Source of the DNA: Phycisphaeraceae bacterium
GTDB lineage: Bacteria > Planctomycetota > Phycisphaerae > Phycisphaerales > UBA1924
NCBI GenBank assembly: GCA_019636615.1
Contig: JAHBXF010000001.1
Span: 1,798,001 to 1,862,000 of the forward strand
Reading direction: 5' to 3'
Length of the DNA: 64,000 bases
The translations under genes were made by a program, and so were the position numbers. Below the pieces are notes generated by a model. That model worked only from the letters and a program-made list of their open reading frames with translations, searched no databases and had not been told where the DNA came from. The stretch's first letter is position 1. Every line of letters begins with the position of its first letter. Below, one piece after another: positions 1-64,000 of this stretch.

Positions 1-2245
1 AGAGAGGCACCACGGATAGCGAGAGCGTCTGCCCCAACTCAAGTGCTTGCGATGCAGGCTGCTCCACAATGTTGGGGGTTCCGCTGTAACGTGCCAAGAA
101 AGGTGTCACGAGGTTGCCGGTGGAAGTGAAGGAACCTCCTGCAATGAGGTCGCCATTCGGAAGTGCCGCGATGGCCAAGATCCCTTCGGGGGCTGCAAGT
201 CCATACGCAGACCAAGAAGAGCCGTCCCAGCGGGCGATGCGGTTAGCTGCCACACCGCCTGCGGTTGTGAAGTTCCCGCTCGCGATGAGATCACCATTGG
301 GGAGTAAAGTGAGTCTGTTGATGAAGTCGTCCATGCCTAAGCCCAGAGCAGACCAGGAAGAGCCATCCCAGCGGGCGATGCGGTTTGCTGCCACACCCCC
401 TGCGGTTGTAAACGAGCCGGCAGCTATCAGGTCGCCATTTGGGAGCACAATGAGGTTGCGGACGGTGTTGTTCATGCCTGAGCCAAGCGCTGACCACGAG
501 GTACCGTCCCATCTGGTGATGCCGTTGACCTCGACCCCTCCGGCATTCGCAAACCAACCGCCAGCGACGAGATCGCCATTTGGGAGTACCGCTAGAGAAA
601 AGACTGTTGGCGTGGAAGTCCCCCCGGTTACTCCGGTATCTATGGGTATCCAGATCGAGCCGTTCCAGCGGGATATATTGTTAGCGTTTACGCCTCCGCC
701 CATAGAATAGAAGTGTCCTCCTGAGATTATGTCCCCGTTGAGAAGCCCCGCGATAGCGTAGATTGTCCCTCTATATCCCCCAGTTCCCCCTCCGAGATTT
801 GACCACGATGAGCCATTCCAACGCGCGATGTCGCGAGTGGTAACGCCCCCTGCGGTTGTGAAAAAGCCGCCTGCAATGAGGTCGCCATGAGGGGTAACTG
901 AGAGGATTCTAACCGTGCTTCCTGTCATCCCCGATCCGAGTGATGACCAAGATGAACCGTCCCAGCGGGCGATGAGGTTCGCAGGGACGCCCCCAGCGGT
1001 AGTGAACTGCCCGCTAGCTATTAGATCGCCGCCTGGGAGAACTGTCAAGGCCTCGACGGGACCGTTCGTGCCCATACTCAGGGACGACCATGAGGAGCCG
1101 TTCCACCGTGCGATTCGGTTCGCGCCCACTCCTCCAGCAGATATGAACTGCCCGCCCGCGAAGAGATCACCATTTGGAAGAACCGCGAGTGCACGGACAC
1201 CAGGCTCGGATGTCCATCCGATCATACCTGAGCCGAGCTGTGTCCAGGCTGAGCCGTTCCAACGGGCCATGTAGTTTGCCGTTACACCTCCAGCGATTGT
1301 AAACTTTCCGCCGGCGATAAGTTCGCCGTTCGGATGTACCGTCACGGTATTGACCGTGTAGTTCATGCCAGACCCTAGCGATGACCACGAATATCCGTTC
1401 CAGCGTGCAATGTAGTTGACGGTGCTCCCCCCAGCGGTTGGGAACAGTCCAGCAACGATCAGATCACCGTTCGGAAGAACCGCGAAGTCTTCAACCGTGC
1501 TGTTTAAATCCGACGCTAATGCAGACCAAGATGAGCCGTCCCACTGTGCGATGAACATCGCCGGCACGTCCCCTGCCGTTGTGAATCGTCCACCGGCAAC
1601 TACCTCGCCGCTGGGGAGGACAGCGATACGTCGAACTGAGTCGTTCATGCCCGACCCGAGTGCCGACCACGATGAGCCATCCCACCGGGCGATGCGATTG
1701 GCTGCTACGCCACCAGCGTTCGTAAACCACCCCGCCGCAAGCATGTCGCCATTTGGAAGCACCGCAATTGAGCTGACACCGCCATTCGTGCCCGAACCGA
1801 ACGCCGACCACGATGAGCCATCCCATCGGGCGATGCGATTCGCTTCCACCCCTCCGGCGACGGTGAAGGACCCCCCGACGACCAGGTCACCATTCGGCAA
1901 CGTAGCGAAGGACACAACGGTGCCGTTCATGCCCGATCCAAGAACCGACCACTGACCCGTTCCCGGATCGTACATCGCAATATTCGCTGCAAAGATGCTG
2001 CCCACCACAGAAAAAGCACCTCCAACTACCAACTTCGGCGTCTGTGGCCCGGGGCCGTCGGGATCCCACGTAGTCATGGCAAGAGTGTGGCCGTTAATGC
2101 CGGGGAGGGCGGTTGTCGAGGCATCAAATGGCTGCCACACCGGCTCGCACGGCTGCGCCTGTGCGGGCGCTGCCGCGCCGAACGAGGCGATCAGAAGGAA
2201 GAGGACGAGGAAACGACGTGATGAAGGGAGACATGCATGCATCAT
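1..2245 (-). CDS. Secreted delta-60/Rax2-like beta-propeller repeat protein (3' end outside window)
   Basis: The minus frame is open from an ATG at 2245 to the window edge, so the C-terminus is missing. An AGGAG sits about 8 bases before the start. The N-terminus is a signal peptide (basic start, hydrophobic core, cleavage near APAQAQ). It is followed by 13 tandem repeats of about 45-50 residues with consensus RWDGSSWSALGSGMN, then VLPNGDLIAGG, then FTTAGGVAANRIA. This resembles delta-60 or Rax2-like propeller repeats. After the last repeat, the motif VEQPASQALESGQTLSLSV looks like the start of an Ig-like domain. It is probably a surface or extracellular protein; a dockerin tail like its neighbours' may lie outside the window. 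The ligand is unknown. The gene looks less GC-rich than its surroundings. Confidence 0.85.
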   Translation of the reverse strand, partial: MMHACLPSSRRFLVLFLLIASFGAAAPAQAQPCEPVWQPFDASTTALPGINGHTLAMTTWDPDGPGPQTPKLVVGGAFSVVGSIFAANIAMYDPGTGQWSVLGSGMNGTVVSFATLPNGDLVVGGSFTVAGGVEANRIARWDGSSWSAFGSGTNGGVSSIAVLPNGDMLAAGWFTNAGGVAANRIARWDGSSWSALGSGMNDSVRRIAVLPSGEVVAGGRFTTAGDVPAMFIAQWDGSSWSALASDLNSTVEDFAVLPNGDLIVAGLFPTAGGSTVNYIARWNGYSWSSLGSGMNYTVNTVTVHPNGELIAGGKFTIAGGVTANYMARWNGSAWTQLGSGMIGWTSEPGVRALAVLPNGDLFAGGQFISAGGVGANRIARWNGSSWSSLSMGTNGPVEALTVLPGGDLIASGQFTTAGGVPANLIARWDGSSWSSLGSGMTGSTVRILSVTPHGDLIAGGFFTTAGGVTTRDIARWNGSSWSNLGGGTGGYRGTIYAIAGLLNGDIISGGHFYSMGGGVNANNISRWNGSIWIPIDTGVTGGTSTPTVFSLAVLPNGDLVAGGWFANAGGVEVNGITRWDGTSWSALGSGMNNTVRNLIVLPNGDLIAAGSFTTAGGVAANRIARWDGSSWSALGLGMDDFINRLTLLPNGDLIASGNFTTAGGVAANRIARWDGSSWSAYGLAAPEGILAIAALPNGDLIAGGSFTSTGNLVTPFLARYSGTPNIVEQPASQALELGQTLSLSVVPL

Positions 2246-2664
2246 GATCGATACTCCTGAAATGATGGGAGTTGTATCCACCAGGGCATCCTTGGGTTCG
2301 TCAAAAGGATGGTGGATGGTGGTATTTCATGGAAAATTCCAGCCGCATGGGTCATGGCGAGGTTAAGTGTTACCAACTTGTACGTATCATTGCGGCATCT
2401 CGCGGAGCCTGATGCGATGGTGGCGAATGTGAAGACGTGAGCGGAATACCCTTTGCTGCTTACCCAGTGTGACGCCGATGAGAGTCTAGTGGGCTGAAGC
2501 GGAGGGAATCGCACAACCGGATGGCGGGAGGGGCTGCGATACAGACCCACCACGGCACGCAGCCCGTTTCTCGCTGGGCTGGGATAGCTGCGGGCGCGCA
2601 CGAAAGCGGCCCCGGGCGGGGCCGCTGATGGGTGCGAGATAGATGTGTCGGTGTGGGCTGGGGC
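2246..2664. other. Intergenic region between two secreted-protein genes
   Basis: No credible coding region is visible in these 419 bases. The right part holds the terminator hairpin of the CotH gene at 2605-2626. The left part should hold the promoter of the repeat protein; a TTGACG on the minus strand lies there, but no convincing -10 stands at the right spacing. Confidence 0.6.
2602..2626 (-). terminator. Rho-independent-like terminator of the CotH gene
   Basis: A perfect 9-bp stem (AGCGGCCCC, 2605-2613, pairing with 2618-2626) with a 4-base loop stands about 40 bases after the CotH stop codon. On the minus strand it is followed only by a short T run, so termination strength is uncertain. 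Confidence 0.6.
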
Positions 2665-4923
2665 TCAGTCGCAGCCGCCGGCCTGCCACGCGATGAAGAA
2701 GGTTTCCACGTCTGCTCCATCGATGCCGCCGTCCTGATTGACATCGGCGGCGTTGTCGGCGGCTTCCCAGGCGAGGAAGAAGGCTTCGAGATCGCCGCCG
2801 TCGACACCGCCGTCCTGGTTGAAGTCGGCGGGGCAAGGCGCGGGGATCAAGAAGATGCCGGGTGTACCGACCTCGCCGTTCGACGAAGCGAAGGAGCCGA
2901 AGGAGTCGGCCAGGGCGGAACGCTGCCAGCGGGTGATGTCGTTGATGCCGATGTATTCGATGGTTGTCTGGCCGCTGAAGTTCTGCGTGCGGATGGTGCC
3001 GGGGAAGGTCTGATCGCCGTAGGAGAGGCGGTCGATGAGGTTGCCGTCGGCGCCGTAGAGGTTGATCTGGTCGTTGCGGCCGAGGTTGTTGCCGGATGTA
3101 GCACCCAGTTGACCGATGATCTTGATCTGCGGGCCAAGTCCCCAGGCGGTGCGGAAGGTCTCGGCGTCGTTCTCGGTGACGATGACCGATTCGCCCGGGT
3201 CGACCACGCCGAAAGGCGAGAGGCTGAACGCGCCGGGCACGGCGTGGTCGTCGTCCATGCTCCATCCGGTCATGTCGATGGGCCATGCGGAGAGGTTGGT
3301 GAACTCGATGAACTCGCCGGACGTGCCCGAGTACATCCATTCGGTGATGCGCATGCCTTGTGTGCCGCCGAGGTTGAACTCGACGAGATTTGGGCCGCGC
3401 TCTGCGAGGCGCGGCATGAAGGACGCGGAGGCGTAGGTGTTGGCGGCGGTGGCCGCGACGTAGTAGGAGACGCGCTGGCCCGGCGCGCCGTCAACGGGGA
3501 GGGGCGCGCCGTATTCGCCCGGGCCGATGGACGACATGAGGATGCGCTGATAGACGCCCGAGGGGCTGGGGCGGTAGAAGAGTTCAACCTTCGAGATCGG
3601 GCTGCCCGCGGGAGAGACCATCGCGGTGATCCAGACGGTTTCGCCGGCTTCGGGTGTGCTGTTGGTGGGGGTGATGGCGGAGATGGTGGGGCCGCTGGCG
3701 GCCAGTTCGGCGGTGGAGGCGAGGAAGGAGGCGCGCTGATTGACAAACTGCTGCAGGCCGATGAGCGTGCCCCCCGCCAGGCCCGTGTAGGGAAGGGTGA
3801 CGGTGCTGGTGAAGTTGTTCTGGAAGAGGGTGTGCGAGTAGAGTTTCTTGGGGTCGGCCTGCACGGCGGCGTCGATCTGCGTGCGCAGTTGGGTGAACAT
3901 GGGCCCGAAGTAGGCCCAGTTCATGTCAGCGCCGGCGGTGCGGTAGTGGGCCATGTAGCGCTGGCGGAGTTCGGGCACGGCCAGCACGCGGTTGAGCACG
4001 GGCTTGTTGGTCTGCGTGAAGTTGCGGTTGATGGCCCAGTTCCACTGGGTGAATGTTTCGTTGGCGTCACGCTGGAGCAGGTGCATGCGACCGTCGATGG
4101 GGTCGCGGTAGGTCATGAAGTCGCAGCCTTTGTTGACGTAACTGTCGTCGTCGGTGAGGAAGTTCTCGAGGACGACCGACCAGATGGAGGGGTCGATGGC
4201 GAAGAGGGTGTCGATGTTCTGCCAGGTGGCGAGAGGCTCGTTGGTGAGGGCGTTGCAGACGGCGATGAGCGAGCCGAGGGGGTCGGTGAGGCCGCCGTCG
4301 TTCTGGATTTCGTAGGCCGTGTAGTTGGCGGGGCTGGTGCCGTTGTAGCGCAGGCCCGGGCCGTTGGGGTTGTTGGCGCAGCGCACGCGCAGGCCGTCGG
4401 CGTTGATGAAGAAGTCGCGCAGCATGCGCTTGTCGGGCTGCTGCACGTTCACATAGACGCCCCAGTTCTGGCCGTTGAGCGTGACGACCACGTGGTTGGC
4501 GCGAGGGTTCGGGATGAACTGCGCGACGTAGTTGTTGTAGACCACTTCGCGGCAGAAGGTCGGGTCGCGGAAGCCGTTGTTGAAGTTCAGAGAGTCATAG
4601 CCCATCAGTTCCTGGTCTGGATCGGTGAAGTCCATGTAGACTTTGAGGGAGAACTTTTCAGAGCCGGTGGGAAGTGCGGTGTAAGAGGTGTTGCCGCGGA
4701 TGCGCACGCCCACGCTCGGGTAGGTCACGCCGTCGACGGTGAGGTCGGCGAGGATGGGTGTTTCGGAGGCGTAGTTCTGGCGAAGACGGGTGAGCCAGTT
4801 GGCATCATGGAAACTGAGGTTCATCGTCCGCACGATGGAGGTGTCGTAGAGGTCCTGCGCGGCGGCGGCGCCGGCGAGGGAGACGAGGATGGCTGCGTGG
4901 AGGGCGCGGCGGGAGGGGGCCAT
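2665..4923 (-). CDS. Secreted CotH-family protein with lamin-tail domain and GC-type dockerin tail
   Basis: A protein of 752 residues. I chose the ATG at 4923 because it gives a signal peptide (MAPSRRALHAAILVSLAG then AAAAQ) and has GGAG upstream. The first half matches the CotH family (spore-coat protein-kinase-like fold): motifs IRGNTSYTALPTGSEKFSLK, LMGYDSLNFNNGFRDP and LNGQNWGVYVNVQQPDKRML. A lamin-tail domain follows (MRITEWMYSGTSGEFIEFTN, with WSMDDD). The C-terminus carries two EF-hand-like units, ADFNQDGGVDGGDLEAFFLA and ADVNQDGGIDGADVETFFIA, ending in GGCD. CotH proteins are atypical kinases; the substrate here is unknown. A second protein of the same type is encoded at 29960-32509. 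Confidence 0.88.
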   Translation of the reverse strand: MAPSRRALHAAILVSLAGAAAAQDLYDTSIVRTMNLSFHDANWLTRLRQNYASETPILADLTVDGVTYPSVGVRIRGNTSYTALPTGSEKFSLKVYMDFTDPDQELMGYDSLNFNNGFRDPTFCREVVYNNYVAQFIPNPRANHVVVTLNGQNWGVYVNVQQPDKRMLRDFFINADGLRVRCANNPNGPGLRYNGTSPANYTAYEIQNDGGLTDPLGSLIAVCNALTNEPLATWQNIDTLFAIDPSIWSVVLENFLTDDDSYVNKGCDFMTYRDPIDGRMHLLQRDANETFTQWNWAINRNFTQTNKPVLNRVLAVPELRQRYMAHYRTAGADMNWAYFGPMFTQLRTQIDAAVQADPKKLYSHTLFQNNFTSTVTLPYTGLAGGTLIGLQQFVNQRASFLASTAELAASGPTISAITPTNSTPEAGETVWITAMVSPAGSPISKVELFYRPSPSGVYQRILMSSIGPGEYGAPLPVDGAPGQRVSYYVAATAANTYASASFMPRLAERGPNLVEFNLGGTQGMRITEWMYSGTSGEFIEFTNLSAWPIDMTGWSMDDDHAVPGAFSLSPFGVVDPGESVIVTENDAETFRTAWGLGPQIKIIGQLGATSGNNLGRNDQINLYGADGNLIDRLSYGDQTFPGTIRTQNFSGQTTIEYIGINDITRWQRSALADSFGSFASSNGEVGTPGIFLIPAPCPADFNQDGGVDGGDLEAFFLAWEAADNAADVNQDGGIDGADVETFFIAWQAGGCD

Positions 4924-5141
4924 GGGGATCTCCAAATGGGGCGCAGAGCGAGCCGGGATACCGGCGCACGATGAAAGCCGCCGCGCGAGGTGCACGGGCG
5001 TGTGGAGTGGCTATACGTGCGAACGCCCGGCCTATGGCAGGCATTGTGAAGAAATTGTGAAGAAAAGGACCGCAGGGCGGGAGTTGTGGTGGTATTGGAA
5101 AAGTGGGGCGGGCGCGGGGGTGCAGGGTCAGAGGCTGAGAC

Positions 5142-6191
5142 TCACTCGCAGCCGCCGGCTTCCCACGCGGCGAAGAAGGCATCGACATCGGAGCCATCGA
5201 CACCGCCGTCGGCGTTGACGTCGGCATCGCAGACACCCAGTTCCCACGCCGCGAAGAAGGCGTCAACATCGGAGCCGTCGATGCCGCCGTCTTCGTTGAA
5301 GTCGGCGGGGCATTCGAGGCAGGCGCAGATGTTGAGTTGTGAGGGCTGGCTGGCGGTGTCGCTGCACTCGTTGGCGATGACGCACCGCACGAGGATGGTG
5401 CCCGCGCCGCCGGTGCCGTCTTGGGTTTCCGCCACGACGGTAAGGCTGGAGGAATCTGCACCGGAGAAGGTGACCTGGAGGGTGGGGTGTTCGCCGTCTT
5501 CGAGGTCGGCCCAGCCGCCGGGCGCGTTCTCGTCGGCGAACTGCCACTGATAGGAGAAGGGCCCGGTGCCGGTGGCGGTGACATCGAGGACGGTGGTCTC
5601 GCCGCGGCAGATGCTCAGCGAGGGTGCGGGGGAGGAGCCGGCGACAATACACTCGGCGAAGGCGACCTCGGCCAGGCCGGTATACTGCGAACTGTTGTTG
5701 TTCGCGGTGGCGCGGACGATAAACTGGACCGAACTGACATTCTCGACGGTGTTGAAGGGGAAGGTCTGCGCGGTGGCGATGTTGGCCAGGGCGGGGATGT
5801 TTGTGAGCGTGGTGATGATGGTGTTGCTGGCGTCGCGGAAGACAAGGTCGAAGCGGGTGACGGCGTAGTGGGGGTTGGCGGCGACGCCGTTGGATCGGTG
5901 GTTCCACATATAGAAGCCGCCGAGACGCTTGGGCTGTGTGAAGCCGAAGGTGGCGGACTGGCCGATCGTCTGGTTGGCGCGGGTCGTCCAGTGGTTGCCG
6001 GCGACATAGGTTGCGTGCGGGGTGTCGGGGGTGAAATCGGGGGGCAGGCCCGAGCCGTTGATCATGTTGACCGCGAGGTAACTCGTGCTGAACTCACTGG
6101 TGGCTGTGGCGGTGTCGGGGCGGATGAGTTGGGCGTGAGCCGGAGCGACAACGCAGACGAGTGCGGCGGACAGTGCAAGCGCGTGGTTCAT
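5142..6191 (-). CDS. Secreted discoidin/Ig-like protein with GC-type dockerin tail
   Basis: A protein of 349 residues with a clear signal peptide (MNHALALSAALVCVVAPAHA) and GGGGAGAAC just before the ATG. Residues about 25-170 look like a carbohydrate-binding, F5/8 (discoidin)-like sandwich, with 'FGFTQPKRLGGFYMWNH' and 'VQFIVRATANNNS' resembling family strand motifs. A Cys-containing Ig-like region follows (about 185-285; GTGPFSYQWQF). The C-terminus has two dockerin-like units (ADFNEDGGIDGSDVDAFFAA and ADVNADGGVDGSDVDAFFAA), ending in GGCE. No catalytic motif is visible; a binding role outside the cell is inferred. Confidence 0.8.
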   Translation of the reverse strand: MNHALALSAALVCVVAPAHAQLIRPDTATATSEFSTSYLAVNMINGSGLPPDFTPDTPHATYVAGNHWTTRANQTIGQSATFGFTQPKRLGGFYMWNHRSNGVAANPHYAVTRFDLVFRDASNTIITTLTNIPALANIATAQTFPFNTVENVSSVQFIVRATANNNSSQYTGLAEVAFAECIVAGSSPAPSLSICRGETTVLDVTATGTGPFSYQWQFADENAPGGWADLEDGEHPTLQVTFSGADSSSLTVVAETQDGTGGAGTILVRCVIANECSDTASQPSQLNICACLECPADFNEDGGIDGSDVDAFFAAWELGVCDADVNADGGVDGSDVDAFFAAWEAGGCE

Positions 6192-6330
6192 GAGTTCTCC
6201 CCTTTCAGATGTGGATCACGACATGATACCCGCGCCCGTGTGCTGTGCGCACAGGGGCTATGCCTGATTCTGAGCCGGGGGAGGGGTTGATGTCAGAAAA
6301 TCACATCAGAGGGGGTCCGATAGTTCATGA

Positions 6331-9213
6331 TCAGCAGCCGCCCGCTTCCCACGCCGCGAAGAAGGTTTCGACGTCTGCCCCATCGATGCCGCCGTCCTGG
6401 TTGACATCGGCGGAGGGGTCGCCGGCTTCCCATGCGATGAAGAAGGCCTCGACATCGGCGCCGTCGATACCGCCGTCCTGATTGAAGTCTGCGGGGCACG
6501 GGGCAGTGACGAGGAACTGCCGCATCATCTCGTGGTCTTCATGCTCGAGGATGTGGCAATGGTACGGATAGAGGCCGGTGAACCCGGTGAACTGGGTGAT
6601 GACGCGCGTGTAGTAACCGGGCCACGCGTCGACCGTGTCCTTCCAGCCTTGTTCAAAGACGGCCGGCGGAAGCAGGGGCCCGGTCGGTTCGCCGGTGATG
6701 TCATCGATAGCCTGCCTGTTGAGCACCTGGAACATGACCAGGTGCATATGCATGGGGTGGCTGATGCCCGAGTTGTTGCGCCACGTCCAGATCTCGACCG
6801 CGTTGAGCGTTGGGAACTCGGTGATCTCGTCCCACATCAGGCCGTCGATGGTCCAGACCTGTCCGTGATGGTCGGGGCAGTGCGTGTTGGGGGCCAGGCG
6901 AAGATCGAGCACCCGTTCGATGGCCGCGTCTTCGGGGTTGAGTGGTTGAAACTCCGCGAGTGTCGGGGGCAGGGGGGCGGTGTGCCCTGTCTGCGAACCC
7001 ACGACAAACTTCATCACGTTGGGGATGACGCCAACGCCCGGGAAACCGGGGAAGGGCGCGGGTGCGGAGTTGTGCAGAATGATCTCGGTGCCCGGCGCGT
7101 ACGGCGCGAAATCGATGACGACCTCCACGCGCTCGCCGGGCAGAATGGTGAAAGACGTGAGCGGCACGGGCGACGCGACCAGCCCGAGGTCGGTGGCGAT
7201 CTGCCAGAAGGTTGCGCCGTTTGAGAGCGACAGGGTGTAGGCGCGGCTGTTGCTGCCGTTGAGCATTCGGAAGCGGTATTTGCCGCGGTGCACGTTGAAA
7301 TATGGCCACACCTTGCCGTTGACCAGCACGGTGTCTCCGAAGAAGTGTTCATGCCACATCTCGGGGTAGCGCAGGGAGCCGTCTGCGCGGAAGGAGCGGT
7401 CCTGGATCGCGAGAGGCACTTCGTACTCTCCCGCGGGCAGCCCCAGAGAAGCCTCGACAGAATCACGCAGAAGATAGAAGCCTGCAAGCCCCATCATCAC
7501 GTTGAGCCGCGTGATGCCCAGCGCGTGGTCGTGGTACCAGAGTGTGCCTGCGGGCTGGATGTTTGGGTAGGTGTAGATATCGCTGGCGGAGCCCGGGGGG
7601 AAGGCGTCTTCGGGGTATCCGTCGCTGTCCGGGGGCACTTTGCCGCCGTGCAGGTGAACCACTGCCACCGGGGTCTGCCCGGTGACGTCGGGGCCGTGGA
7701 GGCATTCATCGACCAGGAGCGGGTGCGTGGTGCGGAGTTGTCCGCTTTCGGCGACCCTGAGATCGTTGATCCAGCGAACGGTGACGACCTCGTCCCGCCA
7801 CGCCTCGATGGTGGGGCCGGGGTATGAGCCGGCGTATCCCCACACGCGTGTGTGCGGAAGATCACGGTGCAACTGCTGATACTGCTCCGTCATCGCGATT
7901 TCATAGTGTGCCGCGCCGCCGGGGTGTCCCTGCAGGGGCTGGGCGACGCCCGGGAGCGGGAGCGGATCGACAAAGGGCGTAAGCACGACAGCGCAGTCGG
8001 CAGCGGCGCAGTCTGTGCCGTCGCCGGCATACTCGCCGCCGTGCATGAGGCAGTGGGCGAGGGTTTGTTGCTCGCAGAGGCCGCTCGGCAGGCAGCAAGC
8101 GCCAGTGGGCGGCGCGGGGAGATAGGTAACGAAGAGCCGGGGGTGATTGGCCGCGTTCGTGGCCTGCCTGCTGTCGAAACGCTTGGTGTTCGCGCTGCTC
8201 GCTTCATCGCCGAAGAGAATCCAGCCATAGTTCATGGCGGGCATGCTGATCCAGTGTTGGACATCGCTCACGAGCCCGGATCCGGACCATTCGACAAAGG
8301 CGCCTTGCGTGCTGACCGATGCCGTCGCGGAGGTTATCGCCCGATAGTCGCCGCCGGGCGTGGTCCATGCCTGGTTCGGGTAGAACGTGTGAATCCAGGT
8401 TGCATCACCGGGGGTCGAGGCAGCGCCGGAGCCTTCGTTGCCGCTCGCGGCGGATGTTCCCTCGCCCCAGTCGGCGAGCAGGCGCCTGACGGCCACGGGC
8501 GCCGCTGCACCCTGAGATTGGTTGCAGAAGAGGCGCAGCGTGACGGTTTGCACCTGGGCTCCCTGCGGGAGTGCGCTCACGTCGAAACGCAGGACAGGGC
8601 GGCGGCGTGCCCCTGAGTTCTGATTGCCGGCATAGAGGTGGCGCCCCAGCGCGTTGCTCACAGAGCCGTCGAGCGTTTCGTACAGGATGTTGTCGCGTCC
8701 GGCGATGATCTCTACCGTGATCGGCTGCGATGCGCAGGGGTTGGGCGAGCACGTGGTGCCCTGGCCCTGATAGGTACCGCCTTGTGCGCTGCAATCAGAA
8801 CTGGTGGTGAGCACACAGGTGCCGCCCGGAAGGCAGCACGCGCCCGGCGACGCCGAAAGGACAGTGATCGTGCCGGACATGCCGCTGGCCGTGCCGTCGC
8901 CGTTGTCGCTCCCGTGGGGGATGCAGTAATACCAGTGCGTGCCGGCGTGCGTGAAGGTGTGTGAAAAAGTGGTGTTCGAAGAACTCAGCGGTGCGTTCCA
9001 TACTTCAACACTGCCGGCGACCGAGGTTGTCGTGTGGTTGCCCTGCAGCCAGACCCAGCGGATGGTGTCGCCCACGCTGATCACGGGGTGTTGAACGGGC
9101 TGGCCCGGCTGGTTGATGCTGAACTGGTTGTTGTAGACGAACACATCAACCGTTGCCGCGCGGGCCTGCGCGGCCAGGAAGATCGAAAGAACGGCAGCAA
9201 GCACGTGTCGCAT
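6331..9213 (-). CDS. Secreted multicopper oxidase fused to a plastocyanin domain, with GC-type dockerin tail
   Basis: A protein of 960 residues. The ATG at 9213 gives a signal peptide (MRHVLAAVLSIFLAAQARA). Domains in order: a plastocyanin-like type 1 copper domain (GNHTTTS, YYCIPHG and a downstream Met); a Cys-rich module (ACCLPGGTC); a DNRLRE/CBM96-like region (about residues 160-370; FDVSALPQGAQVQTVTLRLF); a second Cys-rich module (ACCLPSGLC); and a three-cupredoxin multicopper oxidase. All four copper motifs are present: VVHLHGG, LWYHDHALG, HPMHMH and YHCHILEHEDHEMM. The oxidase part resembles the CotA/bilirubin-oxidase class. It ends in two dockerin-like units and AWEAGGC. The oxidised substrate (phenolics, Mn or Cu) cannot be read from the sequence. 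A promoter is visible at 9266-9294. Confidence 0.9.
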   Translation of the reverse strand: MRHVLAAVLSIFLAAQARAATVDVFVYNNQFSINQPGQPVQHPVISVGDTIRWVWLQGNHTTTSVAGSVEVWNAPLSSSNTTFSHTFTHAGTHWYYCIPHGSDNGDGTASGMSGTITVLSASPGACCLPGGTCVLTTSSDCSAQGGTYQGQGTTCSPNPCASQPITVEIIAGRDNILYETLDGSVSNALGRHLYAGNQNSGARRRPVLRFDVSALPQGAQVQTVTLRLFCNQSQGAAAPVAVRRLLADWGEGTSAASGNEGSGAASTPGDATWIHTFYPNQAWTTPGGDYRAITSATASVSTQGAFVEWSGSGLVSDVQHWISMPAMNYGWILFGDEASSANTKRFDSRQATNAANHPRLFVTYLPAPPTGACCLPSGLCEQQTLAHCLMHGGEYAGDGTDCAAADCAVVLTPFVDPLPLPGVAQPLQGHPGGAAHYEIAMTEQYQQLHRDLPHTRVWGYAGSYPGPTIEAWRDEVVTVRWINDLRVAESGQLRTTHPLLVDECLHGPDVTGQTPVAVVHLHGGKVPPDSDGYPEDAFPPGSASDIYTYPNIQPAGTLWYHDHALGITRLNVMMGLAGFYLLRDSVEASLGLPAGEYEVPLAIQDRSFRADGSLRYPEMWHEHFFGDTVLVNGKVWPYFNVHRGKYRFRMLNGSNSRAYTLSLSNGATFWQIATDLGLVASPVPLTSFTILPGERVEVVIDFAPYAPGTEIILHNSAPAPFPGFPGVGVIPNVMKFVVGSQTGHTAPLPPTLAEFQPLNPEDAAIERVLDLRLAPNTHCPDHHGQVWTIDGLMWDEITEFPTLNAVEIWTWRNNSGISHPMHMHLVMFQVLNRQAIDDITGEPTGPLLPPAVFEQGWKDTVDAWPGYYTRVITQFTGFTGLYPYHCHILEHEDHEMMRQFLVTAPCPADFNQDGGIDGADVEAFFIAWEAGDPSADVNQDGGIDGADVETFFAAWEAGGC

Positions 9214-9265
9214 GGGGCTCACCCTCGTCGGTTCAAGAACTGTGGCGGAGTCGCTCAGACGGGCA

Positions 9266-9294
9266 ATTGTGCGGGGTAAAAATCGGATAGTCAA
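9266..9294 (-). promoter_or_regulatory. Predicted sigma70-like promoter of the multicopper oxidase gene
   Basis: On the minus strand, TTGACT (9289-9294) and CACAAT (9266-9271) are separated by exactly 17 bases. This places the start of transcription near 9259, about 46 bases before the ATG. Promoter consensus in planctomycetes is poorly known, so this is a pattern match only. Confidence 0.4.
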
Positions 9295-9454
9295 GTCTGA
9301 TATTCGAAAGTCAGGGGTCCACCGGCCGCGCAGGCCGAAGCCGCGTGGTCGGTTGGGTGCTTTCCCTGGTGTTCTCGATGTGATCGGGCGGACGGGGCCG
9401 GGTGCGGGACCTCGCCTGGTTACCTTGAGGCTGCGGGTGGTTTGCCAAGCGCGC

Positions 9455-9486
9455 GAAAAAACACCCCGGCGGGGTGCCGGGGTGTG
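9455..9486 (-). terminator. Rho-independent terminator of atpA
   Basis: The stem ACACCCCGGC (9462-9471) pairs perfectly with 9477-9486 around a 5-base loop. On the minus strand it is followed by a run of six T. It stands 40 bases after the atpA stop codon, so transcription ends here and no further atp gene follows. Between this site and 9294 no gene or signal is visible. Confidence 0.85.
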
Positions 9487-9525
9487 AGGGGATGCGTTGT
9501 TGGGGGGAAGGTGTGCCGGGAGAGG

Positions 9526-11094
9526 TCAGTTCTTCTTCTTGCGCTCGGCGATGAAGGCCGTCTTGAAGGCGGAGATCACGCCCTCGATCTTCTTCTCGAG
9601 TTCACCATCGAGGGCCTTCTTCTGGTTGAGTTCGTCCCAGATGGGCTTGTTGACGGTGTGGAAGTTCTCGAGCAGGCCGGCCTCGAACTCGCGGACGATG
9701 GCGACATCGACATCGTCGAGGTAACCCTTGGTGCCGGCGAAGATGGAGATGACCTGGTCGACAACGTTGAAGGGCGTGTACTGGCCCTGCTTGAGGAGTT
9801 CGACCATGCGGCGGCCGCGGTCGAGTTGGCGCTGCGTGGCCTTGTCGAGTTCGGTGCCGAGTTGGGCGAAGGCTTCGAGTTCACGCGCGGCGGCGAGATC
9901 GAGTCGCAGCGAGCCCGAGAGTTTCTTCATGGCCTTGACCTGGGCGTTGCCGCCCACGCGGCTGACCGAGATACCCACGTTGATGGCGGGGCGCACGCCC
10001 GAGAAGAAGAGTTCGGGTTCAAGGTAGATCTGGCCGTCGGTGATGGAGATCACGTTGGTGGGGATGTAGGCCGAAACGTCGCCTTCCTGCGTTTCGATGA
10101 CGGGCAGCGCGGTGAGCGAGCCCGCGCCGTTCTCGTTGCTGAGTTTGGTGGCGCGCTCGAGCAGGCGGGAGTGGAGGTAGAAGACGTCGCCGGGGTAGGC
10201 TTCGCGGCCCGGCGGGCGGCGCAGGAGCAGCGACAACTGGCGATAGGCGACGGCCTGCTTGGAAAGGTCGTCGTAGATGCACAGGGCGTGCTTGGGGGTT
10301 TTGCCCTTGGCGCCGTTCCACATGAAATACTCGCCCATGGCGCAGCCGGAGTACGGGGCGATGTACTGCATCGGGGCCGAGGCCGAGGCCGAGGCGTTGA
10401 CGACGATGGTGTAGTCCATCGCACCGTGCTTCTTGAGGGTCTCGACGACGCCCGCGACGGTGGACTCTTTCTGGCCGACGGCGACGTAGATGCAGACCAC
10501 GGCTTCGGGCGTGCCCCAGTACTGCTTCTGGTTGATGATCGTGTCGATGGCGACGACGGTCTTGCCGGTCTTGCGGTCGCCGATGATGAGTTCGCGCTGG
10601 CCGCGGCCGATGGGGATCATGGCGTCGATGGCCTTGATGCCCGTCTGCAGCGGCTCGTGAACGGGCTGACGCTCGGCGATGCCCGGGGCGATGATGTCAA
10701 CCTTGCGGTATTCGCTGGCGGTGATCGGGCCCGCGTCATCGATGGGGCGGCCCAGGGGATCGACCACGCGGCCCAGGAGCGCATCGCCCACGGGCACTTC
10801 GAGCAGGCGGCTGGTGGCCTTCACCACGTCGCCCTCTTTCACGGCGAGATAGTCGCCGTAGATGACGGCGCCGACCGTGTCGAGTTCGAGGTTGAAGACC
10901 TGACCCATCACCGCGCCTTGCGAGGTCTGGAACTCGAGGAGTTCGCCGGCCATCGCGTTCGAGAGGCCGTAGATGCGGGCGATGCCGTCGCCGACCTCGA
11001 CCACGCGGCCAACCTCAGACACTTCCATCTGGGCCGTGTACTGCTCGATCTCTTGCTTGATCACACTGGCGATTTCGTCGGTCTTGATCTTCAC
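9526..11094 (-). CDS. atpA: ATP synthase F1 subunit alpha
   Basis: A protein of 522 residues, the usual length of F1 alpha. The nucleotide-binding loop GDRKTGKT and the family signature [16 protein letters not shown] are intact, as is the N-terminal beta-barrel start ([18 protein letters not shown]). With beta, it forms the catalytic hexamer of ATP synthase on the cytoplasmic side of the membrane. The odd point is context: atpA normally stands between atpH and atpG, but here no other atp gene is adjacent. The upstream neighbour is rlmKL (240-base gap) and a terminator follows directly. A second, operon-encoded alpha elsewhere in the genome cannot be excluded. Confidence 0.96.
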
Positions 11095-11334
11095 GGCGAA
11101 GGTCCTTAGGGGGTGTCGGCTGTGCCTGAGCGAGGGCCTGCTGCCCAGCGCGGCGTGTGCAACGAACGAATCCCGTACCGGCGCGTGCCGGCTCGCGGGA
11201 GCGAAGGGTAGTAGGGTGAGGGCGGGGGGGCAATGGGCTGGAAGGATGCCCCATCGGACTCTCGTGGTTGTGAGTGTGGCCGCTTTGGGAGGGCTTGTCG
11301 CGGGCAGGACGTGGTTGTTTGGGTCAAGGGCGGG

Positions 11335-13680
11335 TCAGGGCTCTCGGATGACCATGCGCCAACAGCGGTGGATGCGCTTGTTGCGGAAGTCTTCGGGCAC
11401 GGTTCGCCTGGAGATTTCGACGCAGGAGGCGATGCCCAGCGCGGCCAGGGCTTCTTCATCGAGTTTGAAGCGGCGGTAGTTGTTTGAGAAAAAGATGACG
11501 CCGCCGGGGGACATCAACGGGATGAGCCGTTCAAAGAGTTCGGTGTGGCGCTGGCCGACCTCCCAATCTTCTTGTGTCGATTTCGAGTTGGAGAAGGTCG
11601 GTGGATCGACCACGGCCAGGTCGTAGCGCTCGGCGCGCGGGTGGCTGGCGAGAAACTCGATCGCGTCTGATCGAACCAGCCGGTGTGAAGGGGACCACAG
11701 GCCGTTGAGGACGAAGTTGCGCTGGGCCCAGTCGAGGTACGTGTTTGAGAGGTCGACGCTGGTGGTGCTCTGCGCGCCGCCCGCCGCGGCGTAGACGCTG
11801 AAAGAGCCGGTGTAGCAGAATAGGTTGAGCATCCGGGCGCCGCGTGCGCCCTTGCGGACCATGTCGCGGGTGTTGCGGTGGTCGAGGAAGAGGCCGGTGT
11901 CGATGTAGTCGGAGAGGTTGACTTCAAACTTGAGGCCGCCTTCGTGGGCGACGATGGTGACGCCTCGCTCGTCGATGCGCTCGTGCTGGGTGAGCCCACG
12001 CTGGCGGGGTTTGTCCTTGATGAAGACTTTTTCGGGGGGCGTTTCAAGCGTGCGGGCGATGATGGCGCGCGCGGCGTCGATCCAGTCGGCCTGCTGCGCA
12101 TAGGTGCGGCTGTGCTCGCGCTCATACTGGGCCACGTGCACGTAATCTTCGTAGCGGTCGATGATGAGGGGCACGTCGACCTGATCGCGGTCGTAAACGC
12201 GGTAGCAGGTGATGCCGCGCGCGGGCCACCGGCGCAGGTGGCGGGCGTTCTTCGCCAGGCACGAGGCAAAATCGGCGAGTTCCCGCTCGTCGCGTTCGCG
12301 CAGGCCGCCGAAGGCCGGGGCATCCGGGTTTGTGGTGTGCGGCCGGCGCGGGTGGTGTTCGTGCGTGTGTGCGTCGGCGCTGTGGGCGTGTGTGAGGGTT
12401 TCGTCGTGCTCAGAGAACGGGTCGATGGCGTCGCGCGGCGGCGTGCCGCGTGTGTCGGGCGTGTCGAGTGCGTCGGGTGCGTCGTGCCCGGGTTTGCCCG
12501 GCGCGGGCTCGTCGGGGCTTTCAACTTCTTCGCGGGTGCGCCTCATGGAAGGGGGTTTGGGCCCAAGGAAGGTGAAGTAGGTGCATTCGATCTGCGCGTT
12601 GTAGAGTTTGCGGCGGCGCGAGGCGGGCTGGCCCATGAGTTCTTCGAGGTCGAGCCGGCCGGTGAGCACGTGGAACGACCATGTCGGCAGGCGACGGAAG
12701 ACCAGGGGCAGGGCGCGGTAGAGATGGTCGATCTCGTCGCTCTCGCCCATGCGCACGCCGTAGGGCGGGTTGGTGATGATGCAGCCGTATTCGACGCTGC
12801 TGGTGAGGCTTTCGACGGGGCGCTGGTGAAAGTGGATGTCGCGTTCGACGCCCGCCGCCTGTGCCGCGCGCCGCGCAAGGGCGAGGGCGCGGGGGTCGAT
12901 ATCGGAGCCGTGGATGGCGAAGGGCATGGGCGGCGCGAGGGCGGCGCGTGCTTCTTCGATGGCGTCGTTCCAGACCGTCGCGGGGATGCGCGGCCAGTGC
13001 TGCGCGTCAAAGGTGCGGTGCATGCCCGGCGCGATGCGTCGGCCGATCATCGCGGCTTCGATGGCGATGGTGCCGGTGCCGCAGAAGGGGTCTACCAGAG
13101 GGCGATGGGGCCGCCACGCCGAGAGAAGCACGAGGCCGGCGGCGAGAGTTTCTTTGAGCGCGGCGTCTCCGACGATGGGGCGGTAGCCACGCTTGTGCAG
13201 CCCTTGGCCGGAGGTGTCGATGGTGAGGGAGGCCGCGTTGTCGAGCAGCGAGATTTCGAGCGTGACGGCGGGGCCGGTCTCGGGGAGGGAGGAGACGCGG
13301 TGGGCGCTCATCAGGCGGTCTACGAGCGCGCGCTTGGTGGCGCGCTGAACCGCGGGCACCGACGACAACTGTGAACGAACGCTGCGGCCATTGACGGGGA
13401 AGGCCGCGTGAGGGCCGATCCACTCTTCGATTCGCAAGGCCTTGACGCCCTCGAAAAGGGCGTCAAAGTCTGGCGCGGGGAAGTGCCCGACGCGGACGAG
13501 CACGCGGTCGGCGGCGCGCAGCCAGAGGTTGCAGCGGGCGATGGCGGCGTCGTCCCCCTGAAAGAGCACGCGCCCGGTCGAGACGGGTTTGGCCTCGTAG
13601 CCCAGGTCGGCCAGTTCGCGCACGACAACGGACTCAAGCCCGAAGGCGCACGCGGCGATGATGTCGTGCCGCGGTGGCAT
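11335..13680 (-). CDS. rlmL: Fused 23S rRNA (guanine) methyltransferase RlmK/RlmL
   Basis: A protein of 781 residues (the E. coli enzyme has about 702). It opens with a THUMP-type RNA-binding domain (residues about 1-160), followed by the RlmL methyltransferase (VDPFCGTGTIAIEAAMIGRR, then the catalytic NPPYGVRMGE). A long His/Asp/Thr/Pro-rich linker of about 80 residues follows (about 385-465). The RlmK half then has the SAM-binding motif NLFCYTGSFSVYAAAGGA and VVDPPTFSNSK. The family makes m2G2445 and m7G2069 in 23S rRNA. The extended linker is unusual. It shares the strand with atpA but has a 240-base gap, so co-transcription is uncertain. Confidence 0.93.
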   Translation of the reverse strand: MPPRHDIIAACAFGLESVVVRELADLGYEAKPVSTGRVLFQGDDAAIARCNLWLRAADRVLVRVGHFPAPDFDALFEGVKALRIEEWIGPHAAFPVNGRSVRSQLSSVPAVQRATKRALVDRLMSAHRVSSLPETGPAVTLEISLLDNAASLTIDTSGQGLHKRGYRPIVGDAALKETLAAGLVLLSAWRPHRPLVDPFCGTGTIAIEAAMIGRRIAPGMHRTFDAQHWPRIPATVWNDAIEEARAALAPPMPFAIHGSDIDPRALALARRAAQAAGVERDIHFHQRPVESLTSSVEYGCIITNPPYGVRMGESDEIDHLYRALPLVFRRLPTWSFHVLTGRLDLEELMGQPASRRRKLYNAQIECTYFTFLGPKPPSMRRTREEVESPDEPAPGKPGHDAPDALDTPDTRGTPPRDAIDPFSEHDETLTHAHSADAHTHEHHPRRPHTTNPDAPAFGGLRERDERELADFASCLAKNARHLRRWPARGITCYRVYDRDQVDVPLIIDRYEDYVHVAQYEREHSRTYAQQADWIDAARAIIARTLETPPEKVFIKDKPRQRGLTQHERIDERGVTIVAHEGGLKFEVNLSDYIDTGLFLDHRNTRDMVRKGARGARMLNLFCYTGSFSVYAAAGGAQSTTSVDLSNTYLDWAQRNFVLNGLWSPSHRLVRSDAIEFLASHPRAERYDLAVVDPPTFSNSKSTQEDWEVGQRHTELFERLIPLMSPGGVIFFSNNYRRFKLDEEALAALGIASCVEISRRTVPEDFRNKRIHRCWRMVIREP

Positions 13681-13727
13681 GCGGGGAAGAGGGTACGGGC
13701 GGTGGGGGTGTGGGGGGTGCGGCGGTG

Positions 13728-15455
13728 CTAGAGGCTGGTAGGGAAGTATGTCACCGTGATATCGGCACCGCGGAGCGTGCCGCCGCCGCCGCCGCCGCCG
13801 CCGCTGTGCCTGACGCGGACCTTGAATGAGCGGGTGCCCGCGTCGACGGGGATGACGTGGTTGATCACCTGCGACGACTCGATGGCCGCGTCGGGCCCCG
13901 ACAGTGGCGGGCTGAGCCGGAGCGGCGATTCCCTCAACAGCACCTCCGTGCCGCCGGTGGTCTCTTTGAGTTCAAGGAAGACTGTGGAAGCCGTGGGTGT
14001 CGTGGTGTAGACGTTGAGGACCGAATGGCAGTGGATCTGCAGGAAGCCAGAGGCTGGAATTGTCACGGTGATGTTTTCAATCAGCGTCCGCGAGTCGTTG
14101 GTGATGACTCCCAGGAACTCCGAACCTGAGAAATGCTTGATGCGGGGCGTGTTGTTCGCGGAGAGGTTGCCCTGGAAGGTCGCGTTGCCGCTGCCGTCGT
14201 CGATGGTGTTTCGCCAGACGGGCGAGCCGCTGGTGTTGGTGAGGGTGCCGACGCGTCCGGTGTTCTGCACGCCGAACATCGAGCGTTGGGTGTTCGCGGG
14301 GACGGCCCCCCAGGCCGACGCGGTCGGGTTGTAGATCCCGAGTTGCAGCGTGGAGAAGGTGTTGAGGATGAACCCGCCGCCCGGGTCGTTGGTGTTGCGG
14401 ACACGGAGGTTCACGTCGGCCTGGGCGAGTTCGAGGAGCGAGGAGGGAGAGGTAGTGCCGATGCCGACGCGACCGGTGGGGTCGATGGTCATGCGGACGA
14501 GGCCGGCGGACTGATCGCGGATCAAGAGTTTTCCGGCACCCTCTCCGTTGGTGGAACCGGTGGCGATGAGGTTCCAGGTGCGCCCGCCGCCGGTGTTCTG
14601 GAGGTTCACCCACGTGCCGCCGGTGTTGGAACTGGCGAGGGCCAGCGGGGTCTGCGTGGCGAGGCTGATGACCTGGGTGTTGGTGAAGGTGTTGCTCAGG
14701 GCGAGGCGCGGGATGTTCGGGGCGAGGCGTGCGTCGGCGAGCGTGCCGCTGACGATGGCCGAGGCGTCGTGCGTGTGGGCGGCGGCGGCGAAGGCGGTGC
14801 TGTCGAGCCCGTCGAGCAGATCGGCGTTGAGGTTGTTGACGCGGGTGGTGCTTGAGACGTTGAAGGGAGAGCCGGCGGCGGAGAAGGCCGGGGGAGAGGA
14901 GAACGTTTTGGACCCGCTGAAAACCTGCGAGCCGCTCAACGTGGTGACATTGGTGCTGAGGCGAGCGTCGGGGATTGTGCCGCTCGTGAGGTTGTTGGCG
15001 TTCTGGTAGAACGACGCGGGCTGGTTGTTCAAGAGCGAGGCGGTGTTGGCGGCGTTGGCCGTCAGGGCGTAGGCCGCGTGGGGTGTCGCCGTCAGTTTCT
15101 GGCGGGGCTCGAGCGCGACGTAGCCTCCCGCGGCGGTGCAGAGGGTGCCGACATCGGGTCGCACGTCGATCTCGACGAATCGCGACGCGCCCGTGAAGAC
15201 CTGACCGAAGTCGAGTTCGACGGTGAAGCGCCCGTTCACGACCTGCACGTTCTCGGCGCAGAGCGTGGGACCGGCCTGCGTGCCGGCCGAGAGCGTGTTG
15301 AACAGGCGGAAGCGCATGTCGTACACGCCCGACGAGGGCTGACCGCCCTCGGCGAGTTCGCCCTGGTAGATGAAGGCGGTGGTGACCTGGGCCTGCGCGG
15401 CGTGGATCGCCATGATGGCAACCAACGTGATCAGCCATCCAGAATACGTTTTCAT
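13728..15455 (-). CDS. Secreted tail-fibre-like repeat protein, paralog A
   Basis: A protein of 575 residues. The ATG at 15455 gives the signal peptide MKTYSGWLITLVAIMAIHAA then QAQ, preceded by AGGA. The N-terminal domain (about 20-140: FIYQGELAEGG, YDMRFRLFNTLSAG, EPRQKLTATPHAAYAL) precedes a middle built of tail-fibre-like motifs (NNLTSGTIPDARLSTNV, LLDGLDSTAFAAAAHTHDA), which often form trimeric beta-helices. The C-terminus is a beta-rich domain containing eight consecutive glycines from a (GCC)8 tract. It has no dockerin tail. Paralog B lies directly upstream; the two share a 227-base block with one mismatch and a common upstream element. Function is unknown; surface or extracellular location is inferred. 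Confidence 0.8.
   Translation of the reverse strand: MKTYSGWLITLVAIMAIHAAQAQVTTAFIYQGELAEGGQPSSGVYDMRFRLFNTLSAGTQAGPTLCAENVQVVNGRFTVELDFGQVFTGASRFVEIDVRPDVGTLCTAAGGYVALEPRQKLTATPHAAYALTANAANTASLLNNQPASFYQNANNLTSGTIPDARLSTNVTTLSGSQVFSGSKTFSSPPAFSAAGSPFNVSSTTRVNNLNADLLDGLDSTAFAAAAHTHDASAIVSGTLADARLAPNIPRLALSNTFTNTQVISLATQTPLALASSNTGGTWVNLQNTGGGRTWNLIATGSTNGEGAGKLLIRDQSAGLVRMTIDPTGRVGIGTTSPSSLLELAQADVNLRVRNTNDPGGGFILNTFSTLQLGIYNPTASAWGAVPANTQRSMFGVQNTGRVGTLTNTSGSPVWRNTIDDGSGNATFQGNLSANNTPRIKHFSGSEFLGVITNDSRTLIENITVTIPASGFLQIHCHSVLNVYTTTPTASTVFLELKETTGGTEVLLRESPLRLSPPLSGPDAAIESSQVINHVIPVDAGTRSFKVRVRHSGGGGGGGGTLRGADITVTYFPTSL
13779..13802. repeat. (GCC)8 trinucleotide repeat, encoding eight Gly on the minus strand
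   Basis: Eight perfect GCC units followed by GCT. They fall inside the coding frame of paralog A and encode a Gly-8 run near its C-terminus, just before TLRGADITVTYFP. Length changes would stay in frame. Confidence 0.95.
14731..14957. repeat. Near-identical block shared by the two tail-fibre-like paralogs (copy 1)
   Basis: These 227 bases match 16683-16909 with a single visible difference (T at 14907, C at 16859). The flanks diverge at once to clearly lower identity. The block encodes the tail-fibre motif region around LLDGLDSTAFAAAAHTHDAS. Confidence 0.95.
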
Positions 15456-15495
15456 GCATGGTCCTATATACGGGAATTGGTCTGCTCTCAAAGCC

Positions 15496-15537
15496 ATTGA
15501 CCAGAAGGTTGCGCCCGATGCAAGGTAACTTTGCATC
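15496..15537 (-). promoter_or_regulatory. Inverted repeat overlapping a putative -35 upstream of paralog A
   Basis: GATGCAA (15517-15523), 7 bases, then TTGCATC (15531-15537) form a perfect inverted repeat whose near end is 62 bases upstream of the start codon. On the minus strand the TTGCAT half could be a -35 box, followed after 16 bases by a weak -10 (GTCAAT). The same element, at the same distance, lies upstream of paralog B. Confidence 0.45.
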
Positions 15538-15595
15538 TTCGCAGCGGGTGAGTGCCGGGGAAATGGCCGGTCCGCGTATTGACTCGTCGTGCTGT

Positions 15596-17410
15596 TCAGT
15601 CGGCTGCGGGTACGGTGTAGGTGATCCTGACCAGTCGGACCCATGAGCTTGTCGTCCAGTCGTTGCAGATGGCGTAGAGACGGTAGACGTAGGTCGTGTG
15701 ATCGATGGGCGTGTTGGCTCCGAAGAGTGTGAGGTTGGCGTACTCGCCCGACATGTTGTCGCTCGAGCCGGAGGCCATGATCGACTCATTGTTGTTGGAG
15801 ATCGTTCGTCTTCGGAGTTCGATCGTGATCGGGCCGCCCGCGCCCCCCTGCATGCTGCACAGCACGCTCGTGATCTGCGCCCCTTGAGGGAGCGGCAGCG
15901 CGGCGTGCATCACGCCGTATGCGACGCTGGCGTCGAGTTGAGCGAGGAACAACGGGCCGCCGCCGAAGTTGCCGGGTGTGCTGGTGCTGAACGCTCGAAA
16001 GTCCTCTGCCTGGATGTTGAGCGTACGGACCTGCGGGGTGGTGTAGATGAAGCCGATCGCCGAGGAGATCGATCCGGCGAAACTCGCGTTGCCGCTCCCA
16101 TCGTCGATGGTGTTGCGCCATACCGGCGAGCCGGAGGTGTTGGTCAGTGTGCCGACGCGTCCGGTGTTCTGTACGCCCAGCATCGCGCGTGTGCCGCTCG
16201 CGGGCACGACGCCCCACGCGCTCGCTGTCGGGTTGTAGAGGCCCAGTTGCAGCGTGGAGAAGGTGTTCTGCACGAAGCCGCCGCCGACATCGTTCGTGTT
16301 GCGGATGCGTATGGCGGCGTCTGCGGCAGAGACTTCGAGTCGTGCGCCGGGGCTCGTGGTGCCGATGCCGACATCTCCGGTTGTGCGGCTGATCGCCAGC
16401 CGATCCGCGCCGTTGTGCACTCGCCACTGGCCGCCAGGCTCGACATATGTCCACGCGGTCTGCGAGTTGACGCTGTAGCCGTAGAACGGGCGCCCGCCCG
16501 CGGCGTCGGTGCTGCTGATGTACATGCCTGCATAGCCGGTGGCTCCGCTGGCGTTCTGGAGGCCGAAGACTTCGTTGCTCGTGATGGGCGAGGATCGGTT
16601 CACGCCGGCGAAGGCGTTGAAGATGTTGGCCGCGGTGAACGTGTTGAGAGTTCCCAGTCGCGGGATTGAGGATGGGATCCTCGCGTCGGCGAGCGTGCCG
16701 CTGACGATGGCCGAGGCGTCGTGCGTGTGGGCGGCGGCGGCGAAGGCGGTGCTGTCGAGCCCGTCGAGCAGATCGGCGTTGAGGTTGTTGACGCGGGTGG
16801 TGCTTGAGACGTTGAAGGGAGAGCCGGCGGCGGAGAAGGCCGGGGGAGAGGAGAACGTCTTGGACCCGCTGAAAACCTGCGAGCCGCTCAACGTGGTGAC
16901 ATTGGTGCTCAGCCGCGCATCGGGCAGCGTGCCCGTGAGGTTAGCGGCGTTGAGGTAGAAAGATGGGGGCTGGCCGTTGAGTGTTGCGGCGTTCGAGGCG
17001 TTGCCCGCGTCGGTCGCGTGCGAGGCGTACGGGGCGGCGGTGAGTGCCTGCCTCGGAGCGAGGGTTGAAAAGCCCGCGGGGTTTCCGCACGAGAGCCCGG
17101 TGTCTTGTCTGATGTCAATTTCGAGGAATCGCGCAAAGCCGTTGAAGATGGCGCCGAAGTTGAGTTCGACGGTGAAGCGTCCGGATTCATCGAGGGCGAC
17201 GTTGTCGGCGCACAGGGTGGGGCCGACCTGCAAACCCCCAGCGGGCGCATCAAAGATGCGGAAGCGCAGGTCGTGCAGACCGGCCGCCGGTACGCCGTCG
17301 GTCGTGATCTGGCCCTGATAGGTAAAGGCCGAGGTGACCACCTGGGCCTGCGCGGCGTGGGTCGCCATGATGGCAACCAACGGGATCAACCATCCCGAAT
17401 GCGTTCTCAT
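15596..17410 (-). CDS. Secreted tail-fibre-like repeat protein, paralog B
   Basis: A protein of 604 residues with signal peptide MRTHSGWLIPLVAIMATHAA then QAQ and AGGAT before the ATG at 17410. It has the same N-terminal domain as paralog A (FTYQGQITTDG, LHDLRFRIFDAPAGG, APRQALTAAPYASHA) and the same tail-fibre-like middle. It carries an extra segment about residues 260-390 (ITSNEVFGLQNASGATGYAG) and a different C-terminal domain of about 150 residues (QAEDFRAFSTSTPGNFGGG to YTVPAAD). So the pair shares an N-terminal half with exchanged C-terminal domains. The gap to paralog A is 140 bases. No catalytic motif is visible; an extracellular structural or binding role is inferred. Confidence 0.8.
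   Translation of the reverse strand: MRTHSGWLIPLVAIMATHAAQAQVVTSAFTYQGQITTDGVPAAGLHDLRFRIFDAPAGGLQVGPTLCADNVALDESGRFTVELNFGAIFNGFARFLEIDIRQDTGLSCGNPAGFSTLAPRQALTAAPYASHATDAGNASNAATLNGQPPSFYLNAANLTGTLPDARLSTNVTTLSGSQVFSGSKTFSSPPAFSAAGSPFNVSSTTRVNNLNADLLDGLDSTAFAAAAHTHDASAIVSGTLADARIPSSIPRLGTLNTFTAANIFNAFAGVNRSSPITSNEVFGLQNASGATGYAGMYISSTDAAGGRPFYGYSVNSQTAWTYVEPGGQWRVHNGADRLAISRTTGDVGIGTTSPGARLEVSAADAAIRIRNTNDVGGGFVQNTFSTLQLGLYNPTASAWGVVPASGTRAMLGVQNTGRVGTLTNTSGSPVWRNTIDDGSGNASFAGSISSAIGFIYTTPQVRTLNIQAEDFRAFSTSTPGNFGGGPLFLAQLDASVAYGVMHAALPLPQGAQITSVLCSMQGGAGGPITIELRRRTISNNNESIMASGSSDNMSGEYANLTLFGANTPIDHTTYVYRLYAICNDWTTSSWVRLVRITYTVPAAD
16683..16909. repeat. Near-identical block shared by the two tail-fibre-like paralogs (copy 2)
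   Basis: Second copy of the block at 14731-14957, offset 1952 bases and in the same orientation, with one visible difference. Confidence 0.95.
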
Positions 17411-17450
17411 ACAACATCCTTTGTGCGGGAATCGTTCTGCCCTCAAAGCC

Positions 17451-17492
17451 AGTATACAGAGGGCCGCGCCCGATGCAAGGGGATTTTGCGTC
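17451..17492 (-). promoter_or_regulatory. Predicted promoter and overlapping inverted repeat of paralog B
   Basis: On the minus strand, TTGCAT (17473-17478), 16 bases, then TATACT (17451-17456) form a good sigma70-like promoter, with transcription starting near 17444, about 34 bases before the ATG. The -35 lies inside the inverted repeat GATGCAA-N7-TTGCGTC (17472-17492), the counterpart of the element upstream of paralog A. Confidence 0.55.
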
Positions 17493-17663
17493 TTCGCAGC
17501 GGGTGAACGCCGGGGAACACGCCGGGCTTGGTCTTGAATGGGAGCGTGGGGGCCCCGGCGAATAGCCAGAACACAGTTCTCCGCACAACCGAGGCAATGC
17601 GTGCGGGTGTGCGTCGTTTGGCTGCAAGGAGGCAGACAACCTCCCATAACCAGAGGAACACAC

Positions 17664-18374
17664 ATGAACGCACGCATGATCGCTGCCTTGGCCCTTGTCG
17701 GGTCCGTGGCATTTGGAGTCACTCCCGCATCCGCACAGCCTGGCTCACAAGGGCCGGGCATGAGGGAGGCGGGCCCGCAAGACCCACCTCGTCAACGCGC
17801 CAAGCGCCCTGCACAGCAACGTGCCGGCGAAGAGGTGCGCCCCGGTGAAGGTCGGGGCGACCAACCCGGCCGGGGCGGTGTCATTCATCGCGAAGAAGTG
17901 GAACGCCGCGTTGAGCGAGCGCCGGCCGAGCCGCGCCGTGATGCACGTGGGCCCCAAGATCGGGCACACAAGCAGGAACGCACGATGAAGCGCAGTGGCC
18001 GCAGTGCAGGCCCTCAGGGCCCGATGCAGATGCAGCGCGGCGGACGGCCGATGGGCCCGCAGGGCCCGATGCACATGCAGCGCGGCGGACGGCCGATGGG
18101 CCCGCAGGGCCCGATGCAGATGCAGCGTGGCGGACGGCCGATGGGCCCGCAGAGCCCGATGCAGATGCAGCGTGGCGGACGGCCGATGGGCCCGCAGGGC
18201 CCGATGCAGATGCAGCGCGGCGGACGGCCGATGGGCCCGCAGGGCCCGATGCACATGCAGCGCGGCGGACGGCTGATGGGCCCGCAGGGCCCGATGCACT
18301 TGCAGCGCGGCGGACGGCACATGGGCCCGCAGGGCCCGATGCACATGCAACGAGGCGGACGGCAGGCGTTCTAA
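17664..18374 (+). CDS. Secreted low-complexity protein with eight 15-residue repeats
   Basis: A protein of 236 residues. The ATG at 17664 follows CAGAGGAA and starts a signal peptide (MNARMIAALALVGSVAFG, cleavage near ASAQ). The mature protein is a basic, Gln/Arg/Pro-rich stretch, then exactly eight units of GPQGPMQMQRGGRPM, ending with Phe. The Met/Gln/His-rich units could bind metal such as copper or stay disordered; that is only a guess. A strong terminator follows at 18415. The gene is divergent from paralog B. I do not recognise the family. It resembles the secreted Pro/Gln/Arg-rich protein at 44472-45449 in style only. Confidence 0.75.
   Translation: MNARMIAALALVGSVAFGVTPASAQPGSQGPGMREAGPQDPPRQRAKRPAQQRAGEEVRPGEGRGDQPGRGGVIHREEVERRVERAPAEPRRDARGPQDRAHKQERTMKRSGRSAGPQGPMQMQRGGRPMGPQGPMHMQRGGRPMGPQGPMQMQRGGRPMGPQSPMQMQRGGRPMGPQGPMQMQRGGRPMGPQGPMHMQRGGRLMGPQGPMHLQRGGRHMGPQGPMHMQRGGRQAF
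18009..18368 (+). repeat. Eight tandem 45-base coding repeats
   Basis: Eight in-frame 45-base units, each beginning with GGNCCNCAG, differ by only one to four bases. The variable residue is mainly Gln or His after GPM. It is coding and has no spacers, so it is not a CRISPR array. Confidence 0.95.
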
Positions 18375-18414
18375 GGCTGCCTTCACAGATCGGTCAACTT
18401 GGGGGTTGTGTACC

Positions 18415-18447
18415 ACCGACGCCATACGCATGGCGTCGGTGTTTGTT
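18415..18447 (+). terminator. Rho-independent terminator of the repeat-protein gene
   Basis: A perfect 11-bp stem (ACCGACGCCAT, 18415-18425, with 18430-18440), a 4-base loop, then GTTTGTTT. It lies 41 bases after the stop codon and ends just before the convergent upp gene. Confidence 0.85.
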
Positions 18448-18452
18448 TGAGG

Positions 18453-19106
18453 TCAATGAGAGGCCGTGCCGTAGAGGCGGTCGCCCGCATCGCCCAGGCC
18501 GGGAAGGATGTATCCCTTTTCAGATAGACACCGATCAACGGCCGCGGCATACACGGTGATCGCCGGGTCGGCCGCGCGGATTCGCATGATCCCCTCGGGT
18601 GAAGCGACGATGCAGAGGAAACGCAGGTCGGCGGCGCCGGCTTCTCGCAGGATTCTGATGGCCTCGACCGCCGAACCGCCGGTTGCGAGCATGGGGTCTA
18701 CCAGCAGGACGGGGCCGGCATCGAGGTCGCGTGGAAGTTTCTTGAGGTACACGATGGGCTGAAGAGTTTTTTCATCTCGGGCCAGGCCGAGGTGCCCTTC
18801 GCGGGCCTCCGGCATGACTTCGAGCACGCCGGTGGCCATGCCCAGGCCGGCGCGAAGAACTGGCACGACGGTGATTTTCGCCGCCAGTCGTTTTACCCGG
18901 GCGCGTTCGAGCGGCGTGTCGATTTCGATATCGCGCACGGGGAGGGTGCGGGTCGCTTCGAAAACCATGAGCCCGGCGATCTGGGCCATGAGCGCCCTGA
19001 AGGGGCGGTGCCCGGTGGTGGTTTCGCGCAGGTAACCCAGTTTGTGCTGGATGAGCGGGTGATCGAAGAGGTAGACGCCGGGGAAATCGGGGTGTGGCTG
19101 TCCCAT
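18453..19106 (-). CDS. upp: Uracil phosphoribosyltransferase
   Basis: A protein of 217 residues (family about 208), with the PRPP-binding motif LLVDPMLATGGSAVEA and the uracil-site C-terminus GYILPGLGDAGDRLYG. It converts uracil and PRPP to UMP in pyrimidine salvage. The ATG at 19106 was chosen because homologous sequence begins near HPLIQHKLGYLRE. It is divergent from the cytosine deaminase gene, with a 62-base gap that must hold both promoters. The two enzymes act in sequence (cytosine to uracil to UMP). Confidence 0.95.
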   Translation of the reverse strand: MGQPHPDFPGVYLFDHPLIQHKLGYLRETTTGHRPFRALMAQIAGLMVFEATRTLPVRDIEIDTPLERARVKRLAAKITVVPVLRAGLGMATGVLEVMPEAREGHLGLARDEKTLQPIVYLKKLPRDLDAGPVLLVDPMLATGGSAVEAIRILREAGAADLRFLCIVASPEGIMRIRAADPAITVYAAAVDRCLSEKGYILPGLGDAGDRLYGTASH

Positions 19107-19168
19107 GCGACGACAGCGTATGGGTGCCGGGGCCCGGGGAAAGCCACAACGCGGCGTATGCTCAGGCC

Positions 19169-19666
19169 ATGAAGCCGCACGAAGTCTACCGAATGGCGTT
19201 GGATGCCGCGCTCGCGCAGGCGGAAAAATCTCTGAGTGAAGGGGGCATTCCCATCGGGTCGGCGCTGTGCACGGCGGAGGGGGTGATCGTGGCGCTGGGG
19301 CACAATCTACGGGTGCAGACCGGCGACCCAACGGCCCACGCCGAGACGGTGTGCATCCGCAACGCCGGGCGCAGGCGAGACTGGCACACGCTGGTGTTGG
19401 CCAGCACCCTTTCGCCATGCGCCATGTGCAGCGGCACGGCGGTGCTGCACCGCATTCCCGTGGTGGTGATCGGCGAGCACCGCACATTCCAGGGGCGTGA
19501 AGACTGGCTCGCGGGCGCCGGGTGCCGCGTGCACGTGATGGACGACCCCCGCTGCGTGGGGCTGATGCGCGGGTTTATCAAGAAACACCCGGAACTGTGG
19601 AACGAGGACATCGGCGTGCCGCCGCGCGCCGGGAAACGAACCCCGCGCGGGTCACGCCCGCGCTGA
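19169..19666 (+). CDS. Cytosine deaminase, yeast Fcy1-like (CDA fold)
   Basis: A protein of 165 residues. Zinc-site motifs of the CDA fold are present: TAHAETVC (His and catalytic Glu) and SPCAMC (two Cys). Features typical of Fcy1-type cytosine deaminase are also there: GHNLRVQTGDPTAHAE near the start, VVVIGEHRTFQG in the middle and ELWNEDIG close to the C-terminus. The predicted reaction is cytosine to uracil plus ammonia. The neighbouring divergent upp supports this substrate. Other nucleobase deaminations by the same fold are possible. acs follows after 73 bases. Confidence 0.82.
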   Translation: MKPHEVYRMALDAALAQAEKSLSEGGIPIGSALCTAEGVIVALGHNLRVQTGDPTAHAETVCIRNAGRRRDWHTLVLASTLSPCAMCSGTAVLHRIPVVVIGEHRTFQGREDWLAGAGCRVHVMDDPRCVGLMRGFIKKHPELWNEDIGVPPRAGKRTPRGSRPR

Positions 19667-19739
19667 GCGGTTGGTACACTCCTCCCGTGAGGGCCGGCGC
19701 GAGCCGCGCGCCGCCCGGCGACACGAGGAGTCTGACACG

Positions 19740-21806
19740 ATGAGCAGTTCGCAGCCGATCGATTCCATTCTGCACGAGACGAGACTCTTCAAGCCGCCCG
19801 CCGCGGGCGAGGTGGGTTTCGATGCCTGGCATGTGGGTTCGGCGCAGGCGTACAAGGATCTTCACGCACGCAGCATCGCCGACCCTGAGGGCTTCTGGCG
19901 TGACGAGGCCTCGCGGGTGTCATGGCTCAAGCCCTTTGACCGTGTGCTTGAGTGGCAAGCGCCCGATGCGCGTTGGTTTGTCGGCGGGCGGCTCAACGCG
20001 TGTCACAACTGCGTCGACAGGCACGTGGATGCGGGCTTCGGCAACGAGACAGCGCTGATCTGGGAGGGCGAACCGGTGGCCGGCGGCGGGCCGGAGGTTC
20101 GGCGGTTGACATACGAACAACTGCGGGCGCAAACCGCCAGGCTGGGCAATGTGCTCAAGGGGCTTGGCGTGAAGAAGGGCGACGTGGTCACCATCTACAT
20201 GCCGATGGTGCCCGAGTTGGCCGTGGCCATTCTCGCCTGCGCGCGCATCGGCGCCGCGCACAGCGTGATCTTCGGCGGCTTTGCGCACACGGCCATCGGC
20301 GAGCGCGTGATCGACGCCGATTCGCGGGTGATCATCACCGCCGACGGCGGGTACCGGCGCGGCGAGGTGGTTCCGCTGCTGAAGAACGTCGAAGCGGCGA
20401 TCTCGCTGCTCGATTCTCAGGGGCATGCGCTGCGGGATGTCGTGGTGCTCGAGCGCACCGGGCACGTGAAGGGGGCGCAGCGCTTCGCGAGCGGCCAGAC
20501 CTGCGGCGCCTCGGCGCGGCTGCACTGGTGGCACGACCTGACCGGCGCGGCCGGTGAAGACTGCCCGTGCACGCCGATGGAGAGCGAGGACATGCTCTTC
20601 CTGCTCTACACCAGCGGCAGCACGGGCAAGCCCAAGGGAATCGTGCACACCACCGGCGGCTATCTGACCTTTGTGCAGATGACGGCACGCCTGGCGTTCA
20701 ATCTCTCGCCCGGCGCGGGGCAGATCTTCTGGTGCTCGGCCGATATCGGCTGGGTGACGGGGCACTCGTACGTGCTCTACGGCATTCTCATGAACCGCGT
20801 GCCCACGCTGATGTACGAGGGGGCGCCGAACTTCCCGGCCAACGACCGCTTCTGGGAGATCATCGCACGCCACAAGGTCACGCAGTTTTATACCGCGCCC
20901 ACCGCGATTCGCACATTCATGAAGTGGGGCCACGAACTGCCCGAGAAGCACAACCTTTCAAGCCTGCGCGTGCTGGGCACGGTGGGCGAACCCATCAACC
21001 CCGAGGCGTGGATCTGGTACCACACGCACATCGGCGGCGGGCGGTGCCCGATCGTGGATACCTACTGGCAGACCGAAACGGGCGGGCACGTCTGCACGCC
21101 GCTGCCCGGGGCGATCGCCACCAAGCCCGGCTCGTGCACACTGCCGATGCCCGGCATCGACGCGGCGGTGGTCAACGAGCAGGGCGAAGAGATCGGCGCC
21201 AACCGGGGCGGGCTCTTTGTCATCCGAAAGCCGTGGCCCGGCATGCTCCGAGGCGTCTTCGGCAACCGCGAGCGTTTCATCAGCAACTACTGGGGACGGG
21301 TGAAAGACCCGGCGACGGGCGAGCCGTACTACTTCTCGGCCGACGGCGCAAGGCGTGACGAGGACGGGTACTTCTGGATTCAGGGGCGCATCGACGACGT
21401 CATCAAGGTTTCGGGCCACCTGCTGGGCACGATGGAAGTCGAGTCTGCGCTGGTCTCGCACCCGTACGTCGCCGAGGCGGCGGTGGTGGGTTTCCCGCAC
21501 GAGATCAAGGGCAACGCGATCTGCGCGTTCGTCACGCTCAAGAGCCGATGGAAGACCGAGCACCCCGGACGCGTGCCCGACGACGCCCTGAAGGCGGAAC
21601 TCACGGCCCATGTCGCCAGGGAAGTGGGGGCGCTGGCCAAGCCGGAGGTCATCCGCTTTGCGGAAGGGCTGCCCAAGACACGCAGCGGCAAGATCATGCG
21701 GCGGCTGCTGCGGGACATCGCGTGCGGCGTTGAGAAAATCACGCAAGACACCACCACGCTCGAGGACTTCTCGGTGGTCGCGGCGCTGCGGGGCGACGAC
21801 GAATAA
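19740..21806 (+). CDS. acs: Acetyl-CoA synthetase (AMP-forming)
   Basis: A protein of 688 residues (E. coli Acs 652). The ATG at 19740 has GAGGAG upstream. Key motifs: the ATP loop YTSGSTGKPKGIVHT, IGWVTGHSYV, DTYWQTETGG and the hinge/lysine region KTRSGKIMRRLLRDIA, whose Lys is the regulatory acetylation site in the family. It activates acetate to acetyl-CoA through acetyl-AMP in the cytoplasm. It is convergent with ftsH, with only 25 bases between stop codons. Confidence 0.96.
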   Translation: MSSSQPIDSILHETRLFKPPAAGEVGFDAWHVGSAQAYKDLHARSIADPEGFWRDEASRVSWLKPFDRVLEWQAPDARWFVGGRLNACHNCVDRHVDAGFGNETALIWEGEPVAGGGPEVRRLTYEQLRAQTARLGNVLKGLGVKKGDVVTIYMPMVPELAVAILACARIGAAHSVIFGGFAHTAIGERVIDADSRVIITADGGYRRGEVVPLLKNVEAAISLLDSQGHALRDVVVLERTGHVKGAQRFASGQTCGASARLHWWHDLTGAAGEDCPCTPMESEDMLFLLYTSGSTGKPKGIVHTTGGYLTFVQMTARLAFNLSPGAGQIFWCSADIGWVTGHSYVLYGILMNRVPTLMYEGAPNFPANDRFWEIIARHKVTQFYTAPTAIRTFMKWGHELPEKHNLSSLRVLGTVGEPINPEAWIWYHTHIGGGRCPIVDTYWQTETGGHVCTPLPGAIATKPGSCTLPMPGIDAAVVNEQGEEIGANRGGLFVIRKPWPGMLRGVFGNRERFISNYWGRVKDPATGEPYYFSADGARRDEDGYFWIQGRIDDVIKVSGHLLGTMEVESALVSHPYVAEAAVVGFPHEIKGNAICAFVTLKSRWKTEHPGRVPDDALKAELTAHVAREVGALAKPEVIRFAEGLPKTRSGKIMRRLLRDIACGVEKITQDTTTLEDFSVVAALRGDDE

Positions 21807-21831
21807 CTCGGGGCCGCCGCCGCCGAAAGAA

Positions 21832-23964
21832 TCAGGCCGGCGAGGGCATGGCGGTGCCGGGGGGCAGGTCGGGGGCGTCGCGCCCGTCAAGGCGTGCGAC
21901 CACCTCTGCCGCGGCGCGCCGGCGGGCCTCGGCCTTGAGTTCTTCGCTGACCGTCGGCCTGGTGAGTTCTTCGCCGCGCATCAGTTTGTGGACTTCTTCG
22001 CCGGTGAGGGTTTCGTATTTGAGCAGCGCTTCGGCGACGGCGATGACTTTGTCCCAGTTCTCGTCGAGCAGGCGTTTGGCGTCCGCGAAGGCCTCGTCGG
22101 CGATGCGGCGGATTTCCTCGTCGATGACGCGTGCCGTTTCTTCGCTGTATTCCTTGTCGGGGATGTAGCGGTCGCGTGTATCGCTCCCGGCGAAGCGCAC
22201 AAAGCCCAGACGGGGGCTCATGCCCCATTCGAGCACCATCGCGCGGGCGATGCTTGTGATCTGGGCGATGTCGGAGACAGCCCCGGAAGAGACATCGCTC
22301 ATGGCCTTCTCTTCGGCGATCCGGCCGCCGCAGACAACGCGCATGGTGGCGTGCAGCCATCGGAGGCTGTACCCCATGCGGTCTTTCTCGGGCAGCGAGA
22401 AGGTAGCGCCGCCGGCGGCGCCGCGCGGGATGATGGTGACCTTGTGCAGCGGGTCGGCGTCTTTGAGCAGTGCCTGCAGGACCGCGTGCCCGGCCTCGTG
22501 GTATGCCACGAGACGGTTCTCTTCGCGGTCACGCAGCCGGGACTTCTTGCTGCGGCCGAACTTCACCTTGTCGCGGGCCTCTTCGAGGTCGGACTGTTCG
22601 ATGAAGTCCTTGTCGGCCATGGTGGCGATGATGGCCGATTCGTTGATGATGGCGGCGAGGTCGGCGCCGCTGAACATGGGCGTGCCGCGCGCGGTCTTTT
22701 CGAGGTCGACATCCGGCCCCAGTTTCACCTTCTTGGCGTGGACCTTGAGAATCTCGAGGCGGCCCTTGAGGTCGGGCAGGGGCACAACCACCTGGCGGTC
22801 GAAGCGGCCCGGGCGGATGAGGGCCGGGTCGAGCACGTCGGCGCGGTTGGTGGCGGCGATGACGATGACGCCGTCGGAAGGGGTGAAACCGTCCATCTCG
22901 ACAAGAATGGCGTTGAGCGTCTGCTCACGCTCGTCGTGGCCGCCGGTCGTGAAGCCGCTGCCTCGCTTGCGGCCTACGGCGTCGATCTCGTCGAGGAAGA
23001 TGATGCAGGGGGAACTCTCCTTGGCCTGCTTGAAGAGGTCTCGCACGCGGCTGGCACCAACGCCGACGAACATTTCGACGAAGTCTGAGCCGGAGATGGA
23101 GAAGAAAGGAACCTCTGCCTCGCCGGCGATGGCCTTGGCGAGGAGGGTTTTCCCGCAGCCGGGCTCGCCGATGAGGAGCACGCCCCGAGGGATGCGCCCG
23201 CCGAGACGCTGGAAGCGCTTCGGGTTCTTGAGAAACTCGATGATCTCGTCGACTTCGTACTTGGCTTCTTCGATGCCGGCGACGTCGGCGAAGGTCACGC
23301 CGGTGGATTCTTTGCTGAAGGTGCGGTGGCGGCTCTTGCCGAAGTTGCCCAGCATGCCGCCGCCGGGGCCGCCCGAGCGAAGAGCCCTGCCGATGACGAA
23401 CCAGACCAGCAGGATGAGCAGCAGGAATGGGCCAAAGACGTAGAGCAGTTGCGTCCACTCGCTGGCACGCCGTGTGAGCGCGCTGCCGCCGGTGATTTTG
23501 ATGACCTCTTCGGCGATGGCCTTGCCAGCGGGGCCGTTGAGCGGGATGGAAACAATGGCCACCCGGCCTGTGGCCTGATCCGGCAGGCGCTTGGCGATCA
23601 CCGCGTCTTCGCGGATTACAACCTCGTCGGGCGCGAGGTCGCCGTTGGCCCACATGGTGCGGAACTGGTCGAGGGTGATCTGCTCGCCCCGCCCGGGCGA
23701 GTTGAACATCATGAAGAGGATGAAACCCAGCACGATGATGGAGACAATGCCGAACATGCCGCGCGAAGGCGGCGGCGGCGGAGCCTGGCCGGGTTTGCGG
23801 TCGGCGGGTTTGCGGCCGTTGCCCTCTTGCTGGGGCTTCTCGCGTCCACGGGCACGCTTGTCGCCCTCGCCTGAACGGTCGTCGCGGGCGAGCATGGGGG
23901 CAAGGAATGAGCTGCCCGCATGCGAGTGATCTTGGCTGGTGTTTGGCGGGAGAGAATCGGGCAT
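21832..23964 (-). CDS. ftsH: ATP-dependent zinc metalloprotease FtsH
   Basis: About 710 residues. A polar, Lys/Arg/Pro-rich cytoplasmic N-terminus of about 65 residues precedes TM1 ([17 protein letters not shown]), a short periplasmic domain and TM2 ([20 protein letters not shown]). The AAA domain has Walker [14 protein letters not shown], Walker [10 protein letters not shown] and the second region of homology [20 protein letters not shown]. The protease has the zinc motif HEAGH. It degrades misfolded membrane proteins and short-lived regulators. The start is uncertain: the ATG at 23964 has no close ribosome site, while an AGGAG at about 23985 would fit an upstream TTG. The N-terminal extension is longer than in most FtsH. 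Confidence 0.95.
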
Positions 23965-24327
23965 CAGTTCGGGCAACCTGTGTTCAGAACTCCTGGCATA
24001 TGGGGGGCGGATGAGGTATACCGCCTTGACTCTTTTCGGCTCTCGCCGACCGCGGATGCAATCCACGCGGAGGCACGCCCGAGAAAGGTAGGCCCGGGGG
24101 CCAGATGGACGTACGCGGGAGCCGGCACCCACGTTCGGGGTTGTCGGGCCTCGGGCGTGGAAGAGCCCGCGGCGTCGAAAAAAAACCGGCCGGGAGCACC
24201 CCGGCCGGGTTCGGGAATCAGGATCATCGTGGACCGGGCCCAATGCCCGGTGGCGATCTTCGCGTGCAGATGCACCCCCGTTTGGAGTATCGCCGCCACG
24301 GTCGGGCGGCCGAGCCCCCAGGGGCCG
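23965..24327. other. Intergenic region between ftsH and the TlpA-like gene
   Basis: It holds the terminator of the TlpA-like gene (24178-24208) and must hold the ftsH promoter. On the minus strand a TATACC lies near 24015-24020, but no matching -35 is clear. No coding region is visible. Confidence 0.6.
24178..24208 (-). terminator. Rho-independent terminator of the TlpA-like gene
   Basis: A perfect 9-bp stem CCGGCCGGG (24186-24194) with 24200-24208 around a 5-base loop, followed on the minus strand by eight T. It is a textbook intrinsic terminator about 120 bases after the stop codon. Confidence 0.9.
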
Positions 24328-25482
24328 TTACTTGGCGCCCGCCTTGAAGGTGTTGAGCCGCTCGACGAGTTCGCTGATTTCGTCCTCGTCGGCCTTGTCG
24401 GCGCGGGCGAGTTCGATGGTGGTGGTCTGGAGCTCCACGGCCTTGGATACGTCGCCCGTCTTGAAGGTGGCCAGGGCGAGGGTGTCGAGAATCATCCAGT
24501 CCTTGCGCTTGGTGGCGTCGGCGGCCTTCGTGGCCAGCGCGAGCGCGGTGGCGTAGTCGGGCGTCTTCAGGTCTTCGTTGTCGAGGATCGTCCACGCGAT
24601 GTAGTTGAGGGCGCGCGGCTCGCCGGCGAGGTCGTCGGCGAGTGTGCGTGCAAAGGCGTAAGCGCCGGGTTCATTGAACTTCAGGAGCGTGTCGAACTTC
24701 TGCATCTTGAAGTTCAGGCCAAAGGCCGGGTAGTTCTCGATCATCACGTCGAGCGCCTTAACGGCCTCGGCGAGGTCCCCCGCCTCCATCGCCTGCTGCA
24801 CTTTCTGGTAGTCCTTGCGTGCGCCGGCCATCTGGGCTTCGCGCGCGGCTTCTTCCTCGGCCTGCTTGGCGGCCGCGGTGGCTGCTTTGGTGATATCCCA
24901 GGTGCCGGCGACGACCTGGGCCACGGTGTCGTCGAGTTCCATGGGGTGACCGATCCAGGCGATGCGGCCTTCGCCGTTGACGATGAACGATGCGGGGATG
25001 CCGCGCTGCTTGGAGGCGGCCATCCACGTCTGGGCCATCGTGCCCTTGTCGCCGGCCTTGTCGTCGGCGGCCACGACATAGTCCATCTTGTCGCCCATGC
25101 TCTCGACAAAGCTCGTCACGCTCTCGAGGTAGTCGTCGCCGCTTTCCCACACGCTCACGCCGATGAAGGTGACCTTGTCCTTGTACTGGTGCGCGAGTTC
25201 GGTGATGTGCGGGATGCTCTTGCGGCAGGGGCCGCACCACGTGGCCCAGAACTCGACCACGTAGATCTTGCCGGTTTCAAACTTCTCGACAGGCGTTCCC
25301 TTCACCCACTTGCCCACCTTCAGCGCCGGGGCCTTGTCCCCGATCTTGAGTGTTGGCGCTGCGGCTTTGGGCGCTTGCGCCTGTTCCTGCTGCGCGGCGT
25401 CTTGCGCCAGCGTCGCGGGGGATGCGAGCGCCACCAAAACGGCGCCGGCGAGCGTGGCAAGTGTCATGGCCCGACGTTTCAT
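24328..25482 (-). CDS. Exported TlpA/ResA-like thioredoxin-fold protein with helical C-terminus
   Basis: A protein of 384 residues. The ATG at 25482 begins a signal peptide (MKRRAMTLATLAGAVLVALASPATLAQ). The redoxin domain (about 45-200) has the active-site WCGPC in YVVEFWATWCGPCRKSIPHI and the TlpA/AhpC-like GIPASFIVNGEGRIAWIGHP. The last 170 residues are Ala/Lys-rich helices that look like TPR-type repeats (AVKALDVMIENYPAFGLNFK). It is probably a periplasmic thiol-disulfide oxidoreductase; its partner is unknown. It is divergent from the universal stress protein gene (248-base gap). Confidence 0.85.
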   Translation of the reverse strand: MKRRAMTLATLAGAVLVALASPATLAQDAAQQEQAQAPKAAAPTLKIGDKAPALKVGKWVKGTPVEKFETGKIYVVEFWATWCGPCRKSIPHITELAHQYKDKVTFIGVSVWESGDDYLESVTSFVESMGDKMDYVVAADDKAGDKGTMAQTWMAASKQRGIPASFIVNGEGRIAWIGHPMELDDTVAQVVAGTWDITKAATAAAKQAEEEAAREAQMAGARKDYQKVQQAMEAGDLAEAVKALDVMIENYPAFGLNFKMQKFDTLLKFNEPGAYAFARTLADDLAGEPRALNYIAWTILDNEDLKTPDYATALALATKAADATKRKDWMILDTLALATFKTGDVSKAVELQTTTIELARADKADEDEISELVERLNTFKAGAK

Positions 25483-25730
25483 AGTGAGTGCCTTTCGTGT
25501 TGCGCCCCGGCCTTGTGCATTGGCCGAACCCCGGCGCGCCGGGCCCGCAGGGCAACAAGCCCGCAGACCCACGGCCGTGTATCCCGGGGGAACGCAGGGG
25601 AAGTCTACGGCGGTTGCGCGGGGTGTGTTCGGCGCGGGCGGCGGTGTTCCCTCGTCTGTGTCGCGCCCGGGCGGGTTGCACGCGCTTGCTCGCGTGCACT
25701 TCTCCTATAGTTCACGAGAGGATCCGGATT

Positions 25731-26645
25731 ATGACAAGCCCGTACAGGTCGATCGTGGTTGGGGTAGATTTCGCGCCGTCGTGCGCCGCCGCGGTGCGGC
25801 AGGCGCTGCGTTTCGCGCTCTGGTCGGGTGCCAGGGTGGAAGGGGTGCACGTCGTCGACACGGTGGTGGTCGCCGAGATCGAGCAGAACCTCTCGCCCCT
25901 GCAAACCTCGATCCGCGAAGGGCTTGTGCACGACGCACGGGCTGCCTGGGCAGAGTTTGCGGCCGGCATCGAAGGTGCTGCTGGTGTCGAGTTAACGGTG
26001 GTCATCAACAACCGGGTGAGGGGCATTCTGGCACGGGCTGAGGCGGCGAGGGCCGACCTGCTCGTGCTGGGCGCGTTCGCGCACAAGGCCCCGGATCTCG
26101 GCCTGGGCACGGTGGCCACGGCGTGCGTGCGTCGGTGTGCCGCGCCGGTGCTGCTGGTACGAGACACGCACACCGGCCCCTACCGCACCGTGGTGGCGTG
26201 CGTGGATTTTTCCGACACAAGCCTGAACGCCGTGCGCCACGCCGCCGCGGTTGCCGAGCAGGAGCAGGCGGAACTTCACCTGCTGCACGTCTTTGATGCC
26301 CCCTGGAAGCACGTGCACTACCGCGGGCCCAGCCAGATCGCCGACGCGGGTATGCAGCAGCACTACCGGGACGGCCTGCTCGCGCGGCTTCGATCCTTCT
26401 GCGGGCAGGAGGTGCAGCACTTGTCCAAGGCGCGCGTGCGCTTTGAAATCTTTGACCACACGGGGCACCGCTCCGCCCTGGCCGAGTATGCCCGCCACAG
26501 CGGCGCGGACCTGCTGGTGCTGGGCACGCGTGGCAGGAGCAACCTGCGTGATGTTCTGCTCGGCAGCACCGCCGAGAAACTGCTGCGTGAAGCGCCGTGC
26601 TCTGTGCTCGCCGTCAAGCCCTCAGCCGACAATCCGGGGGATTGA
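25731..26645 (+). CDS. Tandem universal stress protein (two UspA domains)
   Basis: A protein of 304 residues with GAGAGG before the ATG. It has two UspA domains. Domain 1 (about 4-148) opens with YRSIVVGVDFAPSCAAAVRQ. Domain 2 (about 152-300) has the ATP-binding pattern G-x2-G-x9-GS in GTRGRSNLRDVLLGSTAEKL. Domain 1 has a less canonical loop (GAFAHKAPDLGLGT), so nucleotide binding may be confined to domain 2. It is a cytoplasmic stress-response protein of unspecified mechanism. ldhA follows on the same strand after a 146-base gap that contains an (AC)14 repeat. Usp and fermentative dehydrogenase genes are often induced together under oxygen limitation; that link is inference here. Confidence 0.9.
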   Translation: MTSPYRSIVVGVDFAPSCAAAVRQALRFALWSGARVEGVHVVDTVVVAEIEQNLSPLQTSIREGLVHDARAAWAEFAAGIEGAAGVELTVVINNRVRGILARAEAARADLLVLGAFAHKAPDLGLGTVATACVRRCAAPVLLVRDTHTGPYRTVVACVDFSDTSLNAVRHAAAVAEQEQAELHLLHVFDAPWKHVHYRGPSQIADAGMQQHYRDGLLARLRSFCGQEVQHLSKARVRFEIFDHTGHRSALAEYARHSGADLLVLGTRGRSNLRDVLLGSTAEKLLREAPCSVLAVKPSADNPGD

Positions 26646-26733
26646 GCCGCCACCGCCATCATCGGCGTCGCGGCGATCACACGAGAGAGAGCCGTGCTTC
26701 GGCCTGCCGCCGACGGGGGCACGCTCGGGACCG

Positions 26734-26761
26734 ACACACACACACACACACACACACACAC
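26734..26761. repeat. (AC)14 dinucleotide microsatellite
   Basis: Fourteen perfect AC units lie between the usp stop codon and the ldhA ribosome binding site (GGGGAG near 26781), ending 30 bases before the ldhA start. It is not inside any gene. Confidence 0.95.
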
Positions 26762-26791
26762 GCGGCCGCGGCTGCGCGAAGGGGAGCAAGC

Positions 26792-27805
26792 ATGAAGATC
26801 GCGGTTTACAGCACCAAGCCCTTCGAGCGTGAGTTTCTGGGCGCGGCAAACGCGGGCGCGGGCCACGAACTGCGATTCCTGCTTCCGCCCCTCTCGCCGG
26901 AGACAGCCCCCCTGGCCGAAGGGTGCGCGGGCGTCTGCGCCTTTGTGAACGATAGGCTCGACGCGCCCACGCTCGAAGCCCTGGCCCCCCTGGGGGTGAA
27001 ACTTCTCGCGCTGCGCTCGGCGGGCTTCAACCACGTGAACCTCGACGCGGCCCACGCGCTGGGAATGACCGTGCTGCGTGTGCCGGCATATTCGCCCTAC
27101 GCGGTGGCAGAGCACGCCGTGGGGCTCATGCTCACGCTGAACCGCAAGTTCCACAGGGCCTTCAACCGGGTGCGCGAGCAGAACTTCGCCCTTGATGGCC
27201 TCATGGGCTTCGACATGCACAGGAAGACCGCGGGCATCGTGGGCACCGGAAAAATCGGCGAACTCACAGGCAAGATTCTCGCCGGGTTTGGCTGCCGCGT
27301 GCTGGGCTTCGACCCCGTGCGAAGCCCGGCGTGCGAGGCGCTGGGCGTGCAGTATGTCGGCATGGACGAGTTGCTTGCCGACAGCGACATCATCTCGCTT
27401 CACTGCCCCCTCAACCCCGCGACGCGCCACCTGATCAACGAGAGCGCCCTGGCCAGAACAAAGCGGGGCGTGATGATCGTGAACACGAGCCGCGGGGGCG
27501 TCATCGACACGCGCGCGGCCATCCGGTATCTCAAGAACGGTCACATCGGCTCGCTGGGCCTCGACGTGTACGAAGAAGAGGGGGATCTCTTCTTCAATGA
27601 TCTCTCCGAGACGATCATCCAGGACGATGTCTTCGTGCGACTCATGACCTTCCCCAACGTGCTCATCACGGCGCACCAGGGGTTCTTCACGCGTGAAGCG
27701 GTGGGCAACATCGCGCAGACCACCATCGGGAACATCACTGATTTTGAGCGTGGCAAGGTCAACCCGGCGAACCAGGTCACCAGCGAACGTCACGTGGCGC
27801 GGTGA
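26792..27805 (+). CDS. ldhA: D-lactate dehydrogenase (LdhA type)
   Basis: A protein of 337 residues with close similarity in layout to E. coli LdhA. The start MKIAVYSTKPFEREFL, the NAD-binding loop GIVGTGKIG, VNTSRGG with the substrate Arg, the GSLGLDVYEEEGDLFF region and the catalytic His in LITAHQGFFT are all present. It reduces pyruvate to D-lactate with NADH. GGGGAG precedes the ATG. The (AC)14 tract sits directly upstream and could affect promoter spacing or DNA shape. Confidence 0.93.
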   Translation: MKIAVYSTKPFEREFLGAANAGAGHELRFLLPPLSPETAPLAEGCAGVCAFVNDRLDAPTLEALAPLGVKLLALRSAGFNHVNLDAAHALGMTVLRVPAYSPYAVAEHAVGLMLTLNRKFHRAFNRVREQNFALDGLMGFDMHRKTAGIVGTGKIGELTGKILAGFGCRVLGFDPVRSPACEALGVQYVGMDELLADSDIISLHCPLNPATRHLINESALARTKRGVMIVNTSRGGVIDTRAAIRYLKNGHIGSLGLDVYEEEGDLFFNDLSETIIQDDVFVRLMTFPNVLITAHQGFFTREAVGNIAQTTIGNITDFERGKVNPANQVTSERHVAR

Positions 27806-27877
27806 ACAGGCGACGGTTCGTCGCCGCGCAGTCACGCGGCGGATGGGAGGCGTGAATCACGGATGCTCAAGCCTGTG

Positions 27878-28372
27878 TCAGGCCTCGACGCGTTCAAACA
27901 AGACCGTTCCTTCGCCCATGCGTGCGAAATAGGCGTCGATGTTGTCCAGCCCGGTGACGCGGTGGACGAACGCCGCGGCGCGTACAAGGTCGGCCCGCTG
28001 CACCAGTTCAAGGCGGGGCTCTTTGAGTTCGAGGCGGTTGGTGTAGAAAGCGCACCCCTGGTGCGCGATCAGCACGACCCGCTTGAGCCGGTGGACCTCA
28101 ACGAGGAAGTTGAGTTCGTCGACTACTCCCTGTTGCTCGAGGTGGGCCTGCGGGTGCGCCGCGAGGCACGCCGGGCCGCCGGGCAGGCACAGACGGTCAT
28201 AACGGGGCAGCGACAGGCCGTTCTGCAGGAAGTCGTCGAAGTGCTCGCCCATTCGTCCGTCGGAGCAGTACAGCGCCGCCGCGTGAATGCGGGACGAGTC
28301 ATACGGCAGTTGAGAGTTGAAGGTCATCGCGGGGTTTGAGGCAGTCGCGTGCCGACGAGCGGGGTGAGGCAT
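27878..28372 (-). CDS. Beta-carbonic-anhydrase-like protein
   Basis: About 164 residues, start uncertain (ATG at 28372 or 28327). Two zinc-site motifs of the beta class are present: CSDGR (Cys, and the Asp-Arg dyad) near residue 37 and AHQGC (His-x-x-Cys) near residue 105. A short GPACLAAH replaces the usual GGAGG loop region. The protein is shorter than typical beta carbonic anhydrases (about 200-220 residues), so CO2 hydration is plausible but unproven. It is convergent with ldhA and upstream of, on the same strand as, nothing obvious; uvrC ends 59 bases beyond its start. Confidence 0.7.
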   Translation of the reverse strand: MPHPARRHATASNPAMTFNSQLPYDSSRIHAAALYCSDGRMGEHFDDFLQNGLSLPRYDRLCLPGGPACLAAHPQAHLEQQGVVDELNFLVEVHRLKRVVLIAHQGCAFYTNRLELKEPRLELVQRADLVRAAAFVHRVTGLDNIDAYFARMGEGTVLFERVEA

Positions 28373-28431
28373 GATTGACACAGGCCCCATCCTACACACG
28401 ATCGGTTGCCGGGTGAAGCCCCGGCCGGCGG

Positions 28432-29871
28432 TTACTCGCCGAGCGTTTTTTTGCGGCGCAGCACGTGGTGATAGTGCTGGGCGAACCTGTGGGCCTCGTC
28501 GCGGATGGCCTGGCAGAGCCTCAGGCCCGGGTTTTCGCGTCCCAGGCGGATCGGCTCGGTGCGCCGCTGGACGTAGATCAGTTCCTCTTTCTTCGCCAGA
28601 CTGATGACCATGGGGGGGGAGGTGCCGAGTTGCTCGAAGGCCTCAAGGGCCGCGTGCAACTGTCCAAGGCCGCCGTCGATGATGATGACATCCGGGTAGA
28701 GTTCCTGCCCGATGCCCGCCTCGCGGTAGCGGCGAGAGACAACTTCACGGATGCTCGCGTAATCGTCGTTGCCCCCTTCAACAGTGCGGATCCGGTATCG
28801 GCGGTAGGCGTCTTTGAAGGGGCGTCCGTCGATGAAACAGACTTTGCTGCCCACGGTTTCGTTGCCGCCCAGGTGGGCGATGTCGATGCACTCCACGCAC
28901 CGGATGGGCTCTTCGAGGCCCAGGGTCTTCTGCAGGCTCTTGAGGGCCTTGGCGGGTTCGATGATGAGCGATTCAACCTCGGGCTGCCAGCCGTCGCGGG
29001 TGTCGGCTCGCTCATCGAGTTTTTCGATGGCGCGCATCTGATCGCGCAGCGTCGCGGCCTGCTCGAAGCGCAGTTCCTGCGCCGCACGGTTCATCTCGTC
29101 GCGCATCTCGCGCAGCATCACGCTGCGCTTGCTGAAGAGGAAGCGCACGAACCGGTCGATGTCGGCCCCGTACGCGGCCTTGTCGATCTTGTCGGCGCAC
29201 GGCGCGGTGCACAGATTGATGGAATAGAGCAGGCAGGGGCGGAAGTGCTTGTTTTTCTCGTCGCCGTCGATGATGTCGAGTTTGCACGTGCGGAAGCGGA
29301 ACGCGCGCTGCAGCACCGCCACGGCCTCGCGCAGCGCCCCGGCCGAGGCGAAGGGGCCCAGCACGCGGCCGCCGCGCATCTCGGGGGCCTGTGTCCCGTC
29401 GTCGCGCACGCCGGTGGGGTTGCGCGTGATGAAGACACGGGGAAAGTCTTCCCGCTGGGTGATCACCAGGTACGGGAAGGTCTTGCCGTCGGTCAGGTTG
29501 GCGTTGAAGCGGGGGTGGACGTCTTTGATCAGCCTGTTCTCGGCGAGGAGGGCCTCCCACTCGCTCTCGCACTCGACGATCTCGAAGTCCTGGATGAGTT
29601 CGAGCATCGGCTGTTTGGCCGGCCCCAGGTCGGCCGAGGGCACGAAGTAACTCGACACGCGGTCGGGCAGGTTGCCCGCTTTGCCGATGTAGAGCACCAC
29701 ACCCTTGTGGTCTTTCATCAGATAAATGCCGGGCACGCGGGGCAGCGCGCGGGCCTTTGCGAGCAGACGCGCAAGTCGAACCTCGCGCGCTTCGGTGCCC
29801 CATGGCGGCGGGGAGTCTTTGTGGGCAAAGCCCTCGGCATCAACAGGAGTTGGGATGGGGTCGTCGGGCAC
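28432..29871 (-). CDS. uvrC: UvrABC excinuclease subunit C, lacking the C-terminal HhH domain
   Basis: A protein of 479 residues; most UvrC have about 600. GTG start at 29871; no in-frame ATG precedes the GIY-YIG domain. That N-terminal nuclease is intact (PGIYLMKDHKGVVLYIGKA). A UvrB-interaction motif follows (MRDEMNRAAQELRFEQAATL), then the RNase H-like endonuclease with VECIDIAHLGG and VIIIDGGLGQLHAA. The protein stops at HHVLRRKKTLGE, exactly where the tandem helix-hairpin-helix domain normally starts. No HhH-like coding sequence is visible downstream in another frame, so this is not an obvious frameshift. It should still make both incisions, with altered DNA binding. Confidence 0.93.
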   Translation of the reverse strand: MPDDPIPTPVDAEGFAHKDSPPPWGTEAREVRLARLLAKARALPRVPGIYLMKDHKGVVLYIGKAGNLPDRVSSYFVPSADLGPAKQPMLELIQDFEIVECESEWEALLAENRLIKDVHPRFNANLTDGKTFPYLVITQREDFPRVFITRNPTGVRDDGTQAPEMRGGRVLGPFASAGALREAVAVLQRAFRFRTCKLDIIDGDEKNKHFRPCLLYSINLCTAPCADKIDKAAYGADIDRFVRFLFSKRSVMLREMRDEMNRAAQELRFEQAATLRDQMRAIEKLDERADTRDGWQPEVESLIIEPAKALKSLQKTLGLEEPIRCVECIDIAHLGGNETVGSKVCFIDGRPFKDAYRRYRIRTVEGGNDDYASIREVVSRRYREAGIGQELYPDVIIIDGGLGQLHAALEAFEQLGTSPPMVISLAKKEELIYVQRRTEPIRLGRENPGLRLCQAIRDEAHRFAQHYHHVLRRKKTLGE

Positions 29872-29883
29872 GCGGCAAAGGAT

Positions 29884-29908
29884 AAAGCCCCGGACGGGCC
29901 GGGGCTTT
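29884..29908 (-). terminator. Rho-independent terminator of the second CotH gene
   Basis: A perfect 10-bp stem AAAGCCCCGG (29884-29893) with 29899-29908, then TTTATCCTTT on the minus strand. It lies about 50 bases after the CotH stop codon and immediately before the uvrC start, separating the two units. Confidence 0.8.
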
Positions 29909-29959
29909 GAGGGAAAATGCGGGATGAAAGGCCCTCCTCAGGGGGCGGGTACGTCGGCC

Positions 29960-32509
29960 TCAGCAGCCCTGCTCCCAGGCCTGGAAGAAGAGTTCAACGT
30001 CGGCGCCGTCGATGCCGCCGTCCTGATTGAAGTCGCCTTCGTCGGCGCCGTTCTCCCAGGCGTCGAAGAAGGCTTCGACATCAGCGCCGTCGATGCCGCC
30101 GTCCTGATTGAAATCGGCCGAGCGGGTGACGATGATCGTCGCGGTGGTGTTGCCGCCGGGCAGCAGCACGGCCTGGTCGGTGAAGAACTCGCCGTTGCTG
30201 GTGACGATGCTGACGCAGAAACCCTCGGGGGCGGTCACCGTGAGCGTGACGGGCACGCCCTGGAAGTAGACCCCGCTCCACGGGAATGCCGCGTCGGTAA
30301 GGTCGAGCGTGTTGAGGGTGACGCCGGCGCCCTCCGGCAGGCCGTCGGTCTCGATGGTGAGGTTCCAGGTGCCGGCGAGGTTGAACGAGTTGACCGCGTC
30401 CTGCCGGACCAGTGGTGGGCGTCGGAGGGCGAAATCGGCGAGAACATCCATCTTGCCGTGCCAGTTATTGACATCGGGGGGGCGTCGCCAGCGACTGATG
30501 TGCTCGCCGATCTCAGGAACAATCAGCGCGCGGTACCACTCGACCCTCTGGTGCACAACATCCTCACGCAGACTGGTGTTGAGCATGTCGGCCAGACGGT
30601 TGAGGAAGCGATTTCGCCCGGGCTGGCTTGCCACCACGGCGCGGAAGAGTTCGGTTGACCAGTTGATCTGGGTGAGGAGCCGGCTGACCGAAGCGGCCGT
30701 CGGCTCAGAGAGCGACCCCCAGCCAAAGCCCAGGTCGGTGTCCTTGAGCAGCCAGCGCCAACGGCTCCCGGGCTCGCGGACCCGCCAGTAGTCGATGTTA
30801 TTCTGCGGCCAGTCGTAGTTCGCCGAATAGACATTCGATGCGAAATAGGAGATGAAGTTGTCAACGTCCATCATTGTTTCCAGGTGGTCAAGTTTCCCCG
30901 GCAGCGACATGTTGTTCGTGCGGGTGAACTGGATCATCTGGGTGTAATGAACATTATCGCCCTCTTTCACGCTCGCGGGCAGAAGCCCGTTCGCCTCGAG
31001 AAGGTCGATATTCTCCGGGTCGACGCCGTGCGTCTCCTGGAGGTAATACTTGTCGTATCGCTCGCGCACGGAGTGCATGCCCCAGTATTCGCCGTTGATG
31101 AACACGATGGCGTGCCTGCTCGCCTGGGTGTCGACCCCGTCGTTGGCCACAAGGCTCTGCATGAGATCGTCGCGGCAGAAAGCACGGTCATAGTCATTCC
31201 CGGCGTTGCGGAGGATCAGCCGCTTGTGACGGGCGGGCGCGGCATCGCCGAAGATCGGGTAGTTGATCCATGAACGGCCGTACTCGCCCCGCGCGTACAC
31301 CCTGAGGCTCTTCTGCTGGAATGTCGTTGTCACACCCCCGTGGATGCGAAGCCCGATGCCCTGGGCAAAGGCCACCGAGCCGTCGGTCTCGAAAAACTCG
31401 ATGTGCCCGGGGCGTTCCCACGCGTCGCCGTCCTGAGTGTAGTTGCCCGGGCGCGCGTTGGGCGACTGCGTGTTCGGGTCTGCCTGTTCGTCGTAGATTC
31501 TCCCTGGAACATAGATGCCGGTGTCATAGTCGAAGAGATTGGACGGGTCGGTGACGACCGAAATGATCGGCATGGTGTACCGGGTCGTGATGCCCGGGCC
31601 CACCAGGAAACTGCGCGTCACGGCCGGGCTGGGGGCAGAACCCTCCCGCACCGCGATCGCACGCACGGTCGTAATCTTCAACATCTCGGTCAGCGGCGGT
31701 CGCCAAGTTTCGGGCGGACAAGACTGGATGAGGCTGTAGACGTTCGGGTCGCCGGCGCGAGACTGCACGGTGATTGGGCCGGTGTAGAGCGTCGCGTTCT
31801 CGCTCGGGTCTGAGCCGTCGAGGGTGTAGTAGATCGCGGCGTTGCCCACCGCGGGCACGATGGTGAGCGTGAATGAGTCCTCGTACAGGCCCGGCGCGTG
31901 CGAGAAGACCGGGGCCTGCGTCACAGGGGTGTCGCTCAGGGTGTGCGAGCCGGGGCTGCCACGGTCACTCTCGGCCGAGGTCCACGTGCCTTGCACATCA
32001 CCCAGCGCGGAGAGTTGCCAGCCGAAGATGTTGTTGAGGCCAAGGGCCGAGGTGTTGCACCAGCCGCTGGCGAAACGCGTGCGGATGCTCCCGGGGATGA
32101 CATCGTCGCCGTAGGTCAGCCGGTCAACCAGGTCCCCGTTGGCGTCGTAGATGTTGATCTCGTCGGCGCGTCCGAGATTGCGGCCCTGGGTGAGGCCAAG
32201 GTCGCCGATGACCTTGATGGCCGGGGAGAGTTGCCAACTGGTGCGGAAGGCGGCCTCGACGCCCTCGGTGATCACGGCGGACTCGCCAGGGGCAAGAGTG
32301 CCGAAGGCCCCGATGGGGAAGGCGCCCGGTTCTCGCGCGCTGTCGTCGAAACTCCAGCCCGCGAGGTTCACCGGGTCTTCACCGATGTTGGTGATCTCGA
32401 TGAACTCCGGGCCGTTGCCCGTGTACATGAACTCGGTAATGCGGACCTGACCCGCGGCCATGCCCGAGAGGGTGGCCAGCACCAGCGCCGTGGTGATCGA
32501 CTTCTTCAT
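29960..32509 (-). CDS. Secreted CotH-family protein with lamin-tail, chitobiase-like and GC-type dockerin modules
   Basis: A protein of 849 residues. AGGAGAG precedes the ATG at 32509, which begins a signal peptide (MKKSITTALVLATLSGMAAG). Order: a lamin-tail domain (about 20-140; VRITEFMYTGNGPEFIEITN), a chitobiase/hexosaminidase C-terminal-like Ig module (IYYTLDGSDPSENATLYTGP), a CotH domain (GLRIHGGVTTTFQQKSLRVY, LRNAGNDYDRAFCRDDLMQ, VFINGEYWGMHSVRERYDKY), a beta-rich linker, and two dockerin-like units ending in EQGC. It differs from the first CotH protein by having the lamin-tail domain first. A promoter and an inverted repeat lie upstream (32556-32603). The substrate is unknown. Confidence 0.88.
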   Translation of the reverse strand: MKKSITTALVLATLSGMAAGQVRITEFMYTGNGPEFIEITNIGEDPVNLAGWSFDDSAREPGAFPIGAFGTLAPGESAVITEGVEAAFRTSWQLSPAIKVIGDLGLTQGRNLGRADEINIYDANGDLVDRLTYGDDVIPGSIRTRFASGWCNTSALGLNNIFGWQLSALGDVQGTWTSAESDRGSPGSHTLSDTPVTQAPVFSHAPGLYEDSFTLTIVPAVGNAAIYYTLDGSDPSENATLYTGPITVQSRAGDPNVYSLIQSCPPETWRPPLTEMLKITTVRAIAVREGSAPSPAVTRSFLVGPGITTRYTMPIISVVTDPSNLFDYDTGIYVPGRIYDEQADPNTQSPNARPGNYTQDGDAWERPGHIEFFETDGSVAFAQGIGLRIHGGVTTTFQQKSLRVYARGEYGRSWINYPIFGDAAPARHKRLILRNAGNDYDRAFCRDDLMQSLVANDGVDTQASRHAIVFINGEYWGMHSVRERYDKYYLQETHGVDPENIDLLEANGLLPASVKEGDNVHYTQMIQFTRTNNMSLPGKLDHLETMMDVDNFISYFASNVYSANYDWPQNNIDYWRVREPGSRWRWLLKDTDLGFGWGSLSEPTAASVSRLLTQINWSTELFRAVVASQPGRNRFLNRLADMLNTSLREDVVHQRVEWYRALIVPEIGEHISRWRRPPDVNNWHGKMDVLADFALRRPPLVRQDAVNSFNLAGTWNLTIETDGLPEGAGVTLNTLDLTDAAFPWSGVYFQGVPVTLTVTAPEGFCVSIVTSNGEFFTDQAVLLPGGNTTATIIVTRSADFNQDGGIDGADVEAFFDAWENGADEGDFNQDGGIDGADVELFFQAWEQGC

Positions 32510-32555
32510 GATTCTCTCCTCCTTGCAGTCGCCTTCACGCGATCTGAACGAGAGC

Positions 32556-32603
32556 ATAATACTGCCAAAGCCGCTCCTTTGCAAACACTTTCAAAGGCTT
32601 TGG
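32556..32603 (-). promoter_or_regulatory. Predicted promoter and inverted repeats upstream of the second CotH gene
   Basis: On the minus strand, TTGCAA (32579-32584), 17 bases, then TATTAT (32556-32561) form a good sigma70-like promoter, starting near 32549, 40 bases before the ATG. CCAAAGCC (32565-32572) within the spacer pairs with GGCTTTGG (32596-32603). A second repeat, CCTTTG (32576-32581) with CAAAGG (32592-32597), shares two bases with it, so the two foldings exclude each other. This suggests an operator. Confidence 0.55.
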
Positions 32604-32800
32604 CTTGAGAGTCGCGCATGGTCCGATACAAAGAAGGTTCTGCCGCGCAGAATCGAGATTGGGGAAAACACGGGCCGGAGCAGGATGTCCTCAGTTTCCC
32701 TCTCCCATTCCTTTTGGGGCTTCCAATCCCCGGCCATGGCCCGCCATGAACTTTGTAGAACCGGCAACCAGGCGGGGATTTGGTCGGTATCCTTCGGCCC

Positions 32801-34354
32801 ATGCTCTCCCGGGTGCAGTCATATCTCATGCAGGGCATCGATGCCCAGCCGTGCGAGGTCGAGGTCGATGCTGACGACCAGGACATCCAGGACAAGTCTG
32901 TCGTCGTTGGCCTGCCCGACGCCGGCGTGAAAGAGTCCGTGGAGCGCGTCAAGTCGGCACTGACCAACAGCGGTTATTCCTGGCCGCGCGGCAGGGTCGT
33001 CATCAACCTGGCCCCTGCCGACATTCGCAAAGAGGGGCCTACCTACGACCTGCCGATTGCCGTGGGTCTGCTCGCGGCACAGGGCGTGGTTCGGCCGCCA
33101 CGCGAAGACGGGGACGAAGGATTGGACTTCCGGCGGGTTCTCTTCGGCGGCGAGTTGGCCCTTGACGGAAGGCTGCGCCCGATCAAAGGCGCGATCGCGA
33201 TGGCCGCGCTCGCCAAGCAGCGGGGGGCCTGGGGTGTCATGGTTCCGGCCGAGAACGCCGGCGAAGCGGCGGTTGTCGGCGGCATCGCGATCATCGGCGT
33301 GCGAACCCTGACAGAGGTCATCGGGCTGCTGCGGGGCGAGATCGAGCCGCAGCCGATGGCCGCGCCTGACGTGGCTTCATTGCTGCAGAACACCCCGGCG
33401 CCTGTAGACTTTGCCGACGTGCGCGGGCAGGACGGCGTGAAGCGTGCGATCATCATCGCCGCCGCGGGCGGGCACAACCTGCTCATGCTCGGCCCGCCCG
33501 GATCGGGCAAAACGATGATGGCCAAAGCCCTCGCGGGCGTGCTGCCGCCGCTGCTGCCCGAGGAAGCCATCGAGATCACGCGGATTTACTCGGCCGCGGG
33601 GCAGTTGCCGCCGGGACAGAGCCTCATCACGTCGCGGCCGGTGCGCTCGCCGCACCACACGGCGAGCGCCGCGGCCATCGTCGGTGGCGGCATGATTCCC
33701 CGCCCCGGAGAAATCTCGCTCGCGCACCGCGGGGTGCTTTTTCTCGACGAAATGGCCGAGTTCCCGCGCGATGTGGTCGAGTCGCTGCGCCAGCCGATGG
33801 AGGACCACGTGGTCACCATCGCGCGTTCGCACGCCGCCGTGCGCTTCCCGGCAAGTTTCATGCTCATCGCCGCGGTCAACCCCACGCCGCGCGGCGATAT
33901 GCCCGTCGGCGAGGCGGGCAAACGCATCATGGAACGCTATCTGGAGCGTCTCTCGGGGCCGATGCTCGACCGCATCGATATCCACGTCGAGGCGCCCGCG
34001 GTTCCCTTCCGCGAGTTGGCCAGGGGCAGCACGCCGCAGGGCCGCACGGTCGAGAGCAGCGCCAGCATGCGCGCCAAAGTTGAACTGGCCCGCCAGCGGC
34101 AGGCGGCTCGCCAGGGCGGCACGCTGATCAACGCGAGATTGAGCGGGCGGCAGTTAGACCAGTGGGCGGCGATGTCTGCCCAGACGATGAGTGTGCTGGG
34201 CGACGCCATGACACAACTGAGACTCTCCGCCCGCGCGTACGACAAAATCCGGCGGCTCGCCCGCACCATCGCGGATGTCGAGGGCAGCGAGTCCGTGACG
34301 ACTGACCACGTCCTCGAAGCGATCCAGTACCGCCTCTTAGATCGCAAGCCCTGA
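32801..34354 (+). CDS. YifB/ComM-family Mg-chelatase-like AAA+ ATPase
   Basis: A protein of 517 residues, usual for the family. The N-terminal ribosomal-S5-like domain (about 1-160; MLSRVQSYLMQGIDAQPCEV, VVGLPDAGVKESVERVK) precedes the AAA+ core with Walker A GPPGSGKTMMAKALAG, the HHTASAAAIVGGG motif, Walker B GVLFLDEMAEF and the C-terminal Mg-chelatase lid (RLSGPMLDRIDIHVE). ComM is a branch-migration helicase acting in natural transformation; YifB is its general homolog. In the loop where many members have NPCPCG this protein has NPTPRG, as some members do. It is divergent from the CotH gene. Confidence 0.9.
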   Translation: MLSRVQSYLMQGIDAQPCEVEVDADDQDIQDKSVVVGLPDAGVKESVERVKSALTNSGYSWPRGRVVINLAPADIRKEGPTYDLPIAVGLLAAQGVVRPPREDGDEGLDFRRVLFGGELALDGRLRPIKGAIAMAALAKQRGAWGVMVPAENAGEAAVVGGIAIIGVRTLTEVIGLLRGEIEPQPMAAPDVASLLQNTPAPVDFADVRGQDGVKRAIIIAAAGGHNLLMLGPPGSGKTMMAKALAGVLPPLLPEEAIEITRIYSAAGQLPPGQSLITSRPVRSPHHTASAAAIVGGGMIPRPGEISLAHRGVLFLDEMAEFPRDVVESLRQPMEDHVVTIARSHAAVRFPASFMLIAAVNPTPRGDMPVGEAGKRIMERYLERLSGPMLDRIDIHVEAPAVPFRELARGSTPQGRTVESSASMRAKVELARQRQAARQGGTLINARLSGRQLDQWAAMSAQTMSVLGDAMTQLRLSARAYDKIRRLARTIADVEGSESVTTDHVLEAIQYRLLDRKP

Positions 34355-34445
34355 CAGCCCGGTGTGCAGGCGCGGCGAGATACCTCTACTCGCACGCGCC
34401 GTGTTCGCACGAGCGGCGCTCAGTCCGCACACTCAGCCTCTCAAA

Positions 34446-34521
34446 CCGCCCCGGCGGGAATCGAACCCGCGTCCTCCACATCCACGAGGGACGTGCTGCG
34501 CCACCATTGCGCCACGAGGCC
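34446..34521 (-). tRNA. tRNA-like gene with non-canonical anticodon arm
   Basis: The 76 bases fold as a cloverleaf. The acceptor stem GGCCTCG pairs with CGGGGCG except for a G-G at the terminal pair. The D-arm is GCGC/GCGC with the loop AATGGTG, and T8 is present. The T-arm is GCGGG-TTCGATT-CCCGC, with invariant TTC and A58. The middle can form a 6-bp stem (CACGTC/GATGTG) with a 7-base loop CCTCGTG. This would put C instead of U at position 33 and read TCG as the anticodon (Arg), followed by T37. The linker after the D-arm is also one base too long. No CCA is encoded. It is either a deviant or a degraded tRNA; identity is not assigned with confidence. Confidence 0.55.
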
Positions 34522-35346
34522 GGTCGGCGACCGCTCCCCTCTTGGAAACGCCCGCCGAAAATCTGCAATCCCGCGCCGGGCTGCGAGGCCTCGTCGCGGG
34601 TCGTTTCTCCCGTCCCGGCACGGCACGCCGCACCGGGCCACTCTCCCTTACCCCCCTCTCCTCTCTCTCTCCCGCAACGCACTTCACTCTGACGAACCAC
34701 GGTTCGTCGGGCCTCGGGCGGCAATCTCTCTCTCAGATCCGGCCCTTGGCGGGGTCGAACCCTCGGCCTGCTCCAGCGGAGCCAAACCCCACGATGTTCG
34801 TGTCCACAACAACCCCGCCGGCACCGTTCGTTCGCCTGGTGCCCCGGACAGGGACGATCAGACGTACACGACGAGGGCCGCGCGACGCGGCGGTCTTGAT
34901 GAGGGGGCTTGTGAGTTGGGGGGAGGTTCGTCGCCCGTCCACCTCGTCGGCCGCCTCTTCAGGCCGCCGACGCCGTGAACGCAAACGCTCAGCGGCCCAT
35001 CGGCGGCACTGCGATACAGCGGATCGCCGCATCGCAGAACGTGCGCAGGGAAGCGCACATCACCCAGTCGAACTGGGCCCGTTTCAGGTGCTGATGTTTG
35101 AGCGTGTGCAAGGTCATGATGGACTATCTCTACCATGCACAATAGAGCCTCGTCGGGGCAGAGTCAAACCCGATTGCCGGGTCATAAACCCGGGCGCCGG
35201 TGCCCTCGGGTGGATCACGGGGAAAAGAACATGCCCCACGTCGTCCGCCCGGGCCAGACCGCCGCCGCCGCACCCTACAGTGGGGGCCTTGCCGGGGCGG
35301 CCGAACGCAGGTCCCGCCCAGGGCTTTCCATCACAGGAGATTCTCA
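34522..35346. other. Long non-coding region between the tRNA-like gene and lpd
   Basis: About 825 bases with no coding region I can support. A short hairpin CCGGG-TCATAAA-CCCGG stands at about 35176-35193. The lpd ribosome binding site (AGGAG, near 35335) ends the region. Nothing else was identified. Confidence 0.5.
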
Positions 35347-36900
35347 GTGGCAGAAACCCACTTCGACGTGATCGTGATCGGCGGCGGACCAGCCGGGTAT
35401 GTTGGCGCCATCCGTGCCGCGCAGCTCGGGTACAAGGTGGCGTGCATCGAGCGGGCCAAACTCGGCGGGGTCTGCCTGAACTGGGGCTGCATCCCCAGCA
35501 AGAGCCTTCTTGCAAACGCCGAACTCGTGGAAAAGATGCGGGCCGCCGAAGACCAGAAGTTCTGGGGGCTCAAGATCAGCGGCAGTGTGGAGTTAGACTG
35601 GGACCGCATCATCGGCCGCAGCCGCGAGGTCGCCGCCAAACTCAACGGCGGCATCGCCTTCCTCTTCAAGAAGAACAAGATCACGCACATCGTGGGCAAC
35701 GCCAAGATCACCCGCGCCGAGAAGGCCGGCGCCGGGGCCAAGGTCACGGTTGATGTCCAGGAGTGCGCAGTCAAGGAAGAACTCACCAGCGCGCCCGCCA
35801 CGCCCGGCAAAACGGTGCAGACGCTGACGGCCAGCCATGTCATCGTGGCCACCGGCAGCGTGGCCCGCGACCTGCCCTTCGCCAAGTTCGACGGCGACCG
35901 CATCTGGGGCGCGCGCGAGGCCATGCACAACAAGGAACGCCCGAAGAAACTCATCGTCGTCGGCGCCGGCGCCATCGGCATGGAGTTCGCCTATTTCTAC
36001 CACTCCATGGGCACCGAGGTCACCATCATCGAGATGATGGACCGCATCCTCCCCGTCGAAGACAAAGACGTCTCCGACGCCATGGGCAAACTCTACACCA
36101 AGCACGGCATGAAGATCATGACTTCCACCACCACGACGGCGGTCGAGAAGACCGCCACGGGCGTGAAGGTCACCGTCGCCCCCTTCGCCAACGGCAAGGC
36201 CGACGACTCGAAGAAGCAGACGCTCGAGGCGGACCGCATCCTCCTGGCCGTCGGCGTCGTTGGCCGCACAGACGGCCTGTGCGACGCCGCGCTGGGCCTC
36301 AAGACCGACAAGGGCCACATCGTGACCGATTACCAGCCCGGCAAGACCCGCGCCGAGGCCATCGACTACAAGACCAACCTGCCCGGCGTCTACGCCGTGG
36401 GCGATGTCATCGGCCCGCCGTGGCTCGCGCACGTCGCCAGCGAAGAGGCGATCATCTGCGTCGAACGCATCGCGTGGCGCGACAAGAAGTACAACCACGA
36501 GCCATACCCCATCGACTACAACGTCATCCCCGGGTGCACCTACTGCATCCCGCAGGTGGCCAGCGTCGGCTACACCGAGCAGAAACTCATCGCCGACGGC
36601 AAGGTCAAGGGCAAAGACTACGAGGTGGGCACCTACAAACTCCAGGCGCACGGCAAGGCCATCGCCGCCGCGCACACCGACGGCTTCGTGAAGATCATCC
36701 GCGGCCTGCCGCGCGGCGAGATCCTCGGCGCCCACATCATGGGCGACCAGGCCACCGAACTCATCGCAGAACTCACCCTCGCCCGCCGACTCGAGGCCAC
36801 CACCGAGGAACTCATCTGCACCGTGCACGCGCACCCCACCATGCACGAGGCCGTGCGCGAAGCGGCGCTGGCGGCTGAGGGCAAACTCATCCACGGATGA
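35347..36900 (+). CDS. lpdA: Dihydrolipoyl dehydrogenase
   Basis: A protein of 517 residues (family about 470), starting at a GTG 7 bases after CAGGAGA. Motifs: the FAD site VIVIGGGPAGYVGAIRAAQ, the redox-active disulfide GGVCLNWGCIPSKSLL, the NAD site IVVGAGAIGMEFAYF, the second FAD motif YAVGDVIGPPWLAHVASEEA and the catalytic His-Glu region HAHPTMHEAV. It reoxidises lipoamide in the pyruvate and 2-oxoacid dehydrogenase complexes and in the glycine cleavage system. The extra length lies mainly in Lys-rich insertions at about residues 120-160 and in the NAD domain. No E1 or E2 gene is adjacent. A strong terminator follows. Confidence 0.95.
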   Translation: MAETHFDVIVIGGGPAGYVGAIRAAQLGYKVACIERAKLGGVCLNWGCIPSKSLLANAELVEKMRAAEDQKFWGLKISGSVELDWDRIIGRSREVAAKLNGGIAFLFKKNKITHIVGNAKITRAEKAGAGAKVTVDVQECAVKEELTSAPATPGKTVQTLTASHVIVATGSVARDLPFAKFDGDRIWGAREAMHNKERPKKLIVVGAGAIGMEFAYFYHSMGTEVTIIEMMDRILPVEDKDVSDAMGKLYTKHGMKIMTSTTTTAVEKTATGVKVTVAPFANGKADDSKKQTLEADRILLAVGVVGRTDGLCDAALGLKTDKGHIVTDYQPGKTRAEAIDYKTNLPGVYAVGDVIGPPWLAHVASEEAIICVERIAWRDKKYNHEPYPIDYNVIPGCTYCIPQVASVGYTEQKLIADGKVKGKDYEVGTYKLQAHGKAIAAAHTDGFVKIIRGLPRGEILGAHIMGDQATELIAELTLARRLEATTEELICTVHAHPTMHEAVREAALAAEGKLIHG

Positions 36901-36933
36901 TGAAAGCCGGGCATGCTCGCACGCATCAACCCG

Positions 36934-36961
36934 GGCGGGGCCACCGCGGCCCCGCCTTTTT
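36934..36961 (+). terminator. Rho-independent terminator of lpdA
   Basis: A perfect 9-bp stem GGCGGGGCC (36934-36942) with 36948-36956, a 5-base loop, then TTTTT. It stands 33 bases after the stop codon. Confidence 0.9.
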
Positions 36962-37031
36962 CATGCGCGGATCATGCCCGCCACGCGGTCTTGCGCACGG
37001 CAAAGACGCTCACGGTCACTTGGTGGCTGCC

Positions 37032-37895
37032 TCACCGACCGATGCGCAGCGTGACAGCCTCGATCGAGACGCCGTTGCCAAGACAGATCTGCGCGTACGC
37101 GGCGTACTTGCCCTCGTCGTGCGAGAAATCATCGAGGTCGAGGTCATCGATGTAAGGATCGTCCTCGTCGGTCAGGTCGATGCAGGAGGCTAACTGCAAC
37201 TGCGCTTCAGGCGTGCGGGGCAGTTGGTCGATCGGGCCGGAGACCACGAGCACGAGCATCCTGTCTGGAGAGGGCAGGCACGAAGACTCGAGCCCGACAC
37301 GCAGCACCTCGTCACGGCCCACGCTCTGCAACGAGCGGTCGTCGGACCACTGGTGAATCACCGTTTGGGTGCAGCGGCAGTTTGTGCTTTCGTCGAGCGA
37401 TACAGCCATCACCAGCGAGGCTTCTCTCACTACCGGCAAGTCAAAGGGCGCGTGGTCGCCCACCGCGGTGTGCACCACCGGCGGCCGGGTATCGGCCGTC
37501 AACGCCGGCTGTTGAGAATCCTGTGGCTTGAGGCCCTCGAGGGCTACGGCACCATGATCGACAGGCGCGGGCACAAGCAACTGTGACACCAGACGCGTGC
37601 CGACGGCGGCAAGCCCGATGCACGCCGCGACAGGCAGCGCCCACCACCAGCCGATCCCCGCCATGGGTCTCGCGCCGCTCGCCCCGGCCGCCACCAGGTG
37701 GTCCGAGTGCTTCTCGGGAGCACTCCCCGCAAGCCGCAGGGCGGGCGGGCATGACGTGTCTGCGGCGTCATGCAACTGGGCCGGCCACACAAAGGGCGAG
37801 CAGGGCGACTGGGCCTGGGCATCGTGCGATTCAGCCTCCAGGGCTTCGGCCTCAAGCGCCATCTTGACAAGGTTTTCGAGTTCGCCGGGTCGCAT
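37032..37895 (-). CDS. Single-span membrane protein, probable anti-sigma partner
   Basis: A protein of 287 residues. A cytoplasmic N-terminus (MRPGELENLVKMALEAEALE) leads to one TM segment at about 83-106 (WWWALPVAACIGLAAVGTRL). The C-terminal half lies outside the membrane, has Cys pairs (NCRCTQ), and carries a very acidic stretch (DLTDEDDPYIDDLDLDDF). The gene lies 71 bases downstream of the sigma factor gene on the same strand, the usual place for an anti-sigma factor. No classical zinc-binding anti-sigma motif (HxxxCxxC) is visible, so that role rests on context and topology alone. Confidence 0.55.
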   Translation of the reverse strand: MRPGELENLVKMALEAEALEAESHDAQAQSPCSPFVWPAQLHDAADTSCPPALRLAGSAPEKHSDHLVAAGASGARPMAGIGWWWALPVAACIGLAAVGTRLVSQLLVPAPVDHGAVALEGLKPQDSQQPALTADTRPPVVHTAVGDHAPFDLPVVREASLVMAVSLDESTNCRCTQTVIHQWSDDRSLQSVGRDEVLRVGLESSCLPSPDRMLVLVVSGPIDQLPRTPEAQLQLASCIDLTDEDDPYIDDLDLDDFSHDEGKYAAYAQICLGNGVSIEAVTLRIGR

Positions 37896-37966
37896 GTGTT
37901 GTCCCAGTTCGGGTTGCCTTCTGCCCCTGACCCACGCTCGGGTGGCCGCGTGCCCCCCCGGCAGGG

Positions 37967-38608
37967 TTATTCCCCGCCTCTTCCGCCGCGCTCGCCTTCT
38001 TTTGTGCGATGCCCCTTCTGAGCCAGGAATCGACGGAGTTTTTCCAGCGCGGCCTGTTTCCGGGCGTTGAGCGTGCTGACGGCCACGTTCATCTGGCGGG
38101 CCAGTTCCCGGTCTGAGGCACCCTGTGCCGAGGCCCGCACCAGCCCGCGTTCATCCGCGGTGAGCACGCCCCCATCAGCGCCCTCTTGAAGGCACGAACG
38201 CACATCTTCGAGCAGTTCCGCCAGCGTGGCCTCGTTCTCCGGGTCGGGCGCGCTGTCTACCAGGCCGGCCATGGCGCTCTCGCCATACTCCCCTCGCGAG
38301 GCCGAACGCAGGTGTTGAAGCCAGATCTTGTACCCCACGGCGTAGACAAACGTCGTCATGGCGCTCTTCGCGGGGTCATAGCGGCCCAGTTGCAGCGATT
38401 GCCACACGCCCAGCCAGGTGCGCTGGCTGAGGTCGTCGGCCAGGTCGCGTCGGCCGTTCAAACGCTCGAGAAACTGCCGATACAGCCCGCCCGAAAGCCT
38501 GCGATGGATCGCCTCGAAGGCCGTGCGATCGCCTGCGCCCGCGGCCTTGGCAAGATCCGCCAACGTCTCGTGCTCACGGCGCGGCGGGTTGACCGGAGTG
38601 GCCGACAT
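37967..38608 (-). CDS. ECF-type RNA polymerase sigma factor
   Basis: A protein of 213 residues. The ATG at 38608 follows GAGAAG. Region 2 is recognisable (FLERLNGRRDLADDLSQRTWLGVWQSL, with KSAMTTFVYAVGYKIWLQHLRS resembling the 2.3-2.4 helix). Region 4 has the helix-turn-helix GASDRELARQMNVAVSTLNARKQAALEKLRRFL. It should direct transcription of a small regulon, probably including itself. The putative membrane-bound regulator follows. The C-terminus is very rich in Gly/Arg/Glu (KEGERGGRGGE). Confidence 0.9.
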   Translation of the reverse strand: MSATPVNPPRREHETLADLAKAAGAGDRTAFEAIHRRLSGGLYRQFLERLNGRRDLADDLSQRTWLGVWQSLQLGRYDPAKSAMTTFVYAVGYKIWLQHLRSASRGEYGESAMAGLVDSAPDPENEATLAELLEDVRSCLQEGADGGVLTADERGLVRASAQGASDRELARQMNVAVSTLNARKQAALEKLRRFLAQKGHRTKEGERGGRGGE

Positions 38609-38823
38609 TCTTCTCGTTGACTGTACGGCCACTGGCGTCACACAACCCTTCTCCCTGTCTTCCTCGGGCCCCGCTTGGCCATAGTCGAACCTGCCCACCC
38701 GAGACTCTTCGCCCCGCGAGCGGCACTGTTCGGCATTCCCGCACAACACGGCAGATTCTCGGGCCTGGAGCAGCAGATTTTCGGCTCGCACGCCGATCGC
38801 CGCGGTGACAGCGGCCCGGGTGT

Positions 38824-39600
38824 TTACAGGTTGCGCCGGGCTCGCGTGCAGATGCGACGCGTCTGCGGCAGGTCGCTCTCGCGCAGCCACCGCCCGCACA
38901 CGGTCTGCACCCACTCGGGCCGGCTCTTGCCCGCGTCGTTGAGCCAGTTGCCCACAGAGTCCTGCACATACTTGCTCGCATCGGCCCGCAGCGGTTCGAG
39001 CAGCGAGAGGGCCCGCTGAGGCTCTGCCTTCAAGGTATCAATGTGGCAGCACCACACCCCGCGCGGGCGGGTGGCTTCGCTGGCAAACCGGCGGATGTTG
39101 GCCGAGTCATGCACGGTCCACGCCCCGAGCAGCCCGATGGCGGTATCGATCTCGGCCGCGATGCGCGGCCTCAGCGCCAGCCACGCCCATTCACGCACGC
39201 CGCTGTTGGGGTCGTCCGCCAGGGGCTTCATCGCCGCCAGCACACCTCTGAGCCCCGTGCGCGTTCCGGCGGCGATGGCGTAGGCGCACCACCCCCGCAC
39301 AATGTCGCTCGGGTGGCCCGCAAGGTCGCGGATGATCCCTTCTCCGCGGGCCCCGAGCAGTGCTTCGCCCGCCACGCGCATCCGCTGTGTGATGCCGATG
39401 CCCGGCGCGAGGCTCTCGCGCACGGCTCGGGCGGTGGGTGCATCCACGGCGTGCATGAGCAGGCGCAGATCCATCGCGAGCATCTCGGTGAGGTTCACCG
39501 TTTCAATCTCGCCGCGGTTGAGCCTCGCGAGGACATCGGGGGGCACCTCGGCCACGCGTCGCGCGCCGGTTCGGCGGGGTGGTTGCTGCGGAGTGGGCAT
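38824..39600 (-). CDS. DNA alkylation repair (AlkD-like) HEAT-repeat protein
   Basis: A protein of 258 residues made of HEAT-like helical repeats, with DIVRGWCAYAIAA, SGVREWAWLALRP, ANIRRFASEATRPRGVW and SKYVQDSVGNWLNDAGK. The last, a VQDSVGNWLND-type motif, matches the conserved core of AlkD-like alkylpurine DNA glycosylases; Trp and Asp of the DNA-binding groove appear in it. AlkD excises N3- and N7-alkylated purines. It ends near RRICTRARRNL. It follows nadB by 12 bases on the same strand, so the two are probably one unit with no obvious functional link. Confidence 0.75.
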   Translation of the reverse strand: MPTPQQPPRRTGARRVAEVPPDVLARLNRGEIETVNLTEMLAMDLRLLMHAVDAPTARAVRESLAPGIGITQRMRVAGEALLGARGEGIIRDLAGHPSDIVRGWCAYAIAAGTRTGLRGVLAAMKPLADDPNSGVREWAWLALRPRIAAEIDTAIGLLGAWTVHDSANIRRFASEATRPRGVWCCHIDTLKAEPQRALSLLEPLRADASKYVQDSVGNWLNDAGKSRPEWVQTVCGRWLRESDLPQTRRICTRARRNL

Positions 39601-39612
39601 GGAAGATCGCTC

Positions 39613-41295
39613 TCAGGCCCGTACCGGTTCAAGCACGGGCCGCGCCTCGGTTCGTCGCCAGCGATCGTGCACCGCGAAGGCATCGCGCTGCTGGGGTGCG
39701 TCCGATCGGTAGTGACACCCGCGAGATTCTTCACGCCACAGCGCACTGCGTGCCGTGAGGGCGGCGGCGAGCAGAAGATTCTGTGTCTCCCACCCCGCGG
39801 GGTCGTCGAAGATCTTGTCCAGCGTGTACTTGGCCCAGAAGTCGATCATGTCGATCATGCCGCCGAGTTTCGCCCCGGTTCGCTCGATGCCCACGTTGCG
39901 CCACATGGCCGAGCGAAGGCTGGTGCGGACGTCGATCAGATCGAGTTCGCCCCGCTCGCTGGGGCGGATGTCGCTCACAATGGGCACCGGCGCAGGGCGT
40001 GCCGAGCCGCCCCACCCAGCGGGCCTGCCGCCGTTGCCCCCGGTCGATTTCATCTCTGCGCACACCCGCCCGCACGCCTCGCCCAGCACCAGGGCTTCGA
40101 GCAGCGAGTTGCTCGCCAGCCGGTTGGCGCCGTGCAGCCCGGTGCAGGCAACCTCGCCCGCCGCGTACAGCCCCGGCACGTCGGTCCGCCCGTGCAGGTC
40201 CGTTCTCACCCCGCCCACCATGTAGTGCGCCGCGGGGTGAACAGGAATCAGATCGCCCGCGGGGTCGAGTTCAAACCGGCGCAGCAGCGCGGCGATGCTC
40301 GGGAACCGGCGGTCAAAGTCGGCGATGTGCCTGCAATCGAGCCACACGTGCTGCCCACCCTGCTTGGCGATGGCGCGAACGATGGCGTGGCTCACGATGT
40401 CGCGCGGGGCCAGTTCCGCCTGGGGGTGAACGTCGGTCATGAAGCGGTGCCCCGAGGCATCGAGCAGGTGTGCCCCCGCCCCGCGCACCGCCTCGCTGAT
40501 GAGCGAACGGCTCGCGCCCGCCAGGTACAGCGTGGTGGGGTGGAACTGCACAAAGGCCATGTCCGCCACGCTCGCCCCGGCGCGGTACGCCATCGACACC
40601 CCGTCGGCGGTTGCCAGCGAGGGGTTGGTTGTCTCTCGGAAGAGCACGCCCCCTCCGCCGCTGGCCAGGATCGTCGCCTTGGCCCAGATCATCTGCAGCC
40701 CATACTTCGGGTGGTGCGTGATCGCCCCCATCACGGGCGATCCGGGCTCGCCGGTGGGGGTGATGAGGTCGAGCGCAAAGCACCGCTCAAAGAGTCGCAC
40801 ACCGCCCACGCCTCTGGCCTTGTCGAGCAGGCACCGCTGCAGTTCCTGGCCTGTCGAGTCTCCCAGCGCGTGGATGATCCTGTCCGCGCTGTGCCCGCCT
40901 TCTCGCCCGAGCATCAGCCGGCCATCGGGCCCTCGGTCGGCCCCCATGCCCCACGCCAGCAACTCTTCCACACGGCGCTGCCCCACGATCACCACGTGCT
41001 CCACCGCATCGTGGTCGCACAGCCCCGCGCCGGCCGCCAGCGTGTCCGCCACGTGCGAGGCGGCGGTATCGGTCACCGCCGTCACCGCCGCGATGCCCCC
41101 TTGCGCCCACGCCGTGTTCGTGTTCTTCAGATCACCCTTGGCCAGCACGATGCAGTCCCCGTGCTCGGCCGCGGCGATCGCGGCGCGCAGCCCGCCAGCC
41201 CCGCCACCGATCACCAAGGTGTCGGTAAATATCTGCGGCAGGAGTGATGAACGGAACGGGATCAGATACCGGCGCTCGTCGAAGAGACCTTCCAT
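39613..41295 (-). CDS. nadB: L-aspartate oxidase
   Basis: A protein of 560 residues (E. coli 540). The FAD motif LVIGGGAGGLRAAIAAA, the family motif NTNTAWAQGGIAAV, the substrate-site HRFMTDVHPQAELAPRD, YMVGGVRTDLHGRTDVPGLY and AGEVACTGLHGANRLASNSL are intact. It oxidises L-aspartate to iminoaspartate in de novo NAD synthesis. I chose the ATG at 41295, the first giving normal length. The nadA and nadC genes are not in this window. It overlaps nothing and is divergent from the Ycf46-like gene (130-base gap). Confidence 0.95.
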   Translation of the reverse strand: MEGLFDERRYLIPFRSSLLPQIFTDTLVIGGGAGGLRAAIAAAEHGDCIVLAKGDLKNTNTAWAQGGIAAVTAVTDTAASHVADTLAAGAGLCDHDAVEHVVIVGQRRVEELLAWGMGADRGPDGRLMLGREGGHSADRIIHALGDSTGQELQRCLLDKARGVGGVRLFERCFALDLITPTGEPGSPVMGAITHHPKYGLQMIWAKATILASGGGGVLFRETTNPSLATADGVSMAYRAGASVADMAFVQFHPTTLYLAGASRSLISEAVRGAGAHLLDASGHRFMTDVHPQAELAPRDIVSHAIVRAIAKQGGQHVWLDCRHIADFDRRFPSIAALLRRFELDPAGDLIPVHPAAHYMVGGVRTDLHGRTDVPGLYAAGEVACTGLHGANRLASNSLLEALVLGEACGRVCAEMKSTGGNGGRPAGWGGSARPAPVPIVSDIRPSERGELDLIDVRTSLRSAMWRNVGIERTGAKLGGMIDMIDFWAKYTLDKIFDDPAGWETQNLLLAAALTARSALWREESRGCHYRSDAPQQRDAFAVHDRWRRTEARPVLEPVRA

Positions 41296-41425
41296 GTGCG
41301 GTGAGCGTATGGGCCGCCCGAACGGGCCGCCGGTGGGGGTGCCCTGTGTTCCTGTGCTCCACCACACCCGGTCGCTTAAACTCGACGCGGCACCCGGTTC
41401 AACCTTGGCAGGACGGGAGATCAGC

Positions 41426-42949
41426 ATGACCCCAGCACGCTTGCGGCAGTTGTTCCAGAACGGGCACAACGCGGTCCGAGTCATTACCTACGAAGAGCCC
41501 GAAGCCTGCGAGGCCATCATCGATGCTTCCACCGGGTTTGGCCTCTCGCCATGCGTCTGGTCCGCCGTCACCGGGCTGCGGTGGTCCCTCACCACCGACT
41601 CACCCCCGATCCCCGAAACCACCAACGCCGGCGCGGCCCTGCGGTACCTCGTGCAGAGCCTCGACCGCCCGACCCTGTGCATTTTCATGGACCTGGCCGA
41701 CCACCTCGAAGACAAACTCGTGCTGCGCGCCCTGCGCGAACTCATCGAGTGCCTGCGGACCATCAACGCCCCCAACGCCCGCTCGCTCCCCCCCGGCGCG
41801 GGCTCGCGCCTGGTCATGATCGACCATCGCTCCGACGTGCCCGGCGTGGTCGACTTTCTCTCTCACCGGCACGACCCCCTCCCGCCGGACGAAGACGAAA
41901 TCGAACGCATCGCGCGCCGGACGCTGCGCAACATCAACACCGTCCGCCCCATCGACGTTGACAGCATGAACAAACGCTCATTCCGTACGGTCATCGCCAA
42001 CCTGCGCGGGCTCACCCGCCGCCAGGTGGCGCAGGTCGTCGCGGAGGCCGTTTCCGACGACCGCTTCTGCGAAAAGGACATCGAGTTCATCATCCTCGCC
42101 AAGCGACGCCTCGTGCAATCCGCCGGCATCCTTGAGTTCGTCGATGCCCCCGCCTCGCTCAACGACATCGGCGGCATGGTCCGTGTCAAACGCTGGCTCG
42201 CGATGCGCGCCGAGGCCTTCAACGGCGGCGAGGTGGCCGCGGGGCTTCCATCGCCGCGCGGCGTCCTCCTGCTGGGCGTGCAGGGCGCGGGCAAGAGCCT
42301 CGCCGCCAAAGCCTGCGCCGCCGCGCTGCGCCGCCCCCTCGTTCGGCTCGATCCCGGCTGCCTCTTCGACAAGTACATCGGCGAGAGCGAGCGCAAACTC
42401 CGCGAGGCGCTGCGCCAGGCCGAGATGCTCAGCCCCGTCATCCTCTGGATCGACGAGATCGAAAAGGGCTTCGCCTCCGCCGCCAGCCACAGCAACGACG
42501 GCGGCCTGTCGCGCCGCATGCTGGGCACCCTTCTCACGTGGATGCAGGAGCACGCGGCGCCCGTCTTTCTCGTCGCCACGGCCAACGACATCGAATCGCT
42601 CCCGCCCGAGATGCTCCGCAAGGGCCGATTCGACGAGATCTTTTTCGTCGATCTGCCTTCCGAAGAAGTGCGGCGGGTCATTTTCGGCATCCACCTGCGA
42701 CGACGGCGACAGAGTCTTCCCGAAGAAGACATCGCACGCTGCGCCGGCGCAGCGGAGGGCTATTCGGGCGCCGAGATCGAGCAGGCCATCATCGCCGCGA
42801 TGTTCCAGGCGGGCAGCGAATCACGCCCGATGAACGCTCAGGACATCATCGAGGCGCTGCGCGCCTCGCCGCCCCTCTCCGTCACCATGCGAGAGAAAGT
42901 CCACGCGCTGCGTCAGTGGGCCGTGGGCCGCTGCATGCCCGCGGATTGA
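41426..42949 (+). CDS. Ycf46-like AAA ATPase
   Basis: A protein of 507 residues. The first 250 residues resemble the Ycf46 N-terminal domain (AVRVITYEEPEACEAI, TLCIFMDLADHL, then FLSHRHDPLPPDEDEIE). The AAA domain (about 255-480) has Walker A GVQGAGKSLAAKACA, Walker B ILWIDEIEKGF, sensor FLVATANDIESLPPEMLRKG and the Arg finger region RFDEIFFVD. Its biological role in bacteria is not settled; in cyanobacteria the family has been linked to CO2 use in photosynthesis. It is convergent with the Mrp gene, 50 bases apart. Confidence 0.85.
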   Translation: MTPARLRQLFQNGHNAVRVITYEEPEACEAIIDASTGFGLSPCVWSAVTGLRWSLTTDSPPIPETTNAGAALRYLVQSLDRPTLCIFMDLADHLEDKLVLRALRELIECLRTINAPNARSLPPGAGSRLVMIDHRSDVPGVVDFLSHRHDPLPPDEDEIERIARRTLRNINTVRPIDVDSMNKRSFRTVIANLRGLTRRQVAQVVAEAVSDDRFCEKDIEFIILAKRRLVQSAGILEFVDAPASLNDIGGMVRVKRWLAMRAEAFNGGEVAAGLPSPRGVLLLGVQGAGKSLAAKACAAALRRPLVRLDPGCLFDKYIGESERKLREALRQAEMLSPVILWIDEIEKGFASAASHSNDGGLSRRMLGTLLTWMQEHAAPVFLVATANDIESLPPEMLRKGRFDEIFFVDLPSEEVRRVIFGIHLRRRRQSLPEEDIARCAGAAEGYSGAEIEQAIIAAMFQAGSESRPMNAQDIIEALRASPPLSVTMREKVHALRQWAVGRCMPAD

Positions 42950-42999
42950 GCACGAAGCGACCCGGTGAGCGCCCCAGGCCCCGGAAGAGCGCCCGTGCC

Positions 43000-44250
43000 T
43001 TACGAGATGGTCAGCGATGGGCCGCTCGATCCCTGACGCATCTCCGCCAGCGACACCTGCCCCCGCAGCGCACGCACGATCTCTTCGAGCGATTCGCGCA
43101 GCCGAACCCCCGCGGGGTCTTTCCCGGTGAAGTTCGCCGTGGGGTCGCCGTTGTCGCTGTTGGTCCGCAGCGACATCGTGATGGGGATCGCCCCCAGATA
43201 CGGCAATCCCAGACGCTGGGCCATCTGCTCGGCCCCGCCGCGGCCGAAGATGTCGTACACCTTCCCGTCATCACCCACGAAGTAACTCATGTTCTCGATC
43301 ACGCCCAGCACCTCGACGCCCAGTTGCTGGAACATCCTCGCCGCGCGCACCGCATCGTCCTGCGCCACGCGCTGGGGCGTGCACACCACCACCGCCCCGG
43401 TCAACCGCAGCGTCTGCGCCATCGTCAACGAGATGTCGCCCGTGCCCGGCGGCAGATCGATGATGAGATAGTCGAGCGTGCCCCAGTTGGTCTGTTCCGT
43501 CAGTTGCTTGAACGCGCCGTGCGCCATCGGCCCGCGCCAGATCAGCGGCTGCTCGGGCGAGACCAGTTTGCCCATCGTCATCGTCTTGATGCCGTGCGTG
43601 TAGAAGGGCTCGAGCATTCCTTCTCGCGCCACCGCATCCAGCCCGCTCAGCCCGAGCATCGTCGGCATCGAAGGCCCATAGATGTCCCCGTCGAGCAGTC
43701 CCACCGCGTGCCCTTCTCTCGCCAGTCCTACCGCGATGTTCAGCGCCGCCGTGCTCTTGCCCACGCCCCCCTTGCCCGCGCCCACCGCGAGTATGCGCGA
43801 CACGCCCGGCAGCGGCTGTGACTTCGTCTGCGCGGCGGGCGCCTTGCCGGCAAGCCCCGAGATCGGTCTGTGCCCATCGCCGCCCGCCGGAGTCTGCGCC
43901 GCCGACGCAGGCTGCGACGCGGGTGTCGCCGTTTTAACTTCCGCCGCGGGGGTTGATCCAAGCCGGGCGGTGTGCACCGCCACGCCGTCGGCGCGCACAA
44001 ACTCAACGATCAACGACACGAGCGATGTTCCCGCGGCCTCGACGCGCTGGCGTATGGCACGATGCGCCGCCCCGGCCAGCACTTCCATCTCGGCCCGGTC
44101 GCGGCACGACTCGGCTCGCACCTTGATGCTCGCAAACCCGTCGCACCAAGTCACCCACAGCAGATCTTCTGCCTGGGCAAGCCCAACCCCTCTGGCAGGG
44201 GACTGGACGGGGATCAAGGCCTCTCGGATGGTGTCTTTGGTCACGTTCAT
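43000..44250 (-). CDS. Mrp/ApbC-family P-loop ATPase lacking the CxxC
   Basis: A protein of about 416 residues; the ATG is at 44250 and a TTG two codons earlier is possible. The N-terminal DUF59-like domain (about 1-90) precedes a Pro/Ala linker and the ATPase with the deviant Walker A GKGGVGKSTAALN, LLDGDIYGPSMPTMLG and IIDLPPGTGDISLTMAQ. Most iron-sulfur-carrier members have CxxC near ENMSYF; here it reads ENMSYFVGDDGKVYDIFG, with no Cys. It may act as a carrier without its own cluster, or have another role. It belongs to the Fe-S biogenesis ATPases by fold. Confidence 0.88.
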   Translation of the reverse strand: MNVTKDTIREALIPVQSPARGVGLAQAEDLLWVTWCDGFASIKVRAESCRDRAEMEVLAGAAHRAIRQRVEAAGTSLVSLIVEFVRADGVAVHTARLGSTPAAEVKTATPASQPASAAQTPAGGDGHRPISGLAGKAPAAQTKSQPLPGVSRILAVGAGKGGVGKSTAALNIAVGLAREGHAVGLLDGDIYGPSMPTMLGLSGLDAVAREGMLEPFYTHGIKTMTMGKLVSPEQPLIWRGPMAHGAFKQLTEQTNWGTLDYLIIDLPPGTGDISLTMAQTLRLTGAVVVCTPQRVAQDDAVRAARMFQQLGVEVLGVIENMSYFVGDDGKVYDIFGRGGAEQMAQRLGLPYLGAIPITMSLRTNSDNGDPTANFTGKDPAGVRLRESLEEIVRALRGQVSLAEMRQGSSGPSLTIS

Positions 44251-44471
44251 GGGCAATCAGTCCGTTCGGGTGCTGCTGGCGCTGCGTCTCTCTCCCCACG
44301 CGAGGGGTTGTGTCGAAGAAGGGTATGAAACGTCTGTGCCGCGTGCTCGGGAGGAGATGGCGGCTGGTTCGCCCTCCCGCCGAGCATGAGAGGCAATACA
44401 CGCCCCCTGGCGCCGTTCAGCACCGGCAGATACGCCAAGGTTCATTCACTCAGTACCGGAGACAGTCAGCC

Positions 44472-45449
44472 ATGATCCACACACGTTCTCTCTCGTTGAC
44501 GCTCGCGGTCATCTTCGCGGTCGGCGGCGTGGCAGGGCTCGCCAATGCCCAGCAGAACCGCCCCGCCAACCCCCAGCGGCAGCAGCCCCCGCGCGAGGGT
44601 GAACTGCGCGGCCCCCGCGTCAACGACAACGCACCCCCCGGCGAAAACCGCCGCTTCACCAGCGGTGGGGGCGGCCAGCGCCGCGATCAGGCCGGCGCAG
44701 AAATCCCCCACCCGGTCTATGTGCGTGCCTATGAGGTGCTGCGCTCTGACAAAACCGAAGCCAGCCTTCGGCTCACCCCCGACCAGGACAAGCGTTTAGC
44801 CGCGGCGCTCGATGGCTACCGCGACGAAGTCCGCGCTTTCCGTGAAGCGAACAAGGCCGAGATCGACGAAATCCGTGCCAGCGCGCCCCCCGAGATGCGC
44901 CGGCGCATCGACGCGATGCTGAACGCCGGCGAACCTGTGCGACCGGGACAGCCGCGCCAGCCAGATGGCCAGCGCCCCGCTGGCCGCCCTGACCAGGCCG
45001 CGCGACCGGGCCAAGACCGCCCGCAGCGCCGAGGCCAGGACGGCGCACCCCCGCGTGGCCGTCCAAACGCCGATGGCCCCGACCAGATGAATGACCGCCG
45101 CCCGCCGATGGACGAGGCAGACGCCCAGGCGCTGCGTGATCGTGTCCGTCAACTGGCCGAAAAGGCCCCGAAGCCCGCCGAGACGCACGCCAAGATGTGG
45201 GCCGTGCTCACCGACGCGCAAAAGCCCGTCGTGCAGAAAGAACTCGACCGGCTGCGCGAGCAAACCGCCCAGCGACGCGATGGACAGGGCATGACGCCCC
45301 CCGCACGAGGCGGCGCACCCGAGTTCGACGAATCACGACTGCCCGAGCAGATGCGCGAACGACTGCGGAACATGGATCCCGAGCAACGCCGGCAGGCTAT
45401 CGAACGCATCCGCCGACAGCAGCAGGAACGGCAGCAGCGCCCGGAGTAA
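44472..45449 (+). CDS. Secreted Pro/Gln/Arg-rich protein of unknown function
   Basis: A protein of 325 residues. The ATG at 44472 follows CGGAGA and begins a signal peptide (MIHTRSLSLTLAVIFAVG, cleavage near ANAQ). After a Pro/Arg-rich stretch there is a helical region (about 80-160; TPDQDKRLAAALDGYRDEV), a second Pro/Gln/Arg-rich linker (about 165-225; RPDQAARPGQDRPQRRGQD) and another helical, charged region to the end. It may be a CpxP/Spy-like or LTXXQ-style helical protein with disordered linkers; that is a guess from helical pattern only. It ends with a strong terminator. No homolog is recognised. Confidence 0.7.
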   Translation: MIHTRSLSLTLAVIFAVGGVAGLANAQQNRPANPQRQQPPREGELRGPRVNDNAPPGENRRFTSGGGGQRRDQAGAEIPHPVYVRAYEVLRSDKTEASLRLTPDQDKRLAAALDGYRDEVRAFREANKAEIDEIRASAPPEMRRRIDAMLNAGEPVRPGQPRQPDGQRPAGRPDQAARPGQDRPQRRGQDGAPPRGRPNADGPDQMNDRRPPMDEADAQALRDRVRQLAEKAPKPAETHAKMWAVLTDAQKPVVQKELDRLREQTAQRRDGQGMTPPARGGAPEFDESRLPEQMRERLRNMDPEQRRQAIERIRRQQQERQQRPE

Positions 45450-45490
45450 CCGCCCGGCGAATGTTCGGAATCTGATACCATTGAGCGACC

Positions 45491-45519
45491 AAGCCCCGCA
45501 CCAGCCTGCGGGGCTTTTT
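45491..45519 (+). terminator. Rho-independent terminator of the secreted Pro/Gln/Arg-rich protein gene
   Basis: A perfect 10-bp stem AAGCCCCGCA (45491-45500) with 45507-45516, a 6-base loop, then TTT. It lies 42 bases after the stop codon. Confidence 0.85.
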
Positions 45520-45879
45520 CACAGGCAATGCCACATGGCGCAGAGCAGAATGGGGTAAAGCAAAGCCTTTCAAAAACAGAACAAATGATCGTGGGTTCAC
45601 AATCAGTTCGTATTTGGTTTGCAACCTCAATTGGGTATTTTCGACCAATCAAGGCCAGCGGATCAACTTTTTTCGGTTTTGCGAAGGATTCATGTGTATT
45701 TGGGCAACTTTCAGTCCGATAGCATGTATACTAACCAGATCTCTCTCTCCTCCAGCGGGGCGCTGTCACGAATGGCGCCCTGCTTTTTTTTCGTAACCGT
45801 TTCATCCACCCCATCATCTGGTGTGCTTCCCTCGCCTCTCCTCTACCGGTAGGATTGTGCCTTCGAGCCTCCACCCAGG
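45520..45879. other. AT-rich non-coding island, candidate small RNA or leader
   Basis: About 360 bases, visibly AT-rich (roughly 40-45% GC by eye, in a GC-rich window), with no supported gene on either strand. It carries a TATACT at 45727-45732 and ends in an intrinsic terminator at 45754-45791, before the epimerase gene. Together these could form a short transcript. Confidence 0.5.
45754..45791 (+). terminator. Rho-independent terminator in the AT-rich island
   Basis: The 10-bp stem AGCGGGGCGC (45754-45763) with GCGCCCTGCT (45775-45784), one G-T pair, an 11-base loop and a T8 run (45784-45791). It lies 89 bases before the epimerase start. No gene on the plus strand ends here, since the preceding gene already has a terminator at 45491. 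Confidence 0.8.
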
Positions 45880-46875
45880 ATGAATCAGCACCCGCACACA
45901 ACGCCTGTCTTGCTCACAGGGGCCGCCGGCTTCATCGGCTCCCACGTGGCTCAACGGCTGCTGGCCCGCGGACAGCCTGTCATCGGCCTTGACAACTTTG
46001 ATCCGTTCTATCCGCGTTCGCACAAACAGGCAAACCTGAACGCCGTGGCCGAAACCGCTCGCTCGCGCGGCCAGCCGTTCGACTTCGTCGAGGGCGACCT
46101 CTGCGACGCACCCAAACTCGCGCACCTCTTCGCGCTCCACCGCCCGGGTTCCGTCATTCACCTCGCCGCCAAGGCCGGGGTGCGGCCGAGCATCGAAGAC
46201 CCGGCCGGGTATGTGCGTGCCAACGTCCTTGGCACCTCCATCCTCTTCGAAGCCGCGCGGGCCGCGGGCTGCGCACGCATCGTCATGGCCTCGTCCAGTT
46301 CGGTCTACGGCAACGCCCCGACCGCCCCATTCGTCGAAGACATGCCCCTGAGCGACCCGGTCAGTCCCTACGCGGCCACGAAGCGAGCTTGTGAACTGCT
46401 CGCCGCGACCCATCACCACCTCACCCGCATGCCCGTCGCGTCGCTGCGGTTCTTCACCGTCTACGGCCCCCGCCAGCGTCCAGACCTCGCCATCGCCTCG
46501 TTCCTGCGCAAGATCGCCGACGGTACCCCGCTTCGCCTCTTTGGCGACGGCTCCTCAAGCCGGGATTACACCTACATCGACGACATTGTCTCCGGCGTTC
46601 TGGCCGCGCTCGACAGGGTCGATCATTTCGGCCTTCGCGTCTGGAACCTGGGCAACAGCACGCCCATAACCCTCTCCGAGATGGTGGAGACACTCGCCCG
46701 CGTGGTGGGGCGCACGCCCAGCATCGAACGCGCCCCGATGCAGCCCGGCGATGTCGAACGAACGTGGGCCGACCTCACCCGCAGCCGCGCTGAACTTGGC
46801 TACACACCCGCCACGTCCTTCGAAGACGGTGTGCGGTCGCAGTGGTCGTGGATGCAGTCCGCGGGCCATCGCTGA
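45880..46875 (+). CDS. NAD-dependent nucleotide-sugar epimerase, UDP-glucuronate 4-epimerase-like
   Basis: A protein of 331 residues, an extended short-chain dehydrogenase. It has the NAD motif TGAAGFIGSHVAQRL, the DNFDPFYP motif typical of UDP-glucuronate 4-epimerases, SSSSVYG, the catalytic YAATK and RFFTVYGPRQRPDLAI. It should epimerise UDP-glucuronate to UDP-galacturonate for surface polysaccharide; the exact sugar is inferred from motif similarity. The start ATG follows CCAGG. It is alone, with no glycosyltransferase adjacent. Confidence 0.85.
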   Translation: MNQHPHTTPVLLTGAAGFIGSHVAQRLLARGQPVIGLDNFDPFYPRSHKQANLNAVAETARSRGQPFDFVEGDLCDAPKLAHLFALHRPGSVIHLAAKAGVRPSIEDPAGYVRANVLGTSILFEAARAAGCARIVMASSSSVYGNAPTAPFVEDMPLSDPVSPYAATKRACELLAATHHHLTRMPVASLRFFTVYGPRQRPDLAIASFLRKIADGTPLRLFGDGSSSRDYTYIDDIVSGVLAALDRVDHFGLRVWNLGNSTPITLSEMVETLARVVGRTPSIERAPMQPGDVERTWADLTRSRAELGYTPATSFEDGVRSQWSWMQSAGHR

Positions 46876-47026
46876 CCCGCGATCCGCCGCGCGACGCTCA
46901 AACATTCGGCTCTCGCCCGCGCCGGGCCCGCGCCGGGTGGGCTACCTTCATCGCGTGTTCGCTCGCGCGTCGCCGTTGCGGATGCCCCGGCCGCGCTTCT
47001 CACCCGCACGCGATGGAGTGCCGCCC

Positions 47027-47656
47027 ATGGCCAAGAAGAAGACCAAGCCCTCGTCCGCCAAGCACAACGCATCACAACGGCGCGAGCCCGCCCGCAAAAA
47101 GCCCGCGGCCAAGAAGCACGCCGCAAAGAACACCGCCGGCAGTAAAAAAGCCGGCGCACGCGTTCCCTCCACGCGCAAAAAGGCAACCTCGCGCATCGCC
47201 GCCAAGCCCGCCGCCAAAGCCAAGGCCAAGCCCCCCGCGCGTCCATCAAAGTCTGTCGCCGCCTCGACCGACCCCCGCCCCGCCAACACGGGCACCGGCC
47301 CCACGCCCTTCGAGATCGGTCTGCAGGTCGTCAACGACTTCAACTCGGGCAAGGCCGAACTCAACGACACCCTTTGGGCCCCTTCGATCGTCTCGGTCGA
47401 GGGCATGGGCGTGAACCTCGCGTGGCACGGCCGGGCCGCCGTTGACGCCAAAAATCAGTGGTGGAGCAGCACGCACCGCGTGCACGGCGCGAGCGCCGAA
47501 GGGCCGTACGTCGGCTCCACAGGGTTCGCCATCAAGTTCGTGATGGATGTCGAAGACACCGCCACCGGCAAACGCGAAACCATGACCGAGATCGGTGTCT
47601 ACACCGTCGAGAACGGCAAGATCGTGCGCGAAGAGTTCATGTACGCCTGCTGGTGA
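47027..47656 (+). CDS. SnoaL-like protein with Lys/Ala-rich histone-H1-like N-terminal tail
   Basis: A protein of 209 residues with GGAG before the ATG at 47027. Residues 1-75 are a Lys/Ala/Pro/Ser tail (AKKKTKPSSAKHN, ARKKPAAKKHAAKNTAGSKK) like histone H1 or HU-tail sequences. Residues about 90-209 form a SnoaL/NTF2-like domain (FEIGLQVVNDFNSGKAELND, TMTEIGVYTVENGKIVREEF). NTF2-like domains bind small molecules or serve as enzymes. The tail suggests DNA or nucleic-acid binding, but that is inference. I do not recognise the family. Confidence 0.75.
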   Translation: MAKKKTKPSSAKHNASQRREPARKKPAAKKHAAKNTAGSKKAGARVPSTRKKATSRIAAKPAAKAKAKPPARPSKSVAASTDPRPANTGTGPTPFEIGLQVVNDFNSGKAELNDTLWAPSIVSVEGMGVNLAWHGRAAVDAKNQWWSSTHRVHGASAEGPYVGSTGFAIKFVMDVEDTATGKRETMTEIGVYTVENGKIVREEFMYACW

Positions 47657-47806
47657 TCATCGCGGGTTGCACGCAATCCACGCATGCCGGCCGTGCCCCG
47701 AGCGGGACGCATCGTCCACGGCGCTTGCGAGACTGCGTTGCATGCAATCATGCGATCGTGCGCACGCGAACACGGCCTGCAACGTACCGTCACGAACGGG
47801 TGTTGT

Positions 47807-48736
47807 TCAGGCTTCGCGTTTGTCGCGCGTGATCTGGGCGTAGGCGTTGTGGTTGTGGATCGACTCGAAGTTCTCCGAGTTGATCGTGTACCACGTGATG
47901 CGGTCGTCGCCGTCGAGCCCCAGCGCCAGGTCGCGCACGATGTCTTCGACAAACTTGGGGTTCTCGTACGCCCGCTCCGTCACCCACTTTTCGTCGGGCC
48001 GCTTGAGCACCGCGAAGACCGGGCACGACGCGGCACGCTCCAGAGCCTCGACAAGGTCCTCGATCCACACCATCCCGTCAAACTTCACGCGGGCCTCGAT
48101 GCGGCACCGCTGGTTGTGCGCCCCGTACTCGCTGATCTCCTTGCTGCACGGGCACAGGCTCGCCGCCGGCGCGGCAACCCCCAGGATGAACTCTTCGGTG
48201 CCGTTGGCCGTGCACTCGAAGGTCACGCGGTAATCCATCAGCCCGGGCATGCCCGTCACCGGCGCTTCTTTGCGGATGAAGTAGGTGAACGAACACTCGA
48301 AATGCGCCACCTCGGCGTCGAGTTTCTCGCAGATCGCCCGCGCGATCTGCGGGATTTTGGCCGGTGTCAGCGGCTCGCACGTCTGCTCGTTGAGCACCTC
48401 GAGAAACCGGCTCATGTGCGTGCCCTTCTGGTGGTGGGGCAGGGCCACGTACATGTTGATCATCGCCACCGTCGTCTGTTCGCCGCCGTCACGCGTGCGC
48501 AGCCGGATCGGGTACGTCACGTCCTTCACGCCCACGCGGTCAATCGCCACCTGCCGCTTGTCGCGGCTGGCCTGAACGTCGGGCATCGGCGCGCTGCCGG
48601 CCCCACCCTTGATATTCGGCGTGGTCAAAACTACCTCGTTCGGTTCGTGTTCTTCTTCGCGGGCCGGCAAGGTCGCGGCCCCGTTGCACGATCGTAGGGG
48701 CTCGCGGCCCACCGGCGAATCTGTCTGGCTTGGCAT
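47807..48736 (-). CDS. folE2: GTP cyclohydrolase FolE2 (type IB)
   Basis: A protein of 309 residues. The ATG at 48736 was chosen. Family motifs: MYVALPHHQKGTHMSRFLEV, FECSFTYFIRK and LCPCSKEISEYGAHNQR, with the metal-site Cys and catalytic Glu region. It converts GTP to dihydroneopterin triphosphate, first step of tetrahydrofolate (or queuosine) synthesis, using metals other than zinc when zinc is scarce. It is the last gene of a co-directional block that starts at 57837, but the gap of 93 bases leaves operon membership open. Confidence 0.94.
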   Translation of the reverse strand: MPSQTDSPVGREPLRSCNGAATLPAREEEHEPNEVVLTTPNIKGGAGSAPMPDVQASRDKRQVAIDRVGVKDVTYPIRLRTRDGGEQTTVAMINMYVALPHHQKGTHMSRFLEVLNEQTCEPLTPAKIPQIARAICEKLDAEVAHFECSFTYFIRKEAPVTGMPGLMDYRVTFECTANGTEEFILGVAAPAASLCPCSKEISEYGAHNQRCRIEARVKFDGMVWIEDLVEALERAASCPVFAVLKRPDEKWVTERAYENPKFVEDIVRDLALGLDGDDRITWYTINSENFESIHNHNAYAQITRDKREA

Positions 48737-48829
48737 GCCCTTGGGTTCGTCAATCCCGGCCCGCTCGATTCGTGCACGCACGATGTGCCTCGCAGTGCCG
48801 GCCCAGCCCCGCGGCCGCCCGCCCAGGGC

Positions 48830-49726
48830 TCATGCCGTGGCGGCTTCCACGCCGCGGGTATCGATCACCGCCCCGGTCCACGCCATGCCGATGGGCACAC
48901 CAATCAGGGCCCCGGCGGCCCAGTCGAAGGAAACCGGCCGCGCGATCGGCAGCAACGACAAAGAAAAGGCGGCATCTAGCGCGCCCCCGCCGTGCATCAT
49001 CATGGCCGCGATCGGCGCAACCGTCGCCACAACCGACATCGCCAGCACGGGTGTCGCGGGTTGAATCACCGTGCCAAGCACGCCCGCGATCCAGTTGGCC
49101 GCAGCGCCGGCCGCGATGCCGCCGATCACGCACGCCATCAGCGTCTGCCCCTTGAGCATGGACACAGCAACGATGGTCACCGCCACGCCCGCGGCGGCCG
49201 CGCCCACAACGCCGCACAAAGCCAGCGGCTTGGCCCACGCGCCGTCGGGGCACGCACGGACGAGCAATCTTCGATGGTCTTGAACCGCCACGCCATCGCC
49301 GGTGAGCACCAGTTCGGGCTGGTTCGCGCGTGCCGCGTGCGTCGCCATGAGCGTCAGCACGCACGCGCCGGCCATCGCCAGCGCGGCCTCCACACTCAGC
49401 CAGACGAGCGAACCGCCGTTGCCCGCCCGACGGATGATCGCATCCACCGATCCCAGCCACCACCCGGTCCAGGCAAAGACAAACCCGCCCGACAGAAGCC
49501 CGGTGCCCAGCGAAAAGACCCGCGTGCCCACAACGGCCATCACGCCCGCTGCCACCAAAGACACAAGCATGATGAGCAGCCCCAGCAGCGGCGACCCGCT
49601 CACCAGCAGCGTGTGCGCCGTGCCGCCGTCTGTGTCGCGCAGCGAGCGGACCATCCAGCCCACCACCGGGCCGATCGCCAGAAGTGCCACGAAAAGAAAC
49701 GCATAGCGTGCCATCGCTCGGATCAT
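48830..49726 (-). CDS. Polytopic membrane protein of unknown function
   Basis: About 298 residues, starting with MIRAMARYAFLFVALLAIG. At least six to eight hydrophobic segments are visible (for example LLGLLIMLVSLVAAGVMAVV, LALCGVVGAAAAGVAVTIVA, VLAMSVVATVAPIAAMMM). A soluble loop of about 30 residues in the middle (ARANQPELVLTGDGVAVQDH) precedes the last helices. No transporter motif is recognised. The gene stands 69 bases after the pseudokinase/FGE fusion gene on the same strand, so a shared role is possible. Function is unknown. Confidence 0.7.
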   Translation of the reverse strand: MIRAMARYAFLFVALLAIGPVVGWMVRSLRDTDGGTAHTLLVSGSPLLGLLIMLVSLVAAGVMAVVGTRVFSLGTGLLSGGFVFAWTGWWLGSVDAIIRRAGNGGSLVWLSVEAALAMAGACVLTLMATHAARANQPELVLTGDGVAVQDHRRLLVRACPDGAWAKPLALCGVVGAAAAGVAVTIVAVSMLKGQTLMACVIGGIAAGAAANWIAGVLGTVIQPATPVLAMSVVATVAPIAAMMMHGGGALDAAFSLSLLPIARPVSFDWAAGALIGVPIGMAWTGAVIDTRGVEAATA

Positions 49727-49795
49727 GCACCCCGAGGATAGCGGCCTCGCGCCCGGTTCCCTGCCCCGGCCGGCGGGCAAACACACAGCGTGCCC

Positions 49796-52700
49796 TCAAC
49801 GCCCGGCCACGGGCATGAAGTCCAGTTTGCGAAGGTCCTCGGCGATTTTCTGGGCAGGGTTTGCCCCGCGAAGCCCGCCCCCGCTCACCGTAAACGCCAG
49901 TCGGAAGCCAAGGTCCGACGCGCCCTGCCGCTGGATCGTGCTCGAGGCCTCGTGCGCCGTGCGGGCATCGAGGCCGGGCGGAGAGATCGAAGATCCACCG
50001 ATCACCCGGAAGGCCCCGCGGTTGCCCGACACAAACCGATTCACCGCGGCGGCATCCGGAAGGCCTTGCCCCTCGCCCACCAGGGCGTTGGCGCCGTTGG
50101 TGTCGTTGCACAGCCACTCGGCGATATTGCCCATCAAGTGCGTGAACATCGCCGCGCTTTCCTGCGACTGTTCAAACCACAGCCCGCTCTGCGCCGCCGG
50201 ATCGTGCCCCACGTCGTTCTTCAACCCGTCGTTGGCCGCGGGAATAAAGATGCCCGCGTGCGGCTGCACCGCTTCCCAGGTGCGGGCCTGAAGTTTCACC
50301 ACCGTTCCGTTGGGGCCCCAGTTCTGGGCGTAGTCAAACTGCTGCTTCCACTGCGCTCCGCGCCGCGGCCCCGAGCCCGCAGACATGCCCACCGCGCGGT
50401 TCCATTCGTCCTCATCGGGCAACCGGCACCCGAGCAGCGCCGCGACATACACCGCGCTCACCACGGGCACGTGGTTCACCGGCGAACTCACGCTGGGAGG
50501 CGGGGCCGAGACGCCGGGCGCGTAGAAGGGGTAATCGCCGGGCCACGCCTGCAACCCGGGCTTGAGACCGATCCACCCGTTGCTCGCCGCGACGCTGATC
50601 GTGTCGCGGGGGTGCCCGGCGGGCAAGACCTGATTCTCGGCCCACACCCAACTCCGCGGGCCGTCGCGGTTGTCAGAACCGCCAGAGACCGAGCCGCGGT
50701 TGAGCATGCCGCTCAGGCACACATTGCGCGATGACTCTTGCCCGAGCCCCCCGACAACCCGGGCCAGGAGCCCCACACTCACCTCGCCCGTCGCCAAGTA
50801 GCGGGGCGCTTCGGCGTCCTCGGCATCAAGCCGGATAAACGTCAGCGAGGCGCCGCCGTCAGGAGACGTGAACACCACGCTCGAAAAGTTCTCGGGCCCC
50901 GAGGCAGACCACCCCCGCATCGCAGGGCCGGATGAGGTCGGGTCGTTGCTCTTGCCCGCTTCGATGAACCCGATGCGTCGCGCCGCACGCGAGAATCGCG
51001 GGTCGCTCCGCAGTGTCGAAACGCCCTCGATGCCGTTCACCGCCGAGGTAAAGCCCGCGGCCAGCGACATCAGTTGGGGACGCTGCTGCTCCGCGTCGCC
51101 CCGGACCTGCTCGATGCGCTCGACGAGCCGCACAAACTGATAGTTGTACAGCGCGGGCGAGCTCAGCCCCGCCGGCGCGTCGGGGTCGACCCCCACGGCG
51201 CGCATCAGGTCGGGGTTGAACGCCGCGTAGACATCCTCGGCACGCGAGACATCCAGCCGCGCGTTCACCAGCGTGCGCCATGCCGCGGCAGTGGCGCCGA
51301 GCACCGTTCGGTCCAGCGTCTCGCGCCTGGCCGAATCGGCGAGCTGCGCGATGGCGCGGCTCCGGCTCTGCTGCCCCAGCGCGATGAGCCGCTGCGTGTC
51401 GGCGAGGGTCGATGGGAATGTATCGAGCCGTGCCAGTCCCGCCCACGCCTGCATCACCGCGGAGAGCGGCACCTCGGCCTCGCCAGCACGGGAGAGAATG
51501 TTCAGCAGTTCCGGCGCCCCAGCCAGCCGTGAGACTTCCTCGACAGACAGCACCCGCGCCAGCGAGGCCTGCACCGCCTGAGCATAGGTGGTGGCCTCGC
51601 GCTGCAGGCGCTGGTCGCTCATCGCGGGTTCACGCCCGAGAGACTCAATCGCGGCGCGGAGTTCCTGCGTTCGCTGCGAGAGCGTGGCCCCCTGCGCGTC
51701 GGCTTCTTCCCAGCGCCACCCTTGCGCGAGCCGCGCCTCGAGCCCTTCCACCGTGGAAAGGTGCGACGAAAGCCGCTGCGCCAGTTCGGCCAACTCCCCG
51801 CGCCCAGCACGCAGAGCGCCATCGAGCACCCCGCGCTGCTCCATGAACATCGGCAGTTTCGCATCGCGGAACTGCTCAGACCGCTCCGCCTGGCGGATCA
51901 CGGTGTCGAGTTTCTGCCCGCGAACCGAGAGCAGCAGATTCCTGGCCGCGGCTGCCGCCTCGCCCCCGCCGGGGGGCGCCGGCTGAATCACCACAGATTC
52001 GTACGAACGATTGATCTCTTCGATCCAGCGGCGCACGCCCTCCCACGCCGCTACGAGCGCCTGCTCGCCCGAATCTTCTCTCGCCCCGAACTCATCGAGC
52101 GACGCATCGAAGAAGATCTCTCCGAGGTCGCGCAGTTCGGCCGCGACGGCGCCGGTGCCGGCCCGCCACTCTCCTCGCGCACGCTCAACCGCCTTGATCA
52201 CGGCCTGCGCGCCCGGCAGCCCTCGACGAAACTCTTCGATCTCTGTCCGCAACGCCAACGCCTCGTCGGCGCGCCGCTGCGCCAGCGTCAGCATCTGCGC
52301 CGCGTCGATGGGTGCCTCTTCGCCGGGGCTCAACACCACCCCGGGCGCCGCCGACACACGCTGCACGTCTTCTTGAATCGCGTCGAAACGGCTCTTCAAT
52401 GCGTTGAAGGGCGTGCTGTATTCCCCGGCGGCGACCTCCCGGGGCGGCACACGGTCCAGAGCCTGCTGCACACGCTGCGCGGCCTCGCTCAGCGTTCTTC
52501 CGGCGGGCACAAGCCCGATCGCCGCCTCAAACCGCATCGTCCCCGCGAGGCGATCACCGATCGTTCTGGTCAGCGTCTCTTCGTTCGCCAGCAGCGACGC
52601 CCGCTCTTCATGGCAGCAGTCCGGGTCCGAGATCGCATCCCAGCCGCTGATGCCCCTGTCCCACAGGCGCGATGCCTCGTCTTTGAGCCCGTCCAGCACC

Positions 52701-53713
52701 CGCCGTTCCTCATTGATCGCGCGCTCAAACTCCGGCCGAAGCCCGCCCATTTCCTCCGATCGCGCCAGCAACGCTTGCAGCCCTTGCAGCCTCTGGTCGA
52801 TATCTGCGATCAACCCGTCTCGCTTCGAGGCCGACTCGCTGAAGTGGTTGGCCAGCGCGGGCTTGGGTGGTGGTGGCGGCGGTGGCCGTGTAAACCACCA
52901 CGCCGCGCCGCCCGCACCCGCCAGCACAACAACCGCCGCCGCGGCCTTCGCCCAGCCGGGAAGCCCGCCGCCGGGGTCTTTCACGGCCAGCGCGGCCTCT
53001 AACGCCGCGATGACGTCTTCCAGCGTGAGCGTGTCGGCCCCCGCCGTGGGATTGATGAGTTGCTCGCACAGCCGGCGCAGCGGCTCTCCGGGCCCGCCCA
53101 GCGATGACCACTCGGGCCCGCTGCGAATTTCGGTTCCAAAAGGCGCGGCCCGGTGCGCGACCAGTTCAAAGAGCAGACCGCCCAGGGCTTTCAGGTCTTC
53201 GCCCGCCGGGGCGTCGGCGGCGTGGGCGGCGGGGTCGATCAACCTGGGCAAGGGCGGGCCGTCATCGGTGCCCAGCAGCACGTTCCCCGGCCGCAGCCTG
53301 CCGTGCCCGCGCCCCTGCTGCGCGTCGCGCAGCGCGATCAGCCCCTCGGCCACCCCTCGGATGATCGCCCCGAGGTCTCGGGCCGACAGGCTCTTGCGCC
53401 GATCGATCAGCCCCTGCAGCGGCGAGCCAAGGTCGGTGACATAGAAGACACCCTCGGCTGTCTGCCCGATCTCGTGAATAGGCGCCCACCGCTGCGGCGC
53501 AGCCCCGGCCATTGACCGTTGCAACTCGGCCGCGAGCAGGAACGCCTTGGCTTGTCTGGCCAGAATCTCAGGATCGGCAAACTCATCGAAGGTGCGCAGC
53601 GACTTGACCGCGAAGCGGGCTTCGCCGCCCGCGCCATCGACGGCCGCGTACACGGTAAAAGGCCCGCTCGAGGCGATCTCGTCGGTGGTCTGATATCGGC
53701 CGAAGGTCGGCAT
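49796..53713 (-). CDS. Pseudokinase-TM-coiled-coil-FGE-like fusion protein
   Basis: A protein of 1305 residues. The N-terminal kinase-like domain (1-245) keeps the ATP-lysine (FAVKSL, K37), but the HRD motif is HGR (137-139) and DFG is replaced by DPA, so catalysis is unlikely. A TM segment lies at 254-273, then a run of seven prolines. About 290-900 is helical, Gln/Glu/Arg-rich and probably coiled coil. The C-terminal domain (about 960-1280) is FGE/sulfatase-modifying-factor-like: GCRLPDEDEWNRAV, MGNIAEWLCND, VIGGSSISPPG and SDLGFRLAF. The catalytic Cys pair of true FGE is absent. It should be a membrane-bound receptor or scaffold. GGGAG precedes the ATG. Confidence 0.82.
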   Translation of the reverse strand: MPTFGRYQTTDEIASSGPFTVYAAVDGAGGEARFAVKSLRTFDEFADPEILARQAKAFLLAAELQRSMAGAAPQRWAPIHEIGQTAEGVFYVTDLGSPLQGLIDRRKSLSARDLGAIIRGVAEGLIALRDAQQGRGHGRLRPGNVLLGTDDGPPLPRLIDPAAHAADAPAGEDLKALGGLLFELVAHRAAPFGTEIRSGPEWSSLGGPGEPLRRLCEQLINPTAGADTLTLEDVIAALEAALAVKDPGGGLPGWAKAAAAVVVLAGAGGAAWWFTRPPPPPPPKPALANHFSESASKRDGLIADIDQRLQGLQALLARSEEMGGLRPEFERAINEERRVLDGLKDEASRLWDRGISGWDAISDPDCCHEERASLLANEETLTRTIGDRLAGTMRFEAAIGLVPAGRTLSEAAQRVQQALDRVPPREVAAGEYSTPFNALKSRFDAIQEDVQRVSAAPGVVLSPGEEAPIDAAQMLTLAQRRADEALALRTEIEEFRRGLPGAQAVIKAVERARGEWRAGTGAVAAELRDLGEIFFDASLDEFGAREDSGEQALVAAWEGVRRWIEEINRSYESVVIQPAPPGGGEAAAAARNLLLSVRGQKLDTVIRQAERSEQFRDAKLPMFMEQRGVLDGALRAGRGELAELAQRLSSHLSTVEGLEARLAQGWRWEEADAQGATLSQRTQELRAAIESLGREPAMSDQRLQREATTYAQAVQASLARVLSVEEVSRLAGAPELLNILSRAGEAEVPLSAVMQAWAGLARLDTFPSTLADTQRLIALGQQSRSRAIAQLADSARRETLDRTVLGATAAAWRTLVNARLDVSRAEDVYAAFNPDLMRAVGVDPDAPAGLSSPALYNYQFVRLVERIEQVRGDAEQQRPQLMSLAAGFTSAVNGIEGVSTLRSDPRFSRAARRIGFIEAGKSNDPTSSGPAMRGWSASGPENFSSVVFTSPDGGASLTFIRLDAEDAEAPRYLATGEVSVGLLARVVGGLGQESSRNVCLSGMLNRGSVSGGSDNRDGPRSWVWAENQVLPAGHPRDTISVAASNGWIGLKPGLQAWPGDYPFYAPGVSAPPPSVSSPVNHVPVVSAVYVAALLGCRLPDEDEWNRAVGMSAGSGPRRGAQWKQQFDYAQNWGPNGTVVKLQARTWEAVQPHAGIFIPAANDGLKNDVGHDPAAQSGLWFEQSQESAAMFTHLMGNIAEWLCNDTNGANALVGEGQGLPDAAAVNRFVSGNRGAFRVIGGSSISPPGLDARTAHEASSTIQRQGASDLGFRLAFTVSGGGLRGANPAQKIAEDLRKLDFMPVAGR

Positions 53714-53790
53714 CAGGCTCTCGCTCCCGGCCTAGCCGGCGCCTCAGGGTGAAGCGTCAGAAGTTGGTGGTGGGGCCTTTCTGGCCGCGT

Positions 53791-54342
53791 TCACTTCGCG
53801 TCAAAGACCGGCTCGGGGTTCACGCCGATGCCGCTGCGGCGGATCGTGATCTCGATGGCGTCGACCTTGCTCCAGTTCTTGTCAAACAACGGGATGGCCC
53901 GCCGACGGACCTCCTGCCCGCGGGACGCTTCCATCGCCAGCGCTCGTGAGTTCGCCAGGATGTACAGGTTGCCACGGTTGCTCGCGCGCCACTTCGCCCA
54001 GATGGGGTCAGACTTGCGCAGCACCACGCGGGTCTCGTCGCCGTCCACAAACGAACGCGACCAGCGGTACTCGGACGAATCCCGGCGCAGCGCATCGTCG
54101 CCGCTGAAGTAGTCGTTGAGCGACTTGCTCTCCCACATCCCCTTCTCGCCGTCGCCTACCGCCACCAGGTCGATCTCGACCTTCCCCATGCGCCCGCCGT
54201 CCTGCAGCGAGGCGTCCGGGCGGACACCAAGGTCCATCGGCTTGATGCGGGGCTTGCTCTCGCAGGCGGCAAGGCCCGCCGCCAGCACCACGGCCAGCGC
54301 CACTGTGCGGAAACCATCAACAACGCGCAGACATGATCCCAT
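53791..54342 (-). CDS. Lipoprotein of unknown function
   Basis: A protein of 183 residues. The ATG at 54342 follows AGGGG. The signal peptide ends in a lipobox (VVLAAGLAAC), so it should be a lipid-anchored protein. The mature domain is compact (VEIDLVAVGDGEKGMWESKS, SLNDYFSGDDALRRD, DPIWAKWRASNRGNLYILAN, KVDAIEITIRRSGIGV). I do not recognise the family with confidence. It stands between the pseudokinase/FGE gene (77-base gap) and the 638-residue gene (200-base gap), so the three probably belong together. Confidence 0.72.
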   Translation of the reverse strand: MGSCLRVVDGFRTVALAVVLAAGLAACESKPRIKPMDLGVRPDASLQDGGRMGKVEIDLVAVGDGEKGMWESKSLNDYFSGDDALRRDSSEYRWSRSFVDGDETRVVLRKSDPIWAKWRASNRGNLYILANSRALAMEASRGQEVRRRAIPLFDKNWSKVDAIEITIRRSGIGVNPEPVFDAK

Positions 54343-54542
54343 GGAACGCCCCTGTTCTGTGTGCTCGCGTGCTCGCCGGCCCACGCTGCCTACTCCGAGC
54401 AACCGGCCGCCTGCCCCCGCTGGGTCAGTGTGCGACTCTGGCCGGTCACTCCCAAGAAAGACGCCGGGCCCGCTCTCGCGCGCCCGGGTTGTGCAAGCAT
54501 ACCAGACTTCCTGGCCCCACGCGCGTGGGCCGCTGTTGTTCT

Positions 54543-56459
54543 TCAGCGTGTCGCGCTCGCCAGGCAATCCCGCACCACGTTCCTCACCTCGGTGTTCAAC
54601 TGCGGGTCCGGGACGATCAGCGCGCGGCACCCGCACAGCAGAGCGTACAGGTCTTCCACCGATGAATCAAAGACCCGGTGAACCGCGCTCGCCGGTGCGT
54701 CGCCGTAGTCTTTGCACCGGCTGTCCGGGCTCACGCGCGTCAACATTCGCACAAGCGCGGCCAGCACCCCGAACCACAGTTTCGGCGGCACCGCCGCGAA
54801 GGCCGACTCCGGTGTGCCTCCGTCAGCCAGCAGCCGCTGGGGCCCCAGGGACTGCGCAAACCGCTTGTCGCTGTTGAACGCCTGTTCGATCCGCTCGGGT
54901 AGGTCGAGCCCTGTCTCCATCAGCCCCGCCGCCGCCGTCGCCAGGCTGAAGAGATCGTCGAGCACCACGGGGAGCGGGCGTTTCTCGTCCGCCAGCAGCA
55001 GCCGCACACCGATGACACCCAGCGCGTACAGATCGCACGGCGTGGAGAGCATGGGAATGACCTCGAAGATCACGTCAGAAATCGGCACCCCCATCGCCGA
55101 GCGAAGCCGTTCAAGAACATCGGCGGGGAGTTTGTGCGGCGCGGTCCTCAAGCGAACTTCGCCCGCGCTCATCCCCCCCTGCGTGTCCACCGTCGCGTGC
55201 AGGTCGATGCGCACGCCCTCGACGCTGGCCCGCAGCCACACAAGGTCGCTCGATGTCGTCAAAAAACGTTCGTGCGAGGCCAGCGTGCACTCGATGATCG
55301 AACCGCCCCCCTCGCTGAGAATGTTCCGCAGCCGCAGCGTGCCCTGACCCGCCGCGGTCCGTGCCATTGAGGCCGGCGCATAAATCGACAGCCCGCCCAC
55401 CCGAGCCGGCAGAAAGTACCGCGTCGCCGCACCGGGGATGCTCAGTTCCGCCGCATCCCCCGGTGTCGCCAGCACGGGTCGCGCCGTCCACCACGAGGGC
55501 AACGCGGGCGTGCCTTGCTGCAGGTGCACCCTGAAACTCCCCGCCGAGAGGTTCAGGAGCGGGGTCTGCGCCGACATCGAGGCGTCACGCACCTGCGCCA
55601 CACACCCCGAATAGACCATGAGTTGAACGTGCAGGGCTTCGACCAGCCGCCCACCCACACCACCCCCCGAGAGGTTCAGCCACCCCCCGCGCGGGCCCCC
55701 CGCCTTCCCGGCCGCGCTGGTGCCGCCAGGCTTGCCCGATCGCACCATGTCCGAGAACTCTTCCAGCGAGTGCGGGGCGTACGGCGCGATCATCATCAGG
55801 CCGCCCCCGGGGTTGAGCGCCACGGCGTCGGCGGGCATGCCCAGCGCGCTGCGCAGCGCCCCGGCGTCTTCCTGCAAGACGTCAAGAGGCAGGAACTCCG
55901 AGGCCTCACCCGCCTGCGGTTGATACAGGTGCCTGGCCAGCGTCGCGCTGTACACCGGCAGCCCCTTGCGTGCCAGCAGCGTGTCGTCGGTGCACAGCGC
56001 CCACGCCACACCCTGGCGGTCCTGCGCCGGCAGCGGCTCGAACTTCTTGCCGTCGACGAACATCGGCGCCGGGTGCGTTGTTTCCCACCCGCACTCCAGG
56101 ATCGGCAGCGCGCCGCCCGCCGCCGCGGCGCGGCAGCGTGCCGCCCACCGCTCGTCAAGCCCTTTGTTCGTCACAGATTCGCGGTATGCCGGCGGGGCCG
56201 AACCCAGCCCCCCGAGTTGCTGCACCCACACCTCAAGCCACTGGTGCACCTGCCCCTGCGCATCCGTCAGACACCCGAGAAACACCCGCGCATCAAGGGT
56301 GTCACGCAGCATCAGCGGCGAGGCCCCGCCATCGCGTGACATCACCACGCACAGCCGTACCGGGCCCGCCCCGCTCTGGGGCGAAAGCGGCGCCGCGGCA
56401 TACTCCGCGGGCAGGCGGGCGGGCAGTGAACCAACGACAAAGGCGGGCGGTTGTGGCAC
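54543..56459 (-). CDS. Large protein with kinase-like C-lobe motif, unknown function
   Basis: A protein of 638 residues, GTG start at 56459 with GAGGGA upstream. No signal peptide or TM is evident. The middle is beta-rich and Gly-rich, with GGWLNLSGGGVGGRLVEALH and MVYSGCVAQVRDASMSAQTP. About residues 465-485 read STPCDLYALGVIGVRLLL, which closely resembles helix F of Ser/Thr kinases (DxxALGxxxxxLL). A helical region of about 150 residues follows, as in a kinase C-lobe. No HRD, DFG or Walker motif was found, so it may be a degenerate kinase. It lies upstream of the lipoprotein gene. Confidence 0.72.
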   Translation of the reverse strand: MPQPPAFVVGSLPARLPAEYAAAPLSPQSGAGPVRLCVVMSRDGGASPLMLRDTLDARVFLGCLTDAQGQVHQWLEVWVQQLGGLGSAPPAYRESVTNKGLDERWAARCRAAAAGGALPILECGWETTHPAPMFVDGKKFEPLPAQDRQGVAWALCTDDTLLARKGLPVYSATLARHLYQPQAGEASEFLPLDVLQEDAGALRSALGMPADAVALNPGGGLMMIAPYAPHSLEEFSDMVRSGKPGGTSAAGKAGGPRGGWLNLSGGGVGGRLVEALHVQLMVYSGCVAQVRDASMSAQTPLLNLSAGSFRVHLQQGTPALPSWWTARPVLATPGDAAELSIPGAATRYFLPARVGGLSIYAPASMARTAAGQGTLRLRNILSEGGGSIIECTLASHERFLTTSSDLVWLRASVEGVRIDLHATVDTQGGMSAGEVRLRTAPHKLPADVLERLRSAMGVPISDVIFEVIPMLSTPCDLYALGVIGVRLLLADEKRPLPVVLDDLFSLATAAAGLMETGLDLPERIEQAFNSDKRFAQSLGPQRLLADGGTPESAFAAVPPKLWFGVLAALVRMLTRVSPDSRCKDYGDAPASAVHRVFDSSVEDLYALLCGCRALIVPDPQLNTEVRNVVRDCLASATR

Positions 56460-56637
56460 GTCGAGAGTCCCTCACGCCGGCAAGGAAGTGTCACGCAGGA
56501 AGGCCGGCGGGCAGTTTAGGCCCTCTGGGCCTCTCTTCGGCAGCGCGGCAAACGGGCCGGGCAACCCGCCGGGATCATCCCCGCGTGCTCGCCCGGCCCG
56601 TATGGATTGCAGACAACCACTCCGGGCGACGCCCGGC

Positions 56638-57837
56638 TTACTTCTTGCGGAGTTGCTCGAGCACCGCGCGAAGGTCTCCGGGGTTCTCGATGTCGGCCAC
56701 CCAGCGGGGCTGGCCTTCGCGAACCTGCACGATCACGATCGGCTTGCTCGCGTTGCGGTTCTCGTCAAGGCTGATCATGCCGGTCACGCCCTGAAGGTCG
56801 CGTGTCTGGGCGATGGCATCGCGCACATCCTTGCCCGACAGGCTCTTGGTCCGCTTGAGCGCATCGGCCAGCACCATCGCCGCGTCATACCCCAGGCCGC
56901 CCAGCGCGTCGGGCGTCGAGCCGTATTCCTCGCGGTACTTGCGGATGAAGTCCTGCATCTCGGGCTTGTCGGGGGCCGAGTGGTTCGAGTAGTACGAGCC
57001 CTCGATGGCGTCCTGGCCGATCACCGACAGTTGCTCGCTGTCCCACCCGTCACCGCCCAGCAGCGGCACGCGGATGCCCAGTTTGCGGGCCTGAATCGCG
57101 ATGTTTCCGCCCTCGGTGTAGTAGCCGGGAACGAGAATAATCTGCGGGTTGGTCGAGCGGATGTTGGTGAGTTGCGCCGAGAAGTCGGTGTCGCCGCCGC
57201 TGTAGGTCTGGTCAGAAACGATCTGCCCACCCATGGCCACGAAATAGCGGCGGAACTCGTCGCGCAGCCCCTTGCTGTAGGCCTGTGTCTGGTCGTACAG
57301 AATCGCGGCCCGGGTGAACCCGAGATTGTCCTTGGCGAACTTCGCCAGCGCATAGGCCTGAAGGTCGTCGGTGAAGCACACGCGGAAGACATAGTCACGG
57401 CCCATCGTCACGCGCGGGTTGGTGCTGCTGGGTGTGATCATCGGCACGCCCTTCTCCTGGCACACCTGACCGCCCGCCAGCGACAGGCTCGAGGCAACCT
57501 CGCCCAGCACCGCCACAACCTTGTCGTCGGTGATCAGGCGAAGCACCGCGTTGCCCGCTTCCTGCGACTTGCCCTGATTGTCGTAGGTGATCAACTGCAG
57601 TGGACGGCCGTTGATGCCCCCGCCCGCGTTGATCTCCTTGATCGCAAGCCTGATGCCCCGGTCGGTCGACTGCCCGAACGTCGCTTCGCTGCCGGTCATC
57701 GAGGCGTAATGCCCGACTTTGATCGGCTCGCCGGACTGCGCCCCGGCCAAGCCAACCGCGGCGCCCAGCGTCATCACGAACGCGCCCACAACTTTCATCA
57801 TCCCTCGACGCCCAAGACCTGTCATGCGCTGGTTCAT
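56638..57837 (-). CDS. Branched-chain-amino-acid-type ABC transporter substrate-binding protein
   Basis: A protein of 399 residues. The ATG at 57837 follows AAGGAA and begins an export signal (RRGMMKVVGAFVMTLGAAVGLAGAQ, with an RR pair). The periplasmic binding fold of the LivJ/K class is evident: IKVGHYASMTGSEATFGQST, GIRLAIKEINAGGGINGRPL, ITPSSTNPRVT, FRVCFTDDLQAYALAKF and QAYSKGLRDEFRRYF. Ligand is probably an amino acid or another small molecule. No permease or ATPase gene is next to it. It is divergent from threonine ammonia-lyase, with a 639-base gap. Confidence 0.92.
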   Translation of the reverse strand: MNQRMTGLGRRGMMKVVGAFVMTLGAAVGLAGAQSGEPIKVGHYASMTGSEATFGQSTDRGIRLAIKEINAGGGINGRPLQLITYDNQGKSQEAGNAVLRLITDDKVVAVLGEVASSLSLAGGQVCQEKGVPMITPSSTNPRVTMGRDYVFRVCFTDDLQAYALAKFAKDNLGFTRAAILYDQTQAYSKGLRDEFRRYFVAMGGQIVSDQTYSGGDTDFSAQLTNIRSTNPQIILVPGYYTEGGNIAIQARKLGIRVPLLGGDGWDSEQLSVIGQDAIEGSYYSNHSAPDKPEMQDFIRKYREEYGSTPDALGGLGYDAAMVLADALKRTKSLSGKDVRDAIAQTRDLQGVTGMISLDENRNASKPIVIVQVREGQPRWVADIENPGDLRAVLEQLRKK

Positions 57838-58476
57838 AGTGCTCTGTTCCTTCCTGATTCGTGCCGATGGTTCCTGAACGCCGCGCCCAACGGGGGGTGC
57901 CGACGCTTTCCGATCGTTCAACCGTCAAGGCCAAGCATACCGCCGCCGAGCCCGCTGGGGGTGATGGGCGGAGTTGGGGGTGCTGTGGGTGCTGGGGGGT
58001 ATTGAAGGTGGTGGGGGTGTTGTGGGGGGTGTTGTGTCGTTCCTGCGGCCATTCAAGACAACACACGTAAGGTCTGCGATACATTCTCAACAACGGCGCG
58101 GGACCGCCACGCCGGGTTGGCGTTGCCTGTGTTCATCCAGGTTACCTCTCAGACGCACACCCGGTCATCGGGTTCCGCCTCACGGGGTTCGTTGGGTGGC
58201 CACGCAAAGGTGAGGAGAATGGGAAGTTGTGTGCGCGCGCCGCTTCTGGCCGAGATTTCACTCCCTTCTTGCTGTTAGGACTTGATTTGGTCGGTGTCAG
58301 CGGTCATGATGGTCCGAGCACGCTCCCGCGCCCCGCCAACGAACTCAGCCGAAAGCCCGACCATGATCGCCGCTGACTCGAACCAACAACAGCATTCCCA
58401 ACTTGGCGACGGGCCTCACGAACGCCGCGAAACCCCGGCGCGGGCGGGTTCACCGGCTCTCGTACACTCTGCCCCC
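57838..58476. other. Divergent intergenic region with a G-rich tract
   Basis: No gene was found in these 639 bases. From 57957 to 58030 the plus strand has seven runs of three to six G separated by short T-rich spacers (for example GGGGGTG, TTGGGGG, GGGGGGTG), a candidate G-quadruplex region. It lies 120 to 190 bases upstream of the substrate-binding protein gene. The promoters of both divergent genes must also be here. Confidence 0.6.
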
Positions 58477-59691
58477 ATGTACGTTGATTTTCCTGCCATC
58501 GTCGCCGCGCGCGCCCGCCTCGTCGGCGCTGTCATGGAAACCCCAACCCGCGAATCTCGCCCGCTCTCGCACATCTGCGGCGCCACGATTTTCACGAAGC
58601 GCGAGTACCTCCAGCAGACGGGCGCGTTCAAAGAACGGGGCGCCGCCAACGCGATGCTCCTTCTCTCTCCCGAGGCGCGTGAGCGTGGGGTGATCGCCGC
58701 CTCTGCCGGCAACCACGCCCTTGCCATGGCCTTCCACGGCCAGAGGCTGGGTATTCCCGTCACGGTGGTCATGCCCCGCACCGCCCCGCTCATCAAGCAG
58801 ACCCGCTGCAGAACCCTCGGCGCCCGGGTGCTTCTTTCGGGCACCAACGTTGAAGAAGCCAAGGTTCACGCCGATGAATGCGCCAGGGCCGAGGGGCTGA
58901 CCTATATCCACGGCTTCGACGGCGCCGAGGTCATCGCCGGGCAGGGCACCATCGGCCTTGAACTGCTCGACCAGGTGTCAAATCTTGATGCGGTTGTCTG
59001 CCCCATCGGGGGCGGCGGGTTGATCGCCGGCGTGGCGCTGGCCATCAAAACCCTGGCCCCCGCGGTGAAAGTCATCGGGGTGCAGGCCGAGCACGCCATG
59101 AGTTTCGTGGAATCTCTCAGGCAGGGCAAGGTTGTCAGCGTTGAGATCAAACCCACGCTGGCCGATGGTCTGGCGGTGCCCACGGTCGGGCCTCACGCCT
59201 TCGCCATCGCCAAAGACCTCATCGACGACTGCATCACCGTCAGCGAAGAAGAAATCGCCCACGCCATTCTCCGGCTGGTTGAACTCGAAAAGGGCGTCGT
59301 CGAAGGGGCGGGCGCGGTCCCCCTCGCGGCCTTCCTCAGCGGCAAACTCAAACACCTCGCGGGCAAACGCGTCGCGCTGCTTCTCTGCGGCGGCAACATC
59401 GACCCCGCCGTACTTGGCCGGGTGATCGAGCATGGGCTGGTCATCGATGGCCGCCTGGCCCGTTTCACCGCGTACATCTCTGACCGTCCCGGCGGCCTTC
59501 AGGTGCTCGCCTCCGCCATCGCCGGCGCGGGCGCGAACATCAAACAGGTCGAGCACGAACGCGCCTTCAGCCCCGCCGACATCAGCCGCGTGCAGGTGCT
59601 CGTCACCGTCGAAACCCGCGACCACGCGCACATCGAAGAACTCCTCGAAGCCCTTAAAGCCAAGGGCATCGAAGTCTGCAACCGCTCCTGA
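58477..59691 (+). CDS. ilvA: Threonine ammonia-lyase with ACT domain
   Basis: A protein of 404 residues. PLP enzyme: the Schiff-base Lys in TGAFKERGAANAM, the phosphate loop IGGGGLIAGVALAI and the SAGNHALAMAFHG motif. A C-terminal ACT domain (about 325-404; LARFTAYISDRPGGLQVLA) is visible. It deaminates threonine to 2-oxobutanoate. With one ACT domain it could be either the biosynthetic (isoleucine) or catabolic (tdcB) type; the gene symbol is a best guess. It precedes fumarylacetoacetase by 57 bases. Confidence 0.9.
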   Translation: MYVDFPAIVAARARLVGAVMETPTRESRPLSHICGATIFTKREYLQQTGAFKERGAANAMLLLSPEARERGVIAASAGNHALAMAFHGQRLGIPVTVVMPRTAPLIKQTRCRTLGARVLLSGTNVEEAKVHADECARAEGLTYIHGFDGAEVIAGQGTIGLELLDQVSNLDAVVCPIGGGGLIAGVALAIKTLAPAVKVIGVQAEHAMSFVESLRQGKVVSVEIKPTLADGLAVPTVGPHAFAIAKDLIDDCITVSEEEIAHAILRLVELEKGVVEGAGAVPLAAFLSGKLKHLAGKRVALLLCGGNIDPAVLGRVIEHGLVIDGRLARFTAYISDRPGGLQVLASAIAGAGANIKQVEHERAFSPADISRVQVLVTVETRDHAHIEELLEALKAKGIEVCNRS

Positions 59692-59748
59692 TCACTCTCC
59701 TGAGCCTTTCGAACAACACGACTTCACCCGCCCACGCACCATCAGACC

Positions 59749-61152
59749 ATGACCAACCATCAGCCCAAACTCGACCACACGCACGATGCTTCCCTTCGTT
59801 CCTGGGTCGAGCCCGCCAACAACCCCGCTACCCTCTTCCCCATCCAGAACCTCCCGCTGTGCGTCTTTGAACCCCGCGACGGGGCTACGCCTTCGGGCGC
59901 CCGCCCCGGCGTCGCCATCGGCGACCGCGTCTTTTCTCTGCGCGATCTCGCCGCCGCCAAACTCTTCGACAACGTTCCCGGCCTCGACGCCGGCATCATT
60001 CACAGCATCACCCAGGCCCGCGACCTGCTCTGGTTCATGCAGTGCCCGGCCAGCGCCCGCACCGCCCTGCGCCACCGCCTCGTCGATCTCTTCCGCGAAG
60101 ACAACCACTCCCTGCGCGACAACCCCAACCTTTTGCGTGCCGCGTCATTCGCGCACGCCGATGTTCTCTTCCACCTCCCGGTCGCCATCGGCGATTACAC
60201 CGACTTCTACGCCAGCATTCACCACGCCCGCACCGTCGGCAGCATGTTCCGGCCCGACAACCCGCTCCTCCCCAACTACAAGCACATCCCCATCGGCTAC
60301 CACGGCCGCGCCTCGTCCATCGTCATCAGCGGCACGCCGATCCGCCGGCCGCGCGGCCAGCAACAGCCCGCCGGCGCCCCGGCCGATGCGCCGCCGGTCT
60401 TTGCGCCCAGCGCCGTGCTTGATTACGAACTCGAAGTCGGCTGCTTCATCGGCCCGGGCAACACCCTCGGCAGCACCATCCCCATCGCCGATGCCGTGCA
60501 GCACGCCGCGGGGCTGTGCCTGGTGAACGACTGGTCAGCGCGCGATGTGCAGCGGTGGGAGTATCAGCCGCTTGGCCCATTCCTCGCCAAGAACTTCGCC
60601 ACCACCATCTCGCCGTTCCTCATCACGATGGATGCGCTCGAGCCCTTCCGCGTGCAACCCATGGCGCGGGCCGAGGGCGATCCTTCCCCGTTGCCCTACC
60701 TCACCGACGTCCGCGACCAATCCCTCGGCGCGATCGACATCAGCCTTGAAGTGACCATCCAGACGCAGGCCATGCGTCAGTCCGGCACCGCACCATTCAC
60801 CGTCAGCCGGTCCGCCGCCTTCCGCGAACTCTACTGGACCTTCGCCCAGATGATCGCCCATCACGCCAGCGGCGGCTGCAACCTCCGGCCCGGAGACCTC
60901 ATCGCCAGCGGCACGGTCAGCGGCAACGCCCCCGAGACGCGAGGCTGCCTTCTCGAACGAACCTGGGCCGGCATCGACCCTGCCTCGGGCAAACCGCTGC
61001 CCCGCACACCCCTCTCTCTCCCATCCGGCGAAACCCGCACCTTCCTTGCTGACGGCGACAGCATCACGCTGCGCGGCCTCTGCAGGCGAGAGGGTTTCCG
61101 CACGATCGGCCTGGGCGACTGCGAAGGCACCATCCTCCCGGCCGGGGAGTGA
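59749..61152 (+). CDS. fahA: Fumarylacetoacetase
   Basis: A protein of 467 residues (human FAH 419). Motifs: FPIQNLPLCVFEP, the metal-binding DYTDFYASIHHA, NYKHIPIGYHGRASSIVISG, the two acidic ligands in YELEVGCFIG and VNDWSARDVQRWEYQPLGPF. It hydrolyses fumarylacetoacetate to fumarate and acetoacetate, last step of tyrosine breakdown. It shares strand with the threonine ammonia-lyase gene. Homogentisate dioxygenase and maleylacetoacetate isomerase are not adjacent, so the pathway must be completed elsewhere. Confidence 0.95.
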   Translation: MTNHQPKLDHTHDASLRSWVEPANNPATLFPIQNLPLCVFEPRDGATPSGARPGVAIGDRVFSLRDLAAAKLFDNVPGLDAGIIHSITQARDLLWFMQCPASARTALRHRLVDLFREDNHSLRDNPNLLRAASFAHADVLFHLPVAIGDYTDFYASIHHARTVGSMFRPDNPLLPNYKHIPIGYHGRASSIVISGTPIRRPRGQQQPAGAPADAPPVFAPSAVLDYELEVGCFIGPGNTLGSTIPIADAVQHAAGLCLVNDWSARDVQRWEYQPLGPFLAKNFATTISPFLITMDALEPFRVQPMARAEGDPSPLPYLTDVRDQSLGAIDISLEVTIQTQAMRQSGTAPFTVSRSAAFRELYWTFAQMIAHHASGGCNLRPGDLIASGTVSGNAPETRGCLLERTWAGIDPASGKPLPRTPLSLPSGETRTFLADGDSITLRGLCRREGFRTIGLGDCEGTILPAGE

Positions 61153-61200
61153 TCGTGCCGCGGCTTGATCTCCAGAGAAGGATTTCTTCCCGGAGGCCTC

Positions 61201-61419
61201 ATGGGGTGGAAAGAGCTCGACTCAGCAGCGAGGGCCTGCCTTATCGATCTTTATGCGAAGTCGTCACTCACAGTTGACGACCTTCCATACACGCGGGAGT
61301 TTGACGTCATGCTCGCCGAGTTCAATACCAAGACCGGCAAGAAACTAACGCAGCACGAGTTTTGGCGTGCGGTCTCTTCTGCACGAAAAACCGGCAAACT
61401 CAAGCGCAAAGAGCGATGA
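61201..61419 (+). CDS. Small conserved-looking protein
   Basis: A protein of 72 residues. The ATG at 61201 has GGAGG 6 bases upstream, which supports a real gene. The sequence begins MGWKELDSAARACLIDLYAK, contains DDLPYTREFDVMLAEF and ends in a basic tail (KTGKLKRKER). It looks helical, possibly a small DNA- or protein-binding module. I do not recognise it. It is 48 bases after fumarylacetoacetase. Confidence 0.6.
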   Translation: MGWKELDSAARACLIDLYAKSSLTVDDLPYTREFDVMLAEFNTKTGKKLTQHEFWRAVSSARKTGKLKRKER

Positions 61420-61459
61420 AACCGTTGAAGCGATCGAAGTTCCACTCGTGCTCGGTCTT

Positions 61460-61969
61460 CTATTGTCGCCGCGCCATGCGTTTGAGCAACTGAATCTGCC
61501 CCGCGTGATAGGCGCTGTGCGACGCGATGCCCACGATGTAGTCCGCGCGCTGCCACGCTCTCGCGCCGGGCACACTCCAGAGCGAAGCAGGATCGACCCG
61601 CGCGACGGCCTCTCTGAGCAGTCCGTATTCGCGTTTGAGCAGCCGCACGTCGGCGCGCCACGCCGCGCCGTCCCGCTCGGCGGGCAGCGCGGGCCAGTTC
61701 GAGGGAGAGCGTGCAAAGCCCGCCGGCGCGCCCGGATCAATGATGCGTCTCACCGCGTACATCCAGTACGCCGCGTGCAGGACGTGCTGCCAGATGCACC
61801 GGCTCGCCCCGCTTGGTGTGCAGGTCGCTTGGGCCACGGTCACGCCGCGCACGGATCCCAGCAGCGTCGGTCCCTGCCACCCGCGCCCGGTCACCGCGCC
61901 GTCTACCTGCGCCAGGAGCAGACGTACCAGCGGATCAACCCTGAGTCCCGGTTCAGCGCGCCGGCCCAC
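61460..61969 (-). CDS. DinB/YfiT-like four-helix metalloprotein
   Basis: A protein of 169 residues, GTG start at 61969, three bases after the stop codon of the upstream gene. Histidines in positions typical of the DinB fold are seen: CIWQHVLHAAYWMYAVRR and GIASHSAYHAGQIQLLKR. Members are thiol-dependent or divalent-metal enzymes, often with unknown substrates. Function here is unassigned. Confidence 0.7.
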   Translation of the reverse strand: MGRRAEPGLRVDPLVRLLLAQVDGAVTGRGWQGPTLLGSVRGVTVAQATCTPSGASRCIWQHVLHAAYWMYAVRRIIDPGAPAGFARSPSNWPALPAERDGAAWRADVRLLKREYGLLREAVARVDPASLWSVPGARAWQRADYIVGIASHSAYHAGQIQLLKRMARRQ

Positions 61970-61972
61970 GGT

Positions 61973-62422
61973 TCAGTCCGCCTTGGTTGGTCGGGGTTCG
62001 AACGAAGCCCCGTCGAGCACATCGAAACTCACGAACTGCCCGGGTGAGAACTGGTCGGCCTTCTGCCGCGGATCGGTCGGTGTGCAATGAATGGGCACCC
62101 CCGCATCCACGATGATCGCGCCCCCTTCGGCCCGCAGCACCGTGCCCTGAACCCGGCGCGGCCTGCCGTACACAGGTTCGATGTACTCCCCGCCCGTCTG
62201 CACCACGTCGATGCGCCGCGCCTGGGCCCGGATGATGCCGATGAGCCTCTTGCCCACCTGTGTCTGGATCGGCCCGGTCGGCCGCAGGTGCAGTTCGTAG
62301 TTGGTGTTCGGCACGGCGAACTTCACAAACGCCGGGCGCGTCGCGGTTTCGGCGACAACTTCGAGCAGTGTGCCGCGCGCGATGCCGGGTTCGAGCGGGG
62401 TTGTGGGCGAGGGCGTGATCAT
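61973..62422 (-). CDS. Conserved-looking protein of unknown function (beta-rich)
   Basis: A protein of 149 residues, ATG at 62422. It has no signal peptide or TM. Sequence features: ARGTLLEVVAETATRPAFVK, TNYELHLRPTGPIQTQVGKR, VQGTVLRAEGGAIIVDAGVP and DQFSPGQFVSFDVLDGASF. The pattern suggests a beta-barrel or OB-like fold. It is 3 bases from the DinB-like gene, so the two are probably translated together. Confidence 0.65.
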   Translation of the reverse strand: MITPSPTTPLEPGIARGTLLEVVAETATRPAFVKFAVPNTNYELHLRPTGPIQTQVGKRLIGIIRAQARRIDVVQTGGEYIEPVYGRPRRVQGTVLRAEGGAIIVDAGVPIHCTPTDPRQKADQFSPGQFVSFDVLDGASFEPRPTKAD

Positions 62423-62637
62423 ACCGCAAGGGTACCCCGCGCCGGGGTGTCTACGTCGGTAGCCCGGGCCGTCCGCGCCGGCCGCGGCGTGCCTCGCCTT
62501 TGGTCAAGATTTCGTGAGGATTCTCTCTGCCCCCTTGCCCCGCAACGTCTATCGGGACAGAATTGTCCGGGGAGAGCATCTACGCGGTCGCGGCCGGCGA
62601 TCCCTCTGTGTTCGGTTCGCGTTGCAAAGGAGTCCCC

Positions 62638-64000
62638 ATGTCGATCACCCGTCGCGAAGTTCTCATGCGTGGCGCCGCCTTCTCGCTTGGCTTCGCGGGG
62701 CTCCGGCGGGCTCTCCACGCCGCGCCGGCCGGCAACTGGAGCGGCATCCCCCTGCCCACCGGCGGCGTGGGCTATGGCCCACTGGTGAAAGACCCGGAAG
62801 GCGTCTTTGATCTTCCCGCCGGGTTCACCTACGCCATCATCGCGCGCGCGGGTGAAAAGATGGACGATGGCCTCTTCGTTCCCGGCAAGCAGGACGGCAT
62901 GGCCGCCTTCGTCGGCCCGCGCGGCACCACCATCCTCGTCTGCAACCACGAGATCGGACTCCAGCACAACACCCGCTGGAGTCCATTCGGCAAAGACCAG
63001 GAACTTCTCTCCAAGGTTGACCGCGCCCGCGTCTATGACTATGGCAAAGGCCGCGCCCCGGGCATGGGCGGCACCACAACCATGGTCTACAACACCGCCA
63101 CTCGACAGGTCGAGAAGAAGTTTCTCTCCCTGGCCGGGACACACCTGAACTGCGCCGGCGGGCCCACCCCGTGGGGCAGTTGGCTCACGTGCGAAGAGTG
63201 CCACATCAACGCCGAGGGCGATGTCGAGCAGAACCACGGCTATGTCTTCGAAGTCCCTGCCACCGAGGTGATGGAACTCGTCCGCCCGCGCCCCATCACC
63301 GGCATGGGTCGGTTCGTGCACGAGGCCGTCGCCATCGACCCGGCCACGGGCATTGTGTACCTCACCGAGGACGCCGCCGACGGGCTTCTCTACCGGTTTA
63401 TTCCCAACCGTCGCGGCGTGATGCTCGCCGGCGGCAGACTTCAGGCCCTCGCCGTTCGGGATCGAAAGTCACTCGACACCAGCAACCGCGGCGGCGCGCC
63501 CACCACGCCCGTGGGCGAGAAACTCGGTGTCGCGTGGATCGACCTGGAGGACATCGACTCTCCGACCAACGACCTTCGCAAGCGGGGCTGGCGCGATGGC
63601 GCCGCCAAGTTCGCGCGCGGCGAGGGCATGTGGTGGGGCAACGATTCGGCCTACTTCGCCTGCACCGACGGCGGGCACGCCCACCGCGGGCAGATCTTCC
63701 GGTACGTGCCTTCGCCCGCCGAAGGCACGCCCGAGGAGGCCAAGGCCCCGGGGACGCTCGAACTCTTTGTCGAGCCCAACGACGCCACCGTGATTGAAAA
63801 CCCCGACAACATCTGCGTCGCGCCGTGGGGCCACCTTTTCGCAGCAGAGGACGAGTCTGTCGAAGGGGACAAAGTCAACCGCCTGCTGGGCATCACACCG
63901 GCCGGCGAGATCTACCCCTTTGCCAGGAACGCGCTGAGCAGTTCTGAACTGGCCGGCGTCTGCTTCTCGCCCGACGGCAAGACCATGTTCGTGAACATTC
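62638..64000 (+). CDS. PhoX-like (DUF839) Tat-exported protein, 3' end outside window
   Basis: The frame is open from ATG at 62638 (AAAGGAG upstream) to the window end, about 454 residues so far. The N-terminus has a twin-arginine signal (SITRREVLMRGAAFSLGF). The body shows PhoX/DUF839 motifs: TTILVCNHEIG, LNCAGGPTPWGSWLTCEE, FVHEAVAIDPATGIVYLTED and WGNDSAYFACTDGGHAHRGQ. PhoX is a calcium- and iron-dependent alkaline phosphatase; DUF839 members also include other hydrolases, so phosphatase activity is inferred. The imperfect repeat GGACA-GAAT-TGTCC (near 62553) upstream could be an operator. Confidence 0.85.
   Translation, partial: MSITRREVLMRGAAFSLGFAGLRRALHAAPAGNWSGIPLPTGGVGYGPLVKDPEGVFDLPAGFTYAIIARAGEKMDDGLFVPGKQDGMAAFVGPRGTTILVCNHEIGLQHNTRWSPFGKDQELLSKVDRARVYDYGKGRAPGMGGTTTMVYNTATRQVEKKFLSLAGTHLNCAGGPTPWGSWLTCEECHINAEGDVEQNHGYVFEVPATEVMELVRPRPITGMGRFVHEAVAIDPATGIVYLTEDAADGLLYRFIPNRRGVMLAGGRLQALAVRDRKSLDTSNRGGAPTTPVGEKLGVAWIDLEDIDSPTNDLRKRGWRDGAAKFARGEGMWWGNDSAYFACTDGGHAHRGQIFRYVPSPAEGTPEEAKAPGTLELFVEPNDATVIENPDNICVAPWGHLFAAEDESVEGDKVNRLLGITPAGEIYPFARNALSSSELAGVCFSPDGKTMFVNI

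Follow-up and report, generated by a model that had tools for sequence, protein, structure and literature searches.

Three genes of a Phycisphaeraceae locus, split off from a type VI secretion gene cluster, include those for a divergent TssJ and a pseudokinase-FGE fusion

The locus described here lies in a window of 64,000 nucleotides (contig JAHBXF010000001.1 of assembly GCA_019636615.1, from a Phycisphaeraceae bacterium), the whole stretch of DNA that was analysed, where four genes follow one another on the minus strand. A preliminary description made from the letters of the window had proposed that they encode a membrane sensor complex, and all four of the open reading frames that it claimed are indeed present, as follows:

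54543-56459, minus strand: gene for a 638-residue protein, first gene of the module
53791-54342, minus strand: lipoprotein gene, assigned to TssJ by AlphaFold2 and Foldseek (ATG at 54342; lipobox Cys near 54264)
49796-53713, minus strand: gene for a 1305-residue pseudokinase-TM-coiled region-FGE protein, in which an inactive kinase of PpkA-like layout is joined to a TagR-like domain
52967-53713, minus strand: kinase-fold domain of this protein, without the catalytic Asp (HGR, residues 137-139), predicted cytoplasmic
52889-52945, minus strand: its single TM helix, residues ~257-275, at the hydropathy maximum
49877-50962, minus strand: its FGE/SUMF1-like domain (PF03781), without the FGE Cys pair, predicted periplasmic
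about 48830-49726, minus strand: gene for a polytopic membrane protein, a chromosomal neighbour outside the module

The gap between the gene for the 638-residue protein and that for the lipoprotein is of about 200 bases, and 77 bases separate the latter from the gene for the 1305-residue protein.

The lipoprotein, whose likely start, read from the sequence, is the ATG given above, has a signal peptide with a lipobox, the Cys of which is conserved without exception in 14 orthologues. It is divergent at the sequence level, and no Pfam, NCBIfam or PDB profile match to the TssJ family was obtained. The first Foldseek matches of its AlphaFold2 model (pLDDT 91.9) are 3zhn, 4a1r, 3rx9, 4y7o and 6ixh; the best is P. 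aeruginosa TssJ1 (3zhn, E 2.7e-6, probability 1.00), and further matches include Serratia TssJ, E. coli TssJ and TssJ within the TssM complex, followed by Francisella IglE. The top 10 PDB matches are all TssJ or TssJ-containing entries, with TM up to 0.69 by target. The modelled fold identifies the window lipoprotein as TssJ, the outer-membrane lipoprotein of the membrane complex of the type VI secretion system (T6SS). The TssJ gene is found close to TssK-TssL-TssM in relatives and is displaced in the genus studied here; in G003 it is apparently frameshifted (L083:3430-4225, plus strand, two overlapping frames), which may be a sequencing error in the MAG. Since family profiles leave so divergent a TssJ blank, planctomycete T6SSs that seemingly lack this component may be complete.

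The 638-residue protein, encoded by the first gene of the module, yielded no Pfam, NCBIfam or PDB profile match, and its model (pLDDT 82) gave a best Foldseek E of 0.011, with no consistent fold and no significant PDB match. Its association with secretion emerges from its distribution: the protein is found in 16 of 61 related genomes, all of them among the 18 that carry both TssK (PF05936) and the sheath protein VipB (16/0/2/43 for both, protein only, T6SS only and neither; Fisher p 7.5e-13), and the same profile inside the family reads 15/0/2/20 (p 1.5e-8). The kinase motif noted in the preliminary description is retained as one helix-F-like stretch, the only part that aligns with 15 active kinases (hhalign, 19-62 columns, 21-33%), and a profile-profile comparison with the pseudokinase family gave no match. 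The protein is classed, by sequence and distribution, as a conserved T6SS-linked family whose kinase character is only putative. Its gene occupies what is presumably the position of fha in the H1-T6SS cluster of P. aeruginosa, and in gene position alone is it fha-like: no FHA domain was found in the protein, the TagH C-terminal family was not found in the 61 genomes, and an identity with Fha was rejected. A contig search with an alignment of close homologues returned only Phycisphaerae-type MAGs, one of them labelled Leptolyngbya; this entry, QWIH01000005.1 (L126), titled Leptolyngbya sp. PLA1, encodes the protein at 49% identity and is probably a mislabelled Phycisphaerales MAG.

The earlier remark that no secretion structural gene lies nearby is true of the 64-kb window only, because a complete T6SS is encoded elsewhere in the genome. 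The main cluster is located at 694-734 kb of contig C1, 1.1 Mb from the window module (1,847-1,855 kb), and comprises, in order, VgrG, a DUF5675 protein, TssH, TssG, TssF, TssE, ImpE, Hcp, TssC, TssB and TssA, and onward from TssA a giant TPS protein, TpsB, a second FGE protein, TssM, TssL, TssK and c6; PAAR is encoded outside this cluster. The components of a type i system are present, namely those of the sheath, tube and ATPase (TssB/TssC, Hcp and TssH; PF05591, PF05943, PF05638 and ClpB-type AAA), those of the baseplate and spike (TssE, TssF, TssG, TssK and VgrG/PAAR), and those of the membrane complex, with the IcmF N domain of TssM at E 4e-54 in this genome and TssL recognised by homology cluster c5, while DotU (TssL) reaches E 4e-18 in G013.

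In most relatives, spread over many genera, the two pieces are joined in the order 638-residue protein (c2), TssJ, pseudokinase-FGE protein, c6, TssK, TssL and TssM, the genes downstream of the pseudokinase-FGE gene being c6, then TssK (E 2e-62), DotU/TssL and IcmF/TssM. They are contiguous in G013, G005 (with TssK divided between two contigs), G027, G036, G060, G024 and G017; exceptions are G023, whose pseudokinase-FGE gene is remote from the T6SS, and G003, where the gene for the 638-residue protein is separated from TssJ. In the genome under study and in its genus, the break in the operon falls 3' of the pseudokinase-FGE gene. An assembly artefact was judged unlikely, because both sites are interior to one 1.93-Mb contig and because G001, of the same genus, is split in the same way, at places well inside its contigs; nor is such a split unusual in itself, given that some 9% of T6SSi have their genes spread over several loci (PMC4793230).

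The first three genes of the proposed four-gene unit are conserved together in relatives, whereas the fourth is not linked to them there. The membrane protein occurs in 36 of the 37 family genomes, including 19 of the 20 without a T6SS, its family is present in this family and in a few neighbours within the order, and folE2 adjoins its gene at six of the nine relative loci checked; it is a folE2 neighbour outside the module, and was rejected as a module member. Three of the four window genes are a displaced piece of a complete Phycisphaerales T6SS, and the fourth is an unrelated neighbour. That the four could instead form a separate sensor complex, independent of the T6SS as first proposed, is scarcely credible: the distance of 1.1 Mb between module and cluster would fit such a complex, but the TssJ fold of the lipoprotein, the perfect nesting of the 638-residue protein in T6SS-positive genomes, the contiguity with TssKLM in relatives and the unlinked fourth gene all argue against it. 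The unit is, in relatives, the 5' end of the T6SS operon; conserved and informative as it is, it consists of parts of a machine already known, and represents a variant of T6SS control and not a system of a new type. The parallel already drawn with TagQRST/PpkA was apt.

The pseudokinase-TM-FGE architecture put forward for the 1305-residue protein is borne out by profiles. Its N-terminal 250 residues match Ser/Thr kinases (profile match StkP, E 7.6e-11) and align by hhalign with 15 active kinases of the same genome at 99.4% (E 5e-21). One TM helix follows the kinase domain, with the same hydropathy maximum in 14 of 14 orthologues, and a poorly conserved stretch of about 640 residues leads to an FGE domain that scores above the Pfam cut-off (PF03781) and is linked to T6SS control genes. 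With a single TM helix and a cytoplasmic kinase domain, the FGE domain is predicted to be periplasmic; inspection of the FGE alignment agrees with the reported absence of the FGE Cys pair. The name TagR-like is used here for homology to PF03781 and linkage to T6SS control, not for TagR orthology; TagR itself is an FGE-family protein.

The 1305-residue protein has the layout of PpkA, with a kinase fold, a single TM helix and a predicted periplasmic C-terminal domain, in which the catalytic residues of the PpkA type are not intact. The loss of key kinase residues reported earlier (DFG reads DPA here) extends to the orthologues: none of the 13 that could be aligned keeps the Asp of the HRD motif, the HRD Arg is lost in all, and the motif reads HG-x in nearly all. 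As a consequence of the lost Asp, the protein is PpkA-like in layout and is not classed as a PpkA kinase. An additional orthologue (G024/L069) reads HGD and lacks the catalytic-loop Asn; L065:10692-15491 and L069:2331-6773, both on the plus strand, are strongly diverged orthologues. The VAIK Lys survives in 9 of 13 orthologues and the Asn of the catalytic loop in 10, so the domain may still bind ATP or be weakly catalytic. These residues, and the fact that some proteins classed as pseudokinases are enzymes, would be compatible with a kinase domain that is active in an atypical way and acts in a normal threonine-phosphorylation pathway. Such activity is nonetheless improbable in view of the loss of the HRD Asp and Arg from all 13 aligned orthologues, the lack of the Fha C-terminal family in the 61 genomes, and the lack of PppA among the cluster genes scanned. 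Even so, T6SS proteins could be phosphorylated by some other, active kinase, since there are 21 Pkinase matches in the genome.

The second FGE protein, in the main cluster, is a TagF-TM-FGE fusion (L166:7957-11742, minus strand; G000:C1 about 722957-726742) encoded directly after TssM in gene order. The 300 residues of its N-terminal domain align with 23 planctomycete TagF proteins in collinear fashion over 225 columns (hhalign 92%, E 6.7e-7), and four control alignments all remained below 0.5%. This homology was detected only with the 23-member family alignment: in single-sequence scans the domain falls below the Pfam and NCBIfam cut-offs, and neither a sequence search against the PDB nor a comparison with one distant TagF found it. 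In these genomes, standard profiles detect the TagF and TagH families poorly, if at all. When aligned against the residues described in PMC5995506, the fusion keeps GK and S-D-R, which are required for TagF binding of Fha and for repression (PMC5995506), and the D-W pair of TagF is absent. Free-standing TagF proteins, weak matches to the Pfam and NCBIfam TagF families, occupy the same slot 5' of TpsB in G008, G016, G017 and G023, and G014 encodes a stand-alone TagF-like protein downstream. Judging from these alignments, the second FGE protein bears a TagF domain, so that both PpkA and TagF, which are known switches of the T6SS, occur here as fusions with a TagR-like FGE sensor; the two fusions place predicted FGE sensors on both arms of T6SS post-translational control.

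It is also conceivable, if rather unlikely, that both fusions are structural parts, or periplasmic struts, of an enlarged TssJLM complex and not switches. The tight linkage to TssJ and TssM, the long periplasmic coiled regions and the loss of catalysis are in keeping with such a role, but kinase and TagF domains serve T6SS control in the cases that have been studied (PMC10482370, PMC6082577), and the TagF domain, being free-standing in several relatives, is not needed as a strut.

The module is most likely a conserved post-translational on/off switch for assembly of the T6SS membrane complex. The proposal as a whole, in which the first three genes represent the 5' part of the T6SS operon, now detached, and the pseudokinase-FGE and TagF-FGE proteins constitute an envelope-sensing on/off switch, is regarded as probable. 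TssJ would anchor the TssJLM complex in the outer membrane, while the pseudokinase-TM-FGE protein would cross the inner membrane and expose its FGE domain on the periplasmic side; as partner it would have the TagF-TM-FGE protein encoded just 3' of TssM in the main cluster. Both FGE domains may bind one shared cue in the periplasm or at the outer membrane, for example contact, damage to the membrane or the state of TssJ/TssM, which would shift the balance across the membrane between TagF (off) and the pseudokinase (on). The latter would act as a docking scaffold and not as an enzyme, with the 638-residue protein as a cytoplasmic target or adaptor in the place of Fha. Scaffold action has a parallel in Acidovorax, where kinase-dead PpkA still forms foci and an outer-membrane partner sets their position (PMC12607579).

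Comparison with studied systems suggests which parts of this control are shared. The H1-T6SS of P. aeruginosa (TagQRST-PpkA-Fha1-PppA, TagF) likewise places a periplasmic FGE-type TagR, a membrane kinase PpkA and a repressor TagF around TssJ-TssM (PMC10482370), with TagR promoting PpkA action according to work cited in PMC10482370; it senses the envelope and acts on membrane-complex and sheath assembly (PMC10482370), and by analogy the same logic may apply here. In contrast to that system, the kinase here is dead, and the FGE domains form part of the same proteins as the pseudokinase and TagF. The cluster genes examined showed no TagQ/S/T, PppA or TagH, and the first gene codes for an unrelated protein of 638 residues. 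In Serratia marcescens (TagF/RtkS-PpkA), the TagF gene also lies right after tssM, its product blocks TssL focus formation and membrane-complex assembly, and PpkA has a periplasmic sensing domain, as in the pseudokinase-FGE layout (PMC6082577); TagF is soluble there, whereas here it is membrane-anchored with a predicted periplasmic FGE domain. The TagF-PppA protein of Agrobacterium also contains TagF within a fusion, with the GK and S-D-R residues (PMC5995506), but the fusion is to a phosphatase, while here it is to a transmembrane FGE sensor and the D-W pair is missing.

A literature search on planctomycete T6SS control, T6SS pseudokinases and TPS-T6SS operons, with subscription papers mostly outside its scope, gave no direct precedent. 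What is known of T6SS control comes almost entirely from Proteobacteria, in which an active kinase and a phosphatase operate together with Fha, TagF and TagQRST. Its logic (FGE sensor, kinase fold and TagF) appears to be preserved in Phycisphaerales, but recast in the form of two receptor fusions, the kinase being dead. If true, the question of PpkA as enzyme or scaffold, as well as signalling from the periplasm to TagF, becomes directly testable. The analysis also puts a name to three genes for which family profiles offer none or an incomplete one: the divergent TssJ, the pseudokinase-FGE protein and the T6SS-linked 638-residue family.

The main cluster also encodes a two-partner secretion pair, namely TpsB (L166:5586-7772, minus strand) and a giant of about 4200 residues with a TPS domain (G000:C1 about 707939-720466; L164:139-12666, minus strand), the latter as a 4176-residue open reading frame (PF05860, E 4e-29). 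TpsB is found in the T6SS region of 14 T6SS-positive genomes, with the TPS giant seen in 13 of the 14, G008 showing TpsB without a TPS domain inside the stretch read; the pair lies beside TagF in nearly all 14, and between TagF and TssA where the order is readable. In Vibrio fischeri, the giant adhesin TasL is encoded with the T6SS and is required for prey contact (PMC9040878), which makes a prey-holding adhesin a reasonable guess for the TPS giant. Both are surface giants encoded with a T6SS, the window genes having no part in this comparison; TasL is a lipoprotein, whereas the giant considered here is a TpsB-exported TPS-domain protein, and the likeness drawn is one of description. Firing might then proceed without a dedicated phosphorylation cascade, with two transmembrane FGE receptors of opposite sign (TagF off; the dead kinase on, docking the 638-residue protein) reading the same periplasmic signal, maybe the engagement of the TPS adhesin, so that assembly occurs only at held prey; this idea is speculative.

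Two further proteins accompany the cluster. Just before TssK in most relatives lies c6 (L071:1910-2488, minus strand; L051:13848-14723, plus strand), a helical protein of about 300 residues for which no convincing family match was obtained and whose copy in the genome under study is called short. At the end of the cluster, the DUF5675 protein (L070:544-1224, minus strand) adjoins VgrG, and is a possible cargo or spike-associated protein.
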